A DNA stretch of 64,000 nt from Daucus carota subsp. sativus (lineage: Eukaryota; Streptophyta; Magnoliopsida; Apiales; Apiaceae): NCBI RefSeq assembly GCF_001625215.2, contig NC_030387.2:33689606-33753605 (forward strand). The letters run 5' to 3'. Below are positions 1 to 64,000 of this stretch, in pieces. The notes beneath the pieces were generated by a model. It was not told where the DNA came from and did not search any database. It worked only from the letters and a program-made list of their open reading frames with translations. The position numbers and the translations under genes are program-made. Numbering within the stretch: position 1 is the stretch's first letter; each line of letters opens with the position of its first letter.

Positions 1-1286
1 CAAACAAATACATACGCATCTTTTTTCATTCTTTATCCTATTATTACTGTTTCCACGCCTTGTGATTCTCAAAACAGATTATTGTTACATTTAACTGACC
101 TTGTGAACATTAAAAAAAATCAGCTTACAATAAGGCTATTTGGCAACACTTTTTTTAAAATGATTCTGGACTCTTTTTTTTAACTTTTTAAGTTGCTTCT
201 ATTTTTTATGTAGTGATTGGCAAAATAAATGGAAGTGCATTTTTTTAGATTTTTACATGTTCATTTTGATTTTCCAGAAGTCAAATTGACTAATTTTTGA
301 CTAAACATTACAAATTATCTGTTCATTATTTGTAAAATCTGAAAAATACATATTAATATAGACTAAATATACTTTCGAATGATATAATTCTTATTATTAT
401 TTTCAATTATATGATATATGTAAATTTCAGTCAAAACATAATCAATTTGATTGGTCAGAATGGGTGGCAATATCAGACACGACCCGAACCCACAACCCGA
501 TTTACTGAGACAAAACCCGAAAATCACCCGATTGACACAAAATGGACCCGAAATGACCTGAAATTAGAATTTCATTTTTAATAACTTCAATTTTCAGTTT
601 TATTTTATATTAAGTGATTTTAGTTTTACCCGAAATCGACCCGATTGCTGACACGAACACGACCCGTTACCTGAAATTGCGCACCCCTCAAACATGTAAA
701 AGGGAACAGAGGAATTACCATTTTACAGAATAGCTTTGTCATGTGCACTCTGTCAAATTAGTCCAACTTTTTTTTCCTTGAACAATGAACTTGGCTTACA
801 TGCCTACAAATCCGTTGCAAGAACGTTGGAGAAACTAGATGATAAATCTCTATCATTTAGAATATATGGTGCTGCAAATCTAGTTCATATCTAAAATTTC
901 CTGACCAAACATGGAAAATATATCTTTACATTAGTTTGTCGAGCAGCCACTGCCGCACGTCCATATGTTTTTCAAGGTATGGCTCCTTAAAAAGCGAAAC
1001 AGAGTATGGGCTCTCTGTTTCCTGTCTACCAGTCTACTGTTAAGCATCGGGTATGATTTCTATTATTTTGCCATTCTTAAACATTTCAGTGGGAATTCTA
1101 AGAATACATAGTAGTTTCCTCAAATTTTTAACCACAAGTAAGATGCCCTAAAACCCAAAACTACATATTTATTAACTTAATCACATGAACTTAGCTATCA
1201 AACCATGATGGTTGTCCTTTAATCACACAAATGCCATACATGAATGGATATGATTCAAAAACAAAACACAGAAGAAGACTGAATTT
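1..1286. other. Intergenic DNA and probable 3' UTR of glycerol kinase
   Basis: No protein gene is supported here. The right part next to the glycerol kinase stop probably holds its 3' UTR, which is transcribed leftward. The left part is AT-rich spacer with one hAT-like repeat, listed separately. Nothing else recognisable. Confidence 0.5.
462..692. mobile_element. Degenerate hAT-like MITE rich in ACCCGA motifs
   Basis: The stretch starts with GGGTGGCAATATC and ends with GCGCACCCCTC, which are imperfect inverted ends. Its interior repeats ACCCGA/CCCGAA motifs. The style matches the better preserved hAT elements at 23982-24716 and 53265-54185. I could not find a convincing 8-bp target duplication, so the boundaries are approximate. 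Confidence 0.35.
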
Positions 1287-3381
1287 CTATAGAGATAGAT
1301 CAGCCAAGTCAAAAGTCCTGGAAACGGCTTTGCACCATGACTCCACCTTTTTCTTTCTCTTTTCCTCCTCTAAAATTGGATTGAAAGTGGTAGCAATCTT
1401 CATCCTCTCACCCGAAGAGAATATCTCCTCTTCTTTCCAGACCCCGACAGCTAAACCAGCCGCGTATGCAGCTCCGAGAGCCGTTGTTTCAATATCTGCT
1501 GGTCTTACCACTGGGTTACCCAATATATCTGCCTGCAATTTATAACATAAGAAAAGTTTGATTATCCACTCGCTCATTAGAGTCGAGGGTCATTAGTAAC
1601 TAATTAATACTGGCAGGAATTGATAAAAATGCAACATTGCCACAGAAGGTAACATAGTTTGTCCCCAAACAAAAACCAAGTGCACCACTTTATTATCTGC
1701 CACTTTAATTTGAGTTAATAAATATTCTAGATAAAAGCATCAAAATTTAACTGTTGAAGAAACAGTTTCTGATCTTTGACAATAATTATCTTTTCAAGTC
1801 AGTGAGAGTTTAATTGTTTCGAGAATCCACTACCAAAGATCACATTCGGCATCCACTTTTGATCTACCTTTATGAAGAATGGCTTGAAGTTTACTACATG
1901 TTCGACACAAGAAAGTAACTATGTAATTCATTTTTTTTGGTAATTAAAACGAGTAACTTAGCAAAAGAAAACAGCTTGATAATAGACAAGTGAAACTACT
2001 TGTAGCAAATCAAAAAGATACGGAAGCAAGAAGCACAAATATACTACTGAGTGTGAGAGTGTACCTGAATTTGCATTAGAAGGTTATTAACGGTAGCACC
2101 ACCATCCACCCTAAGCAGAAACTTTTCTTTACTTTCCACTTCACTTGCATCCTTATGCATCGAGTCCAACACATCTTTTACCTGGAAACACATGCTTTCA
2201 AGTACAGCCCTAGCAATGTGAGCCTTATTTGTGAACCTTGTGATTCCAATACAAACTCCACGAGCATCATCACGCCACCAAGGAGCGAACAGTCCGTTGA
2301 ATGCTGGCACAAAATAAACCCCGCCAGTGGAATCAACCTCTGATGCCAATTTTTCAATTTCACTTGCTCTACCAATTAGGCCAAGACCATCTCTGAGCCA
2401 CTGAACTGCGGCTCCAGCAATAGCAATTGATCCCTCCAGAGCATAATTTGTTGGAGCATTAGGACCAAGTTTAAACGCCACAGTGCTTAGTAGCCCATGA
2501 GTTGAATTAATCATCTGATCACCAGTGTTTAGAAGAATGAAAGCACCAGTCCCATAAGTGCTTTTCGCTTCTCCCTTCCTACAAGCTTGGCCAACCATAG
2601 CTGCATGCTGATCACCAAGACAACCAGCAATTGGTATTCCCGTAATTGGCCATCCCTCTGTAACCTTCCCAATAATCTCTGAATTACTAACAATTTTCGG
2701 GAGTATTCCGCTAGGAATTCCCAATTCTTTCAACGTCGTCTTGTCCCAATCAAGAGTCTTAAGATTCATTAACATCGTTCTCGATGCATTTGAAACATCA
2801 GTGACATGCTGCCCCCCATCAATCCCTCCAGTCAAATTCCAAATTAACCAGCTGTCAATAGTTCCAAATAAAGCATCCCCACTTTCTACAGCTTTCTTAA
2901 CCTTTTCAACATTTTCAAACAACCATAACACCTTCAAAGCACTAAAATAGGTACTTATTGGTAAACCACACGTCTCCACAAAATGAGTTCTCCCCCCTTC
3001 TAATTCCTTCTCTAATCTCCTGTAAAGTATTTAGATCAAATTAAGTCTTCTACAATTAACCAACTATAATATACTATATTACAAACACCCAATTCATATT
3101 CATTGTAACCACATTCATAAATGAAACAACATCCATGTTAACAGTACCTAATAACACCCAACCCAACAAGATTTTTCCACACAATTAAGGCAAAATATTA
3201 ACAAGTAGCCCAGATCTTGATCACACGAAATAAAATGACTGATGAATCAAACATAGACTAACACAACATAAATGCATATTACACACAAACACAGAGAGAG
3301 AGAGGGATAGAGAGAGAGAGAGAGAGAGAGAGCGAGAGGGAGAGGGAGAGGGGGAGGGAGGGAGAGAGAGGGAGGGAGGGG

Positions 3382-3423
<42 letters not shown>

Positions 3424-3863
3424 CTGCAAATAGAACTAGTGCGAACATCCATCCAAACAATAGCATTGTGAAGAGGGGCACCAGTTGACTTGCTCCAAAT
3501 AACCGTAGTCTCTCTCTGATTAGTAATCCCAATAGCTTTCAATCCTTTCTCAACACTATGACCATCAGCAGCAGCCTTCTCAATAGCCTTCGTCATACAA
3601 ATCCTCGCACTCTCCAGTATCTCAACTGGATCATGTTCCACCCATCTAACCAATCAAAATCAAAACATTCACATAAACCACCACACACAAACCCATAAAC
3701 CAACACAAATAACTAAAAAACAAACTCACCCTGCTTCTGGGTAAAACTGAGTGAACTCAACCTGGTGTGATCCAATGGCCTTAGCGTCATGATCATAGAT
3801 AATGAACCTCGTACTCGTCGTCCCTTGATCAAGCGAACCAATAAAAACATCAGATTTCGCCAT
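1287..3863 (-). CDS. GLPK: Glycerol kinase (FGGY carbohydrate kinase)
   Basis: Phosphorylates glycerol to sn-glycerol-3-phosphate with ATP, the entry step of cytosolic glycerol catabolism. The Arabidopsis orthologue is GLI1/NHO1, also linked to non-host resistance. Four exons on the minus strand: 3863-3730, 3645-3424, 3019-2065 and 1532-1287. They join in frame to 518 aa, close to the Arabidopsis length. The N-terminal phosphate-binding motif is [11 protein letters not shown] (about residues 9-19). The substrate region has [10 protein letters not shown] and [17 protein letters not shown], and the C-terminal ATPase half has STYGTGAF and [16 protein letters not shown]. The ATG at 3863 gives the expected short N-terminus. 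Oddity: intron 2 begins inside a long CT tract directly at the exon 2 donor. Identity is very sure; junctions are read by eye but keep frame and family sequence. Confidence 0.95.
3293..3421. repeat. GA/CT microsatellite at the donor of glycerol kinase intron 2
   Basis: About 130 bp of nearly uninterrupted AG/GA dinucleotides with a few GGG interruptions (CT-rich in the sense of the minus-strand gene). It begins two or three bases inside intron 2, immediately after the exon 2 donor at 3423-3422. Confidence 0.95.
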
Positions 3864-4422
3864 CCTTTTCTTTCTCAGTTTACAATAATTTCTTCGAGTG
3901 AAACAGAGGATGAACTGTTGCTAAGAGTTGTGTTAAGATAAAATACAAAGAGACGAGGAAGAGTTAAATAAGCCAAGTAAATGTAAAGATATATATGGAC
4001 ACACGCTGATTTCTTGGGAAAATGTCCGTGAGTTTTATCCGAATCAGAAAAATATTTATCCTATTATGACATGGATATGATTAGAAAGGTCAATATTTTC
4101 CTTTTACGAGTGCTGTTAATTTGGACTAAACAGAGCCGATATATATTCGTTTTAATGAGTTCCGATTGTAAATTTAATATAACCGAATCAATTAGCTCAA
4201 AATTAGTAATGGAAGAGGTTGTTTATATCATTTCCTTAGTTGACTTGTTTTGGACAATAAGTCATCGATTTTATCTTTAATTTAACGCGCTTGCCAACCG
4301 GATTATCCGACATTTTTGGAGATGAAATTCGTCATCCACATTTATTAGATTCATTATTGACAGTTATTTTTTTAGATAGGTTATTAATTTCGAACAGAAC
4401 TACTCAAGTTTAGTGGAAAATA
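3864..4422. other. Glycerol kinase promoter side and AT-rich spacer
   Basis: Upstream region of the minus-strand glycerol kinase. No coding sequence is supported and no TATA box was assigned with confidence. The short ORF at 4071-4280 has no recognisable similarity. Confidence 0.4.
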
Positions 4423-4725
4423 CTCCCTCCGTCCCTATTTATCTGTCCACTTTAGAAGTAAAAATTTGTCCCTATTTATCTGTCCATTTATACTTTCAAA
4501 ACTAATTTAATGATAATTTTTCAAATATATCTCCATAATTTCAATTTTCAAGGCTTGACTTATTTAAAACTTGATTGAATTCATGTTTTCAAAACATAAA
4601 GTAGGGGTATTCCACCATTTTCAAGATATTAATTAGAGGCATTTAATGAAAAAGTTTATACAATCAATTATTCCTTGATATGTGTTTTTTTTCCAGAATG
4701 GACAGATAAAAAGGGACGGAGGGAG
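4423..4725. mobile_element. Stowaway-like MITE (Tc1/mariner type)
   Basis: Terminal inverted repeats CTCCCTCCGTCCC and GGGACGGAGGGAG are flanked by TA dinucleotides (4421-4422 and 4726-4727), the classic Stowaway target duplication. The ends also share the subterminal TTTATCTGTCCA motif in inverted orientation. No coding capacity; 303 bp. Confidence 0.85.
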
Positions 4726-4727
4726 TA

Positions 4728-6051
4728 TATAATTACCTTTATTACTATATAATATAAATTTATATAAAAATTGTAGTTACCTAACTTATATAACGAGGAA
4801 TTTAAATTTGCGTCGATGATATTTGATATATTTGAAATATATATGGGAGGTTAAGCCTGGCAAATAACTAAATTATAAAAATTATAAGGAATAAAGATGT
4901 TACACTAGAATTAGTGTTTCGTTCATTCTGAATTAAATTTATTTTTTATTGATTATATCAATTTTTGCATGATGAAAAATATATAATTTATATTTATATA
5001 TATTAATAAATATAATTTTAAATTTTCAAAAATTGAATTAAAATATTTAGGTCGGAAAGTAAAGAGGTGAATATACGTCACGCAGGATATTACGCATTTA
5101 ATTTTAGCAAGGCTTTTGGTTGCGGTTGATGCGCAGTAGTTGATACTGATCACCAAATGAGATTAACTAGTTTGTATCCTGGTCTTGATGATAACGAGAT
5201 TAGTTACTAGGCAACCAAGTTCTTGTAATCTTGTTTGTGAGTTGTGACCAAAAAAAAAAAAAAAGCTTCATGTGTTCTTGTTCTTCACGCCCATGATGAT
5301 TCATGTGTATTCAGTATTCACGTCAAAATCACATCTTCCTTTCCTGCGCTTTTAATTCTAGTACTTCTCGTGTCCTTGCTTTTATCAACCATACTCATAA
5401 CTCTGCCGTTACAAGTATGACCGGCTCTATTTTAGGTACGAGCATGAGTCAAAGCCAAGAAACGATACTATCATGAGTCTTGTTCCCGGAAAATGTCTCA
5501 GACCCTAAATAGTTTTTAAATTTATTCTCATTTCTCAATTTTATGATTATCTCCGATCTTATTATAATCCTACAATCCGTTCCATATTCTTTATAAAAAT
5601 GTTAATTTTATAATGAAAAGTCATACACATCTACAACAATGTTTGAGTCTCATTATTGAGTTGAACAAATTATTAATTGTCATCGTCTGTTTTCATTAAA
5701 AACAAGTAAACGATTTCTTTAAAAATAATGTATATACAAATAGAAGTATCCATTCTATACGTTCTCATTTAATTATTAATACATCTTCATCATTTACCGA
5801 TGAAACTATCGACCAAAACTGCATACAAAATTTCGTCATCAAATCAATAACACCACTTACAATTAATAAGCGATAACAAATCATATGGTAGTTAAGGAAT
5901 TTTAATTTAAATTTAAAGTGATAATTGGTATTTTTTTTATAAAACTCGAGCAAAATATTCTAACTTAATAATTGAAATTGTACAAACTTTATCTGATTGA
6001 TAACAGATTAGATTTTCAATAATCCTCTTTAAATATAAATTCATCAACTAA
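4728..6051. other. AT-rich intergenic spacer
   Basis: I see no gene, tRNA or complete mobile element. There is a short poly-A run near 5252-5264. Confidence 0.4.
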
Positions 6052-6433
6052 GAGCAAGTCCAACAGTGCCCTAGCAAGTGTCATATAAATATAATAAAAA
6101 ATAGTGTCCTAGTAATTTAGGACATTTTTTATACATGAACTCCAACAACATGCCTTATATGTGTGCCTTATTATTAAACTAATAATTTATTTGAATTAGA
6201 ATTGGAGGGAAGTGAAAAAGTGAGAGGAGAAAGATGCATTAAAATGATGGGAAGTTAATATTTTAATGAGAAAATTAGTTTAGGACATGCTTAAAAATGC
6301 CTCAAAAATGAGGCACTTGTTGGATGTCCCAGTGGTTTAAAGCACCATTAGGACATTGTTGAAGAACACATTTCATCCAATTGCCTTATATTTTAACTTA
6401 GGACATCAATTTAGAACATTGTTAAACTTGCTC
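6052..6433 (+). mobile_element. PIF/Harbinger (Tourist-like) MITE, copy 1
   Basis: Begins GAGCAAGTCCAACAG and ends with the diverged inverted end TGTTAAACTTGCTC. Both sides carry TAA (6049-6051 and 6434-6436), the usual 3-bp PIF/Harbinger target duplication. The interior is AT-rich with repeated TTAGGACAT motifs. It is 382 bp, the same length as copy 2 at 6695-7076, to which its interior is related in opposite orientation. Confidence 0.8.
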
Positions 6434-6694
6434 TAAAATAACTAATAATGGTTAGGAATAACATTCCCTTTGCTCCCTCAAATGTTTATTGCACGTATTT
6501 TAATATTTTTTATAAAATATAATGTGATAAATTACCTTGAAACTTTTTTCTTTGAAGTAAAATTTGATATTTAAGTCTTATATTAAAAATAAGTTGTTAA
6601 ATTATATTTTACACGTGTTTTAGAATACTTGTCGAGCAATTTCCAACCATCGCAAAGAAAAGAGAAGCACAAGAGTACTAGTTTTAGGTTTTTA

Positions 6695-7076
6695 GAGCAA
6701 GTCCAACAGCTGCCCTATTTAATGTCCTAAGTCATGATATAGGGCATTTGATGAAAAAACTTAATCCAATAATTTCCTAGTGATGCTCTATATCACTAAG
6801 ACAACCCATTCAAGCCCTATTTTTGAGGCACTTTCTCTCCTCGCCCTATTCCATATTTTATAATAAATTTTTACCAACACTCTCTTTCTCTCTCTATTTT
6901 ATATTATGTTTTAATGATGAAAGTGAATTTTTAATAATAAAATATTAAACATATATTGAAAATAAGGCACATTGTTGGAGTTGAAGTTGAAGTTAGTAGA
7001 ATATGTCCTAAACTACTGGGACATAATTTTTTATATTATATTTAAAACTTCAACTAGGACACTGTTGGACTTGCTC
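6695..7076 (-). mobile_element. PIF/Harbinger (Tourist-like) MITE, copy 2
   Basis: Perfect 15-bp inverted ends GAGCAAGTCCAACAG and CTGTTGGACTTGCTC. The flanks are TTA and TTG, consistent with a decayed TWA target duplication. Read on the minus strand, the interior follows copy 1, sharing AGTAGTTTAGGACAT-type blocks, TGCCTTAT and TGCCTCAAAAAT. 382 bp. Confidence 0.8.
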
Positions 7077-7129
7077 TTGGCATCAAACCAATTCTATATC
7101 GGACTACTTTACGGAACTCTAACCTACCA

Positions 7130-7340
7130 TAAAACTGTCGTCTTCCGAGGACAAGAATTTATGAGAACTCCAAGCTACGGGCCCATTCAGCAATCTGTTC
7201 GGCCTGGACAATGAAAAGTCCAGTCCCAATGTTGGGCAATACCACCCCTCCGGCCTCCTGTCATGCGATTTACCAGGTTTCGGGCCTTTCAGCCTTTCCG
7301 GAAGGGCCACGAAAACTTCTGCTCCCAGGTTTCGTTTTGT
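7130..7340. other. GC-rich patch of unknown origin
   Basis: About 200 bp clearly richer in G+C than the surrounding DNA, open in more than one frame (for example minus strand 7119-7406). I do not recognise a protein. The composition resembles plant mitochondrial DNA or an old gene fragment, but nothing in it identifies a source. Confidence 0.3.
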
Positions 7341-7410
7341 TTGTCTCTTCGATTTTTCCGGAGAGTATATTCTTTTATCGGTTTTTATAGTGTGTCTATA
7401 GCACATGATA

Positions 7411-8784
7411 AGTACGAAATTTTACAAATCTGGTTCATTTTTATTGACTCTTGTATCTTAATAATACAACCACCACACCAATCGAATTCTCTCAAACATA
7501 AAAAATTATGAGCTTAGCATGTGCCCAGACAAACCCTTCTTTTATTTATGTTGATTAACCTCACACGTTATTTTATATTTATTGTTTTCTAAATATATAA
7601 AAAAGATAAGGGATGTTCTATATGGTACACTCGTAGGATTGACTTTTATCAATGGAACAATTATATTTTTAACTTTTATACCTGATAACCTTATGTTTAT
7701 GATTTCGCACGTATAATACCTTCATGTTATGTAACATTTAAAAGAATTGATATTGAATTGTAAAATAGGTTGAATACTTGAAATCTTTGTAAACAAAATA
7801 CATGAAATAGACTTTTAAATCATATAAATCAGAGTTAAACTAAATGAGATACTCCTATAAAAATGATTAAAGTTTGGTTGAGAAGTTTAGAAATATCTCA
7901 CTCAATTTATTATTTTTTGAGATATTCTTTATAATACACTCGTGAAATTGGCTTTTTCTGATGGTGTCATCACATTTTTTACTTCTATCTCTGTTAACTA
8001 TATATTTATGATATTCCATATATAATATCTCATGTTATGTAAAACATGATAAAATTGATTTCAGATTGTAAAATAAAGTATATATTTAAAATTCTTAATA
8101 AAAAATATATCAAATAGACCTTTGAATCATGTAAACCCTAGAAGTGATCAAAATTATTTAACCAAACTCCATAACGACAAATCATCTTTACATAGATTAG
8201 CCAAATCCATAAGCAACCTCTTTTTTCTTGCTCTAAGTTTCTGTATAACTTAAAAATATGAAGAAACTTAGGTGTTGTTTGGCCGTGGTTTTTAACCCCG
8301 GATTTCGAATTCACAAGTTAAAAGTACTTATTCGTACTGTGTAAAAAGTCGAGGAAAACTTATAAAAAATCGAGAAGTGCTTATAAAAAATTGATAATAT
8401 TACCTTTTGTTTCATGACTTCTACTTATTTTTTAAACAGTTTAATCACTTGCAAGTCTAAACTTACTACTAGCTTTTATTCCACTTCTTTACTTTAAGTA
8501 GAAAAACACTTATTTTAAATTCACCCAAACGGCTCCACAGTATGAAGAAATAACAACAAGATTTTGGGATCGTTTGGATTAGCTTAAAAAAACGACCTTT
8601 TACTTGAATTAAAGGAGTAGAGTAGAAGTGATAAACAAATATGTTAACAAAGTTTTTGAAAAACAAGCAACTTCTCTAATAGAAAAGCTAGCATTCTCAT
8701 CTTTCTGAAAACATTTCTGCTTATTCTCCAACAGCTTCCCTGTATGGTGTCCTAAGCTATTAATATAAGGAATATGACATAAAA
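7411..8784. other. AT-rich intergenic spacer with weak MITE-like ends
   Basis: No gene is supported. Motifs such as GTTGTTTGGCCG near 8276 and CACCCAAACGGC near 8524 look like the ends of a decayed MITE but could not be bounded. Confidence 0.35.
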
Positions 8785-9096
8785 CACAACTCCAGCAGAG
8801 TACTAGCCATCCCTTAAAAAGTTAAGATGCCCACTTCATTCCTCATTTTTAAGCATTGTGGAACCATTCCTCATACTATTTTGAAAAATAAAATATTCAC
8901 TTCTCTTCTTTTCCCCCTTCTTTCCCTCATTTCTCTCTCCTACTTACAAGTTGAATATAATATTATAATAATAATAGGGAATAAAAATAGGGAATGTTGT
9001 TGGAGTTCTCATTCAATAAAATGTAATAATCTCTTAAAAGATAAATATTTTATTATATATTTAAGGAACATGTTAGGACTCTGCTGGAGATGCTCT
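8785..9096. mobile_element. PIF/Harbinger-like MITE
   Basis: Inverted ends share CTCCAGCAGAGT: left at 8791-8802, right as ACTCTGCTGGAG before ATGCTC at 9096. The right flank is TAA, and the left has TAA one base away from the expected position. About 312 bp, no coding capacity. Confidence 0.6.
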
Positions 9097-9702
9097 AATA
9101 AGCTTCCGCTTCTGCTGAACAACCGGCTGTTTATTCTCATGTTTTAAAATCTAAAATAAATGGTGAAAACATATTTTACACCGCATAATCAATGAATGCT
9201 GTTTACAGAAAAATGCGTACAGAAAAAATCTGGATAAATACACCGGGCAGGAACGCACGCAACTCAACGCACAAAAACGTCAGCTACCGGCCTACGGCTG
9301 TCGAGAACAGCAATCGTTTTCTTCTCACTTGCTTTCGCCTGAAAAGAGCAGCGAAAGAAATGATTTTTGTTACTTTTTTTTTTCTAAATATTTTTGTTAC
9401 TTTTTTGTTTTCAAAAAACAAACGTTTATTTTCTGACATATTTTTAAGATTGTTGATTGTATATAAAAATATATTATATTTAAACATTTTCCGAAAAGTA
9501 AATATGAATATATATTTTAGTTCAAAAAATTGAGAAATGATATAAAATGCGGTCAATATACTTGAAAATGAGTGATAAGAAATAAAGTGTTAATTATTTA
9601 AAATTAAATGGGGTAATGGAGTAATATATTAATCTCCCATAATTTTAAATAATTAATAATTTATTTTGCTTTAGTTGCTACCACATATTATTAGAAATTT
9701 AG

Positions 9703-10162
9703 GAGGGGTGTATTGGATTAGATTTTAAAGCATTTTTTTTCATTCATGAAATTCGAGAGTATTCGATTGGGATTGTTTGAAATTCATTAAAATCTTGAGG
9801 TATTCAATTGGGATTTTAAATTCTGCTACAAAATCTGGTGGTATTCAATTGAGATTTTAAATTATACTTTAAAATCTGATGGTATTCAACTGAGATTGTT
9901 TAAAATTCATTAAAATATGATGGTATTCAAATGCTGATGGATTTTTTTTGGATTTCATAAAATGATGGATTTTGTGGCATTATTCAGTATATTTTAAGTT
10001 TTTTGAAATCTCACCAAAATCAATGAGATTTTGAAGTATTGTGTTTAAATCCTATAAACACTTCGATATTTATCAAGAATCCGCGCAAAATCAAAATCAC
10101 ATACAATTCATTAAAATCCATAGATTTATAACAATCCATTAAAATCCCAATCGAATACTCCA
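9703..10162. mobile_element. MITE-like repeat with internally repeated GGTATTCAATTGGGA motif
   Basis: The left end reads GGGTGTATTGGATTAG and the right end is its imperfect inverse, CCCAATCGAATACTCC. The interior repeats variants of GTATTCAATTGGGATTTTAA in both orientations at least five times. Superfamily not determined because no clear target duplication is visible. Confidence 0.55.
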
Positions 10163-10376
10163 TTAGTTGCCACTTTTGGGTTTGTGCCGGTCAAATTAAC
10201 CAAAGTTTAACTTGAATTTATTAATATTTTATCAAGTGAAAAAATAAAAAATATGTCTTCGAAAATAACTTTTAATCTACTTTAAAATATAATTTTCTGT
10301 TTTTTAAAATAATGAAAAAATAATTTATAATTTTTAGTCAAAAATTAATAAATTTAGCCAACAAAATAAAAATATA

Positions 10377-10677
10377 CTCCCTCCGTCCCAAAAAGAGTGA
10401 ACTGGTTTGACTTTCACGGAGATTAAGAAAAATGTAGTAAGTTTAGTTGAAAAGTAGGTAAAGTGGTGGGACCTACCAATATTTAATAATAGATTTGAGA
10501 TAGTGGAGGAAGATAGTGGGTGTAACAGTGTTTATATTATTATAGAATGAAGATAGTGGAAGAAAGTAGTGGGTGTAATAGTGAAAAGTAGTGTTCAAAA
10601 ATAGTAAGTATGGTAGGTTCATTCTTTTTGGGACGTCCCAAAAAAGAATAAGGGTCACATAAAATGGGACGGAGGGA
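10377..10677. mobile_element. Stowaway-like MITE upstream of the H+-PPase gene
   Basis: Starts CTCCCTCCGTCCCAAAAAG after a TA and ends with the inverted GGGACGGAGGGA. The interior blocks (ATAGATTTGAGATAGTGGAGG, AGAATGAAGATAGTGGAAG) recur in the element at 25030-25416, so both belong to one family. Its right end is about 170 bp upstream of the H+-PPase TATA box. Confidence 0.8.
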
Positions 10678-10846
10678 AAGATGATGACATTGTTTTTTCG
10701 AGATACCTATGTCCATATTCCATATCCACCGAATCCTGCTAATAATCACATCTGACGTGTGATACAACAGTCTCCACCGTAACAACCATACTCCCAACCG
10801 CACTCTACACGCCCCAATCTTATCCTCTGTACCTCACACCCACCAT

Positions 10847-10854
10847 TATATAAA
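10847..10854 (+). promoter_or_regulatory. TATA box of the H+-pyrophosphatase gene
   Basis: TATATAAA lies about 100 bp before the start codon, followed by a C/T-rich leader (CCTCTCCTCTCCTC) typical of plant 5' UTRs. Confidence 0.65.
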
Positions 10855-10948
10855 CACCGCCTCGTTACACTAAACCCCTCTCCTCTCCTCACTCTCTTAT
10901 CTCCTTTGTTTTCTTTTCTCTTCTCTCCGGCCGGCGAGATTAGCCACA

Positions 10949-13900
10949 ATGGCATTGCCCATGCTCTCAGATCTGGCAACGGAGATCGTGATTCCGACCT
11001 GCGCAGTGATCGGAATCATCTTCTCACTTGTCCAGTGGGTTATAGTTTCTCAGGTCAAGCTCTCGCCGGAGAAAAACTCGGCGCCGAAAAATAACAAGAA
11101 TGGCTATAACGATTTCTTGATTGAAGAAGAAGAGGGCATTAATGACCACAACGTCGTTGCTAAATGTGCTGAAATTCAAAGCGCTATCTCCGAAGGTCTT
11201 TTTCTTTTCTAGATCTCTTTTGTATTGTCTCAGATCTGTTAATTACACTTGTGCTTATGTTTTTGTGTAAATCTTTAGATCTTGATAAAACAGTGTGTAT
11301 GTGTTGAAATCAATGACGGGTTTCACTTTTTACGAGCCAATGTTTAAATCTTGATGATAAAGTTTGTTCATTTACATCTGCAAGTTGGTAAAGGTTTGAT
11401 TTTTTTGTGTTTGAGTGAATAAATTTCTGATTTTTACTTGAGATTTAGTGTTGAAGTTTAAGTCTTTGAGTTTTGTTGATTGTTTTAGCGCTGGGTTTGG
11501 TGTTAAGTGATAGGAGGAAGTAATTTGAACTTGATTTACTTTGGTTTCTGGGCATTGGGTTTCTAGGGTTTTAGGGTTTTTAAGGTTTTGCTTTGTTTTG
11601 ATTGTGTTGATGTGGAGAATGGGGCGGATATTGTGGCAGATCTGGTGTCTTTTTGAGAAAAGGAAGTATTTTTGGTTGAACATGATTTGTCTTTTAATGG
11701 TCTTTTTTTAAAACTGTTACTATTACCTGGATATTGGGAAGGGAACATTTGATTATTATATACTACATTACACAGTACCCTGTTGGGGCTATATCTGGGG
11801 GAGTTTATATCCTCTTTTCTCTGGGGAAGTAATTCTATCAGTTTATTTTATTATTATTGATTGATTATACAATTCTTCTTGGCACATGTCCTCCACGTGG
11901 AGATTATGGCAAGTAGATGGTGTCTCCTATTATATAATTAAAGAATTATCACATAGCTAGTGGTTTCTAATCTTTTAAGTTGTTATTATTAGAAATCAAG
12001 TAGTGTCTCTGTTAATTGTGTAATTGACATTAGTTTGGGCCTATTAGTTTTGAGATCCATATCTGCATTTCTGGTAAATATATTCTGTAAGCTAATATGT
12101 GAGATTGTAGCAAGAGACGTACCCTAGCATTATATTATTAATGTTAGAGAACTGTGTACAAAATTGCCTGATTTTAGTTGATTGATTATGTGGATAGTTT
12201 CTGTCAACTTTCAAGCACTCAAAATATCGGTGTTAGCTTCTCTCAGACAATATGGTTGGTTGTTTGTCACATTTAAACAAAAACTTTTAAGCTGACCTTT
12301 AACAGTTATCACCTCTAATCTATAATTGCTATGCCAAGAGCGGAACCTGCAGATCTAAACCCTAGTATGCATGACTGTTTCTTACTCTACTGAGCCTGTT
12401 ACACAGGCTGTTTAAAATGTATTGTTTATAGTCCAGGAAAATATTGAAAAAAATGATCATGCATTTAGTAGTACATCGTGTCCTTGTAAGATGCTCATAC
12501 TTTTTAATTGCATTTTGTTGGGGACTTTAGAATATATGATTTTCTTGTATTTACTTGAATCTTGTTTTGTATGGCACACTGTCCACTTTTACAGAGTTCT
12601 TTTTACTAGCTTTTAATCTATGTTTGACATTCTTTTTGCAGGTGCAACATCCTTTTTGTACACTGAATATCAGTATGTTAGTATTTTCATGGTTGCTTTT
12701 GCAATTCTCATTTTTCTCTTTCTGGGGTCTGTTGAGGGCTTCAGCACAAAGAGCCAGGCATGCACTTACGACAAATCTAAGACGTGCAAGCCAGCACTCG
12801 CCACTGCTGTCTTTAGCACCATATCATTTCTGCTTGGTGCTATCACATCTATCGTGTCTGGTTTTCTTGGAATGAAAATTGCGACATATGCGAATGCAAG
12901 GACCACTCTGGAAGCAAGGAAAGGTGTTGGTAAAGCTTTTATCACTGCATTCAGGTCTGGTGCAGTTATGGGTTTCCTTCTGGCTGCCAATGGTCTTTTA
13001 GTTCTATATATTATCATCAATCTCTTTAAGTTGTATTACGGTGATGACTGGGAAGGCCTTTTTGAAGCAATTACTGGATACGGGCTTGGTGGGTCTTCTA
13101 TGGCCCTATTTGGAAGAGTTGGTGGCGGTATATATACCAAGGCTGCTGATGTTGGTGCCGACCTTGTTGGAAAAGTTGAAAGGAATATTCCAGAAGATGA
13201 CCCAAGAAACCCAGCTGTAAGCTTATAAAAACGGCTGTTAATTTCTTTTCACAAGAAAAACACCTGAAACTAAATTCTATGACATTTCAAATTATAGAAA
13301 CTGAGAAACTATAGCTGATCGATCTGTGTGGTAATTTTTGCAGGTTATTGCAGACAATGTTGGAGATAATGTCGGTGATATTGCAGGAATGGGATCTGAT
13401 CTTTTTGGCTCATATGCCGAGTCATCTTGTGCTGCCCTTGTCGTTGCTTCAATCTCCTCTTTTGGCATCAATCACGAGTTCACTGCAATGTGTTATCCCT
13501 TACTCATTAGTTCCATGGGAATCCTTGTTTGCTTGATAACTACCCTTTTTGCTACTGATTTTTTCGAAATCAAAGAAGTCAATGAAATTGAGCCAGCCCT
13601 GAAGAAGCAGCTTATCATCTCCACTGTTCTCATGACTGTTGGAGTTGCAATTGTTAGCTGGATTGCACTACCATCATCCTTCACCATTTTCAACTTTGGT
13701 ACTCAGAAAGTAGTAACTAACTGGTAAGCTATGCTTGCATCCTCTGTTATCCATCTCATAGGCAATTTTCTTTGTGTTGGTCTCTGGGCAGAGCAGTTGA
13801 TACTAGCTAAACTTGGTGATTTCCTTGAATTGTTTTTGCAGGCAATTGTTTTTGTGCGTTTGTGTTGGTCTCTGGGCAGGGCTTATTATTGGCTTTGTCA

Positions 13901-15759
13901 CCGAGTACTACACAAGCAATGCTTACAGGTACCTGTCTAATTATTGATGGAATTAATGTGATGCAAATTGATTCATTGAGTATGCTATCAGTTTCATTTT
14001 TTCATTTAATTGATTCATCTTTTCATGGCAGCCCCGTGCAAGATGTTGCTGATTCCTGCCGGACTGGAGCTGCAACAAATGTTATTTTTGGCCTTGCACT
14101 AGGATACAAATCTGTCATTATTCCCATTTTTGCCATTGCAGTCAGTATTTTTGTTAGTTTTAGCTTTGCTGCCATGTATGGGATTGCCGTTGCTGCACTT
14201 GGTATGCTGAGCACCATTGCCACTGGACTGGCTATTGATGCATATGGTCCTATCAGTGACAATGCTGGAGGCATTGCTGAGATGGCAGGCATGAGTCACA
14301 GGATACGTGAAAGGACTGATGCCCTTGATGCAGCTGGAAACACCACTGCTGCCATTGGAAAGGTACAATGATACTCTTTCTTCTTACATAGAGTAATTTG
14401 TATTTCTGCACATGCAACCATGTGGTGTAAGTTCTCCTTGTGCATATTATACTGTATGCAGGTATTTATGAGATTTTAAAACTTCTACGAATGCATTAGA
14501 ATCTCTAATAACTCGTTGCCCATATATTGATCCTGTTTCTGAGATTTCAGTGCTGTTAGTTACTCCTTCAAAATTTGTTACTATTTATTTATTTTTAAAT
14601 TATTAATTATTAATTATTATATTATATTTAAAAATGGTTATTTTGAGAAATTTAGATACTGACTCATGCTTCTACTGAGAGGCTTGAATTCCAACCTAGG
14701 TAGAAAATTTTATTTATTTTAACCTCTAATTATCTAGGAGTAGAGGGATATGAGCATTCAGCTAAGTTACAACAAGGAATTTTCTCGCACTTATTAAAAT
14801 TACAAATTACATTCCTGCAGGGATTTGCCATTGGATCTGCTGCTCTTGTTTCATTAGCGCTTTTTGGTGCCTATGTAAGTCGTGCATCAATCACTGTAGT
14901 TGATGTATTGACCCCAAAGGTCTTCATAGGCTTGCTGGTTGGTGCCATGCTTCCTTACTGGTTCTCTGCTATGACCATGAAGAGTGTGGGTAGTGCCGCT
15001 TTAAAGATGGTTGAGGAGGTCCGCAGACAATTTAACACCATTCCTGGCCTCATGGAAGGCACTGCCAAGCCTGATTATGCAACCTGTGTTAAGATTTCAA
15101 CTGATGCATCTCTAAAGGAGATGATCCCCCCTGGTGCTCTTGTGATGCTTACACCACTCATTGTTGGAATCTTATTTGGAGTGGAGACCCTGTCTGGTGT
15201 TCTTGCTGGTTCTCTTGTTTCTGGTGTCCAGGTATTACTTGCTAAAAAGAATCAGGAGACAATGAACTATATGTTGATCTTAATTTATTTATTTTCTTAT
15301 CGGAAACTGTGGGTCCTTTAGATATCCTTGCTCGGTTAATATGAGTTTGTTTATATGTCCGGCATTTGATATAGTAGTAATCACTCTAACTTTTTACTGA
15401 CAGATAGCAATATCTGCATCCAACACTGGTGGTGCCTGGGACAATGCAAAGAAATATATCGAGGTAAATATAATTCTATTTGAATGTTTCTAATTAATTC
15501 TATGATCTTCTTTTATTTGAGATGGTTATCAATATTCTGTAATTTTTGTTAGGCTGGGGCCTCTGAACATGCCAGATCTCTTGGACCAAAGGGTTCTGAT
15601 CCACACAAAGCTGCTGTAATTGGTGACACCATTGGAGACCCCCTAAAGGACACTTCTGGCCCATCACTCAATATCCTTATCAAGCTTATGGCAGTTGAGT
15701 CCCTTGTATTTGCCCCCTTCTTTGCTACTCATGGTGGCGTGCTTTTTAAGATCTTTTAA
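10949..15759 (+). CDS. AVP1: Vacuolar-type H+-translocating inorganic pyrophosphatase (type I)
   Basis: Pumps protons into the vacuole using pyrophosphate hydrolysis and removes cytosolic PPi. It is a multi-pass tonoplast protein acting as a homodimer. Eight coding exons: 10949-11195, 12642-13216, 13344-13723, 13842-13928, 14032-14362, 14821-15231, 15404-15463 and 15553-15759, giving 765 aa (Arabidopsis AVP1 is 770). The catalytic signature DVGADLVGK is at residues 252-260, followed by the acidic motif [16 protein letters not shown] at about 278-293. GNTTAAIGK near residue 532 has alanine where K+-independent type II enzymes have lysine, so this is the K+-dependent type. C-terminal landmarks are [12 protein letters not shown] and [17 protein letters not shown]. 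The start codon follows a TATA box and CT-rich leader. Intron 5 holds AT-rich repeat-like DNA. Identity is certain. Confidence 0.97.
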
Positions 15760-17254
15760 AGAAAGATAAACAAACGGAACACAACATGGAAGGGAGGATC
15801 ACACATGACCTTTTCACCCTGTAGTAGTTATTTTTCTTTCATAGTCCTCTCCGCATCTTTTCAGAAACTGTTCTCTTCCCAAAAATGTTTTGAGTTAGTA
15901 CGTGGTCAGCAAGTATTATTTTTGATAATGATGACAACGACGGCAAGTAATGATGATACAATCCATCAAACTAGCAAGGTTAGAATTGAGAACATGTGTA
16001 CTAGTTTTCTTTTTAGCTAGCTTTTAGAACATCTAGTATCAAGTATCCTTGTGGAAGAGAATTAGACATTTGGTTCATTATATCATTTATTTTCTTATTT
16101 GACTTGTGTTTCATTGTTCTTCCTCCCTCATGTACGCCTCATTGTCACATCTAAGTACCGCGACATGGAACAGCCAAGCTTTATTCTATCTTGATTTTCT
16201 AATTTCTGGTTTGCTAGTGAAAAAGACTGGGATAAGATGTCTCCTGCCAAGTTTGATTCTATATTGGTCTTTTGATTTTTGGTTTGCTAGCGAAAAAGAC
16301 CGCGATGATCATAAGCTGAGATCTCCTGTCCTTGTTGAGAAGGATGTGTGAAACATACATTGGTAGGTGTAAATTAAAGCTCAATTTATTGTTGTTGCAT
16401 CACACTTGAGATTCGAAAGTAGCTGGGACAACTACCATATTGATTGAGTAGGTGACGAAAGGGTAGAAGTAAAGATGCCTGTAACATTGTACGAGACTTG
16501 AGAGTTTTGTCCACAATACAGACATGAAGCTTTTAAGTGAAGATATCAAGCACTACAGGTATCATAGGCTTTGCACTACCCACATGCCACAACACACTAA
16601 TGTTGTGTTTGGTCGGGGAGAATGGAATGACCAAATATAAACGGAAATAATGTTGTGTTTGGTTGAGTCGAATGCCTGTTAGAGTTTCGACTTGTTACAT
16701 GAATGCCTATCCATTTCCCAACCTCCAACTGACTAGACCTTTGACTCGTTTCGACTAGTTACACGAATGCCTATCCTATCGCAAACCTGTGAAGTCTGGC
16801 GAGAGCTTAACCATATCACGAGCATCCCGTTGAGATGAACAAACGCTGCTTGCAACTGTTGTTATTTGCATCTTCTTTACATGTTAAAAGAGTAGATACT
16901 TGCTAGACAAAAACCTATATCTTTTTGCACAGATACAAAATATGTGAATCAAAGGCGATTCTTTCTCGAAAAAATATTACTATTAAATATTGTATTCATC
17001 GAAGTGATCGATGAGGTCCTACAAGACAGTAGCATTAGCCACTTACAGACACTAGTTTGGATAAAATGAATGATTAGGTTTTGGAGATAGACATGGGATT
17101 CCTAGTCATCTTAATGAACGTCACGTTTTAGCAGTTCAATGAAGATGACAAATGCTACATAATATATTAATATATTATCTTGCATGGCCCATCATCCCCC
17201 CATTGTTATTTAAATGTAGTCATCACTTTGTTGATATACAACAAGACTGTGCCA
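15760..17254. other. 3' UTR of H+-PPase and intergenic spacer with small repeats
   Basis: No further gene is supported. Two diverged copies of a segment containing GGTTTGCTAGYGAAAAAGAC occur near 16207 and 16280, and AATGTTGTGTTTGGT occurs near 16601 and 16648. These look like local duplications or decayed repeats. Confidence 0.45.
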
Positions 17255-18566
17255 ATGGGGAGTGCATCATCAGTCCTATCTCAGTCTGATATTGAAGAAG
17301 TTCAAGAACACTGCAACAATCTCTGTGAGTTCTCCTTACATGTGTGTGTGTGTGTGTGTGCAGTTCTCGAGTTTGTTTATCTTGTCATAACTGTCTAACT
17401 GAGCTTTAATTTTGCTCGTAGTTACTGAGGAGGAGATAGTGTCGCTGTATCAAAGATTTTGCCAGCTTGATGGGAATGGCAAGGGATTTATCTCAGCTGA
17501 TGAGTTTCTATCACATCCTGATTTTTCAATTAGCCCTCTTTCTGAGGTTAGTTAATTCTTCGTAAATAAAAGCAGTTATAACCTGGTAAATAAGTCGTGA
17601 TCAGGTTGCTCTGTTCTGATAATATTTTTTTTTTTAATTAATGTATTGGAACCAGAGGTTGTTGATGATGGTTGATGGTTTGAACTTCAAGGACTTTGTA
17701 GCTTTCTTGTTAGCCTTCAGTGCCAAAGCAAGCATGAAGCAGAAAATCGAATGTATGCTTTATATGCACCGTAAATATATCCAGAATTCTTTAGTCACTT
17801 ATCCTTTGTAAAGCTGTGTTTACTTCTAGTGCAACTACTGACTTGAAGTATCTTGTTTTTTCAGTTGTCTTTAAAGTGTATGATTCAGAGCATAATGATA
17901 AGGTGACTTTCAGTGACATATTAGAAGTGCTGCGAGATTTAACAGGCCCAATTATGTCAGATGAGCAAAGAGAGGTACATTGGTTATAATAGATGTAGTG
18001 ACAGATTTTAGAACTATACTCACTTGTTTTGTTAGTAAAATCATCTTGCTACTTCTGATAAAAAGAATACAATGTATTTATGTTTTTTGTTTTGTAGGCA
18101 GTCTTGAGCCAAGTCTTGCAGGAAGCTGGTTATACAATGGAGTCTTTATTATTGTTGGATGACTGCATCAAGGTACATCTAGAGCTCAACACAGTCCTTA
18201 GGATCATTAACATTAAGATCAGCTGCCACTATAATGTTCAATGCATTTAATATCAAAAGAAACTGATACAGATTGCCTATCTTACATAAAAATGATGATT
18301 AGTAACTACGCTTCCTTTGAATCTGGCCTCTGCACTATTGATTATTCCATGTTCTAAAGTGTAAAAACTAGACATTAAGCACAGTAAAGGACTTAAAGTC
18401 TCTTCATCATACAGTGGTTATGCTTAAGGTCATTGCCTCATTGCCTAGATTCTGTTAGTTCTGCATATGTTGTTCCATTATGATTTGCGCTGAATGTACA
18501 TTTCAGATTGTTAACAAGTCTGGCCTGAAGATGGAGGTGGAAGTCTCAACCAGCCTTAGCATGTGA
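17255..18566 (+). CDS. Calcineurin-B-like EF-hand protein (At3g18430-like)
   Basis: A small Ca2+-binding protein of the calcineurin B regulatory-subunit fold, resembling Arabidopsis At3g18430. Six exons: 17255-17324, 17422-17546, 17656-17752, 17865-17974, 18098-18172 and 18507-18566; 178 aa in frame. It begins MGSASS, a good N-myristoylation signal (Gly2, Ser6), so membrane attachment is likely. An EF-hand-like loop LDGNGKGFISADEF sits near residues 38-51 and a second one, YDSEHNDKVTFSDI, lies in the fourth exon. LNFKDFVAFLLAFSAKAS between them is typical of the family. The C-terminal part is short and lacks clear canonical loops. The catalytic partner is unknown, since plants lack classical calcineurin A. 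Different from the CBL proteins that partner CIPK kinases. Confidence 0.9.
17341..17360. repeat. (TG)10 microsatellite in intron 1
   Basis: Ten perfect TG repeats in the first intron of the EF-hand gene, 17 bases after the donor site. Confidence 0.95.
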
Positions 18567-19465
18567 TCATTCTCAACTTAAGCAGAAAAAGATGTAGTTC
18601 TGGATGGAAGGAATCAAGAAAGAAATAAACAACGAAATAAGCAATTCATATTTATGTACATAAACTAATTTTTACATGTATTATCTTCAACCGTGCTATA
18701 TGTGGTACTCTATTAGCGTACATATGCACGATAGTGTTGATGATGTTTTTGGCTGAGACAAACGATCTCTTCTTGTGCCATTATTTTCAGTTCAGTCTTG
18801 TATCGCCATTTATGCATGTCAAAGGACTCAAAGCTGATTCCGTTGTTGCCAAATCCTCAGATCTCGGAAAGTGTTCAGTGGAATAATGAGTCTTAAGAAA
18901 ATATAACATGTAGTTACTTATCTAATAGTATAACAGTAAACTTTAGTAAAGAATGAAAGAGGCATACTAAAGGCAAAGCAGTTGGACTAAGGCCCTCTGA
19001 CATAAATCTTAATACCTCACTCTGCTAATTTATATTGCGCCGCCTTGCTTAAGACTAGCAACAAGATTGAACAATGCTAATTTTGGAATGTCCGCTGAAA
19101 TGTGTTTTAACATCTTCTGCAATTTGATCCTATGTAGCTGGTACTGCTAAATATAGATCAGAAATTGCTTACTAGTTCAGATGGTGACAAACTTTTCTGT
19201 TTTTTACTTTCATCATAGAAGTTTATCTGACCAGTGCTTGCTTTTGTTTTAATTTGTCTGCCTTACAACCAAAGCAAAAGAAACCATTCCAAACAAACAA
19301 GTTCTAGTTCTGCAAAAGACAGTAGTATCTGGTAAGCAAACATCATTTGCTTCCATGTCCTAAGTCTTAACTAGAAACTGCAACTTCCCCCGGCCCTTTG
19401 TGCATCCCTGATCCACAAGGTATCTCTGGAAATCCATAACACATCTCATACTTTCAAGTTATGTT
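18567..19465. other. 3' UTR and intergenic spacer
   Basis: Downstream of the EF-hand gene and upstream of the coiled-coil gene. No ORF or RNA gene is supported. Upstream non-coding exons of the next gene could lie here. Confidence 0.4.
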
Positions 19466-19546
19466 GTGTGTACTGGATTTGTTGCTGAGACTTATTTAGA
19501 TTTTAGTCGGTATGCATTGGAGGGTTGCAGCTCATTTAAGGAAAAC

Positions 19547-20081
19547 ATGTCATCAGATTCAAGGGCTTCAAGTTCTGATAACATGGCAGAAACTTCATCT
19601 TCCGAGGCCAAGGCCACAGTGACTGCTGGTGAAGTGAAGCAGTTGCTTGACAGAAGAATTAAAGCTCTTGAAGAAGAAACAGGATTCTCAGAACAGGCAG
19701 TCCTGGACAGCCTGGAAGAAAGAAAGCAGTTGATAGATGAGATATACACGCGCTTGCAGTTCATTCGTTGCTCTCTTTCCCTAGAAGATCAAGAAACAGA
19801 ACAACAGTCAAGCCAAGGACCCTTAATTAACCCCGGCAGCAAGGTAACATGGTTTAGAACACTAACATATATACTTCGGCTGATCATGTCAATCACTTGT
19901 TGCAATCTCTCTACAGCTTAAACAGAAGGGAAGAACGAGGACCGGTCTATCACAAATTCTGGATCAAGAACTGAACCAGACGCAGCTTATTGCTAGAGAT
20001 GTAAAAGTGAACACCAAGGCATTCCATAATCATTATGAACTTTTTCATGATTCCTACAGGAAGATGATGGCTCAGCATTGA
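19547..20081 (+). CDS. Small coiled-coil protein of unknown function
   Basis: Two exons, 19547-19843 and 19917-20081, give 153 aa. An in-frame ATG at 19466 would add 27 residues. I prefer 19547 because MSSDSRASSSDNMAETSSSE looks like a normal hydrophilic N-terminus. After a Ser-rich start comes a charged helical stretch with heptad character (VKQLLDRRIKALEEETGF, SLEERKQLIDEIYTRLQFI), then an acidic linker. The basic second exon contains LKQKGRTRTGLSQILDQEL and ends HDSYRKMMAQH. The intron is short (73 bp) with good GT-AG ends. I see no catalytic motif, membrane segment or signal peptide. Family not recognised; a real gene is likely because frame and splice sites agree, but function is unknown. 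Confidence 0.7.
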
Positions 20082-20354
20082 GAAACAACCCTCTTGGGTG
20101 GACCTGATAGTATTTATTTCGCAAGCTAGATTTGCATAAATATTCTGTCTAGTTCTCTGGCAAAAATAATATCTACATAGTATATTTCACCCTACCAAAA
20201 TATGGTTTCTACCAAGACTCCAAGATGCCTTCTTTTAAACCATGTTTCTTGTTTCCGGTGGGATGTTTGGATTGGCTTTCTATAGTGTTCAGTAACAATC
20301 CTAGTATAATTTTTGCAATGAAGATAAAATTAATAAAGTTAAAAATAAATAATA

Positions 20355-20475
20355 ATAATCACACTCGCCTGGCGGTTATCATCCTTCTCTCGATAAAAAG
20401 AGGTGTCGGTTTGATTCCCCTTTCTAATAATAAAATGTTGGTGATAATTTGGATCTCCTTTCAATAATAAATATT
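20355..20475 (+). mobile_element. tRNA-derived SINE-like repeat
   Basis: Contains an A-box-like CTCGCCTGGCGGTTATC and, about 40 bp on, a B-box-like GGTTTGATTCCCC, the spacing of an RNA polymerase III internal promoter, followed by an AT-rich tail. It cannot fold as an intact tRNA, so a SINE remnant is the best reading. Confidence 0.45.
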
Positions 20476-20690
20476 GATAAAAGGGTGTTCGATGTTTTCT
20501 AAATTTGTATAATTAATTAAATAATTAATCTGAAAGATTATTATATTTCCTGATTTTCGAGAAAAAATATGTTATGATTAATCAAAATTTTAAAAATCTG
20601 ATCGGAAAAGAGATTACGGTGATTAAACTCAAAAAGACTGCTACCAACAACCAAATCCCCAGACACCCTCAACTCTGAGGCCTGGAAAAC

Positions 20691-21446
20691 ATGATGAAAG
20701 CTTGTCCCAAACACTCAATCTTGACCCACCAAGCCCTCATGCCATCACTCTCATTCTCCCCATCACGACTTATCCAATTCCATTCCAAACCCTTGAATTG
20801 CAGAACCCTAAATTCAAGCTCCCTCGACAACCCCTCAAATCCCACAGAAGTAGAAGTGAAACTGAGGCTCCCAAACTCCCACTCCCACCAAACCCTCACA
20901 ACCCTCCTTTCCCAATTCCACACCCAAACCCATCTCCAAGAAAACATCTTTTTTGATGGGCTCAACTCAGAACTCACCTCAAGCCTCTCTGTCCTCCGTC
21001 TCAGATTCTACAATCAAGATTCCAAATGTGTTATCTCTTTGAAATCTAAGCCCAGAATCTCTTCTGGGATTAGTCGGGTTTTCGAGGATGAAGAGCCTAT
21101 TGATTCTTCCATTGGAAGGTCGTGTGTGGCTGAGCCTGGGAGGCTGTTGTTGATTGATGAATTGAGGATTGTGAAGAGGGTCAGGGAGGAATTTGGGGTT
21201 GAGGGGCTGGTTTGTTTGGGTGGGTTTAAGAATGTGAGAAGGGTTTATGATTGGAATGGGTTGAAATTGGAGGTTGATGAAACAATGTATGATTTTGGGA
21301 CTTGTTATGAAGTGGAGTGTGAGAGTGTGGAGCCTGAAAAAGCTAAGAAGTTGATGGAGGAGTTGTTGAGGAGGAATGGGATTGAGTATTGTTATTCCCA
21401 GGTTTCGAAGTTTGCAACTTTTGTTTCAAGAAAGCTTCCCAAGTAG
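20691..21446 (+). CDS. TTM3: CYTH-domain triphosphate tunnel metalloenzyme (TTM3-like)
   Basis: Likely hydrolyses inorganic tripolyphosphate in a metal-dependent beta-barrel tunnel, as Arabidopsis TTM3 (At2g11890) does. Intronless, 251 aa. The family-defining ExExK motif is seen as EVEVK at residues 53-57. Other tunnel strands are visible as VLRLRFY, KCVISLKSKP, LKLEVDET and CYEVECESVEPEKAKKLMEE, with a terminal helix ending SKFATFVSRKLPK. The protein is about 40 residues longer at the N-terminus than Arabidopsis TTM3. That extension is rich in Ser, Leu and basic residues, so it may be a transit peptide, or translation may start at Met17. A decayed copy of its 3' end lies 1.2 kb downstream. 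Identification rests on the motif and overall pattern. Confidence 0.88.
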   Translation: MMKACPKHSILTHQALMPSLSFSPSRLIQFHSKPLNCRTLNSSSLDNPSNPTEVEVKLRLPNSHSHQTLTTLLSQFHTQTHLQENIFFDGLNSELTSSLSVLRLRFYNQDSKCVISLKSKPRISSGISRVFEDEEPIDSSIGRSCVAEPGRLLLIDELRIVKRVREEFGVEGLVCLGGFKNVRRVYDWNGLKLEVDETMYDFGTCYEVECESVEPEKAKKLMEELLRRNGIEYCYSQVSKFATFVSRKLPK

Positions 21447-22060
21447 TCTTGTGTAGGTAGGAAGTATGGTGATTTATAGATAATGAATGAATGTTTGTTG
21501 AGAGGATTTGGTTTATGATTAAATCTTTGAAAGCTTGCATTTTTCGTGTTTTGTAGTGTTGAAATTACTGTAAAGTTATGTGGTTATGGATCTGTGTAAT
21601 AAAGAAATGATGGTTTAAAGGATGCATTTGGAATACTTATTGGTTATGACTTATGAGATTGATCATATCAAATAAAAGGTGGGTGTGTATCTATTCTAAT
21701 GGGGGATTTTCTGTTGTGCAAGAGATACTGAATCTTAAAATGCACAGGTAACTTAGTAGCCTTAAAGTGGTTTACTATTAGCAGAATGTTAATGAGTTTA
21801 CTGTCCATTATATTTGCTAGATCACATGTTCAATTATGTCTGCTAGGTCACATGTCAGGATAGATTTATATAAAATGACGAATGAGGTTACAGCTGCGTC
21901 TTCTACCAATCTGCTACTGCGTTCTGTGCTGGAGACCTTACCCTTCCTCAGATGATCGAGAACAGTTTAAAGTGATGTTTGATGCAAAAGTCCAAGAAAG
22001 GTGATCGCTTGATTGGAGGAACAGGTATGTTCAGGAATGAAGGTTTTTGCCAAAATGTAA
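21447..22060. other. TTM3 3' UTR and spacer
   Basis: AT-rich, no ORF or RNA gene supported. AATAAAG at 21599-21605 could be a polyadenylation signal for TTM3. Confidence 0.4.
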
Positions 22061-22330
22061 GCAGTTCACGTTCACCCACATGTCCATTGCATTTGGGCAG
22101 ACTTGTATTGTGCACTGTAAAAAAACATATATTCACCTAAGGTGCTCAATGCTCATTTACCAGCTACATTGTGGATTAAGCATAAGTATATCAATTTTAA
22201 GCAGTTCACCCCCATGTCTATAGCATATGGGCAGACTCATATTGCGCACTGTAAACAAAAACATATATTCACCTAAGGTGCTCAATGCTCATTTACCAAC
22301 TACGTCGTAGTTTAAGCGTAAGTATATTAG
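22061..22330. repeat. Tandem duplication, about 140-bp unit
   Basis: Unit one starts at 22061 and unit two at 22201, both with GCAGTTCAC. They share CATATATTCACCTAAGGTGC and CAATGCTCATTTACCA, with point differences and small indels between copies. Function unknown. Confidence 0.85.
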
Positions 22331-22420
22331 AAGCTAAGATTAAACAAACTCACACATCAAACCAGGACACAAGCATAAACAAGAGGTTGTCTCCAATGAA
22401 ATATGAAATCTAAACAATAT

Positions 22421-22494
22421 GACCGCATAGCGCAGTGGATTAGCGCGTTTGACTTCGGATCAAAAGGTCGTGGGTTCGACTCCCACTGTGGTCG
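22421..22494 (+). tRNA. trnR-TCG: tRNA-Arg (anticodon TCG), copy 1
   Basis: A 74-base cloverleaf: acceptor GACCGCA pairs with TGTGGTC (one G-U), D stem GCGC/GCGC, anticodon stem TTTGA/TCAAA with loop CTTCGGA (anticodon TCG, reading CGA), T stem GTGGG/CCCAC with loop TTCGACT, and discriminator G. No intron and no encoded CCA, as expected of a nuclear gene. The internal A box (TAGCGCAGTGG) and B box (GGTTCGACTCC) are intact. A T5 run at 22504-22508 can end transcription. Confidence 0.96.
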
Positions 22495-22500
22495 CAGATA

Positions 22501-22580
22501 ATGTTTTTGGGTTGGTTTCTTCGTCGACTTCAGGAATTAATGTTTTTTGGTTGGTTTCTTTGTCGACTTCAGGTATTTAA
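22501..22580. repeat. Short tandem duplication, about 40-bp unit
   Basis: Two adjacent copies of a unit with GGTTGGTTTCTTYGTCGACT, starting near 22502 and 22541, just after the tRNA. Confidence 0.85.
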
Positions 22581-22625
22581 GAGCTGTTTATGGTGAAGGG
22601 TAGTATATAAAACTGCCTAGGGTCA

Positions 22626-22833
22626 TGGGACATGTTATGGAGTTCAGAGGGGGGGTATGTAGATCATGAAAATGCAAAGAAATTGATGCAGGAGAGTATG
22701 TGGGAAGCTGATGGAACTGATTGTCAGCAGATTTTGAAGTTTGCAACTTTTGTTAACAACAACAAAAAAAAGTTTGCAACTTGTGTTTCAAGAGAGCTTC
22801 CTAAATCCTAACTAATTCTTGAGCAGATAGGAA
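22626..22833 (+). pseudogene. Decayed duplicate of the TTM3 3' end
   Basis: Matches the last third of the TTM3 coding region and the start of its 3' UTR in order: GGACATGTTATGGAGTTCAG corresponds to 21299-21318, AATGCAAAGAAATTGATGCA to the AKKLMEE codons, GAAGTTTGCAACTTTTGTT to the KFATFV codons, and TTTCAAGAGAGCTTCC to the C-terminal codons. An insertion after TTTGTTAAC repeats the TTTGCAACTT segment, and deletions break the frame. No upstream half is present, so it cannot encode the enzyme. Confidence 0.85.
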
Positions 22834-23187
22834 GTTTTTATTGAGATAATTTGCCAATTTGGTTACAAGAAAATGTTGGAAAGCATATATTTTGTATTAT
22901 ATAGGCATGTTGTGCTGGGAATCACTATACATTTTGTAAAGGTTCTGCATTCATTTAACTGTGTCAAGGCTGAGAGGTTTCACATACAATGTTAATGTTA
23001 TTCAAGATTACTGAGGAACCTTTTCTGTTTTGCAACTGATACTACCTTAAACCTCATTTCTTTTTAAGGAATCACGAATTGATGATCATTTTTCCACAGG
23101 CAAACATGTTTTGGTAATTTCTATTGTAATGATATTAATACTGCTCGGATAGGTTATTACTTAAAATTGAAGGATCTTTGAACATCT

Positions 23188-23261
23188 GACCGCATAGCGC
23201 AGTGGATTAGCGCGTTTGACTTCGGATCAAAAGGTCGTGGGTTCGACTCCCACTGTGGTCG
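23188..23261 (+). tRNA. trnR-TCG: tRNA-Arg (anticodon TCG), copy 2
   Basis: Identical over all 74 bases to the copy at 22421-22494, with the same cloverleaf, anticodon TCG and internal A and B boxes. A T6 run follows directly. The copies are 767 bp apart and each lies downstream of a TTM3 3' end (functional or decayed), consistent with a segmental tandem duplication in which selection or gene conversion kept the tRNAs identical. Confidence 0.96.
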
Positions 23262-23267
23262 TTTTTT
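23262..23267 (+). terminator. RNA polymerase III terminator of tRNA-Arg copy 2
   Basis: TTTTTT directly after the tRNA discriminator base. Confidence 0.85.
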
Positions 23268-23603
23268 CGTGAAAAATACTCTCTTTTTTTGTATTTCATT
23301 TTATTTAATAATGTACAAGATTTATATTAAAGAAGAGCATAAAAAAAAGTAGAAGTCTTTAAATCTTTTCGAATAAGAAGTAAAAGTTTAAAAATTAAAG
23401 AAGGAATATTTTAAAAAGTATATCAAAGTTTTTTCCCGTAAAAGCATGTCAAAGTTTTTTCCGTAGTAAAATTTTATCTCTTATCGATTTATCTTCTCTC
23501 TTAATTTTTTTTATAAAGAGCTCAGCTCTTTTGTTCTTCTATTCTAACTCAAATATAAAAATATAGTGTAGTTCATCATTAGAACTACTCATATTATATC
23601 AAA

Positions 23604-23670
23604 ATCAAGATAGGCGACGGCATTGCAATAAAAATCTGATAGAGATTGCAATGTCGTCGCCTATCTTGAT
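23604..23670. repeat. Near-perfect 26-bp inverted repeat (hairpin)
   Basis: Arms at 23604-23629 and 23645-23670 are reverse complements over 26 bases with one mismatch (a G-T wobble in one orientation). They enclose a 15-base loop. The arms contain TAGGCGAC and CATTGCAAT and are GC-richer than the surrounding AT-rich DNA. It could be a foldback/MITE relic or a young hairpin RNA locus. Confidence 0.9.
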
Positions 23671-23981
23671 ATGATTTCATGTCAATTGTAATAGATATTA
23701 AAATTTGCAAAGCATGTTATCTGTAAATTTAAATAATTTGTATATATATATGAACCGTGATTATGCACTAAAATTAGAACGTCATCACCGATAGTTTAAT
23801 GTAAAGAGGCTTATCATAAACATTGGAAGTTCAACCTGCATATAGTCCGGTTCTAAAAAACCTTCGCTTTGTTATAGTTGACACGATAATTATATACATC
23901 ATTCATCATTTTGATTATATTCTTTATCCTGATATTAGGCGTGAAATGATTATATGATTTTTCTAAATGATCCTAGGCAAG

Positions 23982-24716
23982 TAGGGGTGAGCGTGGTTCG
24001 GTTCGGGGTGGTTTTAAGGTAAAACCGGAACCGAAACCGCAATTCTTCGATTTTTAAAATTAAAAACCGAAACCGCAACCGAACCGTCGGATCGGTTTCG
24101 GTTTCAAAACCTCGGTTCGGTTTTAGTCGGTTCGCTTTCGGTTATAAAACCGCAAGAAATAAGAAAAAGAAAAAAAAATTACGTAAAAAATTATCATAAC
24201 ATTAAAAGTTATCTCTTTGTATTTTTTACGGTATTAGACCGATGAAAGAGTCCAAGGCTGCGAGTTTATGATTTTGATAGTATGTTTCATACTACTCATT
24301 TGGATGAAATCTAAGGTATGTAAAAAGAATTGAACCTAATTCAAGTATCCTCCGACCTAAACCAAACTATAATCTAAATTCTATATATTACTTAGTTACG
24401 GTTCATGATATATTAATATAAATGTATGTATATATTATCTTAATACACACGTGTATATATGTACATATATAAATATATTTATATATCTATATTTATATAT
24501 GTATTATAATTTATAAATAATATTTATTTATTTATTTTAAATAATCGGTTCGGTTCGGTTTATTTCGGTTCGGTTTTAATCTAAAACCGGAACCGCAACC
24601 ATTAGAATAAGTTTGTTTTTTTGATTTGCGGTTTCGGTTCGGTGCGGTTTTATACGGTTCGGTTTTCATCGGTTTTTAATGGTTTCGGTTTCAATTCGGT
24701 TTTTTGCTCACCCCTA
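23982..24716. mobile_element. Complete non-autonomous hAT element with 8-bp target duplication
   Basis: Ends are exact inverted repeats TAGGGGTGAGC and GCTCACCCCTA. The flanks carry the identical 8-bp duplication TAGGCAAG (23974-23981 and 24717-24724), diagnostic of hAT transposition. Both subterminal regions are packed with CGGTTCGGTT/AACCGAACCG motifs in opposite orientations. The AT-rich centre has no transposase reading frame. 735 bp. Confidence 0.93.
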
Positions 24717-25029
24717 TAGGCAAGCGTGGTTCATTACATAAAAAATTATCGCAGTGATGGGCAAAAGAAGTAGAAGTGTTTTTTTTTTAATTTTTTAAGC
24801 CAAAAGTAGGAAGTAAGAATTATTAATTTTTTTTAGAGTTTTTTTAGTGATTCGCATTTTGTTGCGAAATTTTAAATTGTTAATATGTAATAAATTTTAG
24901 AATAAATTTGAGAATTGTGGTCAAAATTGATTCTGTTTTCAAAAAGTTGGCCAAAATTTTAAATTCTCAAAAAAAAAGAGACTAAACTTTGATCCGTTTT
25001 TTAAAAGTGTGGCTTCCATTAAATATATA

Positions 25030-25416
25030 CTCCCTCCGTCCCAGCCGTTTGTATACAAATGGTTGGGACACGGAGATCAAGAAATTATGTAATAAATGAG
25101 TAAAGTTAGATAAAAAGAGCCATTTGTATACAAATGGTTGGGACACGGAGATCAATAAATTATGTAATAAATGAGTAAAGTTAGATAAAAAGTGGGTATA
25201 GTGGTGAGACCCATTTATATTTTATAATAGATTTGAGATAGTGGAGGAAAGTAGTGGGTGTAATAGTGTTTATATTATTATAGAATGAAGATAGTGGAAG
25301 AAAGTAGTTGGTGTAATGATGTTTTATATTATAAAAGTTTACTACTTTTGGAATGTATACAATTGATGGGACGTCCCAAAAAGGAAACTGTATACAATTC
25401 ACCGGGACGGAGAGAG
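25030..25416. mobile_element. Stowaway-like MITE with internal tandem duplication
   Basis: Begins CTCCCTCCGTCCC after TA and ends GGGACGGAGAGAG before TA. The interior matches the element at 10377-10677. A 75-bp unit starting near 25048 is repeated from 25123. The second copy forms the perfect 18-bp palindrome CCATTTGTATACAAATGG at 25120-25137. Confidence 0.85.
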
Positions 25417-27012
25417 TATTTAACAGGAGTTGATACACATATTTTGAGTAAAAGAAAATGAAACATAACTTGAGAAAATGAAACTGGCCAGCAAAAAGTA
25501 CAAAGTCACCGAAACGTACGTCACTTTGTAGTAGCACGAAATTATAAGTTTCCTAGATGGAGCCCACAAAAGCCGGTAGTATGGGACCAGCACGCTGCCC
25601 ACTGATTCTCACACTTATCCATGAAACAAATAAGTCTCAGTCTCCACTACTTTTATAGCCTTTCTGGTTTTCATATCAACAAAATACAAATAATAATAAT
25701 AATATACACAAATTATAATAATAATCTCATCATATCAATACATATTTAAATTTAAATATTACTTGTCCTAGACTCATTTTTTCAATCTTACAAATTAAGA
25801 AATATATATTTTAATGAAAACATGATAAATGATCAAAAAAATTACAATTGTTTTTCTATTTAAAAAATCTTAAAATTTTAAAAATATGTTTTAAATCTTA
25901 TATCTATATCAAAATTTTTGATTTAATACGATCTGACTCGAAAAAATACATGCATACATACGGAAATAGTAGGTGGTTAGGACTCAGCCTCGTCCTCACT
26001 TATTAGTAACTACTACTACAGTTACGTACACAAAAATCTAAAAATGACTTACATTATCTACTCGACATAATTACCATTAATAAAATAATTTGTGTTTATC
26101 TTTCGTCTTCTTTCCTTCTTGCTTCAAATTGCAGTAACTAATAACCAATCCAATCAGCTTTGTATATAAATTAATAAAATCATCTCCATCACAATCATTT
26201 CTGCCGACTCATCACATATTCTCCTCCTTTCGGTTTGATCCTCTCACCCCTTTTTATTTATCTGAATATCTCTTGTTTCTTCACATATACACAGACATGT
26301 ATGTGTGTTTTGTACAAGTTTGGCTGTGTTTTTTGTATGTTTGGACACATATCACATGTATTTAATCAGGGTGCTTGTTGGTTGATTATGTCTCTGTTTC
26401 ATGTTTCTTGAAATGGGATTTTTTGTTTTTCCCGGGAAAATTTGTGAGGGTGATTTTGTTGACAAGCTTGGTTTGATTTGTGTGATTTTGGTGTTTGATG
26501 CTTGGTTTTAAGTTTGATTTTAGTTGTTTTGTGTACCCTTTTTGTACAAGGGTTTGTTTATGCTTACTTGCTGAAATTTCTTTGTGTTAAGATATGTGTA
26601 AAGAAGTCATTTTTATCTTCTTGGGCTTGGAATGATTGATACTCCAAATTAGTCATGCTTTTGTTGTTAATGTTTATTGTGTTGTTAAAAAGTTTTTATT
26701 TTTTTGGGAAAAGCTCTAATGAGCTCAAGAGCTTTTGTTGCTTTCTGGTGGTGCTATATTAGGAAGTAATAAATGAGTGTAAGCTAGTTGAGGATTTTAC
26801 TGTTGTTTGTGATTAATGATATGACATATAGGGACATTGGTTTCTAAACAGGAAGTTTCTTAAATTATCATTAATATTTTTTGTTTGCATTTATATTCAT
26901 GAATTGATTTTTATGGTTAGATTGTACATCACTTGTGTTGCAGGTACAGTAAAATGAATATTGTGATTGCTTGACATAGGAACTAGTGTTGATCATACAA
27001 GATTGTTAATTA
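25417..27012. other. Promoter and leader region of the LRR gene
   Basis: AT-rich upstream DNA. The T-rich region from about 26300 to 26940, ending in a TTGCAG acceptor before GTACAG, looks like a 5' UTR intron before the coding start at 27013. No other gene seen. Confidence 0.4.
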
Positions 27013-30000
27013 ATGGGTGGAGTTTGCTCAAGGAAGCGAGAACAGCAGGTTAATGAAGAGAGCATTAATAGAGGACTTTCTGTGAGATACTTTAAAAGTG
27101 GAAGTTCAAAATGGCTGGGTTCCTCGATTTTGCGAGCACCTTCAGATATCAAGCTGCGCAATGGGAAATGTCCATCTCTTATGGAACTCTGTATTTATAA
27201 CATATGTGAGGTATGCAGAGTTCTTTATGAAGGTTATTTCTGGAAGTCGAGGAGTTATGGCCTTGTTGACTGATACTGTTCTGTCATGAATGTGTAACAG
27301 GATATGGATCAATATAAAACTCTTTCTATGCTGCCAAGGGATATTAATCAGCAGATAATTAATGAATTGATCCGTTCCCAGCGTCTAACTGAGCTTACAC
27401 TTGAAGCCTTTCGTGATTGTGATCTACAGGTAATTCGTTGCACATGATGGTAGAGCTAAGATTGTGGTACTTGTATAGGGACCATTATTTGTATTTAGAA
27501 CACTTCTGATACTTTCAAGTCATACAGAAATGAATTGTATCAATTTTTTTGTTTATCAGGATCTTGACTTTGGAGAATATCCAGGATTTGGTGACAGCTG
27601 GATGGATGTTGTAGCTTCACAAGAGGCTTCTTTACTCTCTTTGGACATTTCTGGTTCTGATGTTACTGACTCAGGCTTGATGAATCTTAAAGATTGCAAA
27701 AATCTCCAAGCCTTGAATCTTAATTACTGTGACCAGATTTCAGACCATGGACTGGAATGTATCAGATGTATGTATTTATTCTCTAGTTAAGGACCAAGTG
27801 TCTTCAATTATGATGAGGTGTTCTAACAGCTAAAGCATGATTTGTTCAGGAATAACCTGAATTCCTAATCTTGAAACGTAGTATGCTACCGAGGTTCATT
27901 AATATGATGCAACATGGTTCCTTAAGACATTAATCGAGAATGCATACTTGATCAAATTGTAGATCATTTTATATGTTGAATTCAACTCCACACTATTTCG
28001 TATTGTCTTATCTTTGATACTTCTGATGTTTCCCAAGTTATTTTTGGATTTGGAAGCTGAAATAGGTTTTTGATGTATAAAAAAGTTGATGATATCTGAA
28101 TGAGAACAATTGGTATAGTTACAGCATATGAAGCACCGCTGTTTTCTGAAGTCTATAATTATTTTGATGAAATAGACAATACGAAAAGCAGTGTCCTTCT
28201 GATGTGTGTATTTTTTATTTTGCTAAATCCTTTTGATGTGTATTGTCTACTTCTCATTAATGAAACTTGAATATGGAGTTCACAATTTGTTGTTTATTTG
28301 TTGATTTACTTTTACTTTATGCTTATGAAAGTCATAGCCCAAACTTGGTTGGGTATTAAGGCATTTTACTATCAAATTTTTTATCTTTCTTTATCAGCAA
28401 ATCTTTTCGTTAAATAATACATTAAAAAGGTAAAACAGGGTACCAGGACTTGAACTCTGAACTTTTGCATGTTTTGTTGTGCATAATTTCCTTTAAACCA
28501 GACTACCTCTTGTCTGACTTGCTCCTTTCCTATATTCAGATCACTCCAACTTGACAACCTTGAGCTTTAGAAGGAACAATTGTTTTACTGCAAAAGGAAT
28601 GAGTGCCTTGTCTGGCTTAGTCAACTTATCAAAGTTGGACTTGGAAAGATGTCCAGGGATTCATGGTGGGCTTGTTTATCTCAAAGGTTTGCTTCTGTTT
28701 TACAGTCTCACTTAGTAATGAGTTTCTTGCACTATGGTTGTAAAGCATCTTAATGCATATTTTTTTAAGCTTCTCTAAGTTTTACAGCATCTTGAACTTA
28801 TATCTGGATCTGTTAGCCTTCATTTCATGTTATATTGTTTAGCTTCCAAGTTGGGAGTTGGGCAAACCATGGGTTTATATATTAGTCTTATCCAATACTG
28901 CATGAAGGTTTCTGTATATACGATGAATGTAAGCTTCATTTCCCAAGGGTTTTTGCCAAGAGAGAAGTGTTGGTGCACCAATTGTATCTCATAAAGGAGA
29001 ATTTTTTGATGGTATAATGTGTTTCTTAACTAGAATCACTATATGGAAGTTATTCTTGCTGAGGACAACAAAAGAGAACTATTAATATTATGTGGTCTGT
29101 GCATACAGAGGAAAGCACAGTCAATTGGAAGTACTGTTATGTCTTATATTCTCTCTATTGTTTTTGTAAAAGCATGTACTACCAATTAAAATTCAGTATC
29201 GCTGAAATTTTTTCAATTTAGTTACTGAGGTGTGAATTGTTAATGTATCAACGGAATAAAGTTTTACATAAAAACTTTGAACATACAATTTAAGTTTCAG
29301 TTAATATATCTCAGCTCATTCTTGGCAGGACTTTCAAAGCTCGAGTCCCTTAACATTAACTGCTGCAACTGCATCACAGATGCTGATATGAAACCTCTTG
29401 CAGGTAACTCTTCTTGATTGGAAGGGGTACCAAGGTACCATCTATGATGTAGGTTTATTAAATGTATACGTCTGTGATCCATAGGACCATAATATAGACA
29501 TGTAGTGGCTTCTTTGAAAACAATGACGTTTTGGGAGAGTTGGTCATCATACAAGGTTCTTACTTTTAGTTTTGTTAAGCCTGTAAAGTTTGGCAGCTTC
29601 CTGGGGGGAGGCGCTGTTAGCGTTTACCTCTCTGTTATTTCTACCACTATGAGATTTTTTTTAATACTCTAATCACTCTAATAAAGCCTCCACATTCTTT
29701 CTTTTCATTGTTCAAATAATGACCTTGCGGCTCAAATTTTATGGTGCCAAGATTTTATGCTTGTTGACCACTGTATACATTGCCTCACCAGGAATTACAA
29801 GCTTGAAAGAGTTACAAATTTCCTCGAGTAAGGTTACTGACTATGGTGTGACCTTCTTGAAAGGTACTTGTTTTGATTTGCCCGTATTTCTTCATAAATA
29901 ATACAGGTTCTTGGCCATGCCACATCATGCTTCCAATTTTGTTAATGCCTTTCCATTTTGCAATAATCTTAAATCATTCTTAATTTACAGTCAAAGTAGG

Positions 30001-33000
30001 TTTACAGTTTTTTCCCCTTCACCTTCCCAATTTTTCTTTATGTAAAATATTCCAATACGGGATGCAGTGAAATAATTTTATTTAGCTTCTCATTCCTCTT
30101 TTTGGTAATTGTGCCCTGATTTTTGGGCAATAAGACGTGTTTACACAATTATTTGGTTGCAGCCCTGAACAAGCTTACTTTACTGAACATGGAAGGTTGT
30201 CCAGTTACTGCAGCATGTTTGGAATCTCTTTCAGGTTTAATCCCGTGCATAGTTGTTTTTTTATAACTTTAATCTCTATATGTAGAGTCTATATCCATAT
30301 CAAATCCCTGTACTTGATTTGATTATCTTGCATGAAAATTCTTTTGTTGGTAGAACCTTTACTTTTTTGGTTACTTGGCTTTGTATATGATGATGCTATG
30401 TGACCTCAATTAGTATGTAGCGCTACATACATCTTGTCAAATAACTGGATAGCCTGGTTGCCACAATTAATTTTAGACAGCTACCTTGTAATCTTTAGTT
30501 TGTACGATAGATTATATATAAGAAAAGAATAATTCTGTCTTTTCTGTTTTTGGATGCAGCTCTTACCACCCTGTTATATTTGAACCTCAGCAGATGTAAT
30601 TTGACTGATGATGGTTGTGAAGAGTTTTCACGTAAGTATCATCACTGTGCCTTGTAACTATAAAATGTCTGTAGGAATTATTATGGCGACTAAAAATTAT
30701 TTAATATGTGTGATTATATATAAAACTTGAGGCTTGTTTCTTCTTCCTTGTGTCTGCAGGGCTGCAAACTCTAAAGGTTCTAAACTTAGGATTCAATGAG
30801 ATATCAGATGCTATTTTGGTACACCTGAAAGGTAAATTTTGTAGAGTAATTTATATCTGAAGTTCGCCGTGTTTGTATATATATCCACACATTGTAGAAT
30901 TTCATGGAGCAAAAAATTGAGCAACCTGAAAGTTATGCATGTGAGTTGCACAAACATATTACACACGAACTAATTGTACGATTTTAATTGGCACATGATC
31001 CTTCTTCTCGGAACTCTTGCTTATAGAATCTATGATGCTGTATGTGTTTAATTAATCAAAACTTGATAGATAGTTGTTGCCAACATGCTAAAATATGTTA
31101 GTTTGCTGAAACTTATATTTTTTATCGCGACAAACTTTCTTGACATGCTAAAATCATGGTTTGTAGGAACCCCTTCCCCTTTTCTTGTAGATGAATTTTG
31201 ACAAAATGCAACTATATATGTTTTTGTGAATCATCCTTGTGCCATTTTCAGTATATGTATTTGTATGAGATGTTCCAATCAAGTTTAATTTTTGCAGTAT
31301 AGCTTTTTCAATACTGTTTGTAGTGCCATATTGTATAAGCTTTCGGGTACATGCTCATACTTGCCTTGATTAAAAGCAGGTTTAAAGAAGTTGGAGAGCT
31401 TGAACCTTGATTCCTGTAGAATTGGTGATGAAGAGCTATATAATTTGTCAGGTTAGTGTATTGCAAATTTAGTTGTCTATATGTTTGGTATATGACACCA
31501 TTTATTCTATTATGTGAGGCGAGTTTCCGGTTATATTGAGCTCTTGAGATATGTCTGAACTTCTGGTCTGTCTTAAGCAGACGAGTGAACGTGGATTTTA
31601 TTTATTTTTTCCTACATAAAAAAAAAAAAAAAAAGCTTGGTGTTTTTCCTTCTACAACAGTTGATGCTTCTTCTCATCTTCCTTTTTGCATATCTATCTA
31701 CTGACCCCAGTCAGCTCCATGTAATGTATTGTTACTTCATATTCAGGGCTTCAGCATTTGAAATGTTTGGAGCTGTCTGATACTGAAGTAGGAAGCAACG
31801 GACTCCATCATCTCTCTGGTTAGACAAGTGTCTTGTGTAGTGATTATATAGCGTTATCATTTAGTGGTGATCCATGTTTCTTTGTATACATTAATGTTGT
31901 TTATATCCTTAAGTATCTATTATGTAGGTTTGACTAATCTGGAGAGTTTGAATCTTTCATTCACTGTTGTAACTGATGCTGGTCTGAAAAAACTATCTGG
32001 ATTATCATTTCTGAAGTCTCTTAATTTGGATGCTCGCCAAATTACAGATGCTGGCTTGGCAGCTCTCACAAGTAATGACTGTTTAAATGATAATTTACTT
32101 TAAATGTTAGAATTGCTAAAGAGCTATCAACACCATTATTTCAAGATTTTTTTATGTTTCCAGATATATATTTTGTCTTTGTGGAAAATTTAGTTCTTGT
32201 TAGGTGATATGCAGGTCAAATATTTCTAAGCCTGTTTAGATTTTAGGAGAACAAAGAATCCTCGCTAAAGATATACTTCATCTATTAGTTGATGCTGGCT
32301 TATCATATGCATGCAAGTTATGTATAGTTGGTTCTTAAATTATTGCCTTGGGAATAAAAAAATTAGTAAGTATGGAGGCTTTGGGGACTAAAGCACACCG
32401 GAAAGTAAATATAGATGTTAGGGTTTTGTTGTGCACTCCATTAGATTAGAAGGGGATTCATACGAAGCCCTTTAGCAATTCTCCGTATCACATCAAAATG
32501 TTAGCTTGTTTGGAAACACCTGTTTAACTGGCCCAACTTCATTTTGCTGCCAGCCTTAATCAGCAAGTGAAATTTTGCTGCTAGGCTTTATGTCCCATTT
32601 GGCCAGTACATTTGTGGGGAAAAGTAATACTCTGTTCCTTCCCTCTCTAGTACATATTTGTCCGGGTTTGAGATTTAAATTTATTAATCTCTAACTTCTC
32701 TTTTCCTGTTCTTATTTTTCTAAACTCAATTGTTGAATTGAGCTGCGTGCTGCAGAAGTTTGTTTAGTGTCAGTAAGAAGTATAATTCAAAGCCCGCAAA
32801 CACGATCAAGAACCAAATTGAATTAAGAAGTATAATTCAAAGCCCGCAAACACGATCAAGAACCAAATTGAATGCCTTCTGGTTTATTGTTACTTCATTC
32901 TTATATCCCTCTTATGGTAACATTTTCTTGTTTGAAATTTGTCTGTATGTGCAGGTTTGACTGGTCTGACTCATTTGGATCTATTCTGCGCTCGTATCAC

Positions 33001-33871
33001 AGATTCAGGAACAAATTATTTGCGAAGTACTTGCATATAACTTCTGTCATTTATTTAAAATTAACACGTGTTCCATTTTGAGAAGTTCTTTTTAGGGTTA
33101 AATTCTGCATTATTATTATATTTTATATGTTATTAAATATGTATTTGGAACTGGAAACAGCAGGATCATTTACATTCATATTTCATGTTGTGGGCTGATT
33201 ATTTAGGTTTCAAGAATTTGCGGTCCTTGGAAGTTTGTGGTGGAGGATTAACTGACGCTGGTGTGAAGAATATCAAAGATCTCTCGTCTTTGACAATGTT
33301 GAATCTCTCTCAGAACCACCACCTGACAGATAGAACCCTGGAACTGATTTCTGGTATATATTGGCATCTTTAACTCATCTAGATCTTCTTTATGTGAATG
33401 TGGTTGATTTTTTTTAGTACTCTGGTATTTCAAATCCCTAGAAATGTATTGATACTGATTACATATATATTCTTCACTTTGCACGTTTGCGATGGAGATA
33501 TCAGCTCGAGTAATTATTTAGTAGCTCGTAGTAAGGACAATGAGATTCCGTTTTTTTCTTTTGTGGAACTACATACTTTGATTAAAGTTCGTGATCTGCT
33601 TCTAGGACCTGTGTTGGCAAACATTTGTTCTTATATTTTCCCAGTTGATGACTGCATAAAAGCCTCATATATCCACATAATTACAGGTTTGACAGATTTG
33701 GTTTCTTTAAATGTCTCAAGCTCTCGTATAACTGCTGGAGGGTTGAATCACCTAAAACCCCTGAAGAATCTAAGATCATTGACCTTGGAATCCTGCAAGC
33801 TGAATGCAAGTGATATAAAGAAGCTTCAGGCCTCAGACCTTCCTAATCTGGTAAGCTTTCGACCAGAATAG
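27013..33871 (+). CDS. Plant leucine-rich repeat protein (At1g15740-like, AMN1/F-box-type LRRs)
   Basis: Orthologue-like to Arabidopsis At1g15740, a conserved LRR protein of unknown biochemical role related to the LRR part of F-box proteins but with no clear F-box. Fifteen exons: 27013-27210, 27301-27429, 27560-27767, 28540-28686, 29329-29403, 29792-29863, 30163-30234, 30560-30631, 30760-30831, 31380-31451, 31747-31818, 31928-32071, 32955-33026, 33207-33353 and 33687-33871; 578 aa. It starts MGGVCSRKRE, so it may be myristoylated or bound to a membrane through basic residues. From about residue 130 to the end it is a run of 24-residue repeats of the type LxSLNLxxxxITDxGLxxL. Most central exons are exactly 72 nt, one repeat each, all in the same phase. 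It ends LPNLVSFRPE, as in the family. Predicted to be a protein-interaction scaffold; partners unknown. Confidence 0.93.
28375..28530 (-). mobile_element. tRNA-derived SINE-like repeat in LRR intron 3
   Basis: On the minus strand, a B-box-like AGTTCAAGTCCTGG lies downstream of an A-box-like TAGTCTGGTTTAAAGG, followed by an AT-rich tail. Boundaries are approximate and the assignment is tentative. Confidence 0.4.
32775..32874. repeat. Perfect 50-bp tandem duplication in LRR intron 12
   Basis: Two adjacent, apparently identical 50-bp units (32775-32824 and 32825-32874) containing TTCAAAGCCCGCAAACACG. The lack of differences suggests a recent event. Confidence 0.93.
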
Positions 33872-35905
33872 GATCCGAGGAAAACATCTGTGTATATAGC
33901 CATTCAGCCATGAACTTCTGTATATTAGAATAATAAGTGATATGTGGAATTGTATAGATGATAGACCTAAAAATTACGTTGAATTCCTTCTGGAGGATGG
34001 AGACATTTGTGTGCTGCATGTGGAGCCTTCCTTTTGTATTACCTACACTCAAAAGAAATGTATATATGCTTCTGTGGCCAAGTTTCTGAATGTGTAACCG
34101 TCAACTTTCTAGATATTCATCCGTACCCCTGTATATTATCTGGTTTTAAGATGAATGACTTAAATTATGGATTTTACACCTTGGCAATGTCATTTAAATA
34201 ACTGACATGCAGTCATGCCTGTTGTTTGTCTAAGAAGTAAGTGCTCCTTAGATGGGAGTATCGGGTCTGATATTTCAATGTGCTGAGAAATGCCGATGCA
34301 ACTTGCGAGGCATCTTTCCTTGTTCATGTTTGAGTGTTTATCAGCAATCTTTTGGTGGTGGATAAATTTGGTTAATACAATTGTAGCATGTCCAACTTGA
34401 GGTTTATGGTTATGCCAATGAAATAATAGCACATGAAATGGTCTCTGTTTTATGTCTTATAGAAAGTTGAGTTGCCATATCAGAGCATTTTCGGGGCCTT
34501 GACAAAAATCAGAACTCCAATAGAAGAATGAAGGACATCGTCATATTCACAGGGATTGGATTAAGTAATGACCAAAGACGTCGGTACTTTCTCGGTACTA
34601 AAGTGAGCTACAGGGAATCAGAGTTGCCATGCCATATTAGACGCCTTCCCGTAGTCGAAAATCGGAGAGCTATAGGAAGTCGAAATCAAATTAAAATATT
34701 AGACGTCAAAAGTGAGGAAAAGATTAAAAGTCGCAAAAGTGAGTTGTGGGAAGTTGAGTTATAATATTAGACGCCTTCCCATAGACAAATGTGAGGATCA
34801 ACTTGTAAATAGTGACTATTCTAGCCCTCCCCCAACAGCAAACGTAAGTAAGCTAGACAAAAGAGTGATTGAAGGCTTGGTACCAGAGGGGATTAAACGA
34901 AGCAATGAACCGCCAAACTTTGGCAATACACCATTCGTTATTCGATTCCAACGCTTCCAACGCTTGAGTTATTGATGAATCAATGGCCATCAATTTGATT
35001 CAATCCCCTTTGTGTTGATTAAATTCCATCAATTTACTAATTAATTTGATGATGTACAACATCAGATATTAATCTGGTGTTTGCGGTAACAAACTTCATC
35101 CATTCAATCAAAAAATTGACGAATCCCTTCTACACCTGTAATTCAAAGGTAACAAGAACCCGCATACTGATCAAATCACGGAGCAGCTGAACTTGAAAAC
35201 AATTCAAATAGCAATATTCCAAATTCCAACTAGAAATCTTTTCGTTTACAGAGCAGCAAGCCCCAAATACATAAAATAGAAAAGATATTCCAGATGAAGT
35301 CCCTTCCAGCAAGAAAAGAGAGGTGGAAGATTCCAGCATTACTAATATAAAGCAACTACCTTCAAGGCTTTAAATAATATCTTGATATAGTTAGATATAC
35401 TGGCCGGCAAGTCATTTCCTACTAAAATACATAAACCTTTCGCACTTGAACCTGCAGCAAATAGTACTTTGTGAGGAAGCCAGTACCATAGCAGAGGAGA
35501 TGACAGTGGTTAAATGTAGATAATAAGAGTGAAACTTTTATGTACAATTAGCAACTCTGCCATTGGGTAGAAGGCATCACTAATCTTATATATCATTTTA
35601 TCTATATTTGTCACTGGATGGACGACTAGAAGGCAGATTACTCTAGGTTTCAGTAAATGTGTTCACAAGTGTTGCATATGAGATTTACAGTGTATATAGT
35701 CTGATATAGACAATTTCCTATCTCTATGACACCTAACGTTTTAACTCTTAAGCTTTGTGGTAGATTTACATATTTGACATAGTAAGTTGTTTCACTTCTT
35801 TAGCTATATTGTTTAAAAGTAACTCTAGTGCATGAGTGAAATATACTTACATGTTGAATTCCACTACCAAGCAAGGTTTCTAAACACTTGTGCTCCTGCA
35901 ACCTA
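33872..35905. other. Convergent 3' region between LRR gene and TOPLESS gene
   Basis: Holds the 3' UTRs of two convergent genes. Between 34528 and 34975 an open frame carries repeats of TATTAGACGCCTTCCC (near 34636 and 34764) and of an AAAAGTGAG motif. I do not recognise a protein there and suspect transposon-derived sequence. Confidence 0.45.
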
Positions 35906-38900
35906 TCATCTCTGCGCTTGATCTGAGCCTGAAGCTCCAACTGAAGTTGCCGGAACAGTACTTGCTGAACCATTTTCAACTGGTGGGGGCACACCCCATT
36001 TGCCTTCAGATTCAAGGGGCTCAAATACATGCACTCCTCCATCTGATAGTCCTAGTGCAAATTGATTTGGTTCTTGTGGATGTGCAGCAATCACTACTGG
36101 GTGAACGTTTGAATTGCTACAAGAGAGATAAAAAATTAGTGGACTTGCATTGTTTGGCAAACATTTAATATCATTATTTGCATGTGTAGTGATAGATAGT
36201 TTATCAATATCATTATTTTGCAACAAAAAGTTCTAAAATGCTTAAGATAATTGCATGTGTTGACCGATCAATGTTGTTACCACTTGACGGAGGTATCGGC
36301 CAAGTACAAAATTCCATGAACTCCATAGAGGATGATGTTACAACAGACACAAGATGTAAACGTGAAATGACAAAAATAGGGTGCTACAACTACAAGAAGC
36401 GTACCTGACACTATGTGGCAGATAAGCCAAAGGACTGATGCGACATCGGAGATGGAGGTGTGCAGCACTAAATATGCACACACTTGCATCCAAGAAACTG
36501 GCATAGACCAGCTGACTATCGCATGAAAACGTTGCATGAGATATAGGAGCAGCAGATTCTCGTGGTACCCACTGGAAAAAAAAGGTTAATCCAGTAAATA
36601 AAGGAAAGATGTAATGCTGTAAAATGCAAAAAAAACAGCAGTGTTCTGATAGACTACCTGCTTTAAACATTCAAGTTTCGTCGTCTCATATATAGCAAGC
36701 TGAGTCTCATGTACAACCAGAAAGTGGATCTGGTCTTGATGAAACTGTACCCGAGTGTCGGACTGTGCTGTTGGAGTCCTTCCAGCTGGAATAGGTAAGT
36801 ATCTGTTCTTCTGCCTTTCCCATCCATCAGAGCTCCACACACACAGCTAATGATGAAAACAGAACAAAAACAAACCAAAGAAAGGGAGAGGATAATCAAT
36901 GTATAATCACTCAAGTTTCATATACTTTTACAGGAGCTTAATATGACGGTATAGCATCTGACAAAGTGAATTTCGATAACTTTTCCCAACTAAACTATGA
37001 CAAGGTAGTTGAACGAATTGCAGCAAAATCATCTCCAATACTACATACATGTATGAACATGCAAGAAATGCAAATACTGAAATTGGAAGATACAAAAAGC
37101 GATTTTTTTAAGGTTAGAAGAGTAGCAGCAAGAAATGATATAAATATAAATTAAGAAAAAAGAGTGATAAAGTGAAGGGGGAGGGGAGAAGAACAAAATG
37201 ATTTTGTCACCTGAGCATCTGCACCAGAAGAAACTAGCACACTAAGCACATGAGAGAAGGCAAGACCAGTTATTCTTTTAGAGTGGCCCTTTAGCTTGCT
37301 TTTTACCTGCAGAAATATACCATTAGTAACAAGCTTTACAAGTGAAGCTTTAATTATCAGATTAATAGCGATATAATCTATTATTTGTGGTAGACAAAAA
37401 GATACCTCATCCACACGGACATTATATATTTGAATCGAGGAGTCATCCATGCCGATAGCAATGATATTATTGTCTTGAGGATGGAATGCTAGAAATGTTG
37501 CTGCCGGTGGTGGGGGCATGAAAGTTGTCATTGTCTGCCAGAAGTGGGATTAGATATATTTGATCAGCATGGAAACAAAACCACATCCTCCAATTGCTCT
37601 TCATTTATATATTACCTTGAAAGTCATCATGTTGAATAAAGATATCTTTCCTCCTGATGCTGACATCACATAAGAATCATTTTTCGACAATGCAAAGCAT
37701 GACACAGCATCCTCGGGGTTGGCATCGGTAACTTCATTGGTCATTTGAATGCCGCTAGATGGTTGCCATAATTGAGGTGAAACATTAGCTGTAGCCTATA
37801 TCAACAAAAATGTTCTTGGAAGTTATTTTCTGAAAACTGTAATGGAAGAGAAGAAATTTCAATGCACATTCTTGATACCTTGCCACTAGAGTTTCTGTCA
37901 TTTCTTTGCCATTTCCACAGAAGATGAATTGCATTTGATGCTAATGCCAATATGGCATTGCCTGAATTAGTGTAAATCAACCTTGATATCTGCAATGACC
38001 GCACAGGAAGCAACGAGCATGCTTCGCTCTATCATATGAATACTAACAAGAGAAACCAAGATACTGACATTACTGAGCACGGCTAAATTTCACAATAGTG
38101 CATACAAACTTCAGCACACGCAGAGCTGAAGGCACGAAAGTGACTGACAATGCAGAAACATGGAGTTAATTTCATCAAGTACTCTAGTAGACAACATAAG
38201 CATAATGAAAAAGATTCTCTTCTAGAGAAAGAAGCATCAAAATATTAGTAACTTGTCCATATCAACAGATAGCTATGCTGAAATAGGTGGGAGAACGAAC
38301 TGTTTACTAGCTAAGTATTAGTAAACTGTAATTTTTAAATAACTAAAAAAAACATACATACAGATGATGGTCCATAATTTATATACTTGAGATATAACTG
38401 AAATATACCTTAGGTACTCTCATGTTTTCGGGAAGCTTCAAAGAGCGACACTGAGAAGGTTCAGAAACCTCTGTCAATTTCCAAACCTTTGATTTGTCAC
38501 TCGAATCATCGGCTATTCTCGGCTTAATGTCCCCCATATTTCTGGCATCTCCATTCTAGCAACAAGCACAAGCATGTTGGTAGGTGTGATATATACTAAT
38601 ATAGTCTACTTGTTATCAGCAAAGATAGATTATTAATAAAATATAGCCCTGCAAGACCTAAGTTAAGATCATCACATGCTAAAACAAACATATTAGCACT
38701 AACCATTCCAGAAAGAGAGACAGCAGAGACAACCCTATCTGCAGGTCCAGAACTACTAGCAGCAGCTGCTGCTGCTGCTGCCGCTACTGATATTATAGGC
38801 TGCATGAAATAAAATTATAAAATTATATAAGATATAACCATTGCATGTCAGGTGGCTCGAAAAAATCAAAAATTTTGATACCTTCACTGATTCGGGAGCT

Positions 38901-41900
38901 CTTGAAGCATCATAAGATTTATTTTCAAAAGTACGTAGCAACCGAAGACCATCAGAATTTGCTAAGATCTTGATCCCATTTTCATTTGTTGACACTGCCA
39001 ATAGAGATCCGTCTTTGTTGAAGCGGATACGTGGACTCGCCTTGAATGATTGGACAAGAAAAAACAAGACTTGTCAATTATTACTATAATCTTATGTGTA
39101 GAAATACATCAACAACGTCATGTCTATAAGCATTTAATTTACCGGAAGGCCTCCATCACCGTCGATGCTTGTTAAGATTTGAACATTGTCCATATCCCAG
39201 AACTTAATAGAAAATTCATCACCAGCAGCTAAATACCGGTTTTTAGTTGTATCAAACTGAACAACACCTAGAGAACGTTTTCTGAAGCCCAGATATGTCC
39301 TTTTCACAGCCCCTTCACTTTCATTCCATTCAACAATGTGAGACTCCCCATCTTTGCTGGTTCCGCATGAGAAGAGCCTGCACGATGACCCAGGAAAAGG
39401 CAAATATTTTCAGAATCGCAAATTAAGCATATGGTGGTTTGGAGGTTAGTCCACACATAATCAACAAATAATTATACTAGTAATCAAGTTATATGAATTA
39501 ACATACCTTGTTCCATCAGCACTGTAGGCCATTGTCGTGCACCACCGCCCAGGAGCATCGTAATCAACTCGAGATCCCAAATTGTCATACAACCACGCTT
39601 TTATCTTTCCATCTAGAGCTGTTGAAAATATGAACTGAAAGCAAGTGGAATAACAGGCCACCATTAGCAAATTTTATTCAAGGATAAACAGATTTGGGAA
39701 CTAAACAAATTATAAGCTTTAGATATCAATTCTAGCAGCCTGCTTGAATTAAATATTAATACCTGGATATTTTCTTTGAAGTGGGGGCAGACTGAATAAA
39801 CAGGAGCTTCATGACCTTCAAAAGTGTATTGTTTTGCACCAGTATTTGCATCCCAAACCTGAAACCAGTAGTGTTAGAGGGAGATGCTGCTTTTGTGAGT
39901 AGAAATACTGCGATATAGATGATTCCTTAATTTGGCGGTTAACAACTTAACATCTTTACCGGCGACCAACCTTAATTGTTTTATCATCCCCACAGGTAAT
40001 CACACATAGCTGCTTATTAGGATGAGAGAAAGCAAGATCGTTTACTCCACCAATATGAGCATCAATCTAAAACAAAAAGTTCCTTGTCAATAATTGCTTA
40101 GCAGACCAAGTAATATGATAAATCAAGGAAATGGAAGACAAAAGGTTGACAGTAAAGAAATGAAAAACTACCTCTAAATGCTGCCTTATATCATCATCCC
40201 CATGATAAGAATACATTTGTACAATGTGTCTTGAATATGCAATTCCTATTTTTAAAAAAAAACAAATTAATTAATCCACACAAAAATGATTGCATTATAA
40301 CATTATATAACCGTTGCCAGGTACAATCACTACAAACAAAAACTTACCAAACAAAGAACCATCGGGGCTCCAAATCACACGGTTAACAGATACACCGGGA
40401 TCTTTAACTATTGCAGCCTGAATAAGTAAAGAACAACAAATTTAGGTCTCCAGCAGACTAGGAGACTACATTATACACAGGAATCAGTTTCATCTCTACT
40501 AATTTCAGGAAGGGGCAGACCTGCAGAGTCGTTGAACATGCAGTAACATTCCAAACTACGAAGTTTTTAAGAACCAGTCTCTCCTTGGAACCAGTTTCCC
40601 ACAATCCTATATCTCCCACATTGGTACCAACTGGTACACCATATTAGAAAATTTTAGTATTGACGATATCCGCTTAGACTTGTTTAAAAAACACTGTACA
40701 ATATGAATTTTACGGAGTTCTGCTCCAGAAGAAAGTATACCTAAAAGTAATGTCTGTTTCGTTGGGTGAAAATCCATGCTCATAGGAGATGAGCCCTGAT
40801 TTAAAGTCCTTGCAACATTTTTGGGCAGGTCATCAGGTGAATTGAAAGCCTGACTCGGACCATGCCCAGGGAATGACATAGGCAATACATTAATTGGAAG
40901 GTTTACCTGAGATAGCACAAAGAAACTAGTAAGAACTAGAGGTAACTATTACTTAACAGAACCTCAGTAATGAAAGATAATAATGTAATAGAAGAAAAAA
41001 TTAATATTGAGACACAAATTATAACCTCGTCACATATTCCCATGGGCCTCGTTCTCTTGGTCACATGATCCGAATCTCCAGAAGGGTAATCTAAAGAAGG
41101 GTTTGCTGGTGGCGTTCTTGGATGCTTCAAAGCAGCTGCATGGCGTGAAAGTGTAAATGATCAATAACGCAGTCAAGACAAGTTATGACGCCTGAGATTA
41201 GCAACCATGACAAGGCTAGAATAGCAGGTTGAAACAAAACCTGGCATTGATGGACCGCCGAAACCAATAGCTCCGCTGGAAACTGGAAGGTGATTAACTG
41301 TAGGTGTGTTGGACATCCAACCAGCAAGAGGAGTTGGAGCTGGTGCTGCTGTAGTTTGAAACGGCTAAACAAAAGAAATTCACAAACAATAAGGTAAGTT
41401 ACATATATCTGAAGTGGACTTGATAAGTTGAAGATATGATGTACGAACCCCATGTGCCCCCAATGGAGGAAACCCTCCAACTTTAGGTAATGATCCAAGC
41501 AATGGATTATTTGCTGGTGATGGGGCACATGCACCATTTGGTTGCGCACAGGAATGATCCACAAAAAGAGTTTTGATATCTGGATTCGGCCGTGGGTTTT
41601 TACAAAGTTGATGCTGCCAATTTAGGCTGCAAATATTGAAATACCATGTATGCAGCAACTCAGTATAGCAAATAATTAAATCTGATTACCACAACATTAT
41701 TATTGTGGATTACAAGCCAGAAACTGAAAGAAGGAAAATTAGCTGCACAAAGATATCACTTCCATTCTAATTCTAAAAAACAATTAAATCTACAATTAAA
41801 GAAACCATTGAAAGTATATCAACAATAACCACAATTTCTGAAGTTGTGTGTGCCAAACTTGACTGACAAAAAGAATAGATGTAGACTGCATCATATTTAC

Positions 41901-42812
41901 TAATATGAACATTGTGTACAAGTCCAGGTAGTTTTCTTCAACATAAATTACCTTTGGTTAATGAGTGTACGCAACCTTGAATTTTTAAGGTTGGGAAATT
42001 GCAATTTGTCTCGGAACAGAGGATTGGCCTCAATAAGCTTCTTAAGTTCAACCAACATAATCGCTCTTGCAGACTTCGTATCTCCATACTTGGACAGCTG
42101 CTCATTTTCCCTGTTCAAACAATACACGATAAATCACAGTGAAACAAAAATTCAGTAGCTCTGTTGCAGATAATCAGTAAAACTATTGATGTATATACCT
42201 GAAATTTTCCAAGGTTAAAAGCTGAGTAATCTCCTTGAAAAGATCTTCATTGAATGACGCAAAAACTTTAAGATCCTTAACCAGGACTTCTACAGCTTTG
42301 GGCCGATCATTTCTAACAAGAAATTGCAGTGTTCAAATCTTAATGTGAAAAACCAATGTAAAATTATTGACTGTTAAATAGGCATACTAAAATAAGTTAC
42401 ACACTTGTCCAGAGCCTCAAGATACTTCTGCTTCCGTATCTCAAAAAAGATTTTCATGGAATACCGATTGTCGTCCACCTTTGTAAAACCAGAGAGGTAC
42501 TTCTCAACCTCATCCCAATTCCCATTATGCACTTCTTCCTCAAAATACTTCATGTTAAAGTAAAAACTCGATTCCTGTTCAAGCCTATGAACAAAATCCG
42601 AATATGCGAAATAGGAAAAATATTACATTCAAATTAATAAAAAAAAAAAAAAGGAAAACACAAGACATATATAATTATAACCGCATAAATATCCGATATA
42701 AAATCACGAAAATTAAAAATCAATCTACGTACTTGTGAACAGTTTCTTTGAACTTTTCCTCATCTAGAAACTGTAAGATCAAGAACACAAGCTCTCTACT
42801 GAGAGATGACAT
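35906..42812 (-). CDS. TPL: TOPLESS/TOPLESS-related transcriptional corepressor
   Basis: Groucho/Tup1-type corepressor that links EAR-motif repressors (Aux/IAA, NINJA/JAZ and others) to histone deacetylation in the nucleus. Twenty-five coding exons on the minus strand, the first 42812-42733 and the last 36116-35906, joining in frame to 1134 aa (Arabidopsis TPL 1131). The N-terminus SLSRELVFLILQFLDEEKFK is the LisH; the CTLH and CRA segments that bind EAR peptides follow to about residue 210. A proline-rich linker with LKHPRTPP and KRTRPMG precedes two WD40 propellers (landmarks VNRVIWSPDGSLFG, CGDDKTIKVWDA, GRWCTTMAYSADGTR, FHPQDNNIIAIGMDD, KLKGHSKRITGLAFS). The tail GKWGVPPPVENGSAS and SDQAQR fits the TPL/TPR1 group. 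Exon 17 encodes a nine-alanine run. Family certain; paralogue not resolved. Confidence 0.96.
38757..38785 (-). repeat. GCT/GCA trinucleotide repeat coding poly-alanine in TOPLESS
   Basis: A run of GCT/GCA-type codons giving nine alanines after PIISV in exon 17, in the linker inside the WD40 half. Arabidopsis TPL has a similar alanine run, so this is a family feature with likely length polymorphism. Confidence 0.9.
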
Positions 42813-43400
42813 TGTCTCCAATCAAGCCCTCCTCAAATCCAAAGACTAATAATTAATCAAGCTAGCATATAGGCAGATCTGCACAACCCCAAAACAATAT
42901 TAAAAAAAATAAAAAAAAAAAGGTCAATATCACTACTCTTTTGACTAGTTAATATAAAATCATTGAAATAAAACAAAATAAACATACACGATGAAAATGA
43001 CTTATTGTACCTGTAATTTAGACTTAGCTCCTAGGTCATCTTGAAACTCATCTGCAATAAAGACGCCCCATTTCTTAATAGACCATGCACCGACATATTT
43101 CAATTGCAATCAATAATCGAGCCACAATTAGGGTTTTATCTCAGTGGATCAGGCACTAAAAGCAACTTTAAACAAGGGAATCAAAGATGCAAAAAAAGAG
43201 AGAGAGTAAATGGGCACAAAAAAGCAAGTGAAGTGATATAAATATAAAGACACAAAGACACAGCGAGAGAGAGAGAGAGAGAACAGTTAAAAAGTAAATA
43301 TTCGAACACAGAGAAGAAAGCTGAGAGAGAGACTTACCCAAATCAATAACAAATCCAAGAGATCGATTAACAAAGACCAGTTTCAGGAACAAATACTACT
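42813..43400 (-). other. TOPLESS 5' UTR region
   Basis: Upstream of the minus-strand start codon. It contains a GA/CT microsatellite at 43265-43282 and CT-rich leader-like sequence to about 43540. A 5' UTR intron is plausible because splice-like sites and A/T-rich DNA lie between, but I could not fix it. Confidence 0.45.
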
Positions 43401-44393
43401 CTATCTCTCTCTATCTTGTATCTATCTATATCTGTATGTATAGATAAGTTTAATGTTGTAGTAGTATGTGTTTGTTAGTTTCTCACGTTATTATATATAG
43501 AGAGTTTAGTATTCTCTCTCTACTTTCTCTCTCTATTCTATCGTGCTACGATAATGAAAAATACACTTTAAAATACATTATAGTACTTGCAGAAATGGAG
43601 ATTTTAAGAAAGTGGGGAACAGATAGACGAAGATACGCAGATCAGCTTATCATTAGTAATAAGTAGAGGCACTTATAGATAAGTAGAAGTAGCTATAGTG
43701 TGTGTTGAGTGCATCGGTAGTTGAGCTGTAAATGGACAGAGATATTATATTCGGGTACGCCATCTCTTACTTTGCACGTCTAATATCGACCGTTGGTTTC
43801 GTGAGGACAGTGATGATTTAGTGATCGTACGGCTGTGAGCAGCTGATTTTGAAAGCTGAGACAGCGATAGATTGTATCCCCGCAGATCCCATTTATAATC
43901 GACACGGGGTTTTCTGATGTTTGGTGAATTATTTATTTGACACTGGTTTTGATTATATTTACATGACTGCCACCAACTGTGTCCATCACATTGTTGATTG
44001 TGAGTCTGTGACGCGTCTTTTTGAGCGTCTTGGCAAAATGATAAGCTTGACAAGCTACTGTATACAAGTGCAATGCATAGGTTTATTTTGATATTTAATA
44101 CTTTTATATATTTAGAATAAAAGTTACTGTAAATTTTATATAATTGACTATGATATAAAGAAATAATAATTTTTTCATTAGATAAATTATGATAAATATA
44201 ATAAGTAAACCGCATATATTTTACATGCCCAATATTAAAATAGATGGGAACTCGTATGTTTGTAAATATTTTTATTTATGAAATATAATATATGTAGTTG
44301 TTCATATAATTGTAATTAAACTTAAAAATATTAAAATATAAAATATAATATATACGTGTGAGAGTGAGATTTAGATCTTATGTATATTAATAT
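43401..44393. other. TOPLESS promoter side and AT-rich spacer
   Basis: CT-rich near 43395-43540 and then AT-rich. No gene or bounded repeat was recognised. Confidence 0.35.
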
Positions 44394-44583
44394 GGGTCTT
44401 TCTAGTGTGTGCCCATGAGCACACATGATACACTAAATTTGAGGAGTTTGGTGGATTTTAATTGGTGGACTTGGTGTAAATGCAGGGTCATCTTTATTTA
44501 TGATTATATAACCAATAAAAATGCACCAAATGCATAGGATTTAGTGCTTATTGTGTGTCCATGGGCACACCATAGAAAAATCG
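44394..44583. mobile_element. Mutator-like MITE with 9-bp target duplication
   Basis: Long imperfect inverted ends share GTGTGCCCATG and GCACACA blocks and CACTAAAT subterminally. The 190-bp element is flanked on both sides by the 9-bp sequence TATTAATAT (44385-44393 and 44584-44592), the duplication length typical of Mutator-like elements. Confidence 0.75.
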
Positions 44584-44594
44584 TATTAATATAA

Positions 44595-45155
44595 GGGGCC
44601 GTTTGGTTCGAGTTAAAGAAACGGAATGGAATTCAAAAAGGGAAACGAAGAGAAAGGAAAGGAATGATGCTGAATTGTATTACCTGTTTAGTTTTGATCT
44701 GGAAACGGAATGGAAAATTATATGATTATTCTTATATTTGATTTTTAAATATAAAATAATATCAAAAGAGTCAAATATATTTACGTTTATGATTTGATAT
44801 ATTTTATCATTTAAAAATTTCATTAATTTTATAAATATCTTGACTTATAAATTATACTAAAATTATTTTTAATATGTAAAAACTAAATTAAAATTTATTT
44901 TTGATCTTCAAAAATATTTTACATATTATTTTTTAATATTAATGATTTTTGAAATAAATTATAATTGAAAATAAAATAAGAATCAGAAAAGGGAAAAGAA
45001 ATACCTGGTGGGGGGTGGGGAATGGATCAGGAGGATTTTCTAAAACCAAAACAAGAAAAAGGGAATGACAGATTTCATGAAACAAACAACAACAAAGGGA
45101 ATGAAACGGGTTGTTTCCCTTTCCCTTTGTCAGTTACCTCTAACCAAACGGCCCC
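44595..45155. mobile_element. PIF/Harbinger-like MITE with TAA duplication
   Basis: Perfect 14-bp inverted ends GGGGCCGTTTGGTT and AACCAAACGGCCCC are flanked by TAA at 44592-44594 and 45156-45158. Purine-rich AGGGAAAAG-type blocks lie next to both ends. No coding capacity; 561 bp. Its left TAA overlaps the right target duplication of the adjacent Mutator-like MITE. Confidence 0.88.
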
Positions 45156-45639
45156 TAACACTGGTTAACAGTTTATCATCTGTCGTCATCTCGTTTCGAT
45201 CCTGACTCTCCCGAAAATTTATTCCAACAGATACTCTCGCTGCAAACCGGTCCAACTCTGATCTTTCTCTGCATGTCGTGGTCCGATCTGGTCCAGAAAG
45301 TCAGAAACTAAATACTCCCTCTGGTCCTTATTATAAGTCACCAAGACTTTTTGCACACAATTCTATGTGCTTTGACCACCCACTTAAAATTATTTTGTTA
45401 ATAATTTTCTTTTCCTGAATTAAAATATATATCACATATTTTAATTAAAATATATAACGGGCCTGGTGTCTCATGTAAGAATTTATAAAAGCCCGGTACT
45501 TAGTCCAATCCAGGTTGGTCCCGTCTGATTAGGTTTTGGACATTTGTCCGGCCTCATTGTGGTGTGTGAATTTTAGAGTGAGACTGTCCAGTACTAATAG
45601 GTGACTTTGTTGGGCCCACCGTTTTGGTGGGAAAAATAC

Positions 45640-46527
45640 ACTAATTTGGTGTGAAAACTACATCAAATCAAAATTTCACTCCAACCCATCAACACCATAT
45701 TCTACACCAAAAAGAATCTTTTACACAATAAATGGAATATTCTCTCTTTTTAAGTTATTTATATCATTATTGAATTTGTACTTAAATTTTAACATGTTCA
45801 ATAAACAAGGACCTAAAATAATTATAAATTCATTAATAAATTTAAGAGGACAACTTAATTATATGAATTCCGATGCTCTTCCCATATGTGCTCGATCAAG
45901 GCGTTGCGAAGTTCAAAATGAGCTTCCTTATCTTTAATTTGTCGATATCTACTAAGAAAATCTTAAAATTCGTCATCTCCATTTCTTTCCATTTCGACAG
46001 CAGCAGAAGATGTTTCCACGTAATCATGTACATGCAAATTCAAGTCTCGTTCATCCTCAACTATCAAGTTGTGCATGAAATACATATGTGAGGGTATACA
46101 TATGTGAGGTAATTTTAATCATTGTGTATTTTATTTTTAATCAAATCTATTTAAAAAACATATCTTCTATATAAGAATATAAATTTATTGATATTTGGAA
46201 ATAAATAAAAAACTTGAGTAAAATAGTAAAGAAAGAAAATTTAAAACAATTATGATTAAAGAATAAATAATATAACATAAAACAACTTTAATGGGACATA
46301 GATGGAATAATTTTGTTTTCATTAACATATGTGAGGGTATAGTAAGTATTTTGGAAAACTCCAAATTTGGTGTAAAAGTTGCACCAAATCAATACTTGAC
46401 ACCAAATTTGGTGTCAACCAATTCATTTGGTGTCAACTTTACACCAATTTGGTGTTGGGTTGGAGTGAATTTGACACCAAATTTGACACCAAAATGGTGT
46501 TTTGGTGTTGGGTTGGAGTTGCCCTAA
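45640..46527 (-). mobile_element. Deleted PIF/Harbinger element (TIR region plus transposase relic)
   Basis: The right end is TTGGAGTTGCCC followed by TAA. Its subterminal region is full of inverted and direct CACCAAATTTGGTG motifs. The left side has related sequence (TTTCACTCCAACCC, CTAATTTGGTGTG) but no clean terminus. Between them lies a transposase C-terminal remnant on the minus strand. Left boundary approximate. Confidence 0.65.
45855..46076 (-). pseudogene. C-terminal remnant of a Harbinger-type (plant transposon protein) transposase
   Basis: Minus-strand translation begins MHNLIVEDERDLNL and ends HFELRNALIEHIWEEH followed a few residues later by TAA. This matches the conserved C-terminus of the plant Harbinger/PIF transposase family (Pfam Plant_tran). 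One in-frame stop interrupts it, between an acidic GDDEF and DFLSRYRQI. The rest of the catalytic domain is missing, so it is non-functional. Confidence 0.75.
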
Positions 46528-46837
46528 GAGCATACAGTAGTATTATCCTTTTTCCATTCTCATCATTTTACGTTACTTTTTGGCATGTTTTTCAATACTC
46601 ATTTAAAATATAGTTTTATAATATATTTTTAATTTTTTTTTCTAAATAAAAGTTTGATATTTAAACATTTATTTAAAAAAAATTGAAATAAGTTATGAAA
46701 CTATACTTTATAGTATATAGAAGTCTCAAAATACATGCAAAACAATAAATGTAAACAACCACGTGGGATGGAGTAATATACACTAGAAATATAGAGATAT
46801 ACAGAAGTAGTATAGATTGCATATATATGGCGGAAAA

Positions 46838-47024
46838 TGTTAGGGATCACAAAAAAAAATTCCAAATATTTTTCTCAAATGAAGAAGTCTGATTGTCTGC
46901 ATTCACTCTCATAATAATGAGACCCCACTTATAGATTCATCAATCACCCAATCATAATTTTCCACCTTTTTGCCACATCATTTGGTATGATTTTTGAAAT
47001 TTTTTTTGGAGTACCTAGCATCAG
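46838..47024. mobile_element. Candidate MITE with A/T-run inverted ends
   Basis: The left end GTTAGGGATCAC followed by AAAAAAAAATTCCAAA is matched on the right by TTTGAAATTTTTTTT followed by GGAGTACCTAGC in inverted orientation. No target duplication could be fixed. Confidence 0.45.
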
Positions 47025-47570
47025 TGTTAATGTTACAGAAATCGAGAATTGGACCAAATCGATTGAACTACCGATTCAGAATTTATCAGAAATCGGAGAT
47101 TAATCAGATTGAAAATCGGTTGTATTTTAATATTATTTAGTTATTATTATATTAGTTATTTAATAACAAATATATTTATTATATCGTAGATTCTATAATT
47201 GCTCATATTTAAAGTAATATAGTAATCAATTTTAATAATTTATTATATATACTTTAATTGAGAACAATTTATAAAGATTAACCAGTTTTACAAAAATCGA
47301 ATTGATGACCGATCTTGTAAGTGATTAATGGAGGATTTTTAAAATACCGTCCGGCGTTACCCATATCTAATTATCTCTGTGTGTATAACTTAATATTGCA
47401 CATATTTAGTCAACGAGTACAACAAAATCTTCAAAGGAGATAAAATATATAGCGGTCCCACTTAAAAGTAGTTTTTTCTCTAAAGTTGCTGTCCCCGCTT
47501 AAACACAAAATAACAAAAATTAATGATGGAGATTTCTCCAAGTTTGTCCCCGCTTTAACATTTAATTACA
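47025..47570. other. AT-rich spacer with repeat-like sequence
   Basis: Nothing bounded. CCGATT/AATCGG motifs between 47040 and 47330 resemble subterminal motifs of hAT elements in this window. Confidence 0.3.
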
Positions 47571-48698
47571 CTAGTTGAGAATCCGCGCGTTGCGGCGGCA
47601 TATAAAAATTACATTAATGATTGAAAATTAATATTTTTAGAATAAAATCAATTTGCGGCGACTTATAAAAATTATATTAATGATTCAAAATTAATATTTA
47701 TAGAATAAAATAAATTTTATATTATAAACATCTCGATAATACCAATATTAATTTTTAAAATTGCAAAATTGGACTATAATTCATATGTGAAAAAAATGAT
47801 AATAAGTTTCCACATGTAATTAACGATTTAAACCACGACGAATCTTAATTTTAATTATGTTTTTCTTTTTGAAAAGTAATCATGTTCTTGACTAACATTG
47901 TCATTAACTTTTCCAAACACTGCTTCTTAGACACATACACCACTACCTGCATATAAAAAGCATACAACTCTAGTGATTGATGACATCAATAAAACAGACA
48001 CTAAGCTTGCAAACAACAACAAATACGTCCGACGACCAAAACAAATATTATAAAAGAATCACCAACAAACATATATCATTGTAATTAGGGGTGTGCATTC
48101 GGTTAACCGAAACCGAAATTTATTTCGGTTAACCGAAACTGAAATTCTATGAAACCGCGGTTAAAAAACCGGATAACCGAAAAATGAAAATTTGGTTACC
48201 GAAAACCGAACCGAAATATAAATTTCGATTAACCGAACCGAAATTATTTTGATTATTCGGTTCGGTATTCGGTTAACCGAACCGAATGCACACCTTTAAC
48301 TGTGGTATTGAGAGACAGTGTATGTTGTGTTTAGATGATCCAAAATCCCACAACCTATAAGGGTATTTATAGGTGCCGAGAAACTTGTGCGCTACTCTTT
48401 TCCATAATTAAATAATCTGAAATAGAATCAGATTAAAAAACTTGCAAGATACTATATTCCATAAATAATCTGAAATAAAATCAGATTAATACTTTCAATT
48501 TATTATATTCCATAAATAATCTGAAACAGAATCAGATTAATTTATGCCAAGATATATACCATATCAATGAATCTGAAACATTTTTTTTTTGATATCTTTC
48601 ATCCAAAAATTCCGGAAAATTAGAAAAATAGAACGGAGCTATCTGAGAGGCGCCACCTACACGCCCCTCGCTTCTCCTTTATATAAGTATATTGATGA
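47571..48698 (-). mobile_element. Small non-autonomous Helitron
   Basis: On the minus strand it begins TCATCAATATACTTATATAA followed by AGGAGAAGC, a typical plant Helitron 5' end. It finishes at CTAG after a short GC hairpin (CCGC...GCGG around CGCAACGCGC). The 3' side is followed by host T and the 5' TC is preceded by host A, as expected for insertion between A and T. No RepHel coding sequence. A hAT MITE is nested at 48086-48298. The 5' end could be three bases further in. Confidence 0.75.
48086..48298. mobile_element. hAT MITE nested in the Helitron
   Basis: Ends TAGGGGTGTGCATTCGGTT and its inverse AACCGAATGCACACCTTTA enclose a palindromic AACCGAAACCGAAAT-type interior. The 8-bp flanks ATTGTAAT and ACTGTGGT differ only by three transitions, consistent with an ageing target duplication. 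213 bp. Confidence 0.75.
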
Positions 48699-49219
48699 TA
48701 GCGTAAATTATTGTGGTGCGAAACAATTAACGATAAATAGCGGTTAAAAAATTATTTGTGGGACATTCTTTACATAATATATGTTCTTTTATGGAGTATT
48801 TATAAATAGCTTTTTCTCCGAGGTTATTATTATTATACTTTATGTTTGTTATTGATTGTCGCGTTTCGGAGATTTTTTATTTTCACATTAATTTTTTATT
48901 TGTAGAATGAATTATATAAAATTGCATCTTCGTGTGCATGGAGAAGTTCCGATACAAATTAGTTTGAAATAAAATTTTCATTCAGAACAAGATTTCTCTT
49001 TTTCTTATAACCGATAGTAATATCTTTTAGTTAAAAATATAATTTCAATTTTTTAGTTTATTATAATATATATAAAAAATGATTGCGTATCTTTAACAAG
49101 TTTAAGGAAATTTATATAAAATATTTATAATATATATAATAATACAAAAGTTCTCTATGATTGCGCTAAATATAATAAATTGTATTAGAGCATCTTTCAC
49201 GATATATAGTAGATCGGCT
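48699..49219. other. AT-rich spacer
   Basis: No gene or complete element recognised. Confidence 0.35.
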
Positions 49220-49316
49220 AAACTGGACTCGTAAGATATTTTATAAAAAAATTTTGAATTCGTTAAGGATCGTATTTTGATGAGATTGACTAATGATTGG
49301 TAATGTTTTAATATAA
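49220..49316. repeat. 97-bp direct repeat, left copy
   Basis: Identical by reading to 52029-52125. Starts AAACTGGACTCGTAAG and ends GTTTTAATATAA, immediately followed by the CTAG terminus of the Helitron-like segment. Confidence 0.95.
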
Positions 49317-50516
49317 CTAGTATATCTGGCCCGTGCTTCGCACACGGGAAATGTTCGTTTGTTTTCATATTTTTATAATTGATGATTATATATACACATC
49401 CAATAATCATATGTTCACTGCCCTTTTTTTCTAACTACATGATTCCACAATTTTACGGAACATACATACCATAATTGTGTTATTAGATCGGCATCTGTAT
49501 CTTTTTAGAAATTCATCGAAAAAGCTCTCTCTCATAAAAACATGTGATTATTGGATATTCTAATACTGATTATGATAATACTAAAAAATTCATAAATATG
49601 CATACTGTTTTCTTTACATTTTTTCATGAAAAACGAAGTAAGTATTTTAATAATAATTAAATTAATTTTAATGGGAGCTCGCGTGGGCATAATAGCTGTG
49701 GCATTATTAAATAACAAAAGAAGTGTTCTATAATAAAATTTTAATTTTTTGGAACTTTTTTGTAATAAAAGTCATTTGTTTTAGTATTATAAAAGTGCAA
49801 TCAAGTTACAATAAAAGCAACTTAATGCGTGGGAAGCAATAAAAATAAAACAACTGCATATATAACTAAACAGAAATCATGTAACTTATGCAAACCGATA
49901 ATTTCTTTTGAAAATCATAAAATAACTAAATTTCACTAATATTAATTTGATAATTAAAAAAACATAAGCACTGTATATAAGATAAACAACTCTTTACATT
50001 TATTTAAATGAAATTTGCAGCATAATGTTTCCGCAGCCTGCTCCCAACCTCTTTGCATATGTAGAGTACCAAAATCGTGTACCAACATGCATTGTAACTG
50101 CCTCAGAACCCACCAGTATTGCTTTCTTTTGCTCAAATATAGCCACGACAAATTTCAGCACTTGATATCCATTTCAGAACTTTTTACCAATCATATTAAT
50201 CCCAAGTTCATGGCTATTAAAGTTACCACACAAATATTCTACAAAAGCCAATAGTGTGTTAGCCAGGAACCAAGAAACACAAATAATAATGGATAAACTG
50301 ACAAAACAATCCGCAAACTTTAAAAAGACACTAATCTACAATTTTAATTCTATATCTTAATGACTCACTTGATCAAATATATTATAACTTATATAAGGAT
50401 GCAAAAAGGATTGGAATTATAGAGGGACCAGTAATAAGTAATGCATGGAATGATTTTCATATCTAATTTTAGGGACAAAGAGTAGATACAATGAATCTGT
50501 CTCTGGCTTAGGTATA

Positions 50517-50640
50517 AATGGTCAAGCACTGGTTTTACGACAGTCTCTGGTCCTGGAAATGGATCAGCTGCTGTCCCCAGACCCAAAACAGGCATGCTTT
50601 TCGCATTCCTGGAACTCGGAGTAACTTGTGGAATGCTCAT
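50517..50640 (-). pseudogene. Aldo-keto reductase (AKR4-like) first-exon fragment
   Basis: Minus-strand translation SIPQVTPSSRNAKSMPVLGL then GTAADPFPGPETVVKPVL matches the N-terminus of plant AKR4 enzymes (chalcone reductase, codeinone reductase group). After about 40 residues the similarity stops. The next conserved GYRHFDTA block and the catalytic residues are missing. A captured or decayed fragment, not a working gene. Confidence 0.65.
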
Positions 50641-50737
50641 TTTTCAGTTGGTGTTACCTTCCATCCAGGCGGATTCTCTTTTGGAAGATCTTTAAGAGTA
50701 ACACCTTGGAGTTGAGAGACAAAATGAAATTCATCAC

Positions 50738-50975
50738 ATTACAATTATGACCAAATTATGATTATTAGGCTTAAAATCATAATACGATGATATGAAAGTA
50801 TGAAAAGTGAAAGAATGAAAATCATAACTTTTCTGGAATCCTATTACAATTATGACCAAATTATGACCATAGATCGTATTACTAATACGATGATATGAAA
50901 GTATGAAAAGTGAAAGAATGAAAATCATAACTTTTCTGGAATCCCATTACAATTATGACCAAATTATGATTATTC
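50738..50975. repeat. Tandem repeat, 103-105-bp unit, about 2.3 copies
   Basis: ATTACAATTATGACCAAATT starts at 50738, 50843 and 50946. The intervening units share ACGATGATATGAAAGTATG and CATAACTTTTCTGGAATCC. Confidence 0.9.
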
Positions 50976-51193
50976 ATATTCTGGTTGAGATTACTATCTC
51001 AAGATTAAATGTGTATCATGTTCAGAAGATAGTGAAATCTGGTTAGATATTGCAGGTCTCTTGATAGCTACAAAATCAAAGGAAGTATTCGAGTTGGATT
51101 AGACATCAGCGTCTAATCGCAGAACCTAACATCACACTAATATGCAAAGAATGTGAAAGCGAGGAAATGTACAGAGCTATTAATATTTGTACC

Positions 51194-51482
51194 TGAACCT
51201 TGTGTGGAGTGGGAAAGTTGTTGGCAAATCTTATCAGCACGAGTTGGAGTTTCAAAACGCGAAACTGGCACTGACCTGTTAGATGCTGCAAGTAACAAAA
51301 TTTAAGCTAAATGAGGTGATGTTGGGGGTGTAAAAACACGATGAAAACAGAATCGGAGAGGACTTGGAATTCAGACCAAGACACTGGTAAAAACTATCTT
51401 GAATAGGATTTGAAGTAGTAGCTGAAGCTGAGATCAGAATGAGAACACATGAAAGTGTGACAGATAGTACAGAAGCCAGTGC
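51194..51482 (-). pseudogene. Berberine-bridge-enzyme-like (FAD oxidase) N-terminal fragment
   Basis: Minus-strand translation from 51482 gives a hydrophobic leader (VLSVTLSCVLILISASA), then DSFYQCLGLNSKSSPI and CFYTPNITSF. This is the order seen in plant BBE-like proteins: signal peptide, FLQCL block, YTPNNSS block. A shifted frame then has RFETPT, resembling the LRF.TP.TPKP block. There is no ATG in the expected place and the FAD-binding domain is missing, so it is a fragment. Confidence 0.55.
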
Positions 51483-52028
51483 TCACTTGTGTCTCTGTCT
51501 AGTGCTTCAAAGGAATGAAAATGTGTTCTCTATTTATTAACACTGTGATGTCTTGTGAATGGCATAATGTGATATAAAGCAGACGTGATGTTTATTTTGA
51601 TAATTTTAGTAGATGATCAAATTCTAATTTTTTTAAAAAAGAGTAAATTTAGTGTTAGTTTATATACTAAATCTTATTATCAGAATATATATTTTCTAAA
51701 ATTTTTAAATGTAGTGTTAGTTTATATTTTTAAGGCTAATGTCAGAATTTATATTCAAAATTTTGTTTTTATTAGAATTCGTACTATTTTTTGTTTAATA
51801 TTTTTAATTTTTAAAGTTATATATTAAGATTTTTTTAAAAAAACAAATACAATAAAAAATAAAGTAATTTTTTGTAATTTATAGCTATTATAAATAATAA
51901 ATAAATCTTTTGTCAGTTTAACACTTTGCTCCATGTGTACCAATAATAGTGGGTGTGCCTGAGCATTATTACAAAAAAGGAATTAGTACTAATCTTAAAG
52001 GTGTTGAGGACAATGTTAGTACCAATAA

Positions 52029-52125
52029 AAACTGGACTCGTAAGATATTTTATAAAAAAATTTTGAATTCGTTAAGGATCGTATTTTGATGAGATTGACT
52101 AATGATTGGTAATGTTTTAATATAA
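52029..52125. repeat. 97-bp direct repeat, right copy
   Basis: Identical to 49220-49316 across all 97 bases. On its right the sequence continues TATGTCATT without interruption, so it looks like the undisturbed host side of the insertion. Confidence 0.95.
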
Positions 52126-53264
52126 TATGTCATTATTATTCAGTATTATTCCGAGTTATACATTATAATTCAGTAGTGAGAGGATTTTAATGGATCACGA
52201 GGAACGTGTTACAAAGACCGTGTGTAGCAATTTTGGGTCGGTTTGTGTTAATTTAGAAAAATTGATTTCTTAATTAAAATAAAGAAATGAAGTAGAAGTA
52301 AGAAGTAAATTAATGATTATAAGTGCTCGTTTAGTTGGATGTGAGAGGTAACTTCCCAGAGATATTTACACTCCCCTTCCATAAAAACTACGAAGTTTAA
52401 TAAACATGTTTGGTTGAAAAAATTACATGGGAAGTCTAATAAACATATTTGGTTGATAAAAGTGAATTCTATACTAATTATGTTCATTAGTTTGTTTAAC
52501 TAAAATTTAAATTTATTATTAATAAATTTTGAATAACATTTTTATCCTTTAATTTATTATAAAAATAATTTGATCAATATTATTATATATTATTATTCCT
52601 TATTATAACATTGACCTAAGATGTATTTTATACAAATATTTACATATTAATTTATTAAACAAATTAAGTATTCAATTTATTCCTGACTTTTGATATTTAT
52701 AAGGTTTTGACAAAATAATATTATTAATATGTTGTCATTTTCTCTTTATTATTTTATTAGATTAAATGAACATATTCTATAATTTTGTTAATGAAGAAAT
52801 ACAATTTAACAATTATATTTTGAGTTACATAAAATAAAAATAATAATAACAATCCTATAATTTTTTGAAATTTACTAATTATTTCTACTATTATATGTGT
52901 CAATATATTATTTTAGAACAACTTATGTTTTTTCCCGGTATATTAAATAAAAATTAAATTTACGTATGTCCCACAATAATATTTTAAGTTGCACATAATG
53001 AATAAATAAATAAATAATAAATATAATTTTTAAATTTAATTAATTATTATTAATATTATATGTATTAGTATATTATTTTAGAGTGGATTATGTAGTTTTA
53101 TGTTATATTACAAAAAAATTAAATTAGGTGCGTGATGCAAGAAGGAAGTCTGAGTAATCGAGGGGGGCGTGGGTAAATAACTTCCTACGTTCTACTACTA
53201 ATGTAATTTCCTGGTGACTTCAACTTCCTGTATTTTAGGTCAACCAAACAACTGCATATATTAG
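52126..53264. other. AT-rich intergenic spacer
   Basis: Strongly AT-rich, no gene recognised. The stretch from about 53130 to 53230 is GC-richer and contains TTCCTACGTTC and CTTCCTG motifs that may be repeat ends. Confidence 0.35.
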
Positions 53265-54185
53265 TAGGGATGACAACGGGTTGGATCGGTTCGGATATCT
53301 GTGATATCCAAACCCGAACCCGAAAATTTTCACCAAACCCGAACCCGATCCAAACCCGTTTGGATTTAAAAAACAAACCCCGAACCCGATCCGATGGATT
53401 TCGGATCGGGTTCGGGTTTATCCAAACCCGAATTTCTTCAAATCTTATCTTAACTCAATCCGGCGAAATTGCAACAATCAGCTACCCACTAAACAACAAC
53501 CCATCAACACCTAAATACATAGACCCAGTAATCTACCTCCTTCCTCGCTCCACCTTCGCGTCGATCTATCACCACGCACTACGGCCATCAGCACTACGAC
53601 TTGGACAACAGAGGCGGACGGACTTGTAGGCGGACAGTGGGCTCGGAGACAGAGCAGCGAAGGCGCACAACGGAGTTACAGGCGGCGACTAGAACTATGC
53701 GGTGGAGAGGCTAAGATGAAAATGAAATTAGGGATTTTGATTTTTGTGAGAGGATGAGAGGGTGAGAATAAGACCCGTGAATTACTTACTGGATGTGCAC
53801 GTCATGAGTTATTGAATAACTTCTCATTTAGTATTATATATAATATTAAATAATAACTAAAATTAAAAATATATGTATATTATATAAGCTTAAAAAATTA
53901 TAAATAATATATATATTCTTAAAAAATTATAAATATAAATAATATATAATATATATTTTTCGGATTTTTTTCGGGTTTCGGGTTTGGATCGGGTTCGGAT
54001 CGGATTTGGATTTCGGGTCGGGTTTCGATACGGAATACCTAATATCCAAATCCAAATCCAAACTCGTTCGGGTCTAAAAATCAAATCCAAATCCAAATCC
54101 AAATCCAAAATATCGGGTTCGGTAAAATCTATTCGGGTCGAAATGGTCGGATATCCATTCGGATCGGTCTTTTCTGCCATCCCTG
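53265..54185. mobile_element. Non-autonomous hAT element with 8-bp duplication and a GC-rich core
   Basis: Ends TAGGGATGAC and GCCATCCCTG are inverted repeats. The identical 8-bp flanks TATATTAG (53257-53264 and 54186-54193) mark a hAT insertion. Subterminal regions carry many AACCCGAACCCGA / TCGGGTTCGGGT motifs in opposite orientations. The core from about 53455 to 53790 is unlike the arms: GC-rich and open in one forward frame. No transposase domain recognised. 921 bp. Confidence 0.93.
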
Positions 54186-54433
54186 TATATTAGCATTTCC
54201 TAGGTATTTTAAATACCTGACTAATTTCCGGTCTACCAAACGTCCTCTAAGTTGTTAAAATGATTGAAAAAGAAGTAGAAGTTGTAAAGACAAGCATCTT
54301 CTGCTTCGAATTTCTTTCTTGTAACTTTTTAAAAGTTCTTCTTCTTTTTTTATACAAACGGGTCAAGAAAAATAGAAGAAAAGCAGCCTCCTACTACCCT
54401 CCCCCAAACAGGGGCTATATTTCACGTAGTAGT

Positions 54434-54660
54434 ATTGCTTGACGTAAAACAGATAGTGGATTTGCTTCTGTCTTTTGTTGAATCTTTTTCACGGCTCGAT
54501 AGATAATTTGATAAGCAAATGATTTTTTTCCGTGTTTCAGAATACGGTTAACCAACATGTTAACTAATCGATTACGATAAATTGGATCGGATTTTGCAGT
54601 TTTTTCTTCTGCAGTACCTCGACGTGACATGAGCGCGAAGGGGGTTCAAGAATCCGTTTT
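54434..54660 (-). pseudogene. rps7: Nuclear insertion of plastid DNA: 5' part of rps7
   Basis: The minus-strand frame starting at 54630 begins [20 protein letters not shown] and matches plastid ribosomal protein S7 for about 66 codons, including [16 protein letters not shown] and [12 protein letters not shown]. It then stops matching at the junction near 54434 (the plastid protein continues to about 155 aa). The plastid-like leader (ACCCCCTTCGCGCTC) before the ATG is also present. The frame is still open, so the transfer is probably recent. It sits alone in nuclear-type DNA and cannot make S7. Confidence 0.9.
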
Positions 54661-57118
54661 ATTTTTAGTATCTTTCACGATAATTTTTATTTTCGAAGGA
54701 AGCGGGGTATCCATATATTGAGAAAACAACAATTTTTTGGTAACAATTTTCATCACAAAATCTGAGATAAATGTAATTTTTTATATTATAATTAGGATAA
54801 TGCGTAGTTAATAATTTGGGTTAAATTTTGATTTTCTTAATCAGGTCCAACTCCGATTTTGCAAATATGAAATAATTAACAAATATTTTTATATACAAAC
54901 AACTTAGGTAGTTAATAAGTCTTATACACACATCAAAATATAATGATTTGATGTATTTGTTACACTTGATAACTGTCCTTTTAATAAATTAAACTAGTGT
55001 CTTATACTTTTTTTAACTATGATATCATACGTAACAACTCGATTCTCGTATTTGTCGAAAATCAGGTTAGCCTCAGATATCAAATTTGAAAAAAAATAAA
55101 GTACGACGCCCCAAATACAACACCTTAAATTATCATGATTTGTTTTGGAAATAATAATAAAATTATTTTCCCTTATAAACGGGTATAAAATTTGTTATAT
55201 TCCCAATGTGAAATGTTGGATATCAACCCAATATAATATGTTAATATGGACTTGCATGATATAGGACACACACACGTGTGTGTGAGAGAAATAATTGTAA
55301 GGCGGCTGAAGGCGAACACCTAGGGCACTAATATCCTAGGAGCACCAAAAAATATATGCATATATAGTATATTATGATAAATTTATGTATTTTTATATTT
55401 ACATGCATTTGAATTGATTATCTTATTAATCTTAAAACAATGTTTTTTTATGATAACATTGTATATTGATTTGAATGTATGTAAATTATTCTTTTACTAT
55501 CTTAAAAAGGATAGGCACCATTTTCAAAATTCGTCGAGGGCACTCAAAGCTCTTGAACCAGCTAGTTTAGACTATATATAATAAAATGTGTGTTTTGACC
55601 ACAGTATCTTAATTAGAAATTAAGAAGGTAAATCTTGTATAATAAAATATGATAACACTCCTGTAACAAGCTTGGTAAAATTTGGTGGGTAAATATGTGT
55701 TAGTTATAAAAACATGATTATATTGGGTTTATATGTATACTCAAGAAAATTGTTCAGATCCGAGATAAAAGATGATCGAAGGGATCATCATAATTATTTC
55801 TATGGCTTAAATTTATTATGTGGATTATTTTGGATGATATTGGTGATGTTTTTTTAGAAACCGAAATCGAGTGACTCATTAGACGGAAGTTTACTCGTGA
55901 TTGATACACACAAATTTGTAGATGGACATGTCGTTGTAATAAAGAACAATGATTTGGAGTTCATCAGCTAGATAAAATTTAACTACACTCAAACCTGTAA
56001 GAACGAGACTAAGATTCAAGAGAAGACAGTGATGAATAGATTTTGATGTCTTAATCGTGATAGTTAAATTGTAACAGGTTGAAGGTAAGAGAATCATCGC
56101 AATGTGATAATATGAGTTTGAGTGATCTAAGATAAATATGGATAATACTTATATATTTAGACAATTATTTACAGAAATGTCTTCATCACAAAATTAGGAA
56201 ATAAAAATCAAGAAAGTATGGCTTGTATAACAATTATAATAATGCTCGTATAACAAGTATGATAACTCTGGTGACGGTGTTTAAGTCTATGTGTATATAC
56301 ATGATTATATTATTTTTAATGTTTATGGGTATTTTTTTGAAAAATACACTATTGTATCGTTAGATTTGATATCCAATTTTCATTGATTGTGTTATCTATA
56401 AAAATTTAATCAATAAAATAAATTAAAACATGACGAAAACACATCGTGAGGATTTTGTATTAAAAATTAAGTATCATATTTTTATCTATAACATGAGAAG
56501 ACAATATTATACATGTAAAAATTATAATTAAACAATTATTTCATCAAGTACAATTTTGTCCAAATGACTTTTATAATCCCTTTTTTTTATTTTTGTGATT
56601 GTTTCAACAAATATATTAATTAACATACAATAACATTAAAAAAAACAGGTTTTAACAAAAAAAAATAACAACAATAATAATAAATAATAAAAAATAATAA
56701 TGACGGCAAAAATGCAATCTAGGTGCTGGACTAGGCCGAGCGGTATAGAGTGCTACATATACTACTCGGTGCCTGCGATAAAATCTATTCGATTGTGTGT
56801 CCTCTCTCCGTGTTTATCTCCCCCTTTTCATTTTTCATGTACTTTTCTTTGGTAAGTCCCCTCTCTCTCTCTCTCTCGCTCTCTTCTCTCCTCGTCACAG
56901 ACAACAGAATTACACAACTAAAGAAAAGATATACTCAAAACGTTTTCTTTTTTCCCCAAAAGGATCATCCTTATAATTTAATCACACCACCGATTTTACT
57001 TTTTCTGTTACACACACAAAAACATAACAAGCGTTTCACACACAAACACACACTTAATCGAGATAAAGATCGAGTTGAATTCTGATGTTGAATTGTGTTT
57101 AGGAGCAGGCTGTGGTTG
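54661..57118. other. AT-rich spacer and promoter of the nucleotidyltransferase gene
   Basis: No gene recognised. ACACACACACGTGTGTGTGT at 55266-55285 is a small palindromic dinucleotide tract. A CT repeat near 56862-56884 and the following leader probably belong to the 5' UTR of the nucleotidyltransferase gene. Confidence 0.4.
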
Positions 57119-60100
57119 ATGGAGGAGAACAGTTCGATTAGCTCGTCGGAATCGAGCAGCGATCGGAGTGTGAGAGCCGATCCGACGGCGATCAGCGAAG
57201 ATGTGTGGGAAACAGCAGAAGCAGTGGCGTGGCATGAGGTTTTAGAGTGTATTCACCCGACGCTTGACTCTCAGGAGAAGCGTAGAGACGTTATTGACTA
57301 TGTTCAGCGACTTATTCGCCGCTCTCTTGGCGTCGAGGTCTTTTTTTCTTCGATTTTTTCGCTCATTTGTGCTCTTGTGCTGTCTGTATACATGTATCTA
57401 TATGTGCGCGTGCTGATGTGCCTGTGATGAATGATATTGATTAAATGATTGATGCTTGTTTGTGTGTGAATGATAGGGTTTATAATTTTTTATATTGATT
57501 TGATGTTATTTCCCGTAAAAATTTGTTTTTTTTAATGATCAAGTGTTGATACTTTATATGTTTCTTCTTTGCATCTGTGATATATAAACGGAGATATATG
57601 AAAAATTAGTGGCAGGAATTTAACCTAATTGCTATGGTAAAGGATTGTTAAGTAATTGTTCGGAATTATTTGTTTGGGTGATTTTTAAATTTTACGTATA
57701 TTTGACATTGTTTGCCATTTGTTTTCCCTAATCAACAAAGTATGTCAAGTCAATGTGCCACAAAGATACTATATGACCATGAAGACATCAAGAGCGTTAT
57801 ATGCACTATTGATGTCTTCAATATCAAGGGACGCCGGTCTTGAAATCGGCATTGAAGTTGCTCAACCTCCATCTACTGAAACAGTCTTGGGAAGTAGGTT
57901 GCATATATACATATAACGCTCTCCACCTATTAATCAGCAAGTCTTGTATATACCATGATGCTTTTCAGTTGTCTTGCATTATTATAAGAATGTCACAGGT
58001 ATATTTTTTGTATCTATTTTGTATAAATCTTGATGTGCTAATGAATTTTCCCTCTGTGGATATAGAGATTATCTGGCTACTACATCCGGTTGAATTGCTA
58101 AATTGACATATGCATAAAAGCTTGTTGAACTGAATCAGTTGTCTGATTCTTTGGAGCTGTAATTATAGTTTTGTGTATTTTTAACGTGTTCTTTACTAAA
58201 TATGTTGCACAGGAATGTTTTGTAGTTGTTACGTGGAACTTGGAGTTTTATTGTCCATACTCATTTATCTTTGTAGAACTTGTGCATGCCTGCTTGTTTT
58301 CAACAAGTTATTTTTGCATCGTGCATTAGTCTAGCCCTATGCAAGCTGGGTCTAAGTTTTGACCTTTTCATGGTTTTCTGAATTGTTTTTCCATTTTAGC
58401 AGTTCGGTATTATATCCGCTTTTGGTATTGTAGCTTTGTTGTTCCTCATTCTAGTGAAAGAAGTGTTTGCAATTTGGATGATGATCTCCTAGACTGAATT
58501 ACTTATATATTTTTTTTTACATTCACAGGTGTTCCCCTATGGTTCAGTTCCGCTCAAGACTTATTTACCAGACGGAGATATTGACTTGACTGCCCTGAGT
58601 ACTCCTAAAGGTGATGATTCTTTGTGCCGTGATGTACTTGCGGTCATGCATGGCGAACAGTTAAATGCAAATGCCGAATTTGAAGTGAGAGATACGCAGT
58701 TTATTGATGCTGAGGTTCTTTTCTTATTCCTGGTTCACTTTAGACGTTTTCAGTGATTTTTTGAGTTGTGCTACTTATTAAATTGTAAATTTTGGACACC
58801 AATTATAGCAATGCTATGTACTGCGACAAGTTTGAAATTTTCTTTAAGTGATGTACCAAAAGTCCTACCAACTTTTTCTAGAGCAGATTGACTGTAGTGC
58901 TCGCTGTAATACCCTTCACTTCATGTTAACATCCAAGTATTTTTATGTGTTTGGCTTAAATATAAACCAAACCCGAATAGTAATCGCGTGAACCACTAAG
59001 GTTCAACATGTATTACGTTGGGCCACGGTTCTATACCTAATAATGGAACCCTAGATGGGCCATTCTCATTAAATAGGATATATTCACTTGATATATCTAT
59101 ACTCAAATTCTAGAAAAGTTTGCCATTAAATAAAACATAAATGTTTTATGCACATGTTGAATGTGGTTCATGTTTTATTAAAATAGAAAACTATCTTTAT
59201 GTAATCCAAAACCTATTCCCTTATTTGTAATTACATTTAATTGTGGTCGTATGTGTAACTAACTCACCAGTAATCAGATACTTATAGGCAGAGTATTGTT
59301 TTAAACGCCTGGAGTATATAAGATTCGGGATAGCTTCAGACAGGATACCCCAAATGTGTTGAGCTAAATTGTAAATAGTATTTAGGGCTTCTTTCTTTCT
59401 TCATATTATACTAGCAATAAATGCCTGTCCACTCTTATCTATCTGGTCGGAAGTTACTAGCGTCAGCATTTTCTTCCCATATATATTATTAAACAATGAT
59501 GTGAGAAAGAGGAAGAACAATCTTATAACTTGATATTACTCTTTCCCCCTTTACGCAGTTATGTATGTGCTGTTGAGAAATTATGTTTCGCCCTTGCATT
59601 TTGTCCTTTGTCTCTTAAGTAATTGTTTTCTCTGATTGCAGGTTAAGCTTGTAAAATGCCTAGTCGATAATATCGTGATAGATATATCCTTTAATCAGCT
59701 AGGAGGACTTTCCACACTCTGTTTTCTCGAACAGGTATCAATTTAGCTTTTATGTACATTTAAAACATTATGAATGTGTTTTCATATGCTTTAAACTAAT
59801 TTTGCGAATAACTTTTGTTTTGTTTAATATGGAATTCTAAAATTAGCACTGCAATTTTTCCTTTTAGCGTTAAGCGAACTATTAATATGTTTACCTACAA
59901 AAATTTTGAAAATACGCGCACCCCCGCATGCACACACACATATTTTGTTTATGTCTAAATATATTATTCATTTTTGGTTATACTGTTTTAGTATAATTTC
60001 TATTTAAGATTCAATATTGCCTTTCTTAAAACCAACCCCTTAAGAGTAATACTAAAAAAGGTAAAACTTGCAAGGCAAAATAACATTTATATCATACTGG

Positions 60101-63100
60101 TATCTAATTTTTCACTGTATATATAAACTTTAGCTTATATAGACATACCTACTATTACAATAAGAAGCATTCCAGGTTAAATAAACCAGGTGGATAAAAA
60201 TATTAATGCATATTGTTTTTATAGTAATCAGTATAGTAAATATCTATTTGGTTATTTGTTTAAGTACTGTTAATTTATGTCAAATTAAATTTATAAAAAT
60301 AATACAAAAAAAGGTAGATATAATAATCATTATACTTTTTAAGCAGACATGGTCTGTTGTACAAGAATCTAACATATTTGAACTGATTGCAAAGAGATAA
60401 TTTGCAGTCTCAAGGGACCGATTCCGCTCAAATGGTCACTCAGATTGATTTTTATAACACTGAAAAGAATTATTACTTGGTATTTTTTGTTGATTTGTAG
60501 TGACAGGGTATGGTCTGTATGTGCCTTAGATCATGATAGAGTGGCTTGTATCATTCTATACTTGGATACCTAGAGGTGTTTGGCCAGTGCTTACTGTTAA
60601 CAAATGTGAAGGCATGAGCTGACTGTTTTTGTAGTAGTAAATATATACTTGCCTTTATGTTTCAACTATATGTTTTGCTGTTCTTATTCTTGTTTTAATA
60701 CATTAAATGCAGGTTGATCGTCTCATTGGGAAGGAACATCTGTTTAAACATAGTATCATCCTGATAAAAGCATGGTGCTACTATGAAAGCAGAATCCTTG
60801 GTGCCCATCATGGTCTCATTTCTACATATGCTTTGGAATCATTGATTCTCTACATATTCCATATGTTCAATTCATCTTTAAATGGACCACTAGCGGTATT
60901 TACTTGTGGCTATGTTAAATGAAAAGTGTATAATAAACTCTAACAGGTTGGCTTATAAGATTTGCCTTCCCAACTGTAGGCTCTTCATCGATTCTTGGTT
61001 TATTATAGCAAATTTGATTGGGAGAACTACTGTATTAGTCTGAATGGTCCAGTTTGCATTTCCTTTCTGCCTGATCTAGTTGGTAAGCAATACTATCTTG
61101 TGAAGTTGTGGTATGATGTATTTCAATTTCTCACTTCTCCCTGTGTTCAAGCAGTTATGGAAAGAGTGATTCTGTTAATTCTGAGAATGTGTTTCTATGT
61201 TTTTTAGTTGATAATCCAGGTAATGACGAAGAGCCAATGCTTAGCGAAGAATTTCTTAGAAACTGTGTGGATATGTTTTCTGTTTTACCGAAATCGTCGG
61301 AGTCCAATTTCCGCGCGTTCCCCAAGAAAAATCTAAACATTATTGATCCTCTGAAGGGAAACAATAACCTCGGGCGCAGTGTTAATAGAGGTAGGTAACC
61401 TTTTTTCCTATATCCTTAAATGTAATTGCACATCCGTTCTGGCAGTATCATGTTTGAGTTGCAAGATTGATGCTTCTTTTTCCTTATATTTAGTGATTTA
61501 TATATATATGTGTGTATATGTATGTGTGTGTGTGTGTACATGTGTATATATATATGTGGAAATGTAATTACATCTAATTATAAAATATTTTATTTGAAAT
61601 TTGAAAGAAAATGTAATCTTGGTTTAAAGCAAGTGTGGACAACTGTAGTTGGCTTGCATATTCTATACATTTTTGATTCAGTTGTTTCAGAATGTTTAGC
61701 TTGTTTCATACTCTTTTCTTGTGATTGACGAGTTACTGTGCATTGAAGCTTATGGTTCCTGCTGCAAGAAGGCAGGATTATTGAATATGCTTGAGTTATT
61801 TAGAATGGCATGTAATAATAATTTTATTTCGTTTGGACTTGCCAAAATAAATGTACTTTCTGACTTCTGTAGTAAATTTAGCTCTTTCTTTAAATATAAA
61901 AATAGCAGACATATTATATGGTACCAGCACGAATTTGTCTCAGTTGTGACTACATGGGTAATACTACAAATAGTTCTAAATAAGCTCTCTGCCTTCGTTT
62001 CTTTAATCTGTGTCTCAATTTCATAATAATTTGTATGATACCTGAACTCACAGAACGTAAATATATCCCACTTCGGGCAAATTTTTGAAGTTTCCAAGCA
62101 CAACTCCTGATTTGAGTATTGAGAAACTGAATAGTTCTGGTTGGTTTATCTGTAAAAGGATAAAGCTTGATTTTTTTCCGTGTTTTGCCTCTAAAATAAT
62201 GAAATTGTATATGCTTGATACTTTCAGGAAACTATTTCCGGATACGCAGTGCTTTTAAATTTGGTGCCCGCAAACTTGGTAATATCCTTAGTTTGCCAAG
62301 GGACAGACTTGCTGAAGAGATAATGAATTTCTTCGAGAACACTCTGGAGAGGCATGGACGCAAAAATGCTCCAGATATATCTGCTGATGAGCTTGAGAGG
62401 TTACCAGTTACGGTATATTCGAATGATGAAGTACATCTGAACAAATTCAATGGAAATCTTGTTCACGATATGTTGGGGTTGGAAGATAATATCAGGTATG
62501 CATCAAGAAATGAGCCAGACAGGTATTCGAACAGCACAGTATCTTCACAGATGGTGCAAGCAAGCCCAGAAGGAACCTTGGGAGGTCACTATGAAAAAGA
62601 GTATGATGAGCTCGTCACAGATAGGTGTCTGCACTTGCAGAACACAAATTCAGAACCTAATTTTTCATCGCCTGGGAGAGATAACTGTGATTCTTTCTCA
62701 ACAAACTTCAAGGCAGGATGTTTTGGTGAATCGGCAATCTCTAGTCAAGAGGATATTCTCTCAGATGGTCCATCTGTTGATTTTAAAAAGAAAACCTTGG
62801 ATGACAATTTAGATGATACTGAAGGTGTGAACCTTGCAGACCTTAGTGGGGATTATGATAGTCACATAAGAAGTCTCCTTTATGGCCAGTGTTGCCATGG
62901 ATATGCGTTATCTTCACCTGCAAAGTGTAGTACTCTTTTATCATTCCCTACTCATGTGCAGAGCAAGCCCTGGGATACTGTCCGCCAGTACTTCCCAATA
63001 CTCTGGAGGCTGAATTCCAGTGATGCAGCTTTTGTACAGCCTCCTTATGCTGTTGACAATTCTAATCAATCCACAGATGGTTTTGGTTTGGTTGAAAGGA

Positions 63101-63840
63101 GAAGAGCACGAGGAACAGGGACATACATTCCTCATCTGGTATTCTTTTGACTTTGTCAACAGTTATTATTTTGTGGAACTAATCTATATTTAACTGAATA
63201 CATGGTTTGAGGTACAAATACAATCCCTATTTACACGTTAATCTAATAATCGTATCTTGTGATGTGCAGACGCGTAATTCATTCAACTATCCACCCTCTC
63301 AGGTTAGGAGGAATCAATTGCAAGACACTCGCGGCCAGGTTCCGAACTACACCTACTACAACATTGTGGATTCAACTTCGCCCAGGACATTAGATGCAAA
63401 TTCTGTAAGAACTAATTCATTTGAAGGAGGTGACCAAATGAGTGTGAAAGAACAGTCAAGTTTTGAAAAGCAAGATTCACCCAACCAACCAGTTAACTCT
63501 TATGGCAATGGAACCTCAAGGGCGAACTGGGAACTTAAGTTCGGGTCATTTGGCCCTTTGGCAGAAGGCAGTTCATTGGGTTTGAGTGAATCTGTTGCAG
63601 GGGTATCTGTTTCAAGCCCCGTGTCCTCAGCAGTGCGGAACTCCGAAGATGTAGAAGGTAACAAAGAAAGGTGGGTGATTATTACGTTTACTAAATTGAG
63701 ATTCTTAGCTTAAACGAAGATTCTTTAGATATTCTGGTGTGTGCCTAAAGCAATGTACATGTCTTTGGGCTTATTTCAGGGACGCGGAGAATTTTCTAAA
63801 CCTCCAGAATGATGAAGACTTCCCCCCTCTTTCTTCCTGA
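57119..63840 (+). CDS. Nucleotidyltransferase / PAP-OAS1 substrate-binding superfamily protein
   Basis: A plant-specific relative of non-canonical poly(A) polymerases (Arabidopsis At3g51620/At3g56320 type), presumably transferring nucleotides to RNA; substrate unknown. Nine exons: 57119-57337, 58529-58714, 59642-59734, 60713-60895, 60980-61082, 61208-61390, 62228-63138, 63270-63670 and 63780-63840; 779 aa in frame. The catalytic palm is clear: YGSVPLKTYLPDGDIDLT at residues 77-94 holds the Gly-Ser pair (78-79) and two metal-binding aspartates (Asp90, Asp92). NIVIDISFNQ supplies the third (Asp149). The central PAP/OAS1-like domain includes LIKAWCYYESRILGAHHGLI. The long Ser/Asn-rich C-terminal half looks disordered and ends DEDFPPLSS, a short motif common at the ends of such proteins. 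Start at 57119 gives MEENSSISSSESS. Complete within the window. Confidence 0.92.
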
Positions 63841-64000
63841 ATCCCTTGTAGGGCTACATCTGTGCATGTCTTAACTTGAGGTGGATAAGTTATAGGTTCT
63901 AACTTTCAGAATGATCTTTAGAGGTTTTTTGGGTTGAACACCGTTCAAACTCTTGTCTTTTTGGTTCGTTCTCACATTAGGAACACAAATGGGAAAAAAA
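63841..64000 (+). other. 3' UTR of the nucleotidyltransferase gene
   Basis: Sequence after the TGA. No further gene begins before the window ends. Confidence 0.5.

Follow-up and report, generated by a model that had tools for sequence, protein, structure and literature searches.

Helitrons are described as making no target duplications (PMC4778049; PMC5876387; PMC6544945; PMC4683698; PMC10095026; PMC1657028; PMC5148889; all sources cited here by PMC number were available in part). This absence is a listed feature of the group and is taken to reflect insertion of a single strand (PMC5876387). HUH transposases work on a single strand, with the two ends joined in separate steps (PMC4778049; PMC5876387; also general knowledge). 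In Helraiser, the reconstructed bat Helitron, activity is lost without the 5' end while the 3' end is dispensable, and its one-ended products, inserted between A and T, have one exact and one abnormal end, the 5' end being constant and the 3' end replaced (PMC4778049, in the passages available). The canonical plant Helitron begins with 5'-TC, carries a hairpin ahead of a terminal CTRR-3' and inserts between A and T (A-T site below). A constant 3' end, variable 5' truncation, a target duplication of variable length and sometimes filler DNA are the marks of 5'-truncated LINE insertions. Could a Helitron insertion also duplicate its target? Among the titles, abstract openings and passages covered, with most subscription journals outside the scope, no report linking duplications to 5'-truncated Helitrons was found, which is not proof of novelty.

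Here, we describe a Helitron-derived segment in a window of 64,000 nucleotides (the whole stretch of carrot DNA analysed, C7:33689606-33753605), together with its relatives in the genome (441,086,747 bases, 11 contigs). The features of the segment are as follows, in window positions.

49220..49316, plus strand: left copy of a 97-bp direct repeat, its end being the exact Helitron 3' junction
49317..49320, minus strand: Helitron 3' terminus CTAG, preceded by A on the plus strand, an arrangement as in most family members
49330..49348, minus strand: 3' hairpin CCCGTGT-GCGAA-GCACGGG, from folding
49317..50076, minus strand: Helitron 3' part, the whole of which is common to the relative L052 (C1:1.10 Mb)
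50077..51931, no strand: mosaic interior, with 84-96% matches at several unrelated places
51932..52028, no strand: final stretch ahead of the right copy, without the family 5' end
52029..52125, plus strand: right copy of the 97-bp direct repeat, passing without a break into the host flank
52125..52126, no strand: A-T target pair, intact, in the right copy

The two repeat copies are identical at 97 of 97 positions without gaps and enclose 2712 bp (49317-52028). The left copy ends in AATATAA, immediately followed by CTAG at 49317, and the right copy ends in AATATAA followed by TATGTC, continuing into host DNA through the intact A-T pair. Beside the CTAG on the minus strand, the hairpin has a 7-bp stem of -7 kcal/mol (DNA parameters; z -3.18, with 1 of 200 shuffles as good). 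These results bear out the sequence-only reading, which had described two identical 97-bp copies, the left one stopping at a minus-strand Helitron 3' terminus and the right one running on into the host.

About the first 230 bp of the 3' part resemble many family members, and L052 differs from the window over this part by one extra insertion. At positions 1458-1896, L052 carries a hAT-like insertion of ~420 bp with imperfect inverted ends, bordered on both sides by an 8-bp repeat (GTGGCATT); the insertion is missing from the window copy. Matched pieces of the mosaic interior lie at 50224-50374, 50522-50663, 50733-51112, 51111-51302, 51233-51908 and 51794-51931, and since the repeat arms are identical while these pieces match at 84-96%, the pieces probably predate the insertion. 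Within the interior, a 103-bp unit is repeated 2.3 times at 50733-50969. The 97 bp before the right copy (51932-52028) had no match in the genome search or among the compared loci. The window copy has the CTRR terminus with a hairpin shortly before it that defines a Helitron 3' end, while a search for the family 5'-end motif found no 5'-TC terminus such as its complete relatives have, and it carries a 97-bp target duplication where 17 complete relatives carry none. Judged by the homology of its 3' part, it is a 5'-truncated member of a Helitron family and not a complete Helitron.

Among the best 40 of 65 candidates scored, the full 97 bp occurs at two places in the genome, which are the two window copies. 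The possibility that it is a dispersed repeat, named in the sequence-only reading as a finding that would speak against a target duplication, was rejected on this count, although diverged partial relatives exist. One lies at C2:38346592 (72% over 112 bp) and another (~71%) adjoins a family member on C5; both begin at the first base of the window repeat and run across the A-T site, and both are weak empty-site paralogues. As a control for chance, none of 2000 random 30-mers of the window recurs exactly 1-9 kb downstream. An old diverged repeat of ~125 bp is present at 52029-52150 of the window, at 1501-1624 of L021 and at 2606-2735 of L042.

The same reading had suggested a search of the genome for other copies of this 3' end. 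With the left copy plus the 3' end as query, 40 places were listed, namely the window element, the second 97-bp copy and 38 others, which gives at least 39 places with this 3' end (best 40 of 65 candidates scored). In most members read, CTAG starts the element directly after A; the terminus is changed in L052, L045 and L078, and is unclear in L059. The complete relatives that were sought are present as well. In the same orientation they end in ...TTCAGGAATTAAGAATATATAGA followed by T, or in a subfamily variant, so that the element strand begins 5'-TCTATAT, and the main 5' end has 20 matches in the genome, one of them a partial piece in L055. The termini of complete members, as read, are ordinary Helitron ends in A-T sites, and the family shows common termini with unrelated flanks, as expected of Helitrons. 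The 3' hairpin, the CTAG, the A-T site and the 5'-TCTATAT of the complete copies all resemble those of canonical plant Helitrons.

The window copy is not alone. In seven members, which belong to several 3'-end sub-lineages and lie in different host DNA, the host sequence adjoining the 3' end occurs as a long direct repeat, of 37, 97, 177, 183, 214, 297 and ~302 bp.

Window (C7): 97 bp, 100% identity
L052 (C1:1.10 Mb): 37 bp, one arm 5 nt shorter, zero mismatches
L058 (C1:26.5 Mb): 183 bp, 100%
L057 (C5:28.16 Mb): 297 bp, 2 mismatches
L055 (C3:27.56 Mb): ~302 bp, interrupted, arms 98.8-99.1% over two main pieces
L097 (C6:40.11 Mb): 177 bp, 97.8%
L098 (C8:13.59 Mb): 214 bp, 1 mismatch and 1 gap

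In all seven, the repeat ends at the A preceding the 3' terminus and a T follows the far copy, so the A-T pair is kept there, while the other limit of the repeat is an unspecific point 37-302 bp from the 3' junction. The shortest repeat, that of L052, likewise ends at the junction and scores 48, where the best of 30 shuffles scores 28. The ~302 bp of L055 replaces an earlier delimitation of 173 bp, because its right copy is interrupted by a Stowaway-like element (~300 bp, ends CTCCCTCCGTCCC/GGGACGGAGGGAG, at TA) with a 54-bp tandem duplication adjoining; lying inside one arm, the Stowaway-like element is younger than the duplication. At the junctions of L097 and L098, the two examined closely, microhomology is absent, with one odd base in L098.

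Five of the seven were found by a genome search with concatenated flanks, as a second copy on the same strand beyond the element. In these flank searches the best 40 candidates were scored and were filled by high-copy flanks, so that short or diverged duplications could be missed. Since the seven were found through a recurring flank, they are not a random sample, and the informative part is how they divide by the presence of a 5' end. An eighth candidate, L071, was not counted, because its second flank copy, 12.8 kb away, belongs to a local repeat of which a further copy lies 34 kb away in the opposite direction.

When three 5'-end versions were aligned to the whole elements, none of the seven yielded the family 5' end. 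The best alignments reached 36/82, 32/112 and 30/64, the first of these lying within AT-rich sequence of the L055 repeat itself. For four of them (L097, L098, L057 and L055) 5' truncation is seen directly against relatives; for the other three (the window copy, L052 and L058), the evidence is the motif search. L097 tracks L101 at 98.6% up to position 1692 of ~6750 and then passes directly into the repeat, and L098 does the same after tracking L103 at 97.7% up to position 4513 of ~6510. L057 tracks L100 at 99.8% over most of its length, one insertion apart. Its last 450 bp before the repeat are missing from L100 and were considered as filler, which was rejected, as they match the interior of three complete members at 99, 98 and 95%. 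The 99% match is to the copy at C5:4769487-4775815 and ends ~0.97 kb short of its 5' end. L057 is therefore treated as a plain truncation, its interior being presumably contiguous with the complete members at that point.

L055 is different in that it tracks L054 at 98% until 80-100 bp short of the 5' end, where ~1 kb of foreign DNA follows, and only then the repeat. The foreign DNA is 99% identical to C3:52308137-52309502 and consists of two pieces (255 and 748 bp), with ~360 bp of the C3 sequence absent; the direction of copying between the two places is something we infer. The divergence of the filler from its C3 match is about the same as that between the duplication arms.

By contrast, the repeat is present in none of the 17 copies in which a 5' end was recognised and the flanks could be read on either side (7 of 7 vs. 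0 of 17, Fisher p = 2.9e-6). Twelve of the 17 come from a set of 15 pairs, in which all 15 best scores fall below the 95th percentile of 100 shuffles. For the other five, most flank scores do not exceed the best of 20 shuffles, the exceptions being L075 and L072. The L075 scores (25 and 26, vs. 24 and 25 for shuffles) fall within the element or stop before the junction, and that of L072 (30 vs. 29) is an overlap of the analysed piece with its own flank. About 50 bp of the right flank were readable in L062.

The 39 members are made up of the seven with the repeat, these 17, six whose flank is hidden, unread or doubtful, and nine unplaced. The six have a 5' end and stand outside the 17: L064, L065 and L038 adjoin another Helitron, L060 and L077 have an unread right flank, and the ends of L045 are 25 kb apart, with no repeat. 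The nine in neither group are L059, L035, L071, L073, L074, L076, L078, L095 and L096. All five members without a listed 5' end that were read proved to have one, as did L060, so that absence from the list says little about the nine.

How could the duplication arise? We consider it likely that the segment is a Helitron copy whose 3' end is normal and which lacks a normal 5' end, its target having been duplicated by the inserting event itself. The RepHel nuclease would join CTAG-3' to the T of a nicked A-T site. With the 5' part of the element lost or never arriving, the A-3'OH of the target would stay free and could be extended for 40-300 nt along the intact host strand, with strand displacement starting at the single nick, or with fill-in that stops at a second nick in the opposite strand. 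The host would then link, by end joining, the extended end to the broken 5' end of the element, and in one case (L055) ~1 kb of foreign DNA would have been joined between them. The order of these steps, the polymerase involved and whether a second nick sets the length are what we infer from the final structures.

Because extension of the A-3'OH copies the DNA adjoining the 3' end, duplication of that flank only is predicted, which matches the observation. Extension also leads one to expect an unspecific stop point, and joining to a broken 5' end should yield a truncated element, in some cases with filler; both were found. By eye, the outer edge of the duplication starts at A-T in three of the seven (plus strand as oriented), a number too small to support a second transposase nick. 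The 97-bp duplication shares its outer edge with the old diverged repeat of ~125 bp, a coincidence for which extension does not account. The sequence-only reading had offered two versions of the event, the joining by repair of a 5'-truncated copy and the replicative copying of the flank. Its general idea gains support from the six further members, which share this anatomy but differ in host DNA and repeat length, and from the 17 copies with a 5' end and no repeat; the present data do not separate the two versions.

The requirement of Helraiser for its 5' end (PMC4778049, in part) is the reverse of the constant 3' end seen here and counts against this best explanation, as does the absence of microhomology at the junctions of L097 and L098. 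The Helraiser requirement and the constant 3' end could be reconciled if the 5' part were lost only after the element had been mobilised.

Insertion with duplication has to be weighed against its main rival, later repair, which we consider unlikely. A complete Helitron would have inserted normally and later broken, either internally or at its 5' end, at a time when the homologue or sister still lacked the element; the broken end facing the 5' side would have been cut back past the element, have copied the empty partner through the A-T site into the flank, and have been joined to the Helitron remnant. The final structure would be identical, including the intact A-T pair in the far copy. Plant Helitron excisions with repair scars have been described (PMC4683698; PMC10095026; both in part), and L055 is truncated just 80-100 bp from the 5' end, so near that a nick at that end could have initiated a break. 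However, later repair requires an empty partner every time, and it predicts mirror images, in which a 5' end would stand beside a duplicated flank. For four of five 5' ends without a close 3' partner, no second flank copy was found, in a weak test that would miss duplications shorter than ~85 bp; the fifth was uninformative, and one flank filled most of the best 40 places.

Repair of a staggered break by the host without any transposase, giving a tandem duplication with a Helitron piece as filler, appears quite improbable. In mammalian cells, fill-in at breaks with 3' overhangs is an established source of tandem duplications (PMC8355091, in part), which likewise duplicate the flank of the break, and filler does exist in L055. 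In those duplications, however, the end is not set by a transposon terminus, whereas in the carrot copies one side is the exact Helitron 3' terminus at an A-T site in seven of seven, as in complete copies, and these exact junctions already disfavour such repair. Although L071, the uncounted candidate, sits in a local repeat, an assembly error or chance insertion into pre-existing local repeats is very improbable, since the repeats end at the Helitron junction in seven of seven, the source is probably a doubled-haploid, long-read assembly (PMC10581907, in part), and the right copy of L055 has since gained its own Stowaway-like insertion at TA.

Returning to duplication during insertion, the seven carrot copies differ from canonical plant Helitrons, as described in the sources available, in lacking the 5' end and having target duplications of 37-302 bp. 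They resemble the one-ended products of Helraiser in the A-T site and in having one exact and one abnormal end, but with the roles of the ends exchanged, the 3' end being constant and the 5' end lost, with a duplication in addition. The likeness to 5'-truncated LINE insertions is one of outcome, and no membership is claimed for the carrot copies; their case involves no reverse transcription or RNA, and a Helitron DNA end stands at the A-T site. The filler-DNA model of Helitron gene capture (PMC6544945, in part) also has foreign DNA added in repair, but in L055 the filler follows the truncated 5' side and precedes the duplication, and it differs from its match about as much as the arms differ from each other. 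Since this foreign DNA stands at the 5' limit and looks about as old as the duplication, capture of foreign DNA may occur during Helitron insertion.

A wider proposal, which we put forward tentatively as a possibility, is that Helitron integration is ordered, with the 3' end first, and that the free target 3'OH would prime synthesis whenever the 5' end is missing. This would be the DNA-transposon counterpart of target-primed, 5'-truncating insertion; it would leave long target duplications, could take other templates and might provide a general route to foreign pieces on the 5' side. A duplication tied to the loss of one end sets the two joining steps apart and reveals the end that can be joined by itself. 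In addition, annotators can use the duplication to locate where a truncated Helitron stops on its 5' side, a limit that cannot be seen otherwise, and the class can be tested in any Helitron-bearing genome.

Some further observations concern the family and the window. Six peptides from family elements were scanned, of which two match DEAD-box helicase and four match nothing. In the complete member L101, pieces of a DEAD-box helicase gene lie at 2677-3540 (3' end at left; Helicase_C 8e-25), a sign of gene capture. At L082, L083, L035, L044 and L096, neighbouring members abut directly, 5' end to 3' end. The flank of the L091 5' end recurs many times, in a local array at C3:32.50-32.65 Mb and at C1:2067-31687 near the contig start. 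Elsewhere in the window, 10422-10579 and 25159-25317 form a 160-bp repeat pair that is 87.5% identical, possibly a small transposon.
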